From an uncultured Bacilli bacterium (GTDB taxonomy: Bacteria > Bacillota_I > Bacilli_A > RF39 > UBA660), in assembly GCA_947632375.1 (NCBI GenBank), contig CANRPF010000008.1, forward strand, positions 1 to 48,130: 48,130 bases of DNA. The letters are read 5' to 3'. Shown one piece after another: positions 1 through 48,130 of this stretch. The notes under the pieces are model-generated. The model was not told the origin of the DNA, ran no database searches, and saw only the letters and a program-made list of their open reading frames with translations. The translations under genes were made by a program, and so were the position numbers. Numbering within the stretch: position 1 is the first letter of the stretch; each line of letters opens with the position of its first letter.

Positions 1-152
1 ATTTCAAATACTCCTAAAGTTCCTGATATACTTTTATCTTCTGTATTGTATGTTACTCTAGTTACCCAATATGCATATGTTATTCCTATTAGTGCTAGTA
101 AGACTATTGCAATTCCCACTATACTTACTACTATTCTTTGATTTCTATTCAT
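1..152 (-). CDS. TasA/camelysin-like surface protein, 5' end only
   Basis: Only the N-terminal 50 or so residues lie in the window; the gene runs off the left edge. The start ATG is at 150-152 with a GAGGAG ribosome site a few bases upstream. The protein starts MNRNQRIVVSIVGIAIVLLA, a single hydrophobic signal/anchor ending in GITYAY, followed by SISGTLG. This is nearly the same N-terminus as the protein encoded at 41583-43322, and the upstream DNA is also near-identical, so the two genes are recent duplicates at least at their 5' ends. The ITYAY...S.SGTL pattern recalls SipW-dependent TasA/camelysin-type secreted proteins (family knowledge). Whether this copy also has the C-terminal domain of its paralogue cannot be seen here. 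Confidence 0.8.
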   Translation of the reverse strand, partial: MNRNQRIVVSIVGIAIVLLALIGITYAYWVTRVTYNTEDKSISGTLGVFE

Positions 153-190
153 TTTTACTCCTCTTTTCTTTTAATAAATATTTATTAATG

Positions 191-254
191 TCTTTTTTCA
201 ATGAAAAAAGACATTAATAAATATTTATTAATGTCTTTTTTCAATGAAAAAAGA
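191..254. repeat. 64-bp near-perfect palindrome in leader copy 1
   Basis: The element is self-complementary along its whole length except for the centre base of two small hairpin loops. It contains a 26-bp perfect palindrome (gacattaataa...ttattaatgtc) flanked by two copies of TCTTTTTTC-AAT-GAAAAAAGA. At copy 2 (43361-43424) both loops read ATT instead. That is exactly the reverse complement of the whole element. Confidence 0.9.
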
Positions 255-286
255 ATTGCGATAACTCTCCTGCTATCTTCATATTT

Positions 287-297
287 ATTATGTCATA
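287..297 (-). promoter_or_regulatory. Extended -10 promoter of leader copy 1
   Basis: Minus-strand TATGACATAAT fits TRTGn plus a -10 of CATAAT. It is conserved exactly in copy 2. No convincing -35 is seen. Predicted transcription start is near 280, giving a leader of about 130 nt that contains the palindromic hairpins. Confidence 0.5.
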
Positions 298-304
298 AAT
301 TGAG

Positions 305-334
305 AGAAAAATACCCCAACAGGTAGTTGGGGTT
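305..334 (-). terminator. Intrinsic terminator of sepF-divIVA
   Basis: Minus-strand stem CCCCAAC / GTTGGGG with a 5-nt loop, followed by TATTTTT. It lies 27 bases past the divIVA stop. Confidence 0.85.
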
Positions 335-360
335 TTAAACAAACAAAGAGAATATACTCT

Positions 361-795
361 TTAACGTTCAATATCTAATTTATCTATATCATCTACTAAT
401 TCTATTTGACTTTCTAATATATCTCTTAGTTTTCTTTTGAATGTGATTATATTTCTTCTTAATCTTTCTGCATCTTGTTCTGTTCTTTCTGCTTTCATTA
501 ATGCACTATTTATTATTCTATCTGCATTTCTTTTTGCATCTTCTATTAAGCTTAACGATTCTTGTCTTGCACTATTTCTTATTTGTTGTCCTGCATCTTC
601 TGCTATTAATAATGCTCTATTAAAAGTTGATTCTAAATTTTTATAATGTTCTAATTCTTTTTTTAGATTAGCGATTTCTAAATCTTTTGATTTCATATTG
701 CTAATCATTGATTCAACTTGTTTTATTACATCATCGATAAACTTATTAACTTCTTCTTTTTTATATCCGGAAAAAGAAGTATTGAACTTTTCCAT
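361..795 (-). CDS. divIVA: DivIVA-domain cell-division/polarity protein
   Basis: A 144-residue protein of the DivIVA family, which sits at negatively curved membrane at septa and poles and helps place division or wall-growth machinery. The N-terminus has the family signature FSGYKKEEVNKFIDDV (residues 8-23), related to the membrane-binding domain. Residues 25-120 are a long coiled coil rich in Glu, Lys and Arg. It is on the short side for DivIVA and could be a GpsB/DivIVA-type member. The start is preceded by AGGAG. It lies 19 bases after sepF, as in the usual Firmicutes division cluster, and ends at a strong terminator. Confidence 0.9.
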   Translation of the reverse strand: MEKFNTSFSGYKKEEVNKFIDDVIKQVESMISNMKSKDLEIANLKKELEHYKNLESTFNRALLIAEDAGQQIRNSARQESLSLIEDAKRNADRIINSALMKAERTEQDAERLRRNIITFKRKLRDILESQIELVDDIDKLDIER

Positions 796-814
796 ATAAT
801 CACTCCTAAGTATA

Positions 815-1231
815 TTAGAAATCTATTTCGCTATCAAATTTTGTTTTTGGTTTTTCCTTTTCTTCGTTTTCGCTCATTTTTCCTTGTATATTTACATTAT
901 TAGGCGTACAAAGATATATTCCATTTCCAAGTTTTTGTAAATTTCCGCCTATAGCATATATCGTTCCTGTCAAAAAGTCAATAAGTCTTTTAGCTTGATC
1001 ACTTGTTACTCTTTTTAAATTTACTACTACAGTATTTCTATTTTTTAAATAATCTGCAATTTGTTGTGATTCTGAATATGCTCTAGGTTCTACTAGTATC
1101 ATTTTACTTCCAGAATTTTTTTCTTCTTCTTTTAATTGTTTTGTAGTTACTGAATAAAAATTATCTTCAACAGCATTATCTTTTCTATCATCATTATCAA
1201 ATAAAGCTTTCTTTATACCATCAAATGCCAT
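815..1231 (-). CDS. sepF: Cell division protein SepF
   Basis: A 138-residue SepF, the cytoplasmic protein that binds FtsZ filaments and tethers them to the membrane. The N-terminal 10 residues (MAFDGIKKAL) fit the membrane-targeting amphipathic helix. A variable acidic linker follows. The globular SepF core begins near residue 43 (KMILVEPRAYSE) and includes NLKRVTSDQAKRLIDFLTGT and the IGGNLQKLGNGIYLCTP segment typical of the family. The C-terminal tail is charged and probably disordered. The start has a perfect AGGAGG ribosome site. It is transcribed with divIVA from a promoter at 1259-1287. Confidence 0.95.
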   Translation of the reverse strand: MAFDGIKKALFDNDDRKDNAVEDNFYSVTTKQLKEEEKNSGSKMILVEPRAYSESQQIADYLKNRNTVVVNLKRVTSDQAKRLIDFLTGTIYAIGGNLQKLGNGIYLCTPNNVNIQGKMSENEEKEKPKTKFDSEIDF

Positions 1232-1258
1232 ATTATATCCTCCTATGATTACTCTTTT

Positions 1259-1287
1259 AGTATAGCATAGTTATTTTGTATTAGCAA
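1259..1287 (-). promoter_or_regulatory. Sigma-A-type promoter of sepF-divIVA
   Basis: Minus-strand TTGCTA, 17-bp spacer, TATACT, with a TGC extension directly before the -10. It lies about 30 bases upstream of the sepF start and just past the topA terminator. Confidence 0.7.
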
Positions 1288-1293
1288 ATATTT

Positions 1294-1326
1294 TATAAAA
1301 AAAGTTATAGTTTTTTCTATAACTTA
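1294..1326 (-). terminator. Intrinsic terminator of topA operon
   Basis: Minus-strand stem AAGTTATAG / CTATAACTT around an A6 loop, followed by T7. The stem begins inside the topA stop codon. Confidence 0.85.
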
Positions 1327-3342
1327 TTCTTCGTAATCACAACTACTACATTTAATTTTATTATTTTTAGTTACTAATAAACTATTACATTCTGGACATA
1401 GCTTTCCTGTTGGCATATCCCATGTTGCACATTTACATTTTGGAAAGTTATTACATCCATAAAATATTTTATTTTTTCTTGTTTTTCTTTCAATTATTTT
1501 TCCTGTTTTACATATAGGACAATCACATATTTCTACTTCTTTTTGTTCTTCTTTTTTTATAAATTTACATTCAGGATAATTGCTACAAGCAGTAAATTCT
1601 CCATATTTACCTTTTCTTATTACTAAATCACTACCACATTCTGGACATAACTCTCCTGTTTTACTTGGTGCTTTCTTTTCCATTTTATCAAAAGCGTTTT
1701 CAACTAATGGTTCAAAATCATTATAAAATTTCTTTAATAATTTTATATTATCTAAATCATTATCTGCTATTTTATCTAAATCAGATTCCATATTAGCAGT
1801 ATATTTTACATTTATAATATTAGAAAAGAATTCTTGTAATTTATCTGTTGTTTCTATACCGATATCTGTTGGAAAAAATTTCTTATCTTCTACTTTAACA
1901 TAGGCTCTTTCTTTTAATGTTTCCATTGTTTTTGCATAAGTAGAAGGTCTTCCTATTCCTAATGTTTCCATTTCTTTAATTAATGATGCTTCTGTATATC
2001 TAGGAGCTGGTTTTGTAAAATGTTGATCACTTTCTATATTATCTGTTGTTAAAATATCATTTTCTTTTAAATCAGGTAATATTGTATCTTCACTTGATGT
2101 AAAATCTTTATAAACTTTTAAAAATCCATCAAAAGTTATTATTTGACCTGTAGATTTAAACATATAATCATTATTATTTAACATAATAGTTGTTTTTAAT
2201 ACTTTAGCATCTTTCATTAAACTTGCTAATGCTCTAAAGTATATAATACTATATAATTTATATTCATCAGGTGTAAGATATTTTTTTATAGAATCTGGTG
2301 TTCTTTTAATACTTGTAGGTCTTATTGCTTCGTGAGCATCTTGTACGTTTTCTTTCTTCTTGCTAACCTTTACACTACCTACATATTGAGAACCATATTC
2401 ATTTTTTATATATTCTAGTGTATCTTTTATAAATAAATCACTTAAACGTGTAGAATCAGTTCTCATATAAGTAATAATACCAACAGTTTCATTATCTAAA
2501 TCTTTACCTTCATATAATTTTTGAGCAATGCTCATTGTTTTTGTTGCAGAAAAATTATATTTATTTGCACATGATTGTTGTAATGTAGATGTTGTAAATG
2601 GCATTACTCCTTTTTTTGCTGTTTCTTTTTTATCTATACTTGTTACTATAAATTCTTTTCCTAATTTAGATAATATTTCATTTACTTCATCTTCATTTTT
2701 TATTTCTAATTTTTCATTATTATATTTTTCTAATTCAGATGTAAATGAAGAAAAATTAGCAGTTATTTTCCAATATTCTTCTGGAACAAATGCAAGTATT
2801 TCTCTTTCTCTATCAACGATTAATTTTAATGCTACTGATTGAACTCTACCAGCTGATTTTCCTCCTGTTTTTGATTGCATTAATTTAGATAATCTAAATC
2901 CAATAATTCTATCTAATATTCTTCTTGTTTCTTGACTTTTAACTAATGCATCATCTATTTTTCTTGGATGTAAAAATGCATCTTTAATAGCAGGTTCTGT
3001 AATTTCATTAAAAATTACTCTATCATATTTATCTTTATGTAATCCTAAAGTATCATAAAGATGCCAAGATATAGCTTCTCCTTCTCTATCTGGATCGGTT
3101 GCAAGATATACTTTATCACATGCTGATACTTCTTTTTTTAAATCACTAATTATCTTTTTCTTTCCACTTATTGGAATATACTTAGGAGCAAAATCATTTT
3201 CAACATCTACTCCTAATCCAAATTTACCACTAGTTGCTAAATCTCTAATATGTCCTTTACTTGATACAACTTTATAGTTTTTACCTAGGTAATTACCAAT
3301 AGTTTTTGTCTTACTTGGAGACTCAACTATTACTAAATCCAT
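1324..3342 (-). CDS. topA: DNA topoisomerase I
   Basis: A 672-residue type IA topoisomerase that relaxes negative supercoils by cutting and passing single strands. The Toprim domain starts at residue 3 (IVESPSKTK) and carries DPDREGE at 83-89, the metal site. The catalytic tyrosine is Y292 in GIITYMRTDSTRLSD. Three C-terminal zinc-binding modules follow: CPECGSDL...CSNYPECK, CPICKTGK...CNNFPKC and CPECNSLL...CSSC. The length is normal for Firmicutes. It starts 4 bases past the stop of the LtaS-like gene, so it is the last gene of the murG operon. That is an unusual place, because the Bacillus order is dprA-topA-trmFO. Confidence 0.97.
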   Translation of the reverse strand: MDLVIVESPSKTKTIGNYLGKNYKVVSSKGHIRDLATSGKFGLGVDVENDFAPKYIPISGKKKIISDLKKEVSACDKVYLATDPDREGEAISWHLYDTLGLHKDKYDRVIFNEITEPAIKDAFLHPRKIDDALVKSQETRRILDRIIGFRLSKLMQSKTGGKSAGRVQSVALKLIVDREREILAFVPEEYWKITANFSSFTSELEKYNNEKLEIKNEDEVNEILSKLGKEFIVTSIDKKETAKKGVMPFTTSTLQQSCANKYNFSATKTMSIAQKLYEGKDLDNETVGIITYMRTDSTRLSDLFIKDTLEYIKNEYGSQYVGSVKVSKKKENVQDAHEAIRPTSIKRTPDSIKKYLTPDEYKLYSIIYFRALASLMKDAKVLKTTIMLNNNDYMFKSTGQIITFDGFLKVYKDFTSSEDTILPDLKENDILTTDNIESDQHFTKPAPRYTEASLIKEMETLGIGRPSTYAKTMETLKERAYVKVEDKKFFPTDIGIETTDKLQEFFSNIINVKYTANMESDLDKIADNDLDNIKLLKKFYNDFEPLVENAFDKMEKKAPSKTGELCPECGSDLVIRKGKYGEFTACSNYPECKFIKKEEQKEVEICDCPICKTGKIIERKTRKNKIFYGCNNFPKCKCATWDMPTGKLCPECNSLLVTKNNKIKCSSCDYEE

Positions 3343-3346
3343 ATTA

Positions 3347-5404
3347 TCACTCGCTTTCTTCAGTTGTCGTTTTTTCTACTTTATATTTTTCTAGACCTTT
3401 TTCTAAGTAATTAAAGTAATTATTTTGTATTGCTAATGCTGACATTTTTTGTCTTAAACTTATTTCTTGATTAATGCTTACTAATTCATCATTAGTATAT
3501 GTATTTCCTTCATCATTTGTTTCAGTAAACTTTGAAGATGTTGCTTTATAAAAACCTACTGCATCTTGCCATGAACCATCAGAGAATACTGTTCTTCCTA
3601 CATTAGAACTCATTATATCAGTTCCTAAATATAATCTTGGATCATAATCAGCATCAAACATATTTAAAAGTGTTGGAAGCAAATCTAATAAGCTTGTATA
3701 TTTTGTTATTTGTTCTGCTCCATAAGAAGCATTATAAATTACCATAGGTGTTCTGTCAACTTCTTGTCTTATATTTACATCATAATCTAATACTGTATTT
3801 ATTTGTTCTCTAGTTAATCCATATGGATAATGATCTGCAAATAATGCAATAACAGTATCTTCTAATTTTCCATTTCTTTCTAATTCATCTAACATATATT
3901 CTAATGCTTTATCTAATTCAGTCATTTTAGATAAATATCTTTTTGTTGTTGTAGAATAATTAGTATCTTTAAATAAGTCTAAATACTTATCCCCCATTTC
4001 ACTTGGAACATTATAAGTTTGATGTGTTGTTACTGTAGACATAAATACCATAAATTTATCTTCATTTATAAAGTATGGCATTGCTGTTTGAAAAAATACT
4101 AAATCACTAGGCCATTCTTCATATACAGGATTATAATCCATTCCTAAATCTTTAACACCATAAAATTTAGTACTTCCCATATTAGGATGTATTGTATGTC
4201 TATAATAATATTGATCTGTATATGAGTGATAGCTAGTAGTTTTATAACCCATATTATTAAATATATTAAATATAGCTTCAAAATATTTATTATTTTTATA
4301 TCTATTAGCAGTACATGAATTATTAATACTAAATAAACTTGTCATAACAGTCATTTCATTATTTCCTGTAGAACATGAATTTCTTGGACTATAATTATTT
4401 CTAAAACTTATACCTTCATTATAAATTTTAGATAAAGTAGGAAAATATTCTTCTTTTAATGCTATTTCATTAACACTTTCCATTAGTATTACTATTAAAT
4501 TTTTATCTTTAAATATACCTGTATGATCATTTTTAGGAGTTATATTTCTACTTATAAAATATTTATTTAAATTATTTAATTCTCTATTTTGTTCATTATC
4601 TATTAGCATCTGCCAACTAGTATCATCTATAACTCTACTATAATCAGTTACTTTATCTTCTTTATTATTTTTATTATTTTCAAATATTAAATCTTCAGAT
4701 TCTATATTAAATATTTGAGAATTAAGATCAGTTAATCCAAACATTAATACTCCAAATTGACTTACAGATAAATTTGAATTTTCTGGTAATTTAAATAAAG
4801 ATGTATTTTTTTCTGTTTGTAATTTATTTTGCATAAATGGAATTACTAAACTAACATAATATAAATAACTAAAACAAACAACTAAAAGAACCATAGAAAC
4901 TGCTGGTATTATCTTTTTTGCTCCTACTTTTTTACTTCTTTTTACTGCTTCAAATTTAAGTAATTTTTTATCAATAAATATTATATATATAAGATATATT
5001 ACAAATGGAATAAATAATATGTAGTAGCTAGGTTTTAATGATTTTATAAAATCACTTATATAATCTATTGTTTTTAGTCCTTGTTCACTATTACCTATTC
5101 CCATATAAAATCCTATATAGTTATATAATCCAACTTCTACTAAAGTATAAAAAGATACTATAAATGCAAATATTATATTTAATATTCTTCTTATAGTTTT
5201 ATTTAAATAACATGTAATTAAATTCCAAATTAAAGAAATAATTAAAGAAGATAATATAAGTCTAAATATAGCCCAACTTTTATCTATATCAGTTACTAGT
5301 CTTACAATTAATTCTTCAGAAAACAAAAATAAAAATAACATTAATATATTTCTTACAATTTTATTAAATAACATTTCTTTAATCGTAACTAAAAATCGTT
5401 TCAT
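3347..5404 (-). CDS. ltaS: LTA-synthase-like membrane sulfatase-fold protein
   Basis: A 685-residue membrane protein of the LtaS/alkaline-phosphatase superfamily. About five hydrophobic helices occupy residues 15-190, followed by an extracellular domain. Metal and catalytic residues of LtaS are recognisable: E309 (ILMES), T346 in SCSTGNNEMT (the phosphothreonine intermediate), TTHQTY, and FADHYPYG for the metal Asp/His pair. In LtaS these polymerise glycerol phosphate from phosphatidylglycerol onto a glycolipid; a related phosphoglycerol or phosphoethanolamine transferase role cannot be excluded. The start is preceded by GGAG. The wall-synthesis genes murG and divIB in the same operon fit an envelope role. 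Confidence 0.85.
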   Translation of the reverse strand: MKRFLVTIKEMLFNKIVRNILMLFLFLFSEELIVRLVTDIDKSWAIFRLILSSLIISLIWNLITCYLNKTIRRILNIIFAFIVSFYTLVEVGLYNYIGFYMGIGNSEQGLKTIDYISDFIKSLKPSYYILFIPFVIYLIYIIFIDKKLLKFEAVKRSKKVGAKKIIPAVSMVLLVVCFSYLYYVSLVIPFMQNKLQTEKNTSLFKLPENSNLSVSQFGVLMFGLTDLNSQIFNIESEDLIFENNKNNKEDKVTDYSRVIDDTSWQMLIDNEQNRELNNLNKYFISRNITPKNDHTGIFKDKNLIVILMESVNEIALKEEYFPTLSKIYNEGISFRNNYSPRNSCSTGNNEMTVMTSLFSINNSCTANRYKNNKYFEAIFNIFNNMGYKTTSYHSYTDQYYYRHTIHPNMGSTKFYGVKDLGMDYNPVYEEWPSDLVFFQTAMPYFINEDKFMVFMSTVTTHQTYNVPSEMGDKYLDLFKDTNYSTTTKRYLSKMTELDKALEYMLDELERNGKLEDTVIALFADHYPYGLTREQINTVLDYDVNIRQEVDRTPMVIYNASYGAEQITKYTSLLDLLPTLLNMFDADYDPRLYLGTDIMSSNVGRTVFSDGSWQDAVGFYKATSSKFTETNDEGNTYTNDELVSINQEISLRQKMSALAIQNNYFNYLEKGLEKYKVEKTTTEESE

Positions 5405-5428
5405 AACAAATACTCCACTTCTAATTAT

Positions 5429-6817
5429 TTATAATCTTATAACGTATGGTTTTTCTTTAGTACCATCAGCATTATTTTTTTCTAATTCAACTCCATTTAA
5501 AATAGTTATAACAGGTCTTAAATATATTTCATTGTTTTTATACCTAGTATTACTACTACCTACTTTAAAAAAGTTTTTATCTTTACCATCTTTATATACA
5601 TAAATATAATCTATATCATTATATCTTTGATATGCAGTTAATGTCCACCAATAATAATTAGTATCTAAATATCCAGAAGCTTTTTCTAATTTATTTCCAC
5701 CAGCTAAAACTAATTCATCTGCAGTTAAAGTTCCTATTTGACTATCAAAACTATTCGAACATTTTAAATTAGGTTCTGAATAAGATGATTCTAAATTTCT
5801 ATTATAAGAATCAAAGAAAAAATTTAATGTTTCCATATTAGGTAAAGATATTTCACTAGTATTAAATTGTTCTATAAGATAATCAGCTTCTATTTCTTTA
5901 CTAGTATAATATTCATTATTTTTCTTAGTTTCATCTTCTATACACCATGTATCTTTTTTTATTTTATTTAATATATTTTTATCTTTAAAATTACTTTTAA
6001 ACCAATTATTTAAACTAGTAAGTTTACCATCAAAACTAGAAGAAGAATCTATATGAGAATTATTATTATTAGTATCTATATTACATGGTGAAGTTGAATC
6101 TTCTAATACTAATTTAATACTTCCATCTCCTTCTATTCTAAATATTCTAAAACACATATTATTAAAATTTACATAATTATCTTTAACATTACCTCTATAA
6201 TAATAAGATTTACCCATATCATCTTCAGTAATACCTAAATAAGATTCGTTTTTTTTTAAAGAACTAATTTTATCTTTAGCTAATTCTAATTTAGTATTAC
6301 CATCATTCATCGCTTGATATATTACTTTATAAGATAATGTATCTTTATCTAATACTTGATCATTAAAATTATATTCTATATTAAATGTATATTCTTTAGT
6401 ATCAGGATTTTCTTTTAAAATACCTTTTACATTGACATATTCATCAGTATATTTAGAAGCATCTTCTAAATCATTAATAGATAAATAATTTTGTTTTTTC
6501 ATACCTTCTATACTTAAATTTAAACCAACTTTAGCACTTGTTATTAAATCTTTACAATTACTAAAATCTCTTGAGATATCTTTATATAAATCTTTAGAAA
6601 ATATAGTACTATTATCCATACTATCATCACAAGCTTTTATATCTTCCATAACTATATTAGCTGAATCTAATATAACTTTTTTATTTATTTCTGAAATAGA
6701 TTTTTTAGCATTATTAAATGCAGTAAAACCTCTTGATGCAATAATTGTTATTATTATACCTATTATAACTAATACTGCTAATAGTTCAATTAAAGTAAAT
6801 CCTTTATTATTTTTCAT
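5429..6817 (-). CDS. Prepilin-like protein with C-terminal surface domain
   Basis: A 462-residue protein beginning with a textbook type IV prepilin leader: short basic peptide MKNNKG, then FTLIELLAVLVIIGIIITII, with the Gly/Phe cleavage site and Glu at +5. Residues 30-195 are a soluble region with no family I can name. From about residue 200 the protein carries the domain also seen at 28562-29893 and 41583-43322: SYYYRGNVKDNYVNFNN, FRIFRIEGDGSIKL, GTLTADELVLAG, YLRPVITI and DGTKEKPYVI. It is therefore predicted to be surface-exposed after processing by a prepilin peptidase. No pilus assembly genes are in the window. It overlaps queH by 11 bases, so it is co-translated within an envelope operon. 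Confidence 0.85.
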   Translation of the reverse strand: MKNNKGFTLIELLAVLVIIGIIITIIASRGFTAFNNAKKSISEINKKVILDSANIVMEDIKACDDSMDNSTIFSKDLYKDISRDFSNCKDLITSAKVGLNLSIEGMKKQNYLSINDLEDASKYTDEYVNVKGILKENPDTKEYTFNIEYNFNDQVLDKDTLSYKVIYQAMNDGNTKLELAKDKISSLKKNESYLGITEDDMGKSYYYRGNVKDNYVNFNNMCFRIFRIEGDGSIKLVLEDSTSPCNIDTNNNNSHIDSSSSFDGKLTSLNNWFKSNFKDKNILNKIKKDTWCIEDETKKNNEYYTSKEIEADYLIEQFNTSEISLPNMETLNFFFDSYNRNLESSYSEPNLKCSNSFDSQIGTLTADELVLAGGNKLEKASGYLDTNYYWWTLTAYQRYNDIDYIYVYKDGKDKNFFKVGSSNTRYKNNEIYLRPVITILNGVELEKNNADGTKEKPYVIRL

Positions 6818-7409
6818 CTTTTAACAAATCCCTTCTTTTAGAATATATACATCCACAAAAATTTTGTCTATACAAATTATATTTATTTGATAATTCTATA
6901 CTTCTTTTATAACCATTATTTTTTTTAAAATCACTTGGTAAATATTTTATATCATAACTACTTTCTAATTTGTATCCTATTTCATTTATAACATTACTTA
7001 ATTTATAAGGACTTACAGTTAATGTAGTTGCAAAGAAATCAAAATTATTTTCTTTAGCAGATGAAGCTGTATATTCTAATCTCATATAATAACATTTATG
7101 ACAACGTAATCCTCTTTCTGGTTCACTTTCTAAACCTTTAATAAATTTATGATATAATTCATTATCATAATCTGCTTCTATATATTTAATATTAAATAAT
7201 TTAAGTAATCTTTTTTGTTCTTCTTTTCTTTTAATATATTCATCGAATGGTTCTATATTAGGATTATAATAAATAACAGTAATATCAAAATAATCTTTTA
7301 ATCTTTCAATAACATAAGATGAACATGGAGCACAACAAGAATGTAAAAGTAATTTTGGCACATAATTTAAACTATCTATAATTTTACTCATTTCTTTATC
7401 ATAATTCAT
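6807..7409 (-). CDS. queH: Epoxyqueuosine reductase QueH
   Basis: A 200-residue DUF208/QueH protein, the non-cobalamin enzyme that reduces epoxyqueuosine to queuosine in certain tRNAs. The family cysteines are present: LLHSCCAPCSSY near residue 22, GLRCHKCYYMRLEYTA near residue 104, and NFCGCIYSKRR near the end. These ligate the Fe-S cluster and second metal in the family. The length is typical. It lies between divIB (10 bases) and the prepilin-like gene (overlapping). No other queuosine gene is in the window, so the cell may salvage the precursor or carry those genes elsewhere. Confidence 0.92.
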   Translation of the reverse strand: MNYDKEMSKIIDSLNYVPKLLLHSCCAPCSSYVIERLKDYFDITVIYYNPNIEPFDEYIKRKEEQKRLLKLFNIKYIEADYDNELYHKFIKGLESEPERGLRCHKCYYMRLEYTASSAKENNFDFFATTLTVSPYKLSNVINEIGYKLESSYDIKYLPSDFKKNNGYKRSIELSNKYNLYRQNFCGCIYSKRRDLLKDEK

Positions 7410-7419
7410 AATATACCTC

Positions 7420-8112
7420 TTAGTATGGAATAAATACTAAATTATCATTTAAATAAAGTGTTCCTTTCTTATCATTTAATGATGCAAAAATATCATTATA
7501 TTTATTTAATAAATTACATGTTCTTGTATCTGCAATAACAGTATTACCATCATTCATTACAATTTTAAATCTATCACTTTCTATTAATTCACTTGCTTCA
7601 TTATAATTTGGATAATACTCTATAGTACTTATTTCATAAATAATATTAGATGATATTTCTTTAAATTTATTTACAAACTTATTAAATAATTCTTCATCTA
7701 TTTCATTATAAAATATAGGAATACCAGATAATTTATATTTATTATCTATAACTCTTCCATCACTAAGTACTATTTTATCTGTATTTTGATAATAAAACAA
7801 GATTTTATTTTCTTCTATTTCAATTAAAACTTTAAAACCAAACCATTTTTTTATTTTAGCACTTTTTATTAATTCAATATTTTCTATATTTTTTCTAATT
7901 TTATTAGAACTATATTTAAATATAGAAGGATAATCTTTAAGACCACTAACCCTTATTATGTCAGCATCACTTATTAAAGAATTACCCGTTATTTCTATAT
8001 GTCTAATTGGTTGTTTTATTATCAAATATCCACTATATAAAATAATATATAAAAATAACAAAAAAACAAAAGTTCTTTTTATATTTAATTTTTTTTTCTT
8101 CTTTTTTTTCAT
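7420..8112 (-). CDS. divIB: Cell division protein DivIB/FtsQ
   Basis: A 230-residue single-pass membrane protein. A poly-lysine cytoplasmic start precedes one transmembrane helix (about residues 14-33). A POTRA domain follows (IRHIEITGNSLISDADIIRVSGL, then IKKWFGFKVLIEIEE) and then the FtsQ/DivIB beta domain (VLSDGRVIDN). The divisome role with FtsL and DivIC is known for the family. It directly follows murG, the usual neighbour in the division and cell-wall cluster. The poly-A tract encoding the lysines is prone to slippage, but the frame is intact here. Confidence 0.88.
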   Translation of the reverse strand: MKKKKKKKLNIKRTFVFLLFLYIILYSGYLIIKQPIRHIEITGNSLISDADIIRVSGLKDYPSIFKYSSNKIRKNIENIELIKSAKIKKWFGFKVLIEIEENKILFYYQNTDKIVLSDGRVIDNKYKLSGIPIFYNEIDEELFNKFVNKFKEISSNIIYEISTIEYYPNYNEASELIESDRFKIVMNDGNTVIADTRTCNLLNKYNDIFASLNDKKGTLYLNDNLVFIPY

Positions 8113-8119
8113 TGAACAC

Positions 8120-9187
8120 CTACTTAGTAAGTTCTTTTAAAACCTCATATATTTTAGTACTACTATCAACAATAGATAACTTTTCCATATTTTTTTTCAT
8201 AATCATACGTGTTTCTTTATCTAAACATTTATTAATAGCATCTTCAATATTTTTAACATTAATATTATCTTCTTCTATCATAATACAAGCATTATTATTT
8301 TTCAAAGATAAAGCATTATAATATTGATGATTATTTGCAACGTATGGTGAAGGTATTATAATAGATGGTATTTTTAATGCTAATATTTCACTTAAAACAC
8401 TTGCACCTGCTCTACTAATAATAACATCTACATTCTTCATAAAACCACTTAAATTATCAATATATGGCATTATATGAACATTTTTTTGAAAAGTATTTTC
8501 TTTAAAATTATCATATAAATTTTTACCCGTAATATAAATAATTTCATAATCATGTTCTTTATTTAAAAAATCTTTCATTAAATTATTAATACTACTAGAT
8601 CCTAAACTACCCTGTACCATAAGAATAAGCTTTTTATTATTTGGTAAATTATATTTTTTAATATCTTCTTTCTTAGCATTAATAGCATTTTCACTACAAG
8701 GATTACCTGTAAATCTTACCTTATTAGTATCTTTAAAATACTTTATACTATCTTTAAAACTAACACCTACAATATCTACATACTTCATAAGCATTCTATT
8801 ACTTTTTCCAGGAATACTATTTTGTTCATGTATAAAAGTTTTTATTTTAAGTTTATGAGCTGCTTTTATTACAGGATAAGTAACATAACCACCAACTCCA
8901 ATAACAACATCTGGTTTAAAAGAACTAATTATATTTAAACTTTTTTTATAAGCTTTATTTATTAATAATAAATTCTTTATATTTTTAGGTATATTCTTAC
9001 TTAATCCATATATTTCTAATGGAATATACTTAATACCTAAATTAGGTATAATATCTTTTTCCATTCTATTATGAGTTCCAAAATATATAAATTCACTATC
9101 TTTTTCTAATTCTTTAATTTTATTTATTATTGCAATTGCGGGATATATATGTCCTCCCGTTCCCCCAGCGGTAATTACAACTTTCAT
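8120..9187 (-). CDS. murG: Undecaprenyl-PP-MurNAc-pentapeptide GlcNAc transferase
   Basis: A 355-residue GT28 enzyme that adds GlcNAc to lipid I to form lipid II on the inner membrane face. N-terminal motif TAGGTGGHIYPA, then GVGGYVTYPVIKAA and HEQNSIPGKSNR, with the C-terminal donor-binding region SRAGASVLSEILALKIPSIIIPSP. The ATG at 9185-9187 is chosen because GAGGTGAG lies 5-6 bases upstream. An in-frame GTG nine bases further up falls inside that ribosome site. It opens the murG-divIB-queH-surface protein-ltaS-topA operon. Other mur genes are elsewhere. Confidence 0.96.
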   Translation of the reverse strand: MKVVITAGGTGGHIYPAIAIINKIKELEKDSEFIYFGTHNRMEKDIIPNLGIKYIPLEIYGLSKNIPKNIKNLLLINKAYKKSLNIISSFKPDVVIGVGGYVTYPVIKAAHKLKIKTFIHEQNSIPGKSNRMLMKYVDIVGVSFKDSIKYFKDTNKVRFTGNPCSENAINAKKEDIKKYNLPNNKKLILMVQGSLGSSSINNLMKDFLNKEHDYEIIYITGKNLYDNFKENTFQKNVHIMPYIDNLSGFMKNVDVIISRAGASVLSEILALKIPSIIIPSPYVANNHQYYNALSLKNNNACIMIEEDNINVKNIEDAINKCLDKETRMIMKKNMEKLSIVDSSTKIYEVLKELTK

Positions 9188-9206
9188 GTATCTCACCTCT
9201 ATTATG

Positions 9207-9235
9207 ATTATATAATATTATGTCAAGTTTTTTAA
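9207..9235 (-). promoter_or_regulatory. Probable promoter of the murG operon
   Basis: Minus-strand TTAAAA, 17-bp spacer, TATAAT. A consensus TTGACA (9221-9226) also lies here but is too close to this -10. A promoter is expected, because an intrinsic terminator separates murG from the gene upstream. Confidence 0.4.
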
Positions 9236-9267
9236 CCTTTTTATTAAAAAACTTAAAGCATCTTTAC

Positions 9268-9295
9268 AAAAAAATAGAATATTTTTATATTCTAC
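9268..9295 (-). terminator. Intrinsic terminator after small TasA-like gene
   Basis: Minus-strand stem TAGAATAT / ATATTCTA around AAA, followed by T7. It starts 2 bases past the stop at 9297-9299. Confidence 0.85.
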
Positions 9296-9296
9296 T

Positions 9297-9815
9297 TTAC
9301 TCACTCAATTTTATACTTGCACTAATATTCTTACCACTATCTTCTATTTGATTTTCACTACTATTTAAATAATCTATCTTTAATGTATAACTTAATTTTT
9401 CATTAACATTTACTACTTCATTTTCCTTTATAACAACTTCTTCAGTAGGAAATGTGCCCTTATTTAAAAGAGTACCATTTCTATATAATTCAAAAGTAAT
9501 ATCATTAGTTCTTGAAAAAGTATTAATAACATTAGTTAAATATATTGAATACATCGCTTCTTTATCTCCTGTATTTTCTACTGTAAAAGATTTAACAATA
9601 CTACTACCTGGATTAAATGCACCTTGATTTAATGTAGATAAAGTATCAGTTCCATCACTATATTTAACACTTACAACTCTACTTAAAAATGTTTCTTTTT
9701 TTCCACTTTCATTACCAACTGTATTAGTCATAACAAAACCATAAGTAACAAAACCAACACTAATAACTATTAATAAGGTTGCAATTAAACTAATAATTAT
9801 TATATTTTTTTTCAT
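9297..9815 (-). CDS. Small TasA/camelysin-like secreted protein
   Basis: A 172-residue protein with an N-terminal signal or anchor helix (residues 4-28, ending VGFVTYGFVMTNT). A single beta-sandwich-like region follows, with the pattern seen in the larger surface proteins here: SFTVENTGDKEAMYSIYLTN, then TFELYRNGTLLNKG, then KLSYTLKIDYLNSSENQ and a final strand SASIKL. It lacks the C-terminal domain of the large members. TasA/CalY-family proteins form extracellular fibres in Bacillus after SipW processing; that role here is inference. The ribosome site is AAGGAGGAAAT. It follows the gene at 9825 by 9 bases and ends at a terminator. Confidence 0.7.
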   Translation of the reverse strand: MKKNIIIISLIATLLIVISVGFVTYGFVMTNTVGNESGKKETFLSRVVSVKYSDGTDTLSTLNQGAFNPGSSIVKSFTVENTGDKEAMYSIYLTNVINTFSRTNDITFELYRNGTLLNKGTFPTEEVVIKENEVVNVNEKLSYTLKIDYLNSSENQIEDSGKNISASIKLSE

Positions 9816-9824
9816 ATTTCCTCC

Positions 9825-10304
9825 TTAATTAGAAAGATTCTTCTGTAATTGTTTAAGTGCTACTAAAAAAGCTTCTTCTTTATCATAATTCATAAGTTTT
9901 ACTTTTAATGAACTTTCTTCTTTTAATTCGGTACCATTTTCATCTAAACTTATTTTTTTAACACTAATATCTTCTAATTCATTAGAATAATCTTCATCAT
10001 ATCTAACAGTAAAATTATCTTTATTCTTAACTAACTCTTCATAACTAATTATAGCATTTTTTTCTTGTTCTTCTTCATACTCTGTTAATTTAATTTCACT
10101 AGGTTTATATTCTCGTTCTATAGTTTCTTTAATACTTTCTAAATCAGAAATTTCATAATTAGTTTCTTTTTCTTCTTCTCTTTTCATTAAAAATAATATA
10201 TATATAAAACTAATTATCAATAAAAATGTTCCAAAGAAGAATACATAATCACCCATGCTTAATGTATATAAAAATCCAAATATATTCTCTATAATATTTT
10301 TCAT
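9825..10304 (-). CDS. Membrane-anchored acidic protein of unknown function
   Basis: 159 residues, no family recognised. One transmembrane helix (about residues 20-40, YVFFFGTFLLIISFIYILFL) is followed by KREEEKE and a long acidic soluble region of about 115 residues, probably cytoplasmic by the positive-inside rule. The start has AAGGAAG as ribosome site. It is co-transcribed with the TasA-like gene downstream, which suggests a connected envelope role, but nothing in the sequence proves this. Confidence 0.75.
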   Translation of the reverse strand: MKNIIENIFGFLYTLSMGDYVFFFGTFLLIISFIYILFLMKREEEKETNYEISDLESIKETIEREYKPSEIKLTEYEEEQEKNAIISYEELVKNKDNFTVRYDEDYSNELEDISVKKISLDENGTELKEESSLKVKLMNYDKEEAFLVALKQLQKNLSN

Positions 10305-10326
10305 TATTACACTTCCTTGTAGATTT

Positions 10327-10335
10327 ATTATATCA
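10327..10335 (-). promoter_or_regulatory. Extended -10 promoter of 10304-9297 pair
   Basis: Minus-strand TGATATAAT, a TGn-extended perfect -10, about 23 bases upstream of the start codon at 10304. No clear -35. Confidence 0.5.
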
Positions 10336-10367
10336 GATAATATAGTGAATAATATACTTTTGTATTA

Positions 10368-10392
10368 TTTATTTACAAATAGTTTGTAAAAT
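10368..10392 (-). terminator. Possible terminator after rmuC
   Basis: Minus-strand stem TTTACAAA / TTTGTAAA around CTA, followed by an AT-rich but not T-pure tail (TAAATAAT). Weak by the usual criteria. Confidence 0.4.
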
Positions 10393-10400
10393 AAAAAGTA

Positions 10401-11468
10401 TTAGTCATCAGAATTTTCTAATACTTTATCAACATTAACACTATTTATAATATCAAATCTCTTAGTAATCTTATCTGTTGTAGTATGAATCTCTTTAACA
10501 TCTTTAGAAACAGTATCAATACTTCTAGATAATTTATTCCATCTATCTTTATATCTATCAAATTCAACACCCAACTTATTTAATTCATCATGAATAACTT
10601 TAGCATACTTATCTCGTTCCATATTCTTTAAAATCATACTAATAATAGTTAAAGTACTCATTAAAGTAGTTGGAGAAGTAATCCATACTTTAGATTGATA
10701 ACTATACTTAATTAAATCTGTATGATATGCGTTTATTTCAGCAAAAATAGCCTCTGCTGGCAAAAACATTATCGCTTCATTAGAAGTAATACCAGGTATA
10801 ATATATTTTGATTTAATAGCATCAATGTGCTTTTTAACATCACTTTTAAATAACTTAGTTGCAACATCCCTTTCATCTTTAGAAAGACTCTTATCAGTCA
10901 TTCTCTGATAGTTCTCTAAAGGAAATTTACTATCTATACATATAGTACCTAAAGGTTCTGGTGCAAATAAAATAGCATCTGCAACAAATCCATTATTTAA
11001 AGTATACTGAGTTTGATATATTTTATCATTTTTACCAAAAACACTATCCATAATATAATTCAAATTTGTTTCACCAAATATACCTCTTGTTTTCTTATCA
11101 GTTAAAACAGATTGTAAACTAACAATTTCTCCACTTAAACTATCAATTTTCTTTTGAGCCTCATCAATCTTAGAAAGTCTTTCTAATATATCAGTAAAAG
11201 TTTTATTAGTCTTCTCAAAATTAGTATCCAATCTCTCATTTACTTTATCATTAATATTATTTAATCTATTAATAATAGTTTCATTCAATTTACCAAAATC
11301 TTCATTTATAGTCCTACTAAAATTATACTTAAAATCTCCTAATTCTTTAGTAATATCAGTTTCAAACTTACCTAACTTTTCTACAGTATCATTATTATTT
11401 TTCTTAAGTAATATTATAATTTCTAAAATAATAGATACTCCTAATAAAGAACAAACAACATAAATCAT
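10401..11468 (-). CDS. rmuC: RmuC-family DNA recombination protein
   Basis: A 355-residue RmuC protein, a family with a PD-(D/E)XK nuclease-like core linked to limiting inversions and rearrangements. An N-terminal membrane helix (residues 2-20) precedes a coiled coil of about 90 residues. The conserved core follows: KKTRGIFGETNLNYI, GFVADAILF, CIDSKFPLENYQRM, AIMFLPAEAIFAE, and VWITSPTTLMSTLTII. The start overlaps the stop of the upstream VTT gene in AATGA, so the two are translationally coupled. The ribosome site is GGGAGGG. Confidence 0.93.
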   Translation of the reverse strand: MIYVVCSLLGVSIILEIIILLKKNNNDTVEKLGKFETDITKELGDFKYNFSRTINEDFGKLNETIINRLNNINDKVNERLDTNFEKTNKTFTDILERLSKIDEAQKKIDSLSGEIVSLQSVLTDKKTRGIFGETNLNYIMDSVFGKNDKIYQTQYTLNNGFVADAILFAPEPLGTICIDSKFPLENYQRMTDKSLSKDERDVATKLFKSDVKKHIDAIKSKYIIPGITSNEAIMFLPAEAIFAEINAYHTDLIKYSYQSKVWITSPTTLMSTLTIISMILKNMERDKYAKVIHDELNKLGVEFDRYKDRWNKLSRSIDTVSKDVKEIHTTTDKITKRFDIINSVNVDKVLENSDD

Positions 11469-12049
11469 TCTATTCCCTCCCTCTTATTAACTAACTTACT
11501 TATTACAAAACAAAATGCTAATAATAATATAATAAATACTAAATTTAATGGATTCTTAAAACTATTTATTAAACTAGTACCAACATATCCCCAAAAAATA
11601 ACTAAAAAAACTTTTCCAACTAATAAAGAAAAAATATACTTTCTTTTATTAATACCACTAAGTCCTGCTGCAATATTAACTAAATAAGCAGGTGTAAAAG
11701 GTATTGCAATTATTAAACATAAATTCTCAAATTTAATCTTTTTAATATTCTTCATAATCTTTTTTAATTGTTTTTTATCTTTCTTATCTAAATAATTATC
11801 AAACTTAATTTTAATCTTACTTGAAAATATCTTATAAGACATTAAACAACCAAGAATAGTACAAAAATAACTAATTAAAAAGCCTATTAAAGGTCCAAAT
11901 TTGAAAAATAATAAAGTAATAAATACACTTAATGGAAGTATAGGTACAATAGATTCAATAAGTATTAAAAAGCAAGATAAAACATATCCCCAAATACCTA
12001 TACTTAATAAAAAATTAGTTAACCATATGTCAAAATTACTTAGTTTCAT
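11465..12049 (-). CDS. VTT/DedA-like membrane protein
   Basis: A 194-residue polytopic protein with five to six hydrophobic segments. The pattern of the VTT (SNARE-associated, TVP38/TMEM64/DedA) domain is visible: ILIESIVPILPLSVFITLLFFKFG, YFCTILGCLMSYKI, IAIPFTPAYLVNIAAGLSGI and LVGKVFLVIFWGYVGTSL. Members are putative lipid or undecaprenyl-phosphate transporters/scramblases; the substrate here is unknown. It is coupled to rmuC by a 4-base overlap. The ribosome site is weak (GTGAT). Confidence 0.8.
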   Translation of the reverse strand: MKLSNFDIWLTNFLLSIGIWGYVLSCFLILIESIVPILPLSVFITLLFFKFGPLIGFLISYFCTILGCLMSYKIFSSKIKIKFDNYLDKKDKKQLKKIMKNIKKIKFENLCLIIAIPFTPAYLVNIAAGLSGINKRKYIFSLLVGKVFLVIFWGYVGTSLINSFKNPLNLVFIILLLAFCFVISKLVNKREGIE

Positions 12050-12084
12050 AATATCACATTTAGATTATACAACATTTGTTTAAT

Positions 12085-12110
12085 AAAAAAAAGATATATT
12101 TATATCTTTT
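12085..12110 (-). terminator. Intrinsic terminator after 12109-13136
   Basis: Minus-strand stem AAAGATATA / TATATCTTT followed by a run of Ts. It starts at the stop codon of the upstream gene. Confidence 0.8.
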
Positions 12111-12522
12111 ACATCTCTACTTCTGTTTGATACCAATAATATCCTGTATCATTTTTCTTAAATGTGTGTTTAAATGTTGCAAAATCATCTATGTTAGATT
12201 TGATATATTTTTCAACGTCTTTATCTATTTCATCATAACTCATATCTTTTCCTTCATAATCTAAAGTTTTTACACTATTTTTATCATGGAATTTATATAA
12301 ATCAACTGTATCTCCAATCTTTTCTATAATTGCCATTTTTTCATATATTACTAAATCATCTTTATTAGTATCATATTTTTCAATAACACTATATTTTTTT
12401 AAAGTTGGGGAATCTGTTCCAAAAAATGAAACATAATAACCTTTATTTGAAATATTAAACAAGATAACTCTTGCTCCAGAATAATTAAATTCTTGAGGAT
12501 TTAAGTTTTCAATATTAAACAT
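12109..12522 (-). CDS. C-terminal part of frameshifted anchored protein
   Basis: A 137-residue reading frame that is not an independent gene on the evidence. It has no ribosome site before its first ATG (12520-12522). That ATG lies directly after an A7 run, where the upstream frame (12501-13136) would enter this one by a -1 slip. The last 25 residues (FATFKHTFKKNDTGYYWYQ...) align with the end of the neighbouring protein at 13140-13958 (FNTYKYTFKLENGEYKFEN...). It therefore supplies the missing C-terminal half of the upstream frame, a probable extracellular domain of unknown function. Confidence 0.75.
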   Translation of the reverse strand: MFNIENLNPQEFNYSGARVILFNISNKGYYVSFFGTDSPTLKKYSVIEKYDTNKDDLVIYEKMAIIEKIGDTVDLYKFHDKNSVKTLDYEGKDMSYDEIDKDVEKYIKSNIDDFATFKHTFKKNDTGYYWYQTEVEM

Positions 12523-13136
12523 TTTTTTAAATTATTATTATAATCATCTACTGAAATAATTTTTCCTATATCTCCATAATCATTTTCTTCATTAGATTCA
12601 TCTATAGTTTTCATTGTTTGATCATCAGGTGTGATTTCTTTAGCTAATTCAAAAGCCATACCTTCTAAAACTTCTTTATCAACATTATTTATATCAACTG
12701 TCTTAGAAGAATAAGCATCTAAACCTAAACTCATAAAAGGCACATAACTTAAATAATTATTAAGTTCATCATCTGATAATTTTGTTGTTTCTACAGGTTT
12801 AGTAGTAGTTGTTGTAGCATTATTTGTTTCTGGTGTTGTATTATTATTTTCTACAGGCTTTTTATTTAAAATTAAGAAATAATAAGCTAAAGCAGCTGCT
12901 AATATTAAAATTAGTAAAATTACTATTATTAAACCAGCATGACTTTTTTTCTTTGGTGGTTCTACATTATAATTCATATTTGTTAATGGTGTTTGTTGAT
13001 TATTAGGTTGTATTGGTTGGTTATCAGGCACTACATTCTGATTATTAGGCTGCATTGGTTGATTATTAGGTACTACGTTTTGATTATTAATTTGTCCCTG
13101 TGTTTGATTTTGATTATTTACTTCATTATTATTCAT
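12501..13136 (-). CDS. N-terminal part of frameshifted anchored protein
   Basis: 211 residues in the zero frame. Residues 1-60 are low complexity and Asn/Gln/Pro-rich, with a 14-residue unit (NVVPNNQPMQPNNQ) repeated. A PPKKKSH basic stretch and one transmembrane helix follow (about 68-91), then a Thr-rich linker and a soluble start (LSDDELNNYLSYVPFMSL). The frame ends with NLKK-CLILKT-stop. At TTTAAAAAAATG a -1 slip would give NLKK-MFNIENL and continue to 12109, for a 342-residue protein. That length and layout fit the paralogue at 13140. The full product is predicted to be membrane-anchored with an outside domain. Alternatives are a true frameshift mutation or a homopolymer miscall. Confidence 0.8.
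   Translation of the reverse strand: MNNNEVNNQNQTQGQINNQNVVPNNQPMQPNNQNVVPDNQPIQPNNQQTPLTNMNYNVEPPKKKSHAGLIIVILLILILAAALAYYFLILNKKPVENNNTTPETNNATTTTTKPVETTKLSDDELNNYLSYVPFMSLGLDAYSSKTVDINNVDKEVLEGMAFELAKEITPDDQTMKTIDESNEENDYGDIGKIISVDDYNNNLKKCLILKT
12997..13080 (-). repeat. Two tandem 42-bp repeats in Asn/Gln/Pro-rich segment
   Basis: Units 12997-13038 and 13039-13080 differ at only a few bases. Each encodes a 14-residue unit related to NVVPNNQPMQPNNQ. A partial third unit follows. Confidence 0.8.
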
Positions 13137-13139
13137 AAT

Positions 13140-13958
13140 TTAACTTCTTTTTATAAATTCTACATTTTCGAATTTATATTCTCCATTTTCTAATTTAAAA
13201 GTATATTTATAAGTATTAAATTCATCACCATGTTTTCCTATTTCATTTATTTTACATATTGGTGTTTCTTTAGGACTTATTAGATCTTCTGTATAATCAT
13301 ATAAATTTCCATTTTCTCCAAAATATACTTCTTTAGTTACTATTGTAAATTCATCATTATTTTTCTGCCAATCATATAATACTAAAAACGATACATCTTC
13401 AAATCCCATTACTTCTAGTTCTCCTATATATTTATCATTATTTAATACAAATGAATAAATAATAGATATAAATTTATCTTTTAATAACATATCTTTAGAG
13501 AAATCACTATCAAATAAGTTATTAAATGATTGTTCTAAGTTTTCTTTAGTAATATAAACTTTAGGATATCCATTATCATCTAATTCACCATATTCTTTTA
13601 TATATCCTAATTTATCTGCATAATTAGTTACTAATTGATATAGTTCTTCATCTGATAAGTCATTAACTGTTAATTTATTCTTTTTTGAAAAATCATATCT
13701 AACAGGTAATGCTGCTAAATAGTCTTCATTACTATAGGCTAAATTAGAATCAAATGTAACATAATTAAATAGTTTATATGCTATATAAGAATCATTTTTT
13801 ACATTAAAAGATTCTATAACGTTCTTATCATAATCATCATTAGTTACTATTTCATTATCATATAATCTATCATAGAATATATAACTTATTAATCCTACTA
13901 CTAATAACAGTAAAAAAATAACACATCCTATTAATACTCCAGAATTATTTTTTTTCAT
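13140..13958 (-). CDS. Anchored protein, paralogue of the frameshifted neighbour
   Basis: A 272-residue protein, family not recognised. One N-terminal transmembrane helix (residues 7-29) is followed by an exported domain of about 235 residues. Shared features with the downstream split gene: a LSDEELYQLV motif (LSDDELNNYL in the neighbour), YITKENLEQSFNNLF (ISVDDYNNNLKKMF) and the C-terminal TYKYTFKLENGEYKFENVEF. The two genes are 3 bases apart and co-transcribed, so they look like a tandem duplication that has since diverged. Ribosome site AGAGG. Confidence 0.8.
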   Translation of the reverse strand: MKKNNSGVLIGCVIFLLLLVVGLISYIFYDRLYDNEIVTNDDYDKNVIESFNVKNDSYIAYKLFNYVTFDSNLAYSNEDYLAALPVRYDFSKKNKLTVNDLSDEELYQLVTNYADKLGYIKEYGELDDNGYPKVYITKENLEQSFNNLFDSDFSKDMLLKDKFISIIYSFVLNNDKYIGELEVMGFEDVSFLVLYDWQKNNDEFTIVTKEVYFGENGNLYDYTEDLISPKETPICKINEIGKHGDEFNTYKYTFKLENGEYKFENVEFIKRS

Positions 13959-14009
13959 TTTAAACCTCTTTCTATTATATATAATTATTATAACAAAGTT
14001 TTATAAATA

Positions 14010-14036
14010 TAAAAAGATATTATTATTCATAATATC
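14010..14036 (-). terminator. Intrinsic terminator after rhodanese-like gene
   Basis: Minus-strand stem AGATATTAT / ATAATATCT followed by T5, directly past the stop at 14037-14039. Confidence 0.8.
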
Positions 14037-14252
14037 TCATTTTAATACTCTAATAACGTTATATCCATATATTTCCAATATACTTACTACTTTCTTACTT
14101 TTTATTCCATTTTTACAATAAAAATAATATTTTTTATTTTTATCTAAATATTTGCTAGGATTTAAAAGTAATTTTTCATAATCAGTATATTCTTCTTCTA
14201 AATTTATTAATATACCATCATTTAATATTTCATTATATTTAATTGTTTTCAT
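14037..14252 (-). CDS. Minimal rhodanese-like protein
   Basis: A 71-residue protein resembling a shortened rhodanese domain. An N-terminal ILNDGILINLEEEYTDYE corresponds to the DV(R/Y)E strand region. YYFYCKNGIKSKKVVSILEIYGYNVIRVL matches the active-site strand-loop-helix, with Cys50 as candidate persulfide carrier. It stops just after the last core strand and lacks the usual GG tail. Possible role: sulfur carriage. It is 34 bases downstream of the gene at 14287-15186 and is followed by a terminator. Confidence 0.7.
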   Translation of the reverse strand: MKTIKYNEILNDGILINLEEEYTDYEKLLLNPSKYLDKNKKYYFYCKNGIKSKKVVSILEIYGYNVIRVLK

Positions 14253-14286
14253 ATATTATTATATGAAAACATATTATTATAAGTTA

Positions 14287-15186
14287 TTATAAATACTTTA
14301 TATAGCTTTCTATAATTGGAATCTTATAATCATCATCTTCTCTATCATTAGTAGCTAATTCTTTACATATAACTTCTAATTTTTCTTTTAACATTATTCT
14401 TTCTTCATATAACATTTGATTTATATTATTTTTTATAGTTAATTCAACTATAGACAAATAATAATCTAATAATTTATATAATTCTTTCTTTTCATTAGAA
14501 TTTTCTTTATACATTAAAAATAATACAGGATTAATATTAATAATCATATCTATTACATTATTATTAATAATAGATGTATCTATCTTAGTAGATAAAGATA
14601 TAATATATTTATTAATATGGTCATTTCTATTCATTAAAGGTAACATTTTTACATAACTATCTAATAAATCTTTTAAGTCTTTAGAATCTAATTTACTATT
14701 ATAGTTTTTATCTAGATTCTTTATCCATATATCTATAGATTTTATTTTACTCTTTATCTCTGATATATTAAAATTATTATTTTGAATTATATTAATATAT
14801 TTGCTAGCAATTTCATTATCATCTGAATCAGCAGTTTCTTCTTCAGAAAAATCTTTTTTATTTATCTTTATAAATAAATCATCATTAATACTATTTTTTT
14901 CTTTTATATCATTTTCTAAATCACTTTTTCTAACTTCTAAAGAACATATTAAATTAGCTAAATCATATAAACTCATATCTTTTAATATTTCATTTACTTT
15001 TAAAGTTATAAAATATACTAAATCAGTAACTAACTTATCACTTAATGATTTATATAATAATTCTATTTGTACAATAATTAATTCTTCAATACTTGAATTA
15101 TCTAATTTACCTTTTAAGTATTCAATTACACTATTATCAGCATTTTTATGAACTAAATAGTAATCAACCATATTTACTATATTCAT
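14287..15186 (-). CDS. Unknown helical protein
   Basis: 299 residues, no family recognised. The sequence is almost all predicted helix, rich in Lys, Asp, Glu, Asn, Ile and Leu, with no signal peptide or transmembrane segment. An acidic stretch at about residues 114-126 (FSEEETADSDDNE) probably is a flexible hinge between two helical halves. It is presumably cytoplasmic and co-transcribed with the rhodanese-like gene. Confidence 0.7.
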   Translation of the reverse strand: MNIVNMVDYYLVHKNADNSVIEYLKGKLDNSSIEELIIVQIELLYKSLSDKLVTDLVYFITLKVNEILKDMSLYDLANLICSLEVRKSDLENDIKEKNSINDDLFIKINKKDFSEEETADSDDNEIASKYINIIQNNNFNISEIKSKIKSIDIWIKNLDKNYNSKLDSKDLKDLLDSYVKMLPLMNRNDHINKYIISLSTKIDTSIINNNVIDMIININPVLFLMYKENSNEKKELYKLLDYYLSIVELTIKNNINQMLYEERIMLKEKLEVICKELATNDREDDDYKIPIIESYIKYL

Positions 15187-15238
15187 GTTATCCCTCTTAT
15201 TCTTATATAATTATAACATAAAAATAATATTAAACAAT

Positions 15239-15268
15239 AAAAAAATAAACACTATATTGTGTTTATTC
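15239..15268 (-). terminator. Intrinsic terminator past TasA-like remnant
   Basis: Minus-strand stem AATAAACAC / GTGTTTATT followed by T7. It terminates transcripts from the mraZ operon side. Confidence 0.85.
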
Positions 15269-15272
15269 AATT

Positions 15273-15430
15273 TTAATATGCTAAGTCAACTTTTATAGTA
15301 ACACTTGCAGTTTCTTCACTATTTTGGTTTTTATCTATTTCAGCATATTCAACTTCAAGAATATATGTATCAACCACTGCTTTTTTTAAGTAATACTACT
15401 TTATATGAAACAGATGATTATGATTGATTA
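15273..15430 (-). pseudogene. Remnant of a TasA/camelysin-like gene (C-terminus)
   Basis: Minus-strand translation ending at the TAA at 15273-15275 gives DTYILEVEYAEIDKNQNSEE then TASVTIKVDLAY. This has the same layout as the C-terminus of the small TasA-like protein at 9297 (LSYTLKIDYLNSSENQ, SASIKLSE). No start is available: in this frame a TAG lies at 15396-15398. An A7 run at 15381-15387 separates it from another frame that reads VSYKVVLLKK and is soon stopped. The piece is thus a frameshifted, 5'-truncated leftover. It fills the otherwise empty 292-bp gap between 15187 and 15478. Confidence 0.65.
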
Positions 15431-15478
15431 TTCTACTACAATAAATTGCTTTCGATTAATTTAGTCAAGAAAAAATAA

Positions 15479-15997
15479 TTAATTTGTTATTCTTGACACA
15501 TTTAATTTAATTTCACTTTGTATAGTTTCGTCATCTTTTGTAGTTGCTTCTAATATTAAGTATAATCCATCTTCTATTAGATCTTTAGTTTCTTTAGTAA
15601 AAACGTTAGTTTCTTTCTTGGGTTCGTATAAACTAAATATGTTTAAATTTTCTATTAATGAACTTAATTTTATATCGTTTTCTAAGTCAATATTTGTTGA
15701 AATAATTTCTGTTAAATTAGACTCTTTCTTTACATAATATCCTATTTTATATTTTTTTATATCATAATCTTCTTTATTTATATATGCTATATTATTTCCA
15801 TTAATATAACTCATATCTTTAGTAAATGCTACTACTCCATCACTTACACTTAAATAAGTATCACTACCACTAAATACATACATATTAGTAGATGTTTTTA
15901 TTCCATATGCATAAAATATTAATATTATATTTATTATAAATGATATATATATTATTGTTTTATATGATTTAAATATTTTATTTATTGTATTTTTCAT
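15479..15997 (-). CDS. Membrane-anchored protein downstream of the division PBP
   Basis: 172 residues, family not recognised. One transmembrane helix (about residues 14-31) is followed by an exterior domain of about 135 residues; the C-terminal half (GLYLILEATTKDDETIQSEI) looks like a beta-sandwich edge. It begins 8 bases past the PBP stop with an AGAGGT ribosome site, so it is the last gene of mraZ-rsmH-ftsL-PBP. The position suggests a wall or division accessory role, which is inference only. GTCAAGAA/TTCTTGAC inverted repeats flank the stop codon but no T-run follows. Confidence 0.75.
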   Translation of the reverse strand: MKNTINKIFKSYKTIIYISFIINIILIFYAYGIKTSTNMYVFSGSDTYLSVSDGVVAFTKDMSYINGNNIAYINKEDYDIKKYKIGYYVKKESNLTEIISTNIDLENDIKLSSLIENLNIFSLYEPKKETNVFTKETKDLIEDGLYLILEATTKDDETIQSEIKLNVSRITN

Positions 15998-16005
15998 ATT
16001 TACCT

Positions 16006-18096
16006 CTATCCTAAGTTTACAATTACTTTTTCTTTTATTTCTTCTCCAACAGGTATATTAAAGTCTATTACTTTACCATTACCATTTAATTCATAATCTA
16101 TATTCATAAAATTAAATAAATTTATTACTTCTGATTTATTCCAATTTGTTATATCTATCATAGTTAATATGTTATAATTTGTTTTTAAAAATACTTTAGT
16201 CCCTATTATTATATTACTATTTTTACTAGGTATTTGATCTGTTATTGTATTACCATTTCCTATTATAATTGGAACTATTCCTACACTAGTTAATTTATCT
16301 TTTACTGTATTAATATCTTGATTTAAATAATTTTCTAAGTTTACATATTTTGATATATCTTTATTAGATTCTCTTTCACTTAAATTTTTATATTTAGAAA
16401 TAGATTCTACTATATTCTTAGTAGTTTTTCCCATTACTGAAGAAGAACCATCTAAGTCTTTTACTGCGATATATATTATATATTCAGGATTTTCTTTTGG
16501 AAAAATACCTGCAAAAGAACGTATATTTCTTATACCATTAGAAGTATATTCTCCTGTATCAGTAGTATACTGTGCTGTACCTGTTTTACCTATTAATCTA
16601 ACTTTATCAGTTTGATATACTTTACCTGTAGCGGCTCCATCACTTCCATTAACAGTTAAATCTAACAATTCTATCATTTTATTTACTGTATCTTCAGAAT
16701 ATACTTTTTTTAATTCTGTCTTTTTTGATTCATAAACTGTTTTACCAGATTCATCAGTTATTTTATCAACTATGTATGGTTTTAATACAGTTCCTTTATT
16801 AGTAATAGTTGTTAATGCTTGAATCATTTGTATAGGTGTTACTGTAATACCTTGACCATATGATGCTGCTGCTAATTCTGAATTATAAAGGAAGTTTACT
16901 TTTCCTGTTAATTCTCCAAATAACTCTATATCTGTCTTTTGACCAAAGCCTAAATCTGTATAGTAATCTTTTAGTATTTCTTTACCTAGTTTTTGTGCTA
17001 AAAGCGTTGCTGCTACATTCGATGAGTAAGTAAATCCTGTATCATATGTTATTGTACCCCATCCTTTATTATTCCAATCTTTTATATTATAATCATCAAC
17101 TTTTATTGTACCAGATTCATATGTATCGCTTCCATTATAGTATCCTTCTTCCATACTTGACATAAAGCTAAAAATTTTCATAGTACTTCCTGGTTCATAA
17201 GTATATGCTACTAATGGATTATTATAATTTTCAATATTTAATTTATTTGGATCAAATGTAGGTTTTGTAGCGGCAGCTTTTATTGCACCTGTTTTAGCAT
17301 CTGCTACTACTGCTATTGCCCAATCTGTAGAGTATGTATTTACTAAATCAGTTAATGCATTTTCTAAATACATTTGCATATTTGAATCAATCGTTAAATA
17401 AATATTTCTTCCATTTTTAGCTTTTGTTTCATTTACTGCTGTATTTGCAATTTGATATCCATAGGCATCTTTTTGATATTCTATAAATCCATCTTCTCCA
17501 CTTAATTCTTCATCATAGTATGATTCTATTCCCATTTCCCCTGTAATTGTTCCATCATCATTTTTTTTGGCATATCCTAATACGTATGATGCAAAACTAC
17601 CATAAGGATAATAACGTTTGCTTTCTTTTATAAAGTCTATACCAGGAAGGTTTAATTTTTCTATTTTTTCTTTAATAAGTTCACTTATTCCTCTTCCTTC
17701 TGGGCCTAATTCTACTTGATATGCTTTTCTTGATAATAGATTTCTTAGTTTTTCTGGATCCATTCCTATAACAGGAGATAGTTTTTCTACAGTTGTTTCT
17801 ATATCTACAACATGTTTTGGATTATCTTTATCTTTTGTTCTTGATTCTGATAAGTATGCAATTACTGTATATGAATTTACATTTTCAGCTAAAGCAGTTC
17901 CATCGCAATCAAAAATACTTCCACGTGATGCATATAGAGTTCTTTTTTCTGTTATTCTTGATAATGCAAATTTTTTTATATCTATACCATCTATGTAAGT
18001 ACTTGCTGAAACATATATTAATTTTGCAATAATTAAGCCAAATAAAAGAACAATGCCAATTACTATAAATTTATTTATTTTAATCGCATTATTCAT
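16006..18096 (-). CDS. ftsI: Class B penicillin-binding protein with PASTA domains
   Basis: A 696-residue septal transpeptidase that cross-links peptidoglycan peptides outside the cell. One N-terminal transmembrane helix (11-31), then the PBP dimerisation domain (ASRGSIFDCDGTALAEN from residue 56). The transpeptidase domain has S304-x-x-K307 (GSTMK), a YSSN motif and KTGTAQY. Two C-terminal PASTA repeats follow, from about residue 585 (NQDINTVKDKLTSVGIVPII and MIDITNWNKSEVINLFNFM). This matches B. subtilis Pbp2B/SpoVD or streptococcal PBP2x. Its position after mraZ-rsmH-ftsL is canonical. Ribosome site AGGTGAGGTG. Confidence 0.95.
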   Translation of the reverse strand: MNNAIKINKFIVIGIVLLFGLIIAKLIYVSASTYIDGIDIKKFALSRITEKRTLYASRGSIFDCDGTALAENVNSYTVIAYLSESRTKDKDNPKHVVDIETTVEKLSPVIGMDPEKLRNLLSRKAYQVELGPEGRGISELIKEKIEKLNLPGIDFIKESKRYYPYGSFASYVLGYAKKNDDGTITGEMGIESYYDEELSGEDGFIEYQKDAYGYQIANTAVNETKAKNGRNIYLTIDSNMQMYLENALTDLVNTYSTDWAIAVVADAKTGAIKAAATKPTFDPNKLNIENYNNPLVAYTYEPGSTMKIFSFMSSMEEGYYNGSDTYESGTIKVDDYNIKDWNNKGWGTITYDTGFTYSSNVAATLLAQKLGKEILKDYYTDLGFGQKTDIELFGELTGKVNFLYNSELAAASYGQGITVTPIQMIQALTTITNKGTVLKPYIVDKITDESGKTVYESKKTELKKVYSEDTVNKMIELLDLTVNGSDGAATGKVYQTDKVRLIGKTGTAQYTTDTGEYTSNGIRNIRSFAGIFPKENPEYIIYIAVKDLDGSSSVMGKTTKNIVESISKYKNLSERESNKDISKYVNLENYLNQDINTVKDKLTSVGIVPIIIGNGNTITDQIPSKNSNIIIGTKVFLKTNYNILTMIDITNWNKSEVINLFNFMNIDYELNGNGKVIDFNIPVGEEIKEKVIVNLG

Positions 18097-18109
18097 TATT
18101 TCACCTCAC

Positions 18110-18394
18110 CTATTTAATAAGAATTATGTTTTCATTATTATACGATAAACCATAATCTTTTGCAACGCCTTGTATATTAGAAAGACTTGCTAATTCATTT
18201 ACTTGCATTTCTAAACTTTCATTTATACTTTCTTGTTTTTCTACTTTTTTCTTTATTCTTTCTAATTCTATATTACTCTTTGACAATATTGATTTACTAG
18301 ATACAGTTAAAATTGGAGATAATACTCCTATTAATATTATTAAAAATAAACATGTTCTTTCTGCTTTTTTAAAAAAACTATTACTTTTTTTCAT
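18110..18394 (-). CDS. ftsL: FtsL-like division protein
   Basis: A 94-residue bitopic protein with one transmembrane helix (about 13-32) and a short extracellular coiled coil (IELERIKKKVEKQESINESL), ending in a segment with YGLSY. Sequence similarity across FtsL proteins is always weak. The call rests on size, topology and exact position between rsmH and the class B PBP. FtsL partners DivIB and DivIC in the divisome. Ribosome site AAAGGA. Confidence 0.8.
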   Translation of the reverse strand: MKKSNSFFKKAERTCLFLIILIGVLSPILTVSSKSILSKSNIELERIKKKVEKQESINESLEMQVNELASLSNIQGVAKDYGLSYNNENIILIK

Positions 18395-18396
18395 AA

Positions 18397-19317
18397 TTAA
18401 ATCCTTTCTACTATCCTCATCTTAGCACTAAGACTTCTTTTATTTTCTTTTATTTCTTCTTTGCTTGCTATTAAAGGCTTTGTATTAATTAATTTTATTA
18501 AAGGTTTATATTCATCTGGAATATTAGGTAAACCTTTTACAATTTCATTAACTTCACTATATTCTTTAAATGTTTGCTTTACTATTCTATCTTCTAAAGA
18601 ATGAAAAGTTATAACTACTAATCTTCCATTTTTTTTTAATAAAGAAATAGCATCAGGCAAAACACTTTTTAATACATTTAATTCATCATTAACTTCTATC
18701 CTTATAGCTTGAAATATTTGTCTTTCTGGATGATTTTTCATAAAATATTTTAAAGGAACACTTGACTTTATTATTTCCGTTAATTCTTTAGTACTTTTAA
18801 TTTGTTTAGTTTTTCTTGCATTTATTATATTTTTAGCGATTGAATTAGAATATCTTTCTTCACCATATTTGAAAAATATATTTCTTAAATCTTCATAACT
18901 ATAGTCATTTAAAACATTTAAAGCACTAAAAGTTTTATCTCTATCCATTCTCATATCTAAAACCGCATCATTCATAAAACTAAATCCACGATTCTTATCA
19001 TCTATTTGAGGACTAGATACTCCTAAATCTAAAATTATTCCATCAACTAAAGAAACAGAATTTTCTTCTAATCTCTTTTTTAAATTAACAAAATTATCTT
19101 TTATTAATTTATAATTAGTTCCAATTTTACTTAATCTTTCATTACTTTTTTCTATTGCAAAATCATCTTGATCAAAACCATAAAGATATCCATTTGGTAT
19201 ACGTTTTAATATTTCACTACTATGTCCTGCTAATCCAATAGTACCATCAACATAAATACCATCTTCTTTAATATTTAAAAATTCTATTGCTTCTTTTAAC
19301 ATGACACTGTAATGCAA
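18397..19317 (-). CDS. rsmH: 16S rRNA (cytosine-1402-N4)-methyltransferase
   Basis: A 306-residue RsmH/MraW that N4-methylates C1402 of 16S rRNA using SAM. Motifs: HYSVMLKEAIEFL at the start, DGTIGLAGHSSEIL for SAM binding, LDLGVSSPQIDDKNRGFSF, AIRIEVNDELN and VITFHSLEDRIVK. I place the start at the TTG 19315-19317. It follows the mraZ stop by one base, has GGTGGTGA as ribosome site, and gives the usual short N-terminus before HYSVML. The first in-frame ATG is 15 bases further in. The frame also stays open further upstream into mraZ. Confidence 0.93.
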   Translation of the reverse strand: MHYSVMLKEAIEFLNIKEDGIYVDGTIGLAGHSSEILKRIPNGYLYGFDQDDFAIEKSNERLSKIGTNYKLIKDNFVNLKKRLEENSVSLVDGIILDLGVSSPQIDDKNRGFSFMNDAVLDMRMDRDKTFSALNVLNDYSYEDLRNIFFKYGEERYSNSIAKNIINARKTKQIKSTKELTEIIKSSVPLKYFMKNHPERQIFQAIRIEVNDELNVLKSVLPDAISLLKKNGRLVVITFHSLEDRIVKQTFKEYSEVNEIVKGLPNIPDEYKPLIKLINTKPLIASKEEIKENKRSLSAKMRIVERI

Positions 19318-19318
19318 A

Positions 19319-19747
19319 TTAATCACCACCAAATAAGTTTTCAGCTATATTTGCAAAATTTTCTTCATTATTTATAAAGAACTCTTGCCAACTTGCTTCA
19401 TTCCATATTTCCAATCTATCATTAGCACCTATTATTACACATTCTTTTTCAAGTTTTGCATAGCTTGCTAATGGAGATGAAATACTTACTCGTCCCATTT
19501 TATCAAGTTCACATAAAGTAGCACCTGATAGAAAGAATCTAGTAAAATCACGAGAGTCTTTTTTTGTAAAAGGTAAAGCTTTTAGTTTATTTACTATATT
19601 TTCCCATTCAGGAAGTGAATATACAAATAAACATTTTTCTAAACCACGTGTTATTACAAACTTTTCTCCGATATCAAATCTAAATTTGCTAGGAATAATT
19701 AGTCTATTTTTTTCATCAATGTTATGATGATATTCACCCATTAACAT
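19319..19747 (-). CDS. mraZ: Transcriptional regulator MraZ
   Basis: A 142-residue MraZ with two SpoVT/AbrB-like swapped-hairpin domains. It starts MLMGEYHHNIDEKNRLIIPS and has the second family block CELDKMGRVSISSPL. The ATG at 19745-19747 is chosen because GGGGAG lies 5 bases upstream and it gives the universal M-x-GEYHH N-terminus; the frame is open further upstream, through the MraZ box. MraZ represses its own division operon. The direct repeats at 19751-19780 are its expected target. It is the first gene of mraZ-rsmH-ftsL-PBP. Confidence 0.95.
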   Translation of the reverse strand: MLMGEYHHNIDEKNRLIIPSKFRFDIGEKFVITRGLEKCLFVYSLPEWENIVNKLKALPFTKKDSRDFTRFFLSGATLCELDKMGRVSISSPLASYAKLEKECVIIGANDRLEIWNEASWQEFFINNEENFANIAENLFGGD

Positions 19748-19750
19748 AAT

Positions 19751-19780
19751 TACTCCCCACTTTCTTCCACAATGTACCAC
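19751..19780 (-). promoter_or_regulatory. MraZ box: three direct GTGG repeats
   Basis: Minus-strand GTGGTACATT, GTGGAAGAAA, GTGGGGAGTA: three GTGG cores spaced exactly 10 bp, directly before the mraZ start. MraZ is known to bind GTGG(A/G) direct repeats with one-turn spacing. A further GTGG lies at 19808-19811 in the promoter spacer. Confidence 0.8.
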
Positions 19781-19791
19781 TGTATGATTTA

Positions 19792-19821
19792 ATAATACAC
19801 CAATTCCCCACTAAAAAGCAA
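19792..19821 (-). promoter_or_regulatory. Promoter of the mraZ operon
   Basis: Minus-strand TTGCTT, 18-bp spacer, TATTAT. It lies between the murE terminator and the MraZ box. Confidence 0.6.
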
Positions 19822-19876
19822 TAAATAAAATATAAAAAGTAATAAATTTATTTCACTTTACAAAATTATGTAAATA

Positions 19877-19903
19877 AAAAGATCAACTCAGTTGACCTTT
19901 TTG
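19877..19903 (-). terminator. Intrinsic terminator of suf-murE operon
   Basis: Minus-strand stem AAAAGGTCAAC / GTTGATCTTTT around TGA with one G-T wobble, ending in a T-run. It overlaps the murE stop. Confidence 0.85.
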
Positions 19904-21262
19904 ATTAGTTTTTATATAATTCATAACTTCTTCTTTATCACTTAAATGTATTTTTTCTCTTCCAATAATTTGATAATCTTCATGACCTTTACCTAATATT
20001 AGTAAAGAATCATTTTTTTCTAACAACGATAAACCATATTTTATAGCGTCTTTTCTATCAAATATTATTTTATAATTATCTTTATTTACACCACTTATTA
20101 TATCATCCATTATCTTTTTTTCATCTTCACATCTAGGATTATCATTAGTAAATATTACAAAGTCTGATAAATCAGTTGCAATATTACCCATAATAGGTCT
20201 TTTTTTAGGATCTCTATCTCCACCACAACCTATTATTGTAATAATTTTACCTAGGTTATTTTCTTTATTTGCATTTATTATCTTTAAAACTGCATCTGGT
20301 GTATGAGCATAATCTATTATAGCTTTAGCGCCAAATACATTTATCGCTTCATTTCTTCCACTAGGTGGATATATTTTATTTGTTACTTTTATAATATCAT
20401 CTATACTAAAACCTATATTATTTACAAATGCTAAAGCAGTTATATAATTATATATATTAAATTTACTTAATAAATTTGTTTCTACGTTATATACTTTATT
20501 ATCATAACTAAATTCTATATTAGTAGTCATAGAATTAAATTTATAATTTATAATATGATAATCACTATCTTTAAAACCTATAGTTTTAAAATTCTTATAT
20601 TTAAAACGCATACCTGCTTCATCATCTATATTAGATATCATAACTCCATCATCTTTAATATAATTTAGTATTTTTAACTTTGCATTCATATAATTTTCCA
20701 TAGTTTTATGGAATAATAAATGATCTTCTGTTAAATTAGAAAAACCTGCTACATCAAATTTAATACCATCTATTCTATGTAATTCTAAAGCATGTGAACT
20801 AACTTCCATTACTATAACTTTAGCTCCTAATTCTTTAGCTTCTAATATTAAATTATATAAAAGTAAAATATCAGGAGTAGTATTAGGTAATACTTTAACT
20901 AATTTAGAATCCATATAAAATCCTATAGTACCTATATATGCATTTTTTATATTTAAATTAGTTAATAGCTGACTAGTTAAATAAGCAGTTGTAGTTTTTC
21001 CATTAGTACCTGTAATACCAATAAATTTAATATCTTCAAAAGACTTAGAATAATTATCTACTAAATATTTATTTAAATAATCATTAGTATCTTTAACACA
21101 TTCAGTTAAAACATCATATTCACCATGTTCACAAACTACCTTAGTTGCTTCATTTTTAATAGCTTCTTTTATATAATCATGACCATCTACTGTATTACCC
21201 TTTATTGCAACAAAAGTATCCCCTTTTTCTACTAATCTAGAATCCGTTTTTATATTTAACAT
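19883..21262 (-). CDS. murE: UDP-MurNAc-tripeptide synthetase MurE
   Basis: A 459-residue Mur ligase that adds the third amino acid to UDP-MurNAc-L-Ala-D-Glu. N-terminal substrate domain (TDSRLVEKGDTFVAIKG), ATP-binding GITGTNGKTTTAYL near residue 101, then EVSSHALELHRI and FSNLTEDHLLFHKTMENY. The C-terminal domain has IIGCGGDRDPKKRP and TNDNPRCED. A DNPR motif is associated with meso-diaminopimelate specificity, so a DAP-type wall is likely (inference). It is somewhat shorter than typical (about 490). It lies 11 bases after sufU and apart from the mraZ cluster, separated by a terminator. Ribosome site AGGAGG. Confidence 0.96.
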   Translation of the reverse strand: MLNIKTDSRLVEKGDTFVAIKGNTVDGHDYIKEAIKNEATKVVCEHGEYDVLTECVKDTNDYLNKYLVDNYSKSFEDIKFIGITGTNGKTTTAYLTSQLLTNLNIKNAYIGTIGFYMDSKLVKVLPNTTPDILLLYNLILEAKELGAKVIVMEVSSHALELHRIDGIKFDVAGFSNLTEDHLLFHKTMENYMNAKLKILNYIKDDGVMISNIDDEAGMRFKYKNFKTIGFKDSDYHIINYKFNSMTTNIEFSYDNKVYNVETNLLSKFNIYNYITALAFVNNIGFSIDDIIKVTNKIYPPSGRNEAINVFGAKAIIDYAHTPDAVLKIINANKENNLGKIITIIGCGGDRDPKKRPIMGNIATDLSDFVIFTNDNPRCEDEKKIMDDIISGVNKDNYKIIFDRKDAIKYGLSLLEKNDSLLILGKGHEDYQIIGREKIHLSDKEEVMNYIKTNQKGQLS

Positions 21263-21273
21263 AAATCCTCCTA

Positions 21274-21696
21274 CTAAATATATTTTCCTAGTAACTTTTT
21301 GATACCTTCATATGGTAACATAACACAAGTTTTTCTATTATGTTGCTTATATATTTCATCAAATGCAATACCCTCATTTAGTAAAGTTTCATCATATTCT
21401 TCTTCATTTATCATTTTCTCAAAATTATCTATATATTTATAAGCATCACTAACACTTTTACCAATAATATTTTTTAATAATATAGATGTACTTGCTGTTG
21501 AAACAGCACAAGCTTCCCCATTAAATCTAATATCTTTAATTATATTATCTTCTACTTTACAATAAATATCTATATTATCAATACAAGAAGAATTATTTGA
21601 ATTAACTGATTCATAACCTAAATTACTATTACCATCTTTATTAAATGGATGGGTATAATTATCTAATATTATTTCTCTTTTTATTTCACTATTCAT
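21274..21696 (-). CDS. sufU: Fe-S assembly sulfur-transfer protein SufU
   Basis: A 140-residue SufU-type protein. The three conserved cysteines are in NSSCIDNIDIY, FNGEACAVSTAS and KTCVMLPYEGI. They bind zinc and accept sulfur from SufS in the Firmicutes system. The start ATG overlaps the sufS stop (ATAATG), so the two partners are translationally coupled. Confidence 0.92.
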   Translation of the reverse strand: MNSEIKREIILDNYTHPFNKDGNSNLGYESVNSNNSSCIDNIDIYCKVEDNIIKDIRFNGEACAVSTASTSILLKNIIGKSVSDAYKYIDNFEKMINEEEYDETLLNEGIAFDEIYKQHNRKTCVMLPYEGIKKLLGKYI

Positions 21697-22895
21697 TATA
21701 TCATTTCTTTCAATATCTTTTCTTTATCACTTATTAAAGATATAAACTTATCTATTTCTTCATAAGTATTATAAAAATATAAACTAACTCTAATTGAATT
21801 TTTTACTCCTGTTTTACTTTTTAATATTTTGGCACAATGATTTCCAGCTCTTACACAAATATTATATTTACTTAAATAAAATGCTACATCTTGACTAAAA
21901 ATACCATCTATATTAAAAGATATTATACCAGAGTCGCTTTCTAAATTTATTATATCTACAAAAGGTAATTTAATCAACTTATCTATCATATAGCTTTTCA
22001 ATTTCTTTTCATGTTCACTTATATTATCCATTCCTATATTAGTTAAATAATCAATAGCTTTAGCAAGTCCTAAAGCTCCTGCTATATTAGGAGTACCAGC
22101 TTCTAATCTCAATGGTAAATCTTTTAAATAAACTTCATATTCATTATCAAAAGATTCATTCATACCTCCACCTAACCTAACAGGTTCTAAATTTTCCAAA
22201 AATTCACGTTTTCCATATAATACGCCAATACCCGTAGGACCACACATTTTATGCCCAGAAAAAGCTAAAAAATCTATATCACTTTTTTTAACATCAACTT
22301 TTTTATGAGGTACTAATTGTGCTCCGTCAATAACGACAAATATATCATTTGCATGTGCAAATTTACAAATGTCATCAATAGGTCTTTCATCACCTACTAC
22401 ATTAGTTATTCCTGCAATACTAATAACTTTTGTTTTATTCGTAATAGCTTTTTTTACATTATCCATAGTAACATGTAAATTATCATCTAAATCTATATAT
22501 TTTATTTTTACATTCAATTCTCTTGCAAGTTTAAACCAAGGTAATACATTAGAAGCATGTTCACTTTTAGTAAGTAATACTTCATCATTTTCTTCTAAAA
22601 TATTTTTAAAAAAGCCTTCTGCTATCATATTTAAAGAATCAGTTGTACCACTAGTAAATATAACTTCATCAAAATTAGCATTAATAAAATTTGCAACTTT
22701 CTTTCTAGCACTTTCATATAAAACATCAACTTTATAGCTTATAGAATAATCTCCTCTATGTGCATTAGCTGAATAGTTTTTATAATAATCATCTATTGCA
22801 TCAATAACAACATCTGGTTTAAAAGTAGTCGCTCCATTATCAAAATAAATAATATCATTTTTTAACATAGGAAAATCCATTCTTTTATCTATCAA
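21696..22895 (-). CDS. sufS: Cysteine desulfurase SufS
   Basis: A 399-residue PLP-dependent group II cysteine desulfurase that supplies persulfide sulfur for Fe-S clusters. Motifs: IYFDNGATTFKP, HRGDYSISYK, FTSGTTDSLN, PLP lysine in FSGHKMCGPTGIGVLYG, and active-site Cys in RAGNHCAKIL. The TTG at 22893-22895 is taken as start: a perfect AGGAGG lies 8 bases upstream, while the in-frame GTG at 22904 falls inside that ribosome site. It is in an operon with sufC, sufD, sufU and murE. Confidence 0.95.
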   Translation of the reverse strand: MIDKRMDFPMLKNDIIYFDNGATTFKPDVVIDAIDDYYKNYSANAHRGDYSISYKVDVLYESARKKVANFINANFDEVIFTSGTTDSLNMIAEGFFKNILEENDEVLLTKSEHASNVLPWFKLARELNVKIKYIDLDDNLHVTMDNVKKAITNKTKVISIAGITNVVGDERPIDDICKFAHANDIFVVIDGAQLVPHKKVDVKKSDIDFLAFSGHKMCGPTGIGVLYGKREFLENLEPVRLGGGMNESFDNEYEVYLKDLPLRLEAGTPNIAGALGLAKAIDYLTNIGMDNISEHEKKLKSYMIDKLIKLPFVDIINLESDSGIISFNIDGIFSQDVAFYLSKYNICVRAGNHCAKILKSKTGVKNSIRVSLYFYNTYEEIDKFISLISDKEKILKEMI

Positions 22896-22913
22896 TTTAA
22901 TCACCTCCTATTT

Positions 22914-23483
22914 TTAATTTAAAAATCCATTAATTAATAATTCCTCCGCTTTATTTCTTTCTATACCTTTTGATTCTAAATAAAATATAAAATCTTCATT
23001 AATAGGTGCAATTGAAGTAGCATGTAATGCAGTTACGTTTTTGCTATCTACTAATACATTAGGATAAACATTACTTTTAGCATCATTTTTATTAATTATT
23101 TTAACATTTTCATATAATTCATTCTCTAATGTATTTTCATAAACTTTACCATTTATAAAAATATCACATAATCCACCATCATTTAACCCATGTATATTAA
23201 TTTTATTATATGATTCATTTCCAACTAAATTAATATTTATTTTTAATTTAAATATATTATTAGTTTTAAACTTTAAATCATATATAAATGAAGAATTATT
23301 ATATTGATAAACATTAATTTTAAAATCTCTTTTAATAAGAGAATATTCATTTATAATTAACGAAGCATTATTATTTAATGTTATATTTAATTCATTTATA
23401 TTACTATTTTCTAACTCTATAATAGATTCTTCAATTATATTTAAATTAATAATACTTTCATTATCCAATAATATTTTATTCAT
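22914..23483 (-). CDS. sufD: Very short SufD/SufB-type scaffold protein
   Basis: A 189-residue protein. Only the C-terminal part matches SufB/SufD: SKNVTALHATSIAPINEDFI then FYLESKGIERNKAEELLINGF. This contains the His that aligns with the SufD interface histidine and the (F/L)YL-S-(R/K)G-I signature. The preceding 110 residues look like beta-helix strands (repeated N/I/L alternation). Typical SufD is about 430 residues, so half of the beta-helix and the N-terminal helical domain are missing. The start overlaps sufC by 8 bases, so it is the likely SufC partner. No second SufB-type gene follows in this operon. Confidence 0.85.
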   Translation of the reverse strand: MNKILLDNESIINLNIIEESIIELENSNINELNITLNNNASLIINEYSLIKRDFKINVYQYNNSSFIYDLKFKTNNIFKLKININLVGNESYNKINIHGLNDGGLCDIFINGKVYENTLENELYENVKIINKNDAKSNVYPNVLVDSKNVTALHATSIAPINEDFIFYLESKGIERNKAEELLINGFLN

Positions 23484-24231
23484 AATTATTTTTCTTTCTT
23501 ACATTATTTGTCCTATTATATCCTTTATTTTCTATTTCATCAGCTAGTAAATAATCTCCTGTTTCACAAATAGAACCATCTTTTAAAATATGAACATAAT
23601 CAGGTTTTAACTTATTTAATATATTAGTATGATGAGTAATTATTAAAAATGAACAATCATGATTTTCAAAATATTTTTTTAAAGAATTACTAATTACATT
23701 TAAATTATCTATATCTACACCAGAATCTATTTCATCTAATAAAACTAATTTAGGTTCCAAAACAAAAAGATGCATTAGTTCATTTTTCTTTCTTTCCCCA
23801 CCACTCATATTTTCATTAATTCCTCTATGTATAAAACTTTTATCTATACAAGCTTCTTCACAAACTTTATTCATTAAATTAGCAAATTCAAAAGCATTTA
23901 AATGTTTTCCCTTTATAGACTCTACAGCTATTTTTAACATTTCAGAATTTTTTACACCTTCTATTTCAGGAGGATTTTGATTAATTAAAAAAATACCTAA
24001 TCTTGCTCTATTAGTAGTATCTAATTTTAATAAATCTTGATTATCAAATGTAATACTACCACTTGTAACTTCATAATCTAAATCACCCATTAGTACTTTA
24101 CATATAGTACTTTTACCTGTTCCATTTAATCCCATAAGAGCATGTATTTCTCTATCTTTTATAGTTAAATTAAAATTATTTAATATTATTTTATCATTTA
24201 CTTTAACGCTTAAATTTTTTATTTCTAACAT
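23476..24231 (-). CDS. sufC: Fe-S assembly ATPase SufC
   Basis: A 251-residue ABC ATPase of the SUF scaffold. Walker A GLNGTGKST, Q-loop region LINQNPPEIEGV, signature ENMSGGERKKNE, Walker B KLVLLDEIDSGVD and switch His in LIITHHTNIL. The SGGE(R/K)K(R/K)NE signature and DSG(L/V)D after Walker B are specific to SufC. The C-terminus ends in a basic tail overlapping sufD. Ribosome site AGGTGG. First gene of the suf-murE operon. Confidence 0.96.
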   Translation of the reverse strand: MLEIKNLSVKVNDKIILNNFNLTIKDREIHALMGLNGTGKSTICKVLMGDLDYEVTSGSITFDNQDLLKLDTTNRARLGIFLINQNPPEIEGVKNSEMLKIAVESIKGKHLNAFEFANLMNKVCEEACIDKSFIHRGINENMSGGERKKNELMHLFVLEPKLVLLDEIDSGVDIDNLNVISNSLKKYFENHDCSFLIITHHTNILNKLKPDYVHILKDGSICETGDYLLADEIENKGYNRTNNVRKKNNYE

Positions 24232-24251
24232 AAAAAACCACCTAGGTATAT

Positions 24252-24261
24252 TTTAGCATAG
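24252..24261 (-). promoter_or_regulatory. Probable extended -10 promoter of suf operon
   Basis: Minus-strand ATGCTAAAAT, a TGn-extended -10, about 20 bases upstream of the sufC start. No good -35. It is divergent from the promoter at 24277-24305. Confidence 0.4.
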
Positions 24262-24276
24262 AAAGATTATTTTAAA

Positions 24277-24305
24277 TAGACATTTTTTTAATTATTTAGT
24301 ACAAT
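24277..24305 (+). promoter_or_regulatory. Promoter of small membrane protein
   Basis: TAGACA, 17-bp spacer, TACAAT, about 15 bases before the ATG at 24321. Confidence 0.55.
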
Positions 24306-24320
24306 TGTTATGGTGGTAAA

Positions 24321-24722
24321 ATGAAAAAATTAAAAAACAATAGCAAACTGCTTATTATATTAACAGTACTTGAAAGTATATTATCAGTATATTTATTAAT
24401 ATTTATGAGTTATCAAGATAAATTAAGCTTTAAAGAAAGTTCAAATGATCTTACATTATTAATACAAAATATGTATACATCAACTTGGTGGGCTTTAATA
24501 ATTACTATGGTAATATTTATTAGTATATTAACTATAACAAGCATTATTTATAAAAAACAATATTTACATTTTATATCTATATTAATATGGGTAGCCCTTT
24601 TAATATTAGCTTTAGATTTTACTAAAAAATTTATGTATAATCTATCTAACTTAGCTATATTCGTTCCTATAATATTAATAAATATAAAAGCTTACTATAA
24701 TCAAAAAAGCTATATAAAATAG
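24321..24722 (+). CDS. Small four-helix membrane protein, plus strand
   Basis: 133 residues with four predicted transmembrane helices (about 9-30, 57-75, 82-101, 106-124); no family recognised. It is one of only two plus-strand genes in the window. Support for it being real: GGTGG ribosome site 4 bases before the ATG, its own promoter, and a strong terminator right at its stop codon. No link to the divergent suf genes is evident. Confidence 0.8.
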   Translation: MKKLKNNSKLLIILTVLESILSVYLLIFMSYQDKLSFKESSNDLTLLIQNMYTSTWWALIITMVIFISILTITSIIYKKQYLHFISILIWVALLILALDFTKKFMYNLSNLAIFVPIILINIKAYYNQKSYIK

Positions 24723-24750
24723 ACGAAGAATCATTCTTCGTCTTTTTCTT
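24721..24750 (+). terminator. Terminator of plus-strand gene, shared with opposite gene
   Basis: Stem GACGAAGAAT / ATTCTTCGTC with a one-base centre, followed by TTTTTCTTT on the plus strand. It overlaps the last codons of the minus-strand gene at 24731. Confidence 0.85.
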
Positions 24751-24910
24751 TAATATCTGTATTTTCATACGTTGTCTCTTCACTATCAGGTACTTTATAA
24801 TCTAATTCTAAAAAAGCATCTTTGATAGCAATTTTAATTATATAATATAAAAGATAAGAAACTAAAGCGATTAACGCTATATAAAATATACCTATTAATA
24901 TATTAATCAT
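24731..24910 (-). CDS. Small single-pass membrane protein
   Basis: A 59-residue protein starting MINILIGIFYIALIAL: one transmembrane helix then an acidic tail (VPDSEETTYENTD...). I start it at ATG 24908-24910, just after the spoVS stop; the longer alternative would be a TTG overlapping spoVS by 14 bases. Function unknown. It is co-transcribed with spoVS, and the spacing suggests coupled translation. Confidence 0.7.
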   Translation of the reverse strand: MINILIGIFYIALIALVSYLLYYIIKIAIKDAFLELDYKVPDSEETTYENTDIKEKDEE

Positions 24911-24911
24911 A

Positions 24912-25172
24912 TTACATAGCTTCAACTACTAACTTAATAGCAGTCTTTTCCTCTCCATCAATTATAATATCTGAAAATGCTGGTATTACAACTAAATTTT
25001 GTCCAGAAGGAGCTAAAAATCCTCTTGCAATACAAATTGATTTAATTGCTTGATTTAAACTTCCAGCACCGATAGTTTGTATTTCAACACTACCATTTTC
25101 TCTAAAAACATTTGCAATAGCTCCTGCTACTTTACTAGGATTGCTTTTGCTAGATACTTTTAAAATTTCCAT
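24912..25172 (-). CDS. spoVS: Stage V sporulation protein S (Alba-like)
   Basis: An 86-residue SpoVS, a small highly conserved Alba-fold protein that affects septation and spore coat development in Bacillus and is also found in non-sporulating bacteria. Almost the whole chain matches: MEILKVSSKSNPSKVAGAIA, GAGSLNQAIKSICIARGFLA and VVIPAFSDIIIDG. The ATG at 25170-25172 is chosen: AGGAG lies 9-10 bases upstream, whereas the in-frame GTG nine bases earlier is too close to it. No other sporulation-specific gene is in the window. Confidence 0.95.
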   Translation of the reverse strand: MEILKVSSKSNPSKVAGAIANVFRENGSVEIQTIGAGSLNQAIKSICIARGFLAPSGQNLVVIPAFSDIIIDGEEKTAIKLVVEAM

Positions 25173-25209
25173 TATTATCACGCTCCTAATAAATAATATT
25201 AAAATATAT

Positions 25210-25236
25210 AAAAAAAATGAATTAAAATTAATTCAT
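25210..25236 (-). terminator. Intrinsic terminator before spoVS
   Basis: Minus-strand stem ATGAATTAA / TTAATTCAT followed by T8; it overlaps the stop of the gene at 25233. Confidence 0.8.
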
Positions 25237-25661
25237 CTATGAAATATACATAAATATATAAAACCACATATAAACATTTCAATTACAGCAAGTATAAATA
25301 TAAGTACATATTGTAAAGTTTTAATCCAAAATTTATCTACTATTCTACTTCTCATAAATACAATATTATTAGAAAAAGTAACATTAAACATAGTTATAAA
25401 ATAAGACATTTTATCATTAATAAACATTAATGATAAACAAATTATTATATTAACTATAAAATCATATACATAATTAAATTTAACTTTACCATGATAGAAA
25501 TATATAATAAAATCAAATATAATTATTATAAATAACATATATAAATCTTTATAATATGAGTTTTTAAAATAATAATTACTTAATATAACAATTATTATAT
25601 TAGAAACTATAATTAATAAATATTTTAATAATAAATTTTTGTTTTCTTTTATAAACTTCAT
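25233..25661 (-). CDS. Small integral membrane protein
   Basis: 142 residues with four hydrophobic segments (about 10-28, 38-55, 65-82 and 113-137) and basic loops. No family recognised. It lies between two intrinsic terminators, so it is transcribed alone. The composition (Ile, Phe, Asn, Lys, Tyr) is like the neighbours and gives no sign of foreign origin. Confidence 0.7.
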   Translation of the reverse strand: MKFIKENKNLLLKYLLIIVSNIIIVILSNYYFKNSYYKDLYMLFIIIIFDFIIYFYHGKVKFNYVYDFIVNIIICLSLMFINDKMSYFITMFNVTFSNNIVFMRSRIVDKFWIKTLQYVLIFILAVIEMFICGFIYLCIFHR

Positions 25662-25698
25662 AATTACACCTAAATATATTCTATCATAAAATACAATA

Positions 25699-25722
25699 TA
25701 AAAAAACGCTATTTAAGCGTTA
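25699..25722 (-). terminator. Intrinsic terminator after GH31-like gene
   Basis: Minus-strand stem AACGCT / AGCGTT around TAAAT, followed by T7. It overlaps the stop codon. Confidence 0.85.
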
Positions 25723-28080
25723 TATATTTACATCTAAGTATTCTAATAGTTTTAAAAACATATTAACATATTTAGGTCCTAAACCTCTTCTTCTTAGTTT
25801 TCTTATCTCTATTCTCTTTTTTCTTATTTCATCATCACTAAACATTATATTGCTAACTAAAGATTTTAAACTAGTTTTTATTTTTAAATCACTTATTATA
25901 TTATCTATATCTGAATTAACAATTCTTACTGAATCTATTTCTATATCTTGTCCTTTACAATTTATAGTTATTTGTTTTAAAGAATTAATATTCTCAAATT
26001 CTATTATAAAATCATTATCTTCTATATAATGTTTATAATCAGTATATACTTCTTCTCCAAAATGTACTTCAATATCATTTGGCATTCTTGTATTTCTAAA
26101 TAATATTTTATATTTTCTTGTATCTGGTATTAATGATGCATCAGTTAATTCATATCTAATTATAACAGTATAATTATTTAACATATAATTATAATCTATC
26201 ATAGTTTTTACATAAGAATCTTTATTTTTATGTATTGGAGAATCTTCATATATCATATAAGAATTACTTTTTCCAGGAAAGATATGTATTTCAAAACCAC
26301 TTGGATTATTAGAATCATTTAAATTATTTTCATCTAAGATAGCTAGTGGAATAATACTTCCTTGAGTTGCAAAAAAAGGATAATCTTCATCTTTATAAAA
26401 TGAAATATATCTTTTATTACCAATATATTTTATACCTGTTTTAAACTCATACCATACACCATGAGGTAAAAATAAACTCTGAATAGTTCTATTCATTACT
26501 AAATTTTTTGGCTTTGTAATAGGACATACAAATAATCCTCTACCTAAATAATATTCGTTTTTATAAAGTGGTTCATCATATAATTCTGGAAAATTATAAT
26601 ATATTGGTTGCATAATAGGAAGACCTGTTTCACAATAATTATATGCTTCACTATATAAATATGGAATTAATTTACTTCTAAACTTTAAATAATAAGATAC
26701 TATACCTAATGTATGTACATCCCAAGCCCAAGGTTCTCTTTTATAATACTTATCTTTATCACTTGATAGTCTCATTATTGGACTAAAAGTACCTAATTGT
26801 ACATATCTACGATATAACTCATCATCTTCTATACCACCATAAAATCCACCAATATCATTGCTTATAAAACTTAGTCCCATATTACAAGCACTACTATTAT
26901 ATTCAGGAAGTGCTTCTAATACTTTCCAACTAACTAATGTTTTTCCTGTATATATTATATTTAATGAATGAGTATTAACTAATCCATTTCTACTTAAAAT
27001 TGGCATTTTTAATCTCTTATCATGAAAGTATTTTGTATGATAATAATTCATTACTCTTAAAGTATATAAATCTTTATTATTATTAAAATCTAATAGGAAA
27101 AAACTAATACCTTTATTATCTATTAAATCATCTATAAAGTTTTTAAAATAGCTATCCATAACATCTTTATTATATACATTTAACATAACTTTACCCTTTT
27201 TATCAGGTAATTTAGTTTCATTTAAAAACTCTTTATAATTTTTTTCTTTATCAGTTATTTCTATAGGATTAATAGTTACACCTAAATATACATTTTTCAT
27301 TTTTAAAAACTCAATAAATTTTACATAATCAATAAATAAATCACTATTCCAACTTAATCCATAAGATAAATCATTTTTAATATGCCATTCATCACCTAAT
27401 AAAATAGCGTTAATAGGTATACCATTTTTATTAAATTTATTTATTAAATCCATCATATTTTGATCAGTGTAGCTAGCGACTTTATTCCAAATATTACCAA
27501 ACATATATCTAGGTATCATATTAGGTTTTCCTGTTAATTGAAAATAATCTCTTAATACTAAACCAAAATCTCTTTTATACATAAAAAGATAAGTATCTAC
27601 TTCTTTTTCATTTCTTTTATAGAATTTATCTTCTTTAATTATTAAAGAAGTAGAATCATCTATACTTACAAATCCATCTGTAGAATATAATCCTTTATTA
27701 GTTAAATTTATATTTTCTTTGTTATCTAAACTATAGCCAACAGTTTTAAAATTTCTAGCTTCTACATGGCCAAAATACCAATATTTTTCTGTATCTTTTA
27801 ATATAACTTTTAAATTTTGTTCTGGTACAAATTTAGTTCCTTGAAAAGGCCTTTCTTTAACATATTCTAACCTAAAATAATTAGTTTCTATAACTAAAAA
27901 CTTTTCATCTTGTTGCGCCTTTATCTTTGGTGGTGTAAATGATCTATTTTTAACTAATTCGGTTAATTCATCTAAAAAATGTCCTGTTTCACTATATTCT
28001 AATCTAATCAATATATCACTAAGTACTGTAAATCTATAATGTTCGCCTTGAATTATATTAGGTGCTACTTTATTATTCAT
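25720..28080 (-). CDS. GH31-family protein with altered catalytic motifs
   Basis: A 786-residue protein with the GH31 (alpha-glucosidase superfamily) layout: N-terminal beta-sandwich, then a TIM barrel from about residue 190 (PRYMFGNIWNK), then C-terminal beta domains (PLAILDENN, FEIHIFPGK). The nucleophile Asp is kept at D331 (FFLLDFNNN), though the usual following Asn-Glu is lost. The second motif, normally WTGDN with the acid/base Asp, reads YTGKT (K380). FISNDIGGFYGG is normal. It is probably not a standard glucosidase; it could be an inactive carbohydrate-binding relative or use another mechanism. There is no signal peptide, so it is cytoplasmic. No sugar genes are nearby. Confidence 0.85.
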   Translation of the reverse strand: MNNKVAPNIIQGEHYRFTVLSDILIRLEYSETGHFLDELTELVKNRSFTPPKIKAQQDEKFLVIETNYFRLEYVKERPFQGTKFVPEQNLKVILKDTEKYWYFGHVEARNFKTVGYSLDNKENINLTNKGLYSTDGFVSIDDSTSLIIKEDKFYKRNEKEVDTYLFMYKRDFGLVLRDYFQLTGKPNMIPRYMFGNIWNKVASYTDQNMMDLINKFNKNGIPINAILLGDEWHIKNDLSYGLSWNSDLFIDYVKFIEFLKMKNVYLGVTINPIEITDKEKNYKEFLNETKLPDKKGKVMLNVYNKDVMDSYFKNFIDDLIDNKGISFFLLDFNNNKDLYTLRVMNYYHTKYFHDKRLKMPILSRNGLVNTHSLNIIYTGKTLVSWKVLEALPEYNSSACNMGLSFISNDIGGFYGGIEDDELYRRYVQLGTFSPIMRLSSDKDKYYKREPWAWDVHTLGIVSYYLKFRSKLIPYLYSEAYNYCETGLPIMQPIYYNFPELYDEPLYKNEYYLGRGLFVCPITKPKNLVMNRTIQSLFLPHGVWYEFKTGIKYIGNKRYISFYKDEDYPFFATQGSIIPLAILDENNLNDSNNPSGFEIHIFPGKSNSYMIYEDSPIHKNKDSYVKTMIDYNYMLNNYTVIIRYELTDASLIPDTRKYKILFRNTRMPNDIEVHFGEEVYTDYKHYIEDNDFIIEFENINSLKQITINCKGQDIEIDSVRIVNSDIDNIISDLKIKTSLKSLVSNIMFSDDEIRKKRIEIRKLRRRGLGPKYVNMFLKLLEYLDVNI

Positions 28081-28136
28081 ATAACCATCCCTTATTATAT
28101 AATTAATTTTATCATAATAAAAAAGAAGAATAAATA

Positions 28137-28562
28137 TTATTTTTCAATTTTACCTAAACAATAAATATTTTCTCTCCTAAGTAATATTTCTTTTTTATTT
28201 AAACTTTGTAATAAAGTTTTAACAGATTTAATAAAATCTTCTCTATTTTCAAAAAAATTTAATTTAAATTTATTATATTTTTTTATATTTTTATCATCTT
28301 TTTGAATAAAATAATAAACTTCTTTATTTTCCTTATTTGCCCATTTAATTTCTACATTTAAGAAAAAATTAACTTTAGTCAAATCACAAATTATAATATC
28401 AGCATCAGATATTAATTCTTTTACATAACTATTAGAATACCTATTAGATAATGGTAAAATCAAATAAAACTCATCCATTAATCCTTCTTTTAAAAGAGGC
28501 TTATAAAGTTCTTCTTTATAATCTATTTTATCAGAATGCATTATATAAACTTTAACTTTCAT
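28137..28562 (-). CDS. Nucleotide-deoxyribosyltransferase-like small protein (tentative)
   Basis: 141 residues. The first strand (KVKVYIMHSD), a helix, then ELISDADIIICDLTKVNFFLNVEIKWAN and EVYYFI give the alternating fold and ADII(I/V)CDL...E motif order seen in nucleoside 2-deoxyribosyltransferase-like and related nucleotide-binding proteins. Catalytic assignment is not possible from this. The start ATG overlaps the stop of the surface protein upstream (TAATG), so the two are co-translated, an odd pairing of a secreted and a cytoplasmic product. Confidence 0.6.
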   Translation of the reverse strand: MKVKVYIMHSDKIDYKEELYKPLLKEGLMDEFYLILPLSNRYSNSYVKELISDADIIICDLTKVNFFLNVEIKWANKENKEVYYFIQKDDKNIKKYNKFKLNFFENREDFIKSVKTLLQSLNKKEILLRRENIYCLGKIEK

Positions 28563-29893
28563 TAGTTCACCCTATATGGATTTGTCTTAGTACCATCACC
28601 ACTTAAATAATTAACATTTCTTTTTAAAATTATTGCAGGTCTTATATAATTATTTGTATCTAAGCCACCAATCGCTATTCCATTTTTTCCATTAACAATA
28701 TATGACATATTAGAAGAATTATTTAATGATGATGTCCACCATGAACTATCTGTATTTTCTGTTAAATAATTATTATTATTACTATCTCCATAAATACTAC
28801 CTGCTAATGCAACTTCATCAACTGTTAAATAAGATACTTTATCAACAAATCTTTCTCCATTACAAACTAATGAAGGACTTGTATTTTCTAAATCAGTATC
28901 GAATGAATTAGTTCCATTACACCAATAAGTTTCTGCAGTATTAGTAAAGTTTTTAGATTCATACCAAGTTTTTATGGCTTCTTTAGAATCAAATAAATTG
29001 CTACCAATAAAAGCAGTATTACTACTTGCATCAGCACAAACTCCATCATTTGCTAAAGCAAGTTTAATCGTTCCATCTCCTTGAATACGTACTATTCTAA
29101 AACATACATTGTTTACTTCTACATAATTATTTTCTACATTACCTCTAAAATAATAGCTAGTACTAAAATCATCTTTTGCTGTTGTTAATATAGCTTCATC
29201 ATTTAAACTAACTTCTTTTCCTGGTACTGTTCTAAATGAGTTTTTATAAATTGTTCCATTAGTTGCATTTAATGCATTATTTAAAATATTATAAGCTAAA
29301 GTAGAAGATTCAAAACTATTTAATTCATATGGTGACCCTGATATTTGAATTTTTCCAGAAAAAGTATGTCCCATATCTATATTTTGTTCTACGCCATCTA
29401 TACTATTATAATTTACTTTAAATGCGTAATAATAAAAATCATTTGGATTTTCTAATACTTCATTAGAAACTAATAAAGAATCTGTCTTTGGATAAGTTCC
29501 ACTTGATACTATATCCCATTTACTTAAATCATTTTCGTTTATTAAATCTCTGTTATTTGTTCTATATAAAACGTAAGTAACGTCTTCATTTCTTATAAAA
29601 TCATTATCTACTTCCATTAAATATATGGAATAATTAGCTCGCATTTCCCCTGTATTTCTTATTTCAAAATTTTTAACATGTTTATATCCGGGCGCAATAA
29701 TAGCACTGATATTGCTAACTGAATAATCAGTATATGCAACCTTAGCTTTTGAACCTATCGTTACAGATATACTAGTTGCACTACCATTTCCTTTAAAATT
29801 AGTATAATAGAATGCATAAGTAACTGCTATAACAATAAAAGATAAAATAAATATACTTGCAATACCAACAATTATAGTTGTCTTTTTATTCAT
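28562..29893 (-). CDS. TasA-like surface protein with C-terminal domain
   Basis: 443 residues in three parts. Residues 1-30 are a signal/anchor (IVIAVTYAFYYTNFKGNG). Residues 40-190 are a TasA/camelysin-like beta region (HVKNFEIRNTGEMRANYSIY, ending DMGHTFSGKIQISG). From about residue 240 comes the shared C-terminal domain: TSYYFRGNVENNYVEVNN, FRIVRIQGDGTIKLAL, VDEVALAG, SWWTSS, YIRPAIILKRNV and GDGTKTNPYRV. Predicted to be exported; fibre formation would be by analogy with TasA only. It has its own promoter (29918-29947) and is followed by an overlapping small gene. Confidence 0.8.
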   Translation of the reverse strand: MNKKTTIIVGIASIFILSFIVIAVTYAFYYTNFKGNGSATSISVTIGSKAKVAYTDYSVSNISAIIAPGYKHVKNFEIRNTGEMRANYSIYLMEVDNDFIRNEDVTYVLYRTNNRDLINENDLSKWDIVSSGTYPKTDSLLVSNEVLENPNDFYYYAFKVNYNSIDGVEQNIDMGHTFSGKIQISGSPYELNSFESSTLAYNILNNALNATNGTIYKNSFRTVPGKEVSLNDEAILTTAKDDFSTSYYFRGNVENNYVEVNNVCFRIVRIQGDGTIKLALANDGVCADASSNTAFIGSNLFDSKEAIKTWYESKNFTNTAETYWCNGTNSFDTDLENTSPSLVCNGERFVDKVSYLTVDEVALAGSIYGDSNNNNYLTENTDSSWWTSSLNNSSNMSYIVNGKNGIAIGGLDTNNYIRPAIILKRNVNYLSGDGTKTNPYRVN

Positions 29894-29917
29894 ATTATCA
29901 CACTCTATACTACAATT

Positions 29918-29947
29918 ATAGTATCATAAAAATCATATTAAAGTCAA
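29918..29947 (-). promoter_or_regulatory. Promoter with inverted repeat before surface-protein gene
   Basis: Minus-strand TTGACT, 18-bp spacer with TGA extension, TACTAT. The -10 is embedded in an inverted repeat ATACTA-N6-TAGTAT (about 29907-29924), a possible operator. Confidence 0.5.
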
Positions 29948-29997
29948 TTTATACTACATTATTTTCCAATTATTTTTTTAAAATTGACATAATTATT

Positions 29998-30023
29998 AAA
30001 AAAAGACTAAAATTTAGTCTTTC
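29998..30023 (-). terminator. Intrinsic terminator after cyclophilin gene
   Basis: Minus-strand stem AAAGACTAAA / TTTAGTCTTT followed by T-run; it overlaps the stop codon. Confidence 0.85.
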
Positions 30024-30598
30024 TCTACCATTTTTATATAGTTAATTTTAGGTTGATTTTCTAAAGGTAAAATACCATTTTCATCGCCGTATTTTGCTAC
30101 ATCTTTAACAATTTCATCAACAATTTCTATACCTTTAGTAACATGACCAAATGCAGCATAAGAACCATCTAAAGAAGGATCATCTTCATGCATTATAAAA
30201 AATTGACTAGATGCTGAATTATTATCACCTGAAACACGTGCCATTGATATAACACCTCTTTTATGACTTATATCATTTTTTACGCCATTTTCACTAAATT
30301 CTCCTTTAATAGTATCTACCATTTCACTAGAACTTTGTCCACCTTGAATCATAAATCCACTTACTACTCTATGAATTGTTAAACCATCATAGAATTTATT
30401 CTTAACTAAATTAACAAAATTAGTTACTGTTATAGGAGCAGTATCTGCATCTAATTCTAAATACATTGAACCATAATTTTCTATATTAATTTCAATATTA
30501 TATTTTCCTTTTAAATAATCTTCTTTCTTAACTCTAAGTCCTATAATTAAAACTATAACTATTAATATAAATATTATATATTTTAAATATTTTTTCAT
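30014..30598 (-). CDS. Membrane-anchored cyclophilin-type prolyl isomerase
   Basis: 194 residues. An N-terminal transmembrane helix (5-22) is followed by a cyclophilin domain from about residue 33 (YNIEINIENYGSMYLELDAD). Typical blocks: TVTNFVNLVKNKFYDGLTIH with RVVSGFMIQGG, SMARVSGDNNSASSQFFI and GSYAAFGHVTKGIEIVD. The core Arg, Phe and Gln residues of the active site are present. There is no lipobox Cys, so it is probably anchored by the helix and acts on exported proteins. The start overlaps the stop of the gene upstream by 4 bases. Confidence 0.92.
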   Translation of the reverse strand: MKKYLKYIIFILIVIVLIIGLRVKKEDYLKGKYNIEINIENYGSMYLELDADTAPITVTNFVNLVKNKFYDGLTIHRVVSGFMIQGGQSSSEMVDTIKGEFSENGVKNDISHKRGVISMARVSGDNNSASSQFFIMHEDDPSLDGSYAAFGHVTKGIEIVDEIVKDVAKYGDENGILPLENQPKINYIKMVEKD

Positions 30599-31464
30599 AA
30601 TACATTCCTTTCAAATTCTTTTATATATTTATTAATATCTTTTTTATTTTTTATATCTTTTAATAAATAGCTAGGGATTGAATCTTTTCCATATATTATT
30701 CCACCAATTATAGTAGATAAAGATAAATATAAATTCTTTTTATATGGATAGCTAGCTCCTAATATTAATATATCTTCAAATGATTTAGAATTAAATATAG
30801 TATAAAATACTACATATAAAGTATTATAAATACTATCATCAAATATTAATTTATTTTTTTTAAATTTACCCTTTAATATATCTTTATAATAATATTTGTT
30901 ATCTTTTAAATATTCTGGTATATCTATTTTTAAAGCTTTTACTTTATCAAGTCCATTTAATATATTAATTAAGTAGCTATTATAAATATATAGTCCTAAT
31001 ATATCTTCATTATTTAAAGAAAATATACTTGCTATTTTTAAAAAGTTAGAAAAATCATTATCTTTAGCATAAGAATATAAAGAAATAGGTATTATCTTGC
31101 TAATAAAATATGCACTTGATGAACCTACTTTATATCCTTCTAAAGTATTTTTTTTAGAATAAAATTCTAATATTTTTAAAGTATTATTATCTAAATCATA
31201 TACTTTACCATTATTTGTATATTTACCTAATATTAAAGACATACACATTCTAGATAAAATATCATCTATTATAATATCATTATTTTTATTTATGGAATCA
31301 ATACTTGCTAAAAGAAATGTAGTTAAAGAAGAAAAACATCCTTTATCTATATTAAGAGTTTTATTTCTTTTTAATTTCATAGTATTTAAATCATTATCTA
31401 AAATACTTAAACCATATACATCTCCAACTATAAATCCATAAATTGCATCTTCAATTAATTTCAT
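30595..31464 (-). CDS. Degenerate ADP-ribosylglycohydrolase-like protein
   Basis: 289 residues, all-helical, with the outline of the DraG/ADP-ribosylglycohydrolase family. IYGFIVGDVYGLSI matches the N-terminal G-x-x-x-GD-x-x-G signature. SSSAYFISKIIPISLY matches the G-(A/S)-MR-x-x-P-x region. LSLSTIIGGIIYGKDSIP matches the C-terminal helix. The metal-binding residues appear lost: TDDT is replaced by SSLTT, and the late GGD-x-DT motif by GASYPYK. It is likely not a hydrolase, or it acts differently. It overlaps the cyclophilin gene and follows the TM2 gene by 9 bases. Confidence 0.65.
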   Translation of the reverse strand: MKLIEDAIYGFIVGDVYGLSILDNDLNTMKLKRNKTLNIDKGCFSSLTTFLLASIDSINKNNDIIIDDILSRMCMSLILGKYTNNGKVYDLDNNTLKILEFYSKKNTLEGYKVGSSSAYFISKIIPISLYSYAKDNDFSNFLKIASIFSLNNEDILGLYIYNSYLINILNGLDKVKALKIDIPEYLKDNKYYYKDILKGKFKKNKLIFDDSIYNTLYVVFYTIFNSKSFEDILILGASYPYKKNLYLSLSTIIGGIIYGKDSIPSYLLKDIKNKKDINKYIKEFERNVL

Positions 31465-31473
31465 AAGCTTATC

Positions 31474-32550
31474 CTATTTTGCAAAACTTATAATACAAGT
31501 TTCTGCTTCATTATAAGAACATAATTTAGTATTATCATTTAATATAAATTTATAATATTTTATTTCATTTACTGCTATAGTTAATATTCCCTTCTTAGAA
31601 TCATATTCTATTTTTCCTGTTTCATCTTCTCTATCAGTAAATTTAACGGTTCCTGTATTTGAATTGATTTCTATTTGTTTAATATTAGTATTTTCACTCA
31701 TACTATTCCAAGTACCTATAAAACTATTTGGTATTTCACCAATAATAGGATCATTTTTAAAACCAAAATAAATTAGTACTGCTATTACAATTAATTTAAT
31801 AATATGAGGAATAAATTTAAGTATCTTGCTATATATAAATGGTAAAAATATAATAGAACCTAATACAAAGCAATAGAAATTATCATTATTTTTAAATATA
31901 TAAGATAATGATAATATACAAAATGATATAAAATATCTAACTAAATCACTTTGAAAATTATCTTCATATTCATTATAATCTTGAATTAAATCATAAATAA
32001 CTCCAAATCCTAATAATCCAAAAGTAAATAAATAAATTATACCTAATAAATATTTTTTTTCTATAAATTTATGTATTCCAAACCAACCAAAAAAGAATAT
32101 TAATAAGAATTTACTCTTTTTACCTTTACATTTTACATGTTTATATTCATCTAATCTATTGTCTAAATATTTTATTTCTTTAGCATTACATAACAATTTA
32201 TAAGTAGTTATATATTCATTTAGTGTTTTATTAAATTCAGTATTTTTTTCTTTATAAGAATAATCTTTTGTATAGCATTCTATTAATCTTTTATATATTT
32301 TTTTATCTTTTAAAAATTCTTTAGATAAATCTAAATATATTTGATAAGCTTCTTCATATTTTTTTTCTTTATATAAATTTTCAGCTTTTTTATAATTAGA
32401 ATTATTTTCTAATGTTTTAACTAATAAATTATTATTTTTTTTAATCTTAGTTTGAGTTTTCTTTGGCTTAGTTGATGTTTTTTTAGGTTGTTTTTTGTTT
32501 GAAGATACTTTTGTTTTAGTCTTTTTTGTATTATTTTTTTTATTTGCCAT
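31474..32550 (-). CDS. TPR - TM2 - beta domain fusion membrane protein
   Basis: 358 residues in four parts. Residues 1-45 are extremely Lys/Thr-rich. Residues 50-130 have TPR-like helices (AENLYKEKKYEEAYQIYLDL). Residues 145-190 are a TM2 domain (FFGWFGIHKFIEKKYLLGII then LFTFGLLGFGVIYDLI). Further membrane helices run to about 262. Residues 268-358 form a small beta-rich domain (FIGTWNSMSENTNIKQIEIN ... GTVKF) of lipocalin-like pattern. The function is unknown. It lies in an operon with the genes at 32552 (1-base gap) and 30595. Confidence 0.8.
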   Translation of the reverse strand: MANKKNNTKKTKTKVSSNKKQPKKTSTKPKKTQTKIKKNNNLLVKTLENNSNYKKAENLYKEKKYEEAYQIYLDLSKEFLKDKKIYKRLIECYTKDYSYKEKNTEFNKTLNEYITTYKLLCNAKEIKYLDNRLDEYKHVKCKGKKSKFLLIFFFGWFGIHKFIEKKYLLGIIYLFTFGLLGFGVIYDLIQDYNEYEDNFQSDLVRYFISFCILSLSYIFKNNDNFYCFVLGSIIFLPFIYSKILKFIPHIIKLIVIAVLIYFGFKNDPIIGEIPNSFIGTWNSMSENTNIKQIEINSNTGTVKFTDREDETGKIEYDSKKGILTIAVNEIKYYKFILNDNTKLCSYNEAETCIISFAK

Positions 32551-32551
32551 A

Positions 32552-32974
32552 CTAATCCCCCTTTTTATTTAAATCTTCTAATGATTCAAACATCATCCAA
32601 TCACATAGCGAAGAATATTTAGGTATTTTTATTTCATCTATTTCTTTTAAATCTTTAAATTTAATAATACATAAACATTTCTTTTTCCATTTTTCTTCTT
32701 CAGATTTTTCTAAATCTAAAAGATCTTTATAATTATCAAATATTTCATCTATTTCATTTTTAGTTAATTTAGAATAACTTAAAGCATCTACTACAACGGC
32801 ATGATATTTGCTATAATTTTCTCCTTTTAAAACAAAATATAATTCATCATCAACAAATATTCTACTATTTGGAATTCTTCTTGAAGAATGACCTCTAATT
32901 AATACTTTTCGTTTATTATTTATTATTTTATCTAATTCATTAGTTTTATTATCACATATTACAAAATGTATCAA
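32552..32974 (-). CDS. Small basic/acidic protein, perhaps PUA-like
   Basis: 140 residues, no confident family. The pattern of beta strands with a short insertion (RKVLIRGHSSRRIPNSRI, DDELYFVLKG, YHAVVVDAL, KKCLCIIKFKDLKEI) resembles ASCH/PUA-like RNA-binding folds, but this is only a shape argument. The start is TTG (32972-32974) with AGGTAAGG just upstream; no in-frame ATG offers an alternative near the N-terminus. It heads the operon that runs to the cyclophilin gene. Confidence 0.6.
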   Translation of the reverse strand: MIHFVICDNKTNELDKIINNKRKVLIRGHSSRRIPNSRIFVDDELYFVLKGENYSKYHAVVVDALSYSKLTKNEIDEIFDNYKDLLDLEKSEEEKWKKKCLCIIKFKDLKEIDEIKIPKYSSLCDWMMFESLEDLNKKGD

Positions 32975-33042
32975 AATACCTTACCTCTTTTCAGAATATA
33001 CTCGCTAAATATTATTCTAACATATTTTAATATATTTAAAAG

Positions 33043-33076
33043 CAAAAAAAATGAAATTTTATACTTAATTTTCATT
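33043..33076 (-). terminator. Intrinsic terminator after whiA
   Basis: Minus-strand stem ATGAAAATT / AAATTTCAT followed by T8; it overlaps the whiA stop. Confidence 0.8.
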
Positions 33077-33973
33077 TTTTGAATTAGACTTATTTACTAA
33101 ATCTTTTATTTTTCTAAAATAATGATTAATACATGATTTACTAACTTTATTTTCTGTTTCTAAAGAAATAATATTAGCTAGTTCGTTCATAGTAGTTTCA
33201 GGATATTTTATTCTATACTCTATAACTAATTTTATTTTATCATCTAATAAATCAATTAAATCATGTTTAATTAAATAATTAATATTATCAAGTTGTTCTT
33301 TACATGTCTTCATACTTTTTTCTATATTAGCTTGTTCACAATTATTAAGCCTATTAACCATATTTTTATGATCTCTATATATTCTTATATCCTCATAATA
33401 GAAAAGAGAATTATTAGCACCTAATAACTTTATAAAATCACTTATTTCTTCACTTGCTTTTAAATATACCATATATCCTTTATCTCTTGAGATTACTTTA
33501 CTATTAAAATTAAGTGAATGCATAACTTTATTAATTAAATTAGCATCTTCTATATAATTAACTAAAAATTCTAAATGATATTTACTTTTACTTGGATCAT
33601 TTATAGAACCAGAACATAAGAATGCTCCTTTTAAGTAAGCAGACATTTCTTCTTCTGTATTATTTAAAATATTTTCTAAATCTTTTATTTCTTCTTTTAA
33701 TATATTTATTTTTTCTGAAAATGATAATATAAAGATTCTTTTTATATTAAATTTTTTCTGTAATCTTATTGTTAAATTAATATTTATATTATAAGTTTGT
33801 TTAATTAATTTAAAAATATATCTTGCAACACTAGCATTTTCTATAAACAAAGATATTTTATTAGAATCTTCTACCATACTTAATTTCATATAAGATAGCA
33901 ACTCTATTCTACTTGCAATATCATTTTGAATAGTTTTAGTTATTTCATCTTTTATTCTTGTAGTAAAACTCAT
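33065..33973 (-). CDS. whiA: WhiA DNA-binding protein
   Basis: A 302-residue WhiA: an N-terminal degenerate LAGLIDADG homing-endonuclease-like domain (MSAYLKGAFLCSGSINDPSK, YHLEFLVNY, YMVYLKASEEISDFIKLLGA) followed by a C-terminal helix-turn-helix (LANIISLETENKVSKSCINHYFRKIKDL). In Firmicutes it affects chromosome segregation and division; in Streptomyces it drives sporulation septation. It starts 2 bases after the glmR stop, its normal neighbour. RapZ, which usually precedes glmR, is not present here. Confidence 0.95.
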   Translation of the reverse strand: MSFTTRIKDEITKTIQNDIASRIELLSYMKLSMVEDSNKISLFIENASVARYIFKLIKQTYNININLTIRLQKKFNIKRIFILSFSEKINILKEEIKDLENILNNTEEEMSAYLKGAFLCSGSINDPSKSKYHLEFLVNYIEDANLINKVMHSLNFNSKVISRDKGYMVYLKASEEISDFIKLLGANNSLFYYEDIRIYRDHKNMVNRLNNCEQANIEKSMKTCKEQLDNINYLIKHDLIDLLDDKIKLVIEYRIKYPETTMNELANIISLETENKVSKSCINHYFRKIKDLVNKSNSKNEN

Positions 33974-33975
33974 AT

Positions 33976-34920
33976 CTATACCTCATCCATTAAATAAGAA
34001 AAAATTAAATAAGCAGTTTTTAAAGGGTCATGTTTAATAGTTCCATCCATTTTAGATAAATTATAAAGTTTATCACTAATTAACTTAATTTTCATTGCTT
34101 CTATTCTTTTTTTATCAATTTTAACAACATCTTTTTGTTCTTTTACTAAATACTTTTTCATCATATAACTAGGTATTTTTTTATCATTTGCTAATACAAC
34201 ATCTATTTTTACATATTCTTTTAATATTTCTAAGTGATTACTTACTTTAAAATCATCTGTTTCTCCTGGTTGTGTAAATAAATTAGAGATATACATAACT
34301 TTAGCTTTAGAATTATTAATTTCATCTCTAACTTCTTTTAATATTAAATGTGGTAATAAACTTGTATAAATAGAACCTGGAGATAAAATTATTAAATCAG
34401 CATTTCTAATAGCTTTAAATACTTCTTTATTTATAACAAAATCTTTATCATATTTTATAGATTTTATTTTCTTTTCTGATTTAGTTATATTATCTTCACC
34501 TAATACAATACTATCATCTTCCATAGTACCTATTAAATCAACTTTCTCTTCTGTTATAGGTAATACTCTACCATTTATTTTTAAAAGCTTACACATGAAA
34601 TCAATAGCTTCTGTTAAATTTCCTTTTTGATCTACTAATGCTGCTAATAAAAGATTTTTAATAGGATGTCTTTCTAATGATGGATTATCAAATCTATATG
34701 ATAATAAATCTGTTAAATCTTTATCAGCATTTGACATATATAAAAGTACTTTTGCAACATCTCCAACTGCAGGTATACTCATTTCTCTTTTTAAAATTCC
34801 TGTTGATGAACCACTATCAGAAACACTTATAACTGCACAAACATTTAAAGGGAAAAGTTTCAATCCTGATAATAAATTAGATTGTCCTGTTCCACCTCCA
34901 AAAATAACAACATTCTTCAT
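33976..34920 (-). CDS. glmR: Gluconeogenesis/cell-wall factor GlmR (YvcK, CofD-like)
   Basis: A 314-residue YvcK/GlmR protein of the CofD-like family. It binds UDP-GlcNAc and promotes GlmS activity in Bacillus. Motifs: VVIFGGGTGQSNLLSGLK at the start, AVISVSDSGSSTGILKREM, PAVGDVAKVLLYMSN, NLLLAAL, LSPGSIYTSLLPHLI and YISNLFTQPGETDDF. The ATG at 34918-34920 is preferred over the in-frame GTG 12 bases upstream, because GAGTGG lies just before it and the N-terminus then matches the family. It is followed directly by whiA. Confidence 0.94.
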   Translation of the reverse strand: MKNVVIFGGGTGQSNLLSGLKLFPLNVCAVISVSDSGSSTGILKREMSIPAVGDVAKVLLYMSNADKDLTDLLSYRFDNPSLERHPIKNLLLAALVDQKGNLTEAIDFMCKLLKINGRVLPITEEKVDLIGTMEDDSIVLGEDNITKSEKKIKSIKYDKDFVINKEVFKAIRNADLIILSPGSIYTSLLPHLILKEVRDEINNSKAKVMYISNLFTQPGETDDFKVSNHLEILKEYVKIDVVLANDKKIPSYMMKKYLVKEQKDVVKIDKKRIEAMKIKLISDKLYNLSKMDGTIKHDPLKTAYLIFSYLMDEV

Positions 34921-34991
34921 ACAACCACTCACTTCATTAAATTTTATTTAAATAAATATGATTTTATTAATTATACCAAACTTTAAATAGT

Positions 34992-35015
34992 AAAAAAAGG
35001 AGTATTTAACTCCTA
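34992..35015 (-). terminator. Intrinsic terminator of the hrcA-dnaJ operon
   Basis: Minus-strand stem AGGAGT / ACTCCT followed by T7; it overlaps the dnaJ stop. Confidence 0.85.
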
Positions 35016-36134
35016 ATTATATTGATAAAACTTTTTAAATTGTTCTTCTTGTTCTAAATCAGTTTCACTTAATTCTTTTATTAACTTCTTTTGAGCTCTA
35101 TCTAATTTAGTAGGTATTACTACATTATAAATTATATAAGTATCACCTTTTTTATTATATTTTTCATCATCTATACCTTTACCACGTAATTTTACTTTAT
35201 CTCCATTTTGAGTGCCAGAAGGTACTTCTACTTTAACTTTACCTTGTGGAGTCATAACTTCTTTTTTAGCTCCCATTATAGCATCTGTTAAAGTAATTGG
35301 CATATCTATATAAATATCACTTTTATCTCTTCTATAAATAGGATGGTCCTTTACAGAAAATTCTATATATACATCTCCGTTAGGTCCTCCATTTTCACCT
35401 GCTGAACCTTTACCAGCCATCCTCAATTGATCTTCATTATCTACACCTCTTGGAACACGTACTTTTAAGTTTTTCTTAACAGAAATTAAGCCTTTACCTC
35501 TACAGTTATTACATGTAGTTTCAAAAACAGTACCACTTCCACCACACTTACTACAAGTAGTTTCAGTTTGAAACATTCCTAAAATAGTTCTTTGTTCAGA
35601 AACAACTCTACCTCTACCATTACAATCTGGACAAGTTTTAGAATTATGTCCACCAACACCATTACATTCTGGACATTTTTCTTTTATATTTACAGTAAAT
35701 TCTTTCTCAGTTCCATATATAGCTTCATCAAAAGTAAGATTAATATGTACTAAAGTGTCATCACCTTTAGTTTGTCTTTTTGAGCCTTTTTTATGTCTAC
35801 TAGAAAAACCACCACCCATAAATTGTTCAAATATATCTCCTAAATCAATATCTTCAAAGCCAAATCCAGAAAATCCTCCTCCGGAAAATCCTCCGAATCC
35901 ACCACCTGCACTACCATCAAATGCGGCAGAACCAAATTGATCATATTGACGACGTTTATTTGGATCTGATAAAACTGAGTAAGCTTCTCCTATTTCTTTA
36001 AACTTCTCTTGAGCTCCTTCTTCTTTATTTACATCAGGATGATATTGTTTTGCAAGTTTTCTAAAAGCTCTTTTAATTTCTTCATCGCTAGCATTTTTAT
36101 CAACACCCAAAGTTTTATAATAATCTTTAGCCAT
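35013..36134 (-). CDS. dnaJ: Chaperone DnaJ
   Basis: A 373-residue full-length DnaJ (Hsp40), co-chaperone that stimulates DnaK ATPase. J-domain with HPD at 32-34, Gly/Phe-rich linker (about 75-110), four zinc-finger repeats [27 protein letters not shown] and CNNCRGKGL, then the two beta-barrel substrate domains ([15 protein letters not shown]). It starts 1 base after the pepF stop with an AAAGGAGG ribosome site, so pepF is inserted between dnaK and dnaJ. Confidence 0.97.
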
Positions 36135-36135
36135 A

Positions 36136-37929
36136 TTATACCTCCTTTGTCAATTCATCTAATTCATTAACTAACTCTTTAAAATAATCCATCGCTTCTT
36201 CAAGATATTTAGTATCAAAAGCATCTATTCCAATTAATTTCAAAGTATCATTTGGATATTTTGAACATCCACTTTTTAAGAAATTTAAATAATTTTCTCT
36301 TATATTAGAATTACCTTCTAAGATCTTTTTTACTATATAAATTGATGCACATAAACTAGTTGCATATTTATATACATAAAATGGTGTATAAAAATGTGGA
36401 ATTCTAGCCCATTCATATTGTATATCAGAATCACATACAACTTTATCACCAAAATATAATTTATTTAATTCATAATAAGTATTACATAATTCATCTTTTG
36501 TTATTGGAATTTGTTTTTGATATTTATCAAAAATAACACTTTCAAATTCAGCAAACATAGTTTGTCTAAAAATAGTAGTTCTAATAATTTCTAATATAGA
36601 AGTTAAATAAGAAATTTTTTCTTCATTAGTTTTAGCATTTTTATACATATATTCCTTAAGAAGCATTTCATTTACAGTAGATGCAATTTCTGCTAAATAA
36701 ATTGGATAATGACAATAAACATATTCTTGATTAGAATCAGAATAATAAGAATGCATTGCATGTCCTAATTCATGAGCTAAAGTACTTACAGAATCAAAAT
36801 TATCTACATAATTTACTGATACATAAGGATCAACTCTATAAGCATTTATTTCATAAGCTCCACTTTTCTTAGAACGATTTGGATATATATCTATCCATTT
36901 ATCACTAAAAGCTTTCTTTAAATTATTTAAATATTCTTCGCCTAATGGTTTTAATGCATCAAATAATAAAGATTTACCATCTTCAAAAGGAAAAGTCTTA
37001 GAAATATTAGAAACATTTACATACATATCATATAAATGCATTTCATCTAAATTTAATAATCTTTTCTTTATATCAACATATTTATAAAAAACATCTAAAT
37101 TTTTATGAACTACATTAATTAAATTATCATAAATCTTTCTATCAAAATTATCACTATATAAAGAATAATCTAAAGGACTATCAAAAGTTCTAATTTTAGA
37201 TATAAAAAACTCATTTTTAATTAATCCCTTATAATTAGCTGCTATAGTATTTATTAAACCCTTATAATATTTATATAATGCATCAAAAGCATTCTTTCTA
37301 ACATTTCTATCATAAGATCTTATAAATAAAGAATAATTAGCATTAGTAAGAGTTACTTTATTACCAGATTCATCTAATATTTCATCAAATTTAACATCGA
37401 CATTATCTATATTATCAAAAACATCTTCAGGAGTACTTAATGTATTAGAAGCTTCTGCAATAATTTTTTCTTCTTCTTTAGATAATGTAAATTTTTGATA
37501 TCTAAAAGTTTTTTCCATATAAAACTTATATTTATCTAACTTTTTATTTTTCTTAGTTAAAGATAAAAATTCATCATAAGATTTAGACATTAACTCAGTT
37601 GCTATAAAAGATAACATAGTATTATATTTTTCCATTTTAGATTCTACTAACATATTAAGTTTAATAGCTTCATTATTAGACATATCTTCACTAAAGAATA
37701 AATGAGCATATAAATATACTTTTTCTAATAATATATTAAATTCATCATTAAATTCTAAAAATTCATATAATTTATTTTCATCATCATAAATATGATTTTC
37801 AAAAGACTTAATTTTATCTGCTAAAGAATCTAACTTTTTTAAAGAAGATTCCCATTCATCTTTATCTTTTATTAATTTTTTTAAATCCCATTTATATTCA
37901 TCACTAATTTCATTACGTAATTTTTCCAT
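36136..37929 (-). CDS. pepF: Oligoendopeptidase F (M3B)
   Basis: A 597-residue zinc metallopeptidase that cleaves short peptides in the cytoplasm. The zinc motif HELGH is at 386-390 within [13 protein letters not shown], with the third ligand Glu downstream in [13 protein letters not shown]. Other family blocks: [32 protein letters not shown] and [10 protein letters not shown]. The length is normal. It lies between dnaK (45 bases, with a weak hairpin) and dnaJ (1 base), so it probably shares CIRCE control. Ribosome site AAGGAG. Confidence 0.96.
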
Positions 37930-37948
37930 ATATCTCCTTAAACTTAAA

Positions 37949-37974
37949 GTAAGAGATTAGAAATCTAATCTCTA

Positions 37975-37975
<1 letters not shown>
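37949..37975 (-). terminator. Hairpin between dnaK and pepF (weak terminator/attenuator)
   Basis: Minus-strand stem AGAGATTAGA / CTAATCTCT around TTT, followed by TACTTT rather than a clean T-run. It may lower pepF-dnaJ expression relative to dnaK or protect the 3' end of dnaK mRNA. Confidence 0.5.
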
Positions 37976-39789
<1,814 letters not shown>

Positions 39790-39810
39790 TTATCATTCCT
39801 TTTCTTTCTT

Positions 39811-40362
39811 TTATTGATTAACCTTAACCATTGAAGGTCTAATAACTTTATCTTTATACATATAACCTTTTTGTAATACCTCAAGTACTACACCGGCAGG
39901 TTTAGACTCATCATGCTCAACTAATACAGCTTGATGATATACCGGATTGAATTCAACCCCTTCAGCTTCTATTTCTTTAACTTCATTACCATTAAATATA
40001 CCAACAATATCAGTATATATCATCTTAAATCCACTTAAAAATTTAGAAACCTCATCACTTAAATCATTATCATCTAAATTAATTGCTCTTTCAAAATTAT
40101 CAACTATAGGAAGTAAAGATTTTAAAATATCTTCATTAGCATATTTTAACATATTAGAAGTTTCTTCTTCTTTTCTTCTCTTAAAATTCATCATTTCAGC
40201 TTGAATTCTAAGAATCTTTTCATCTTTAACACCTATTTCTTCTTTTAATTTGCTAATTTCTTCTTCAAAATGTTTATTCTTTTTTTCATGTTTTTCTTTA
40301 GCATTACTTTCTTTTTTAGTTTTATCTAACTTTTCCTTTAGTTCTTCTTGTTTTTCTTCCAT
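39811..40362 (-). CDS. grpE: Nucleotide exchange factor GrpE
   Basis: A 183-residue GrpE. A Lys/Glu-rich coiled coil (residues 1-75) precedes the family core: EMMNFKRRKEEETSNMLKYA, LLPIVDNFERAI, and the C-terminal beta domain with FNPVYHQAVLVEHDESKPAG and LQKGYMYKDKVIRPSMVKV. It is the ADP-release factor for DnaK. It lies 3 bases after hrcA in the canonical heat-shock order. Confidence 0.96.
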   Translation of the reverse strand: MEEKQEELKEKLDKTKKESNAKEKHEKKNKHFEEEISKLKEEIGVKDEKILRIQAEMMNFKRRKEEETSNMLKYANEDILKSLLPIVDNFERAINLDDNDLSDEVSKFLSGFKMIYTDIVGIFNGNEVKEIEAEGVEFNPVYHQAVLVEHDESKPAGVVLEVLQKGYMYKDKVIRPSMVKVNQ

Positions 40363-40365
40363 AAA

Positions 40366-41358
40366 TTACCTTTCTATAAAATTCTTCAAATAATTTAAAA
40401 GTGGTACAACTTTATCATATTCCATTCTTTTAGGTCCTATAATCGCTAGAGTACCTGTTTCACCATCAACGTTATAACTCGTTTTAATAACAGTTGTATC
40501 AGGATCAAAATTATTTTGACTTCCTATATATATTTTAATATCTTTATTATCAGTTTCAATATTCTTAACCAATTCTATATTTTCTAATTTAGAAATAATT
40601 TCTTTTATTTTACCTGGTTCATTATATTCAGGTTGACTTAAAATATTAGTTTTTCCACTAAAGAATATATCATCATCAGTCTTCTCTTTAAAATCTGAAA
40701 AAGCATCATAGAAGAAACTACATAACTCCTCATACTTTTCCATAGTCTTTGCAATCTGTGGTTTTATCTCTAATTCTAACTTCTCAAGAATCTGACTAAT
40801 AGGAGTACCTATTAATGATCTATTGATAATCTCTCCTGTCTTAACTATTTCTTTAACACTAATATCATTAGGAATATTTGCTTGCTTATTTTCAACATGT
40901 CCTGTACTAGTAACTAAAACTGCTACAACTTTTTTATTATCTATAGGAATTATACTAATTTGTTTTAAAAGATTATGTTCACTATTCTTACCTAAAACTA
41001 TACTTGTATAATTAGTAATGTCACTAATAATTTCCATACATTTTAAAATTGCATCAGATAATACCAATTCCTTATTATCCATAATAGTTTGTAACTTTAA
41101 TAAATCTTCACCGGTTATTTCTTTCGGTTTCATAAGATTTTCTACATAATAGTGATACCCTTTTTCACTAGGAACTCTACCACTACTAGTATGAGTCTTT
41201 TCTAAATAACCTAATTCCTCAAGATAACTCATATCATTTCTTATAGTTGCAGATGAACAATTAAACTTCTTACATAAAGATTTAGAACCAACAGGCTTAA
41301 CATTTTTTATATAAGATTCAACAATAGCTTTTAAAAGTTCACTTTGTCTTTCGCCCAC
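40366..41358 (-). CDS. hrcA: Heat-inducible repressor HrcA
   Basis: A 330-residue HrcA, the repressor that binds CIRCE. N-terminal winged helix: ERQSELLKAIVESYIKNVKP then VGSKSLCKKFNCSSATIRND and LEELGYLEKTHTSSGRVPS. Central and C-terminal domains: ISIIPIDNKKVVAVLVTSTG and TGTLAIIGPKRMEYDKVVPLL. I start it at GTG 41356-41358, 7 bases after AAGGAAG. The frame is open further up to a TTG at 41382, but that lies inside a CIRCE operator. First gene of the chaperone operon. Confidence 0.95.
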   Translation of the reverse strand: MGERQSELLKAIVESYIKNVKPVGSKSLCKKFNCSSATIRNDMSYLEELGYLEKTHTSSGRVPSEKGYHYYVENLMKPKEITGEDLLKLQTIMDNKELVLSDAILKCMEIISDITNYTSIVLGKNSEHNLLKQISIIPIDNKKVVAVLVTSTGHVENKQANIPNDISVKEIVKTGEIINRSLIGTPISQILEKLELEIKPQIAKTMEKYEELCSFFYDAFSDFKEKTDDDIFFSGKTNILSQPEYNEPGKIKEIISKLENIELVKNIETDNKDIKIYIGSQNNFDPDTTVIKTSYNVDGETGTLAIIGPKRMEYDKVVPLLNYLKNFIER

Positions 41359-41371
41359 AGAATCACTTCCT

Positions 41372-41398
41372 TTAGCACACAAAACTTTTCAGTGCTAA
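41372..41398 (-). promoter_or_regulatory. CIRCE operator, promoter-downstream copy
   Basis: TTAGCACAC-N9-CAGTGCTAA, the canonical 9-9-9 arrangement with one mismatched base in each half against TTAGCACTC / GAGTGCTAA. It lies between the -10 and the hrcA start. Confidence 0.9.
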
Positions 41399-41402
41399 CT
41401 CC

Positions 41403-41431
41403 ATTATAATATTATGTTTAGCACTTGTCAA
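41403..41431 (-). promoter_or_regulatory. Sigma-A promoter of hrcA operon
   Basis: Minus-strand TTGACA, 17-bp spacer, TATAAT: both hexamers match consensus exactly. The -35 lies in the spacer of the upstream CIRCE element. Confidence 0.92.
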
Positions 41432-41445
41432 TATATGAGTGCTAA
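41418..41445 (-). promoter_or_regulatory. CIRCE operator, -35 copy
   Basis: TTAGCACTT and GAGTGCTAA separated by 10 bp instead of the standard 9. The -35 hexamer is inside it, so HrcA binding would block RNA polymerase directly. Confidence 0.85.
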
Positions 41446-41469
41446 TTTCAAAAAAATTATTTTCATATA

Positions 41470-41502
41470 AAAAAATCGTATAAAAAGTTATACGATTTAA
41501 AA
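41470..41502 (-). terminator. Intrinsic terminator upstream of hrcA promoter
   Basis: Minus-strand stem AAATCGTATAA / TTATACGATTT around CTTTT, followed by T-run. It ends the transcript of the surface-protein gene at 41583-43322. Confidence 0.85.
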
Positions 41503-41522
41503 AACTATTTTAGGTTAATCTA

Positions 41523-41561
41523 AGGAGTACTTATAATGAATAGAAAAGTTATAAGTATTCC
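41523..41561. repeat. Inverted repeat downstream of surface-protein gene
   Basis: GGAGTACTTATAA and TTATAAGTATTCC form a 13-bp imperfect stem (one mismatch) around a 13-base loop. No T-run follows on either strand. Confidence 0.6.
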
Positions 41562-41582
41562 TACACCAAAATAATTTGATGC

Positions 41583-43322
41583 CTATTTAACTATATAAGG
41601 ATCAGACTTAGTTCCTTGACCTGTTACTGTTACATTAGATGCAAGAACAATAACAGGGCGCAAAGAAAAGTAACTTGAATATACATTTGCTCCAGAAATA
41701 TATCCCTCAACAGAAAACGCATTATCTTGATTACCATATCTATAATCAAGAGACATAGTTAAATAACTATAATCTGGTATATATAAATAATAATTATTAT
41801 TTATTATATTCTGATATGAATCTCCATCTCCATGTGTTTTAGCACCTGCTAATGCCACTTCATCTGCTGTTAATGCTCCTATATAACTTTTAAATCCATT
41901 TGTTTTTGATAATAAACTTACTCCTCTTGTTGTTCCATATCCATTTAATCTTTGCCCTGCTTCATAATATGAATAAGAACTTTTTTTATATGTATTTGTT
42001 GTACTTCCTAAATACCATGTTTCTTCTTTTAACTTATCTTTTACATTTTTAAAATTCTCATTAAACCAAGTGTCAAATTTATTTTTCATGCATGTACCTG
42101 AATTCGATGTACAATTTAAATAATCAGCTTTATTATTAGAATATCCTGTTCCATTATATCCATAAGATCCTTCTCCAATAAAAGCCCATCCTTCTCCATG
42201 ACTTCTTTCACATGGCGAATAAGCATCATATAATGTAATTTTAGTACTTCCATCTCCTTGGATACGTACTATCCTCCAGCACATATTATTAAATGTCAAA
42301 TAATTATCTTCTATTTCACCTCTATAATAATAAGAAGTTCCGTATAAATCAGATATTTGACTTAATGTACTTTCTTTGCTTTCATACACAATTTCATGTC
42401 TTTTTAATGTTAATTTATCTTTTTTTGCATCTATTACTTCAAATATTTCGCTAGTTGTACCCCAAGACATATTGTAAAAGGTCATATATTTCCCATTTAA
42501 ATTACTGTAAGAAGAATTATAACTACTTACCGTATCATCTATTAAACTTAAGCTTGTCGATTGTGTTGATTTTGAATATGAATCAGCATAAGCTAAACCA
42601 TAATCTTGAGGAACAAACGTAAATTCTTCAGATTCTTTTTCAATACAATTAAAGTTATGACTTACATTAAGGGCAGGTTCTGTTAATGGTTTTTCTCTAA
42701 AAAAAGTTTCTCCTGTTGTTTCTCCTGTTGCATTTTTTGCTTGAGTAAGTACTACAGTCTTTATTGGCTGTCCAAATTCTTTACCATCCATTATATTTAC
42801 TTTAGCACTGAATGTTGCGCCCATATCATCTGATTGATTCACATTTTCTAAATTTTTATAGGTTATTGTTAATGTATATGAATGTGTTACAGTTGGTTCT
42901 ATTGTGTTTAAAATTATTGAACCATTTGTTGAAGGAAATGCTATATTATCAACTCCATTACATGGATTATTATCATCGCTTGAACACTCTAACGTATAAA
43001 CCAAATCTTCTTTTCTTGTTAACGTATTAGTCAAGTTCTCAAATACTACTGCATAATTTTCTACTTTAACTGAACCTGTATTTTTAACTGTAAATTCTTT
43101 TGGTGTTAATGTTGTATTTGGCATAATTGGATCTGTTGGTGCAATAACTCCATTACCATCTCCATATGTTAACTCTAAATCTGCTAATGTTCCTGATATA
43201 CTTGTTGAAGTTGAATTACCTATTATCTTTGTTAAGAAATAAGCGTATGTTATTCCTATCAGTGCTAACGTCACAATTATTATCCCTATTATACTTACTA
43301 CTATTCTTTGATTTCTATTCAT
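41583..43322 (-). CDS. Large TasA-like surface protein with C-terminal domain
   Basis: 579 residues. The N-terminus is MNRNQRIVVSIIGIIIVTLA...GITYAYFLTK, then SISGTLADLEL, nearly identical to the gene at 1-152. Residues 45-180 are a TasA/camelysin-like region (FTVKNTGSVKVENYAVVFEN ... DMGATFSAKVNIMDG). A Ser/Thr-rich linker follows. From about residue 330 comes the shared C-terminal domain: TSYYYRGEIEDNYLTFNNMC, WRIVRIQGDGSTKITLY, YIGALTADEVALAG, FSLRPVIVLASNV and GQGTKSDPYIV. Several Cys residues could form disulfides outside the cell. It is transcribed from leader copy 2 and ends before a terminator at 41470-41502. Confidence 0.85.
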   Translation of the reverse strand: MNRNQRIVVSIIGIIIVTLALIGITYAYFLTKIIGNSTSTSISGTLADLELTYGDGNGVIAPTDPIMPNTTLTPKEFTVKNTGSVKVENYAVVFENLTNTLTRKEDLVYTLECSSDDNNPCNGVDNIAFPSTNGSIILNTIEPTVTHSYTLTITYKNLENVNQSDDMGATFSAKVNIMDGKEFGQPIKTVVLTQAKNATGETTGETFFREKPLTEPALNVSHNFNCIEKESEEFTFVPQDYGLAYADSYSKSTQSTSLSLIDDTVSSYNSSYSNLNGKYMTFYNMSWGTTSEIFEVIDAKKDKLTLKRHEIVYESKESTLSQISDLYGTSYYYRGEIEDNYLTFNNMCWRIVRIQGDGSTKITLYDAYSPCERSHGEGWAFIGEGSYGYNGTGYSNNKADYLNCTSNSGTCMKNKFDTWFNENFKNVKDKLKEETWYLGSTTNTYKKSSYSYYEAGQRLNGYGTTRGVSLLSKTNGFKSYIGALTADEVALAGAKTHGDGDSYQNIINNNYYLYIPDYSYLTMSLDYRYGNQDNAFSVEGYISGANVYSSYFSLRPVIVLASNVTVTGQGTKSDPYIVK

Positions 43323-43360
43323 TCTTACTCCTCTTTTCTTTTAATAAATATTTATTAATG

Positions 43361-43424
43361 TCTTTTTTCATTGAAAAAAGACATTAATAAATATTTATTA
43401 ATGTCTTTTTTCATTGAAAAAAGA
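43361..43424. repeat. 64-bp near-perfect palindrome in leader copy 2
   Basis: Same element as 191-254, but both loop triplets read ATT instead of AAT, so the sequence equals the reverse complement of copy 1 over all 64 bases. Confidence 0.9.
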
Positions 43425-43454
43425 ATTGCGATAACTCTTGCTATCTTCATACTT

Positions 43455-43465
43455 ATTATGTCATA
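43455..43465 (-). promoter_or_regulatory. Extended -10 promoter of leader copy 2
   Basis: TATGACATAAT on the minus strand, identical to copy 1 at 287-297. The transcript would start near 43448. Confidence 0.5.
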
Positions 43466-43473
43466 AATTGGAA

Positions 43474-43500
43474 TAAAAATACCCCAACAGGTAGTTGGGG
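43474..43500 (-). terminator. Intrinsic terminator of thrS
   Basis: CCCCAAC / GTTGGGG stem followed by TATTTTTAT on the minus strand, starting next to the thrS stop. Same stem sequence as at 305-334. Confidence 0.85.
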
Positions 43501-45267
43501 TTAATTTATATTATTGTTTTTTTCTAGTATAGAAGTATTTAATTTATTTATAAATTCTTCTTTAGGTAAAGTTATGGTTTCTTCGCTTCCATATACTCTA
43601 TAAGATATTTCATTATTATCAGTTTCTCTTTGACCTAGTATTAATGTAATTGGTATTTTTTTAAGTACCGATTCTCTCATTCTATATCCTACTTTTTCTT
43701 CTCTATCATCTAATTTAACTCTTATATTATTTTCTTTTAATAGATTAAATATTTCTTTTGAGTATTCTAAGTGAAAGTTGTTATTAACAGGCAATATATT
43801 TACTTCTGTAGGTGATAGCCATAATGGTAATGCTCCTTTAGTTTCTTCTAGGTAGTATGCAATAAATCTATCTAGACTACCAAATACTGCTCTATGTAAT
43901 ACTACAGGTGTTTTTCTTTCTCCATCTTTATCTACATATGTTAAGTCAAATTTCATTGGTAAACAGAAATCTAATTGACAAGTAGATAATGTGTATTCTG
44001 GTCCTACAGCAGGTTTTACTTGTACGTCTAATTTAGGTCCATAGAATGCTGCTTCTCCTATTTTTTCTGTATATTTTATACCTATATTATCTAATACTTT
44101 TCTTAGTATATTTTCTGCATTTTCCCACATTTTATCATCTTGATAATATTTTATTTTATCTTCTTTGTCTCTTAGTGATAATTCAAAATGATAATTTGTT
44201 ATATTTAGTTCTTTATATACTTCTAATATTAAGTTTACTACTGATGAGAATTCTTCTTCTATTTGTTCTGGTGTTACGAATAAATGTGCATCATTTTGAC
44301 AAAATGTTCTTACTCTTTCTATTCCTTTTAATGCACCACTAGCTTCAAATCTACAGTCTCTTGCTATTTCTCCTATTCTAATAGGTAAGTCTCTATATGA
44401 GTGTATTTCGTTTGAATAAATCATCATATGATGAGGACAATTCATTGGTCTTAGAACAAATTCTTCTCCTTCAACTTCCATTTTTGGAAACATATTATCT
44501 TTATAGTGATCCCAATGTCCTGAAGTTTTATATAATTCTACATTTCCTAATGGTGGTGTTAATACATGAAGATAACCTAATTTTTTTTCTTTTTCTTTTA
44601 TATAATTTTCTAATAATTCCCAAATTATATATCCATTTGGTAAGTACATTGGTAATCCCTTACCTACTAAATCATGAGTCATAAATATACCTAAATCTTT
44701 ACCTATTTTTCTATGATCTCTTTGTTTAGCTTCTTCTAACTGTTGTATATGTTCATTTAATTCTTCTTCTGTTTTAAAACATACTCCATATATTCTTTGT
44801 AACATTTTATTATTAGAGTCCCCTTTAAAGTAAGCTCCACTAAATTTTAATAATTTAAAATTTTTACATTCTTTAACTGTATCTACATGTGGCCCTCTAC
44901 AAAGATCTGTAAAATCTCCTTGAGTATAAGTTGATATTACTGTATCTTTTTCATCCATACGATTAATTAAATCTAATTTATATGGATCATCTTTAAACAT
45001 TTCTAATGCTTCTTTTTTTGATATTTCATTTCTAACTATTCTTTTACCATCTTTCGCTATTTTTTTCATTTCACGAGAGATATTATCTAAATCTTCATCA
45101 GTTAGTGTAACACCCCCTAAATCTATATCGTAATAAAAACCATCTTCTATTACAGGTCCTACCCAAAATTTAGCATTTGGATATAAATGTTTTACAGCTT
45201 GTGCCATCATATGAGCACAACTATGATTTAATTTATTTAAATATTCATCTTCTTTTATATTTATCAT
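43501..45267 (-). CDS. thrS: Threonyl-tRNA synthetase lacking the TGS domain
   Basis: A 588-residue class II synthetase. It begins directly with the editing domain (LNHSCAHMMAQAVKHLYP near residue 12) and lacks the usual N-terminal TGS domain of about 60 residues. The editing site also has DLCRGPHV. The catalytic core has RPMNCPHHMM (zinc Cys and motif), RIGEIARDCRFEASGALKGI, RVRTFCQNDAHLF and VVLHRAVFGSLDRF. The C-terminal anticodon-binding domain is intact (VNILPVNNNFHLEY, REEKVGYRMRES). Ribosome site AGGAGG. It lies downstream of a T-box leader and an MBL-fold gene 1 base away. Confidence 0.97.
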   Translation of the reverse strand: MINIKEDEYLNKLNHSCAHMMAQAVKHLYPNAKFWVGPVIEDGFYYDIDLGGVTLTDEDLDNISREMKKIAKDGKRIVRNEISKKEALEMFKDDPYKLDLINRMDEKDTVISTYTQGDFTDLCRGPHVDTVKECKNFKLLKFSGAYFKGDSNNKMLQRIYGVCFKTEEELNEHIQQLEEAKQRDHRKIGKDLGIFMTHDLVGKGLPMYLPNGYIIWELLENYIKEKEKKLGYLHVLTPPLGNVELYKTSGHWDHYKDNMFPKMEVEGEEFVLRPMNCPHHMMIYSNEIHSYRDLPIRIGEIARDCRFEASGALKGIERVRTFCQNDAHLFVTPEQIEEEFSSVVNLILEVYKELNITNYHFELSLRDKEDKIKYYQDDKMWENAENILRKVLDNIGIKYTEKIGEAAFYGPKLDVQVKPAVGPEYTLSTCQLDFCLPMKFDLTYVDKDGERKTPVVLHRAVFGSLDRFIAYYLEETKGALPLWLSPTEVNILPVNNNFHLEYSKEIFNLLKENNIRVKLDDREEKVGYRMRESVLKKIPITLILGQRETDNNEISYRVYGSEETITLPKEEFINKLNTSILEKNNNIN

Positions 45268-45268
45268 T

Positions 45269-45880
45269 TTATCCTCCTATATGTATTTCTACTTCTATAT
45301 CTTTATTTATCATACTTTTAAATTTATTACCTAAGTTAATATCTCCTACTATACTTCCATAATGTATTGGTATTACTTTTTTAGGTTTTATTGTATTAAT
45401 ATAATCTTTAGCTTCATAAACATCCATTGTATATGTTCCTCCTATTGGTATAAAACATATATCTGTATTTATTTTGGTTATTTCATCTACTACATCAGTA
45501 TCTCCCATAATATAGTATAATGTATTATCTATTAATATATTATAACCAACGTAATTAGAATCTTTAGGATGAAATTTTTTATTTTTATTATAAGCATAAG
45601 TTGTTGTAAATGTAATATCATTTAATTTATATTCTTTATTTACATCTACTACAAATACATTTTTAAATTTAATATCTTTTAATACTTGAGGTACTATTAT
45701 ATAAGTATTTTCTTTTATTATCTTATTTATTGATTCTATATCAAAGTGATCATAATGATCATGGGTTATAAATATATAATCTGCATCATGATATTCATAA
45801 TCTATTTTATATGGATCAAAATATATTTTATATTTTCCACTTAATTTTATACTAGATTGTTTAAATACTTCTATTAACAT
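45269..45880 (-). CDS. MBL-fold metal-dependent hydrolase (UlaG-like)
   Basis: A 203-residue metallo-beta-lactamase-fold protein. The metal motif THDHYDHFD near residue 39 fits H-x-H-x-DH; later metal ligands are likely in YIMGDTDVV and IPIHYG. The family resembles the short UlaG/YfiB-like hydrolases whose substrates are often unknown. It lies directly between a T-box leader and thrS, so it should be induced by threonine starvation along with thrS. That position might hint at a role in aminoacylation quality or nucleotide cleavage, but this is speculation. Ribosome site AGGAGG. Confidence 0.85.
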   Translation of the reverse strand: MLIEVFKQSSIKLSGKYKIYFDPYKIDYEYHDADYIFITHDHYDHFDIESINKIIKENTYIIVPQVLKDIKFKNVFVVDVNKEYKLNDITFTTTYAYNKNKKFHPKDSNYVGYNILIDNTLYYIMGDTDVVDEITKINTDICFIPIGGTYTMDVYEAKDYINTIKPKKVIPIHYGSIVGDINLGNKFKSMINKDIEVEIHIGG

Positions 45881-45898
45881 TTTTACCTCCTAATAAAA

Positions 45899-46085
45899 AA
45901 AGATGCTACCAAGGAGTGCTATTGCACGGTACCATCCTATTATACTTTTTTAATTTTAACGGATTTATCCGGAAATTATTAATTTCTCTAAAAAGTAGTA
46001 ATTATTAAATATTTAATTCATTTACACCAACCATGAACTCTCTTTATAAATTGATTTAATAATCATGTCTTTTATCACTGATTTC
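45899..46085 (-). ncRNA. T-box leader, threonine type
   Basis: Minus-strand leader with T-box landmarks: AGAGAG at the base of Stem I (about 46040), GGTTGGTG in the distal part, and the antiterminator T-box GATGGTACCGTGC. This is followed by a terminator hairpin (about 45902-45936, GATGGTACC / GGTAGCATC) and a T-run. Stem I includes ACTACT (45994-45999), so the specifier can be a Thr ACU codon, fitting thrS downstream. Uncharged tRNA-Thr would favour read-through into the MBL gene and thrS. Confidence 0.92.
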
Positions 46086-46091
46086 GTTATT

Positions 46092-46120
46092 ATTATAATT
46101 ATTTATGTTAAATATGTCAA
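46092..46120 (-). promoter_or_regulatory. Consensus promoter of T-box/thrS operon
   Basis: Minus-strand TTGACA, 17-bp spacer, TATAAT, both exact. Transcription would start near 46085 at the T-box 5' end. Confidence 0.92.
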
Positions 46121-46123
46121 ATT

Positions 46124-46678
46124 TTATTTACAAAATTTAATGTTTCCTATATTTTCTATTAAATCTAATAAACCATTAACTGTAAAGAAGAATCCTAACA
46201 TCATACTTGCATTAGTTATTTCTACATATATATTAGTAATTGTTAATATACCTAATAATATAAACATACTAAGTGAAAATAAATTTACAAATACTGAATA
46301 ATTACGTTCATTTCTAAGTATATTTATTCTTATTAATTTAATAATTATCATAGTTATAAACCAAAAGCATAAAGTTAATGCTATAACTATATTAGTAGGA
46401 TTATCTATAAACTTAAAACCACTAAATCCTGCTATCATAGATACTAAAGAAATGTATAAATAATGCATTCCTGTCATATTTTTAGTTAGCATATAGTTTG
46501 CAAAAGATATACCAAAATATAAAAGCATTACTATATAAAATAATGATTCACTATCTATTAATGGTATAAAATCTGTAAAGAAAAACGATAGACCTATTAG
46601 TAAAGTTATTATTGATGTAATAATTAAAACTATATTTTTTGATTTAACTTCATTTTTAGTTAAATTTATGCTTTTCAT
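46124..46678 (-). CDS. Polytopic membrane protein, perhaps HdeD/DUF308-like
   Basis: 184 residues with six hydrophobic segments in paired hairpins separated by short loops, a pattern like HdeD/DUF308 proteins. No diagnostic residue is visible, so the family call is tentative. The ATG at 46676-46678 is chosen, with AGGTGA 5 bases upstream; the in-frame GTG before it lies inside that ribosome site. It ends next to the promoter of the thrS operon. No terminator is seen between them. Confidence 0.7.
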   Translation of the reverse strand: MKSINLTKNEVKSKNIVLIITSIITLLIGLSFFFTDFIPLIDSESLFYIVMLLYFGISFANYMLTKNMTGMHYLYISLVSMIAGFSGFKFIDNPTNIVIALTLCFWFITMIIIKLIRINILRNERNYSVFVNLFSLSMFILLGILTITNIYVEITNASMMLGFFFTVNGLLDLIENIGNIKFCK

Positions 46679-46730
46679 TATATTCACCTATTTTAATATT
46701 AAAATAAATTATTAAAAAAGTCAATTTTTA

Positions 46731-46759
46731 TTGAATAAGAATTATTATTGGTATATTAT
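46731..46759 (+). promoter_or_regulatory. Promoter of SPFH gene
   Basis: TTGAAT, 17-bp spacer, TATTAT on the plus strand, 20 bases before the ATG at 46779. This argues against a start codon further upstream. Confidence 0.65.
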
Positions 46760-46778
46760 AAGTTTGAAAGGAGTTATC

Positions 46779-47558
46779 ATGGCATTTTTTATTATATTTT
46801 TAATAATACTTGGTATTATATTACTATCTTCTATTAAACAAATTAATGAATATGAAAGAGGTATATTATTTCAATTAGGTAAATTTAAACGCACTTTAGA
46901 TCCAGGTTGGAATTTAGTATTACCTATTATTCAATCTTTTAAAAAAGTAGATATTAGAACTAAAGTTGCTGATGTTCCTGAACAAGATGCTATTAGTAAA
47001 GATAATGTTTCTGTTAGAATAAATGCAGTAATATATTATAAAATATTCGATGCTAGCAAAGCTATTATTGCAGTAGAAAATTATCATTATGCTGTAAGTC
47101 AACTTGCTCAAACAACAATGCGTAATGCTGTTGGAAGTGTTTCTTTAGATGAATTGTTATCAGAAAGAGATAAAATATCTACTGAAATTTGTAAAATAAT
47201 TGATGATGCAACTGACCCTTGGGGTATTAAAGTTGAAAATGTTGAACTTAAAGATATTAAATTACCTACTGAAATGGAACGTGTAATTGCTAAAAATGCT
47301 GAAGCTGAAAGAGAAAAGAATGCAGTTATAACTAAATCTAGAGGTGAAGTAGAAGCTGCTAAGAATTTAAAAGAAGCTGCTGAAATAATGTCTTCTTCTC
47401 CTGGGGCTTTACATTTAAGAACTTTGTCAACTTTAAATGATATATCAAGCGATCAATCTAATACTATTGTATTTGCTATTCCTCTTGAAATTTTAAGAGC
47501 TTTTGAAAGTAGCAGTGCAAAAGATTTAGTTGAAAAAATCAAAAAAAAGGAAAATTAA
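46779..47558 (+). CDS. SPFH/stomatin-like membrane protein
   Basis: A 259-residue band-7/stomatin-family protein. One N-terminal membrane helix (2-20, AFFIIFLIILGIILLSSI) is followed by the SPFH domain: QINEYERGILFQLGKFKRTL, DPGWNLVLPII, VDIRTKVADVPEQDAISKDN, LAQTTMRNAVGSVSLDELLS, and WGIKVENVELKDIKLPTEME. An Ala/Glu-rich coiled coil (KNAEAEREKNAVITKSRGEV) precedes the C-terminus. Such proteins form membrane-associated ring assemblies. The ATG at 46779 is chosen: AAAGGAG lies 6 bases upstream, and the longer frame would start within the -35 box. It is monocistronic, and an IS256 end abuts its terminator. Confidence 0.94.
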   Translation: MAFFIIFLIILGIILLSSIKQINEYERGILFQLGKFKRTLDPGWNLVLPIIQSFKKVDIRTKVADVPEQDAISKDNVSVRINAVIYYKIFDASKAIIAVENYHYAVSQLAQTTMRNAVGSVSLDELLSERDKISTEICKIIDDATDPWGIKVENVELKDIKLPTEMERVIAKNAEAEREKNAVITKSRGEVEAAKNLKEAAEIMSSSPGALHLRTLSTLNDISSDQSNTIVFAIPLEILRAFESSSAKDLVEKIKKKEN

Positions 47559-47570
47559 TTCCTTTTTTAT
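47543..47570 (+). terminator. Intrinsic terminator of SPFH gene
   Basis: AAAAAGGAA / TTCCTTTTT stem around ATTAA, followed by the T-run, overlapping the stop codon. Confidence 0.85.
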
Positions 47571-47623
47571 GAGAGTGTAAAAAACTTTGTGTAAAGTTAC
47601 CTATCTATGGTAATAAGGATATT

Positions 47624-47652
47624 AGAGATTGATTATGTCAGTCTCTTTTTTT
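47624..47652 (+). terminator. Plus-strand terminator at IS end
   Basis: Stem AGAGATTGA / TCAGTCTCT with one G-T wobble and a 5-base loop, followed by T7. It would stop transcripts entering the element from the SPFH side, antisense to the transposase. Confidence 0.65.
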
Positions 47653-47692
47653 GATAATCTAATATTATCATAATTAGTTAAATTTTCAAATA

Positions 47693-48130
47693 TCAGTTTA
47701 AACGATTAGGATATAAAATATTCAATTCATTATATATCATATCCCAATTTGGATATCTAGTTGTCCATTTTTTCTCTACATTTTTAGTAGCTAAATAAAG
47801 ACATTTCATAAGAGAATTATCAGTTGGGAAAACTCCTTTTGTTTTTGTATATTTACGATATGATCGATTTAAGCTTTCTATGGCATTTGTTGTATACATA
47901 ATTTTTCTTAATTCTTTAGAATAATTAAATAAGGTACAAATTGCTTCCCAATTATCTTCCCAAACTTTTAAGCTAGTTGGATATATAGAATTCCATTTTT
48001 GTTTTACTTTCTCTAGATTTTCTCGTGCCTCCTTTTCAGTATTTGATTTATATATAGTTCTTAAATCATTACAAAACTCTTTTAAATGTTTATAAGAAAC
48101 AAACTTAACAGAGTTTCTGATTAAATGAAC
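47693..48130 (-). CDS. IS256-family transposase, C-terminal part
   Basis: 145 residues to the stop at 47693-47695, open to the window edge, so the N-terminal part is not seen. Strong family matches: VHLIRNSVKFVSYKHLKEFC, WEDNWEAICTLFNYSKELRK, IMYTTNAIESLNRSYRKYTK, TKGVFPTDNSLMKCLYLA and KKWTTRYPNWDMIYNEL. The Glu in AIESLNR fits the final catalytic residue of the mutator-type DDE triad. The visible reading frame is intact, so the element may be active. Confidence 0.93.
   Translation of the reverse strand, partial: VHLIRNSVKFVSYKHLKEFCNDLRTIYKSNTEKEARENLEKVKQKWNSIYPTSLKVWEDNWEAICTLFNYSKELRKIMYTTNAIESLNRSYRKYTKTKGVFPTDNSLMKCLYLATKNVEKKWTTRYPNWDMIYNELNILYPNRLN

Follow-up and report, generated by a model that had tools for sequence, protein, structure and literature searches.

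A shared 5′/3′ expression cassette around some 30 surface genes of one uncultured gut Bacilli species

A repeated 5′ unit and the surface proteins behind it

The window analysed here is an entire contig (C8, 48,130 nucleotides) of the source genome G000, an assembly of 2.07 Mb in 132 contigs. Two near-identical stretches of about 180 bp, 43 kb apart, had been pointed out in the initial annotation and are real: positions 4–268 align with 43174–43438 at 84% identity, and 267–334 with 43435–43502 at 93%. Read in gene orientation, each stretch is made up of a terminator, 4–5 variable nucleotides, an extended −10 promoter, a 5′ hairpin, palindromes, a ribosome site, the start codon and codons 1–11, which supports the original description of the unit as terminator, promoter, leader and N-terminus. 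The features of both copies, and of the surface gene behind the second, are as follows.

307–332, minus strand: unit 1 intrinsic terminator, CCCCAACTACCTGTTGGGGTATTTTT, 28 nt past the divIVA stop codon
285–300, minus strand: unit 1 extended −10 promoter, ATTTATGACATAATAA, predicted by consensus match only
260–277, minus strand: unit 1 hairpin GATAGC..GTTATC at the predicted mRNA 5′ end; stem kept, loop variable
171–254, minus strand: unit 1 alternating palindromes, two 43-nt units (TCTTTTTTCAWTGAAAAAAGA, ATTAATAAATATTTATTAAT); 0 broken pairs in 24 copies
155–165, minus strand: unit 1 ribosome-binding site, AAGAGGAGTAA
3–152 (start codon 150–152), minus strand: start of the unit 1 surface gene, MNRNQRIVVSIVGIAIVLLALIGITYAYW..., truncated by the contig end
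43475–43500, minus strand: unit 2 terminator, abutting the thrS stop codon (gap 0)
43453–43468, minus strand: unit 2 extended −10 promoter, predicted by consensus match
43430–43445, minus strand: unit 2 5′ hairpin
43341–43424, minus strand: unit 2 alternating palindromes
43325–43335, minus strand: unit 2 ribosome-binding site, predicted partner of the 3′ arm of the 3′UTR hairpin
43290–43322 (start codon 43320–43322), minus strand: unit 2 codons 1–11, third positions invariant in 17 genes; predicted target of the 3′UTR hairpin
41583–43322, minus strand: surface protein gene, 579 aa, with a SipW-type signal peptide and a TasA/camelysin-like N-terminal part
41504–41582, minus strand: 3′UTR element directly after the stop codon; 24 genomic copies
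41523–41562, minus strand: anti-start hairpin, AGGAATACTTATAA CTTTTCTATTCA TTATAAGTACTCCT; predicted pairing
41535–41546, minus strand: TTTCTATTCATT, perfectly reverse-complementary to AATGAATAGAAA (the start codon plus the codons after it)
41469–41498, minus strand: intrinsic terminator of the surface gene; stem sequence differs among copies

The terminator of the unit follows the consensus CCCCAACTA...GGGGTATTTTT, and the spacer that separates it from the promoter differs among copies (CTCTC in unit 1). Both window copies share the extended −10 sequence TATGACATAAT, with no clear −35, and the fixed ribosome site AAAAGAAAAGAGGAG leads into the start codon. The leader RNA is long, AU-rich and made up of hairpins, and its predicted fold has a z-score of −9.9.

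The surface proteins consist of an N-terminal part, a variable middle and a conserved C-terminus. With a cutoff of E 0.01, Pfam Peptidase_M73 recognises 16 of 23 family members, the lowest E being 1.9e-7; the protein in the window is not among them, and a PDB search reached TasA itself only at E 0.8. An AlphaFold2 model of the window protein is confident, multi-domain and beta-rich (mean pLDDT 84), and a fold search with it gave no convincing whole-chain match in the PDB. The family resembles TasA and camelysin of Bacillus in its SipW-type signal peptide and, in most members, its M73-like N-terminal part, but differs in the long variable middle, the conserved C-terminus, the number of paralogues (about 30, against one to three) and the lack of a close fold match. 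Elsewhere in the window, 5429–6817 joins a prepilin-type N-terminus (N_methyl) to the C-terminal domain of these proteins.

Copies of the unit across the genome and exchange between them

Copy numbers were obtained by searching the contigs of G000. The whole-genome search for which the initial annotation had called, with positions 150–340 as query, returned 24 complete and five contig-end leader copies, plus fragments, and so at least 29 units. Among the 29 parsed units, 24 continue into a gene and five end at or near contig ends; downstream of the leader, where assembled, there is invariably a TasA/SipW-type surface gene or its operon. Two-gene surface operons with one leader each lie at L065 (4245–4997 + 2663–4240) and L066 (2393–3943 + ~813–2370), and the C29 operon has its 3′ element behind the second gene. 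Tandem arrays hold a second repeat, placed behind a surface gene and ahead of the leader that follows (G000 C9:36820+, C29:17928−, C29:488−, C41:11632+ and C44:12838−); it encodes a hydrophobic peptide of 22–25 aa (MVEKLFYQLIILFLLYLIFNLI), has a good ribosome site, is followed by a hairpin and resembles a type I toxin gene.

Neither the leader nor the 3′ element described below turned up in a DNA search of 59 relatives, which returned only short AT-rich matches to the leader, or in a search of 39 relatives with RNA models. Its exact motif had no match in viral contigs or in other genome contigs, and neither the leader nor the 3′ element matched Rfam above gathering score at the window and five other loci. 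The listed contamination of G000 is 9%, and its 2.07 Mb compare with 1.0–1.4 Mb in sister genomes; the excess may come partly from the surface-gene family or from foreign contigs.

A search of G000 with a pattern for the terminator gave 33 matches, against 0 for a control pattern; with the strong leader fold, this excludes a chance resemblance. Of the 30 genomic copies of the terminator motif, 29 carry the leader, which rules out a terminator in common use in this genome. At 18 loci the unit begins 0–11 nt past the stop codon of a co-directional gene. Judged by their protein sequences, from which we took the gene names, these upstream neighbours are mostly unrelated core genes (thrS, leuS, lon, eno (enolase)), and one is a surface gene. 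The initial annotation had assigned the terminator to the gene upstream, divIVA in one case and thrS in the other. That assignment does not hold: since the leader accompanies 29 of 30 copies and the terminator is still present at two loci where the upstream gene is divergent, it belongs to the unit. The unit thus supplies or replaces its neighbour's terminator and has not copied it. A comparison with 'empty sites' in sister species yielded no comparable sites, the neighbours of hrcA and divIVA being different or cut by contig ends. The only other copy of terminator and promoter (L206; G000 C11:28019–28371) stands ahead of a gene for a Cro/C1-type regulator (83 aa) with a remnant of the 3′ element (GCATCAAATTATTTTTGGTGTAGGGAA) behind it, as in a cassette holding a regulator.

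Leaders and genes have diverged to different degrees. Leader copies share 93% identity on average over pairs of 20 copies, or about 7% divergence, whereas the genes approach saturation at four-fold sites (0.37–0.53 differences; 0.42 in the signal peptide). Leader divergence is 5–10% at a gene divergence of 18% as at 45% (Spearman −0.03). Since it does not track gene divergence and the four-fold sites are near saturation, simple whole-gene duplication, which the initial annotation had set against its own reading, is excluded. Through codon 11, all 17 of 17 genes agree at every third codon position, against 47% at codon 12; the homology, first described as fading within the signal peptide, has a sharp edge at codon 11/12.

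Leader alleles are uncorrelated with gene distance (Mantel r = −0.14, p = 0.91), whereas distances in the signal peptide and in the remaining N-domain are linked (r = 0.785). Identical spacer alleles form 34 pairs against 6 expected, which indicates inheritance as blocks, and they are unlinked to the terminator loop and the hairpin loop 10–30 nt away. Assembly chimeras are unlikely to have caused this shuffling in the 5′ part of the leader, because the variable sites span about 60 nt and fall inside single reads; linkage across the long palindromes is less safe. All leader-bearing genes but one fall, in a tree built from N-terminal domains, into a clade (support 89/94) that this species has to itself. 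The exception, C2b (C2:70241–70996), groups at 100/99 with genes that lie next to ftsE, under ordinary promoters, in three sister species. C2b lies behind leuS and under the leader, it opens with the family's ATGAATAGAAA, and G000 retains its own ftsE-linked gene on C47, a pattern that supports capture of the leader by a gene of another orthologous group. The exchange of cassettes among surface genes that the initial annotation had proposed is supported by both the unlinked alleles and the C2b capture, and the simplest reading is that frequent short-tract exchange between leader copies, together with selection, has shaped them. The annotation's further suggestion of a special expression site is not supported: with a promoter in every copy, transfer of a gene from one copy to another would not turn on its expression.

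The palindromes are near-invariant in sequence as well as in pairing. None of the 43 predicted leader pairs is broken in 24 aligned copies, and two-sided changes occur at three. Changes are concerted across both tandem units and both arms (T-run length, a central W base, C-to-T); in the copy at C29:268 the T runs are of unequal length. The central W base is identical in both palindromes of a copy, as at 171–254 and 43341–43424 in the window (CAATG or CATTG). Both forms are frequent, as might be seen if the whole block were inverted or copied anew. Two copies near contig ends, C100:3934 and C32:17993, have one 43-nt unit instead of two, possibly through variation in unit number or an assembly effect.

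A conserved 3′UTR element and its predicted pairing with gene starts

Immediately behind the stop codon of most leader genes lies GCATCAAATTATTTTGGTGT, followed by a hairpin, a short palindrome and a terminator. A covariance model of this 3′ element picked out 24 copies in G000 and had no match in 39 relatives; several leader genes are without it (C17a, C34, C29c and C21). That a shared 5′/3′ expression cassette surrounds about 30 surface genes is certain. It serves surface genes of the SipW/TasA type in a single uncultured Bacilli species from the gut, and the repeat that was first noticed is its 5′ half. The conserved 3′ end, which the initial annotation had not seen, is a stronger clue to function than the leader.

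The hairpin loop, CTTTTCTATTCA, is complementary to the start region, its TTTCTATTCATT matching AATGAATAGAAA. For the main form, predictions pair the 5′ arm with TAAGTAT of codons 9–11 and the 3′ arm with the Shine–Dalgarno sequence. The hairpin–start duplex was predicted at −28.1 and −30.9 kcal/mol, where shuffles gave −15.7 and −14.7 and none of 1000 went as low. No other gene start (0/192) attains the family-mean duplex energy, the best for the main form being −23.4, and no decoy 3′ 42-mer (0/400) attains −28, the best being −20.4. The longest perfect match against the start region alone has P = 0.008. Among loci with both ends, 14 of 16 give duplexes of −18 to −31 kcal/mol, and the two with another start give −12. 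In the variant C44 the stem is wholly different and the loop is kept; its pairing is predicted at −18.1 (P 0.013), and the new stem arm ACTATTC is complementary to codons 6–8. The end of the predicted target coincides with the end of silent-site invariance at codon 11.

Co-folding of the complete 5′ and 3′ regions gave −17.1 kcal/mol, not better than shuffled 3′UTRs (P 0.25); this value was equalled by 5 of 100 decoy 3′ regions and 0 of 96 decoy starts. At C9:19347 and C47:12695 the loop is kept and the start differs (ATGACAAGAG), so that pairing in cis fails there. We infer pairing strongly for the hairpin itself; given the weak co-fold, the two genes with another start and the missing 3′ elements, this is not proof of function. 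Read on its opposite strand, the 3′ element looks like a ribosome site plus ATGAATAGAAAA and may accordingly descend from an inverted copy of the start. A conserved peptide encoded antisense to the 3′UTR was ruled out, as T-run length shifts the frame. The family gene at G000 C9:28–1611 is interrupted internally by a TAG stop and retains the 3′ element behind it, as a decaying cassette would.

Sister species carry leaders of their own. In G003 a leader of unrelated sequence precedes at least five genes, and TTCTATTTATGAAA is conserved in all five leaders, where it complements TTTCATGAATAGAA at the start of the respective gene (P 0.006 versus shuffles); in the predicted fold of one of them, the start codon is buried. 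A sixth gene, with the start ATGAATCGTAG, is without TTCTATTTATGAAA. G001 has a third leader type in two copies. Species-specific structured leaders thus recur, with a putative anti-start element in two of the species.

The closest mechanism is the 5′–3′UTR pairing of icaR, proven in Staphylococcus aureus and predicted here. A motif in the icaR 3′UTR, complementary to the gene's own ribosome-binding region, prevents initiation and leaves the mRNA open to attack by RNase III (PMC3868564). Here too, at 14 of 16 loci, the 3′UTR is complementary to the ribosome-binding region of its own mRNA. However, icaR is a single gene whose 7-nt anti-Shine–Dalgarno motif was proven by mutation (PMC3868564), whereas about 24 genes are concerned here, the hairpin spans the Shine–Dalgarno sequence, the start codon and codons 9–11, its pairing is predicted only, and pairing in trans is possible.

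The closest kind of gene family is vlhA (pMGA) of Mycoplasma gallisepticum, and the control element differs. Both families comprise many surface paralogues, each with a near-identical, species-specific upstream region and its own promoter (29 here). In vlhA a GAA repeat lies about 40 nt upstream of the transcription start, between flanks reported to be palindrome-free (PMC6258824); no variable GAA tract of this type precedes the promoter here, its place being taken by the terminator and the 4–5-nt spacer. The variable part lies in the leader instead, and the unit adds an upstream terminator and a 3′UTR. VlhA of M. synoviae, an example of the promoter-switch families of mycoplasmas, relies on a single promoter and a reservoir of pseudogenes (PMC4206340); its genes share their 5′ ends, as here, but with one promoter as against 29 promoter-bearing copies.

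Possible functions of the cassette

We give about an even chance to an insulated expression cassette with antisense translational control, the control part being predicted from sequence. The cassette's own upstream terminator insulates it, and the 5′ hairpins would lend the mRNA stability and leave its ribosome site accessible. The 3′UTR hairpin would act as an antisense arm, with the loop on the start codon, the 5′ arm on codons 9–11 and the 3′ arm on the Shine–Dalgarno sequence; pairing, whether in cis or in trans with any mRNA of the family, would block initiation or create a substrate for RNase III. Selection at both ends and frequent exchange would keep the cassettes alike while the enclosed genes diverge. 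Such pairing would explain why codons 1–11 are fixed even at silent positions, an invariance that could also come from translation initiation alone.

It is possible, if somewhat unlikely, that the leader serves strong, stable expression only and that the 3′ hairpin is stabilising or terminator-linked, its complementarity to the start being a functionless relic of an inverted start copy. The unbroken leader hairpins in 24 copies, the likeness of the element's antisense strand to a ribosome site plus MNRK, and the weak statistics of the full co-fold all fit this account, but it does not readily accommodate a C44 hairpin that changed its stem and retained its loop, an anti-start element independently retained by G003 in its 5′ leader, or a pairing that covers exactly the stretch of silent-site invariance. 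We consider improbable a use of the repeated ends as recombination substrates for surface (antigenic) variation, with whole reading frames swapped between cassettes. Leader alleles that are unlinked to genes and to each other, despite the excess of identical spacer pairs (34 against 6), would be expected of it, as would a cassette holding a gene from another orthologous group. Against it, a promoter on all 29 units leaves no single expression site, of the kind in which silent promoterless copies surround one promoter copy; the signal peptide stays linked to the remaining N-domain; and one assembly only offers no within-strain evidence of switching. More doubtful still is a role of the palindromes as DNA, either as operators through which a protein controls the whole regulon or as recombinase sites for inversion. 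They are perfect and alternating, with centres about 21.5 bp apart and near-invariant sequence, and the two central W bases never differ within a copy, as expected of inversion or unit duplication; yet they sit between promoter and ribosome site rather than across the promoter, the W alternation alters no signal, and no recombinase gene is linked to them.

Antisense control, if it acted in trans, might go further. The approximately 24 mRNAs with the element could pair with the starts of nearly all others, an all-against-all network that would limit or select which of about 30 proteins are translated without DNA rearrangement, and the sister species would have rebuilt the same logic with an unrelated leader and the anti-start element in the 5′ leader. 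We regard this extension as unlikely.

The ends of the cassette stay alike while the inner genes diverge, and the cassette supplies terminators to core genes, among them thrS, leuS and lon. If the antisense arm works, the family would present a family-wide version of a mechanism known from single mRNAs. RNA alone could then coordinate, or choose among, dozens of surface proteins, and surface variation would become testable with reporters in gut Bacilli that are not yet culturable.
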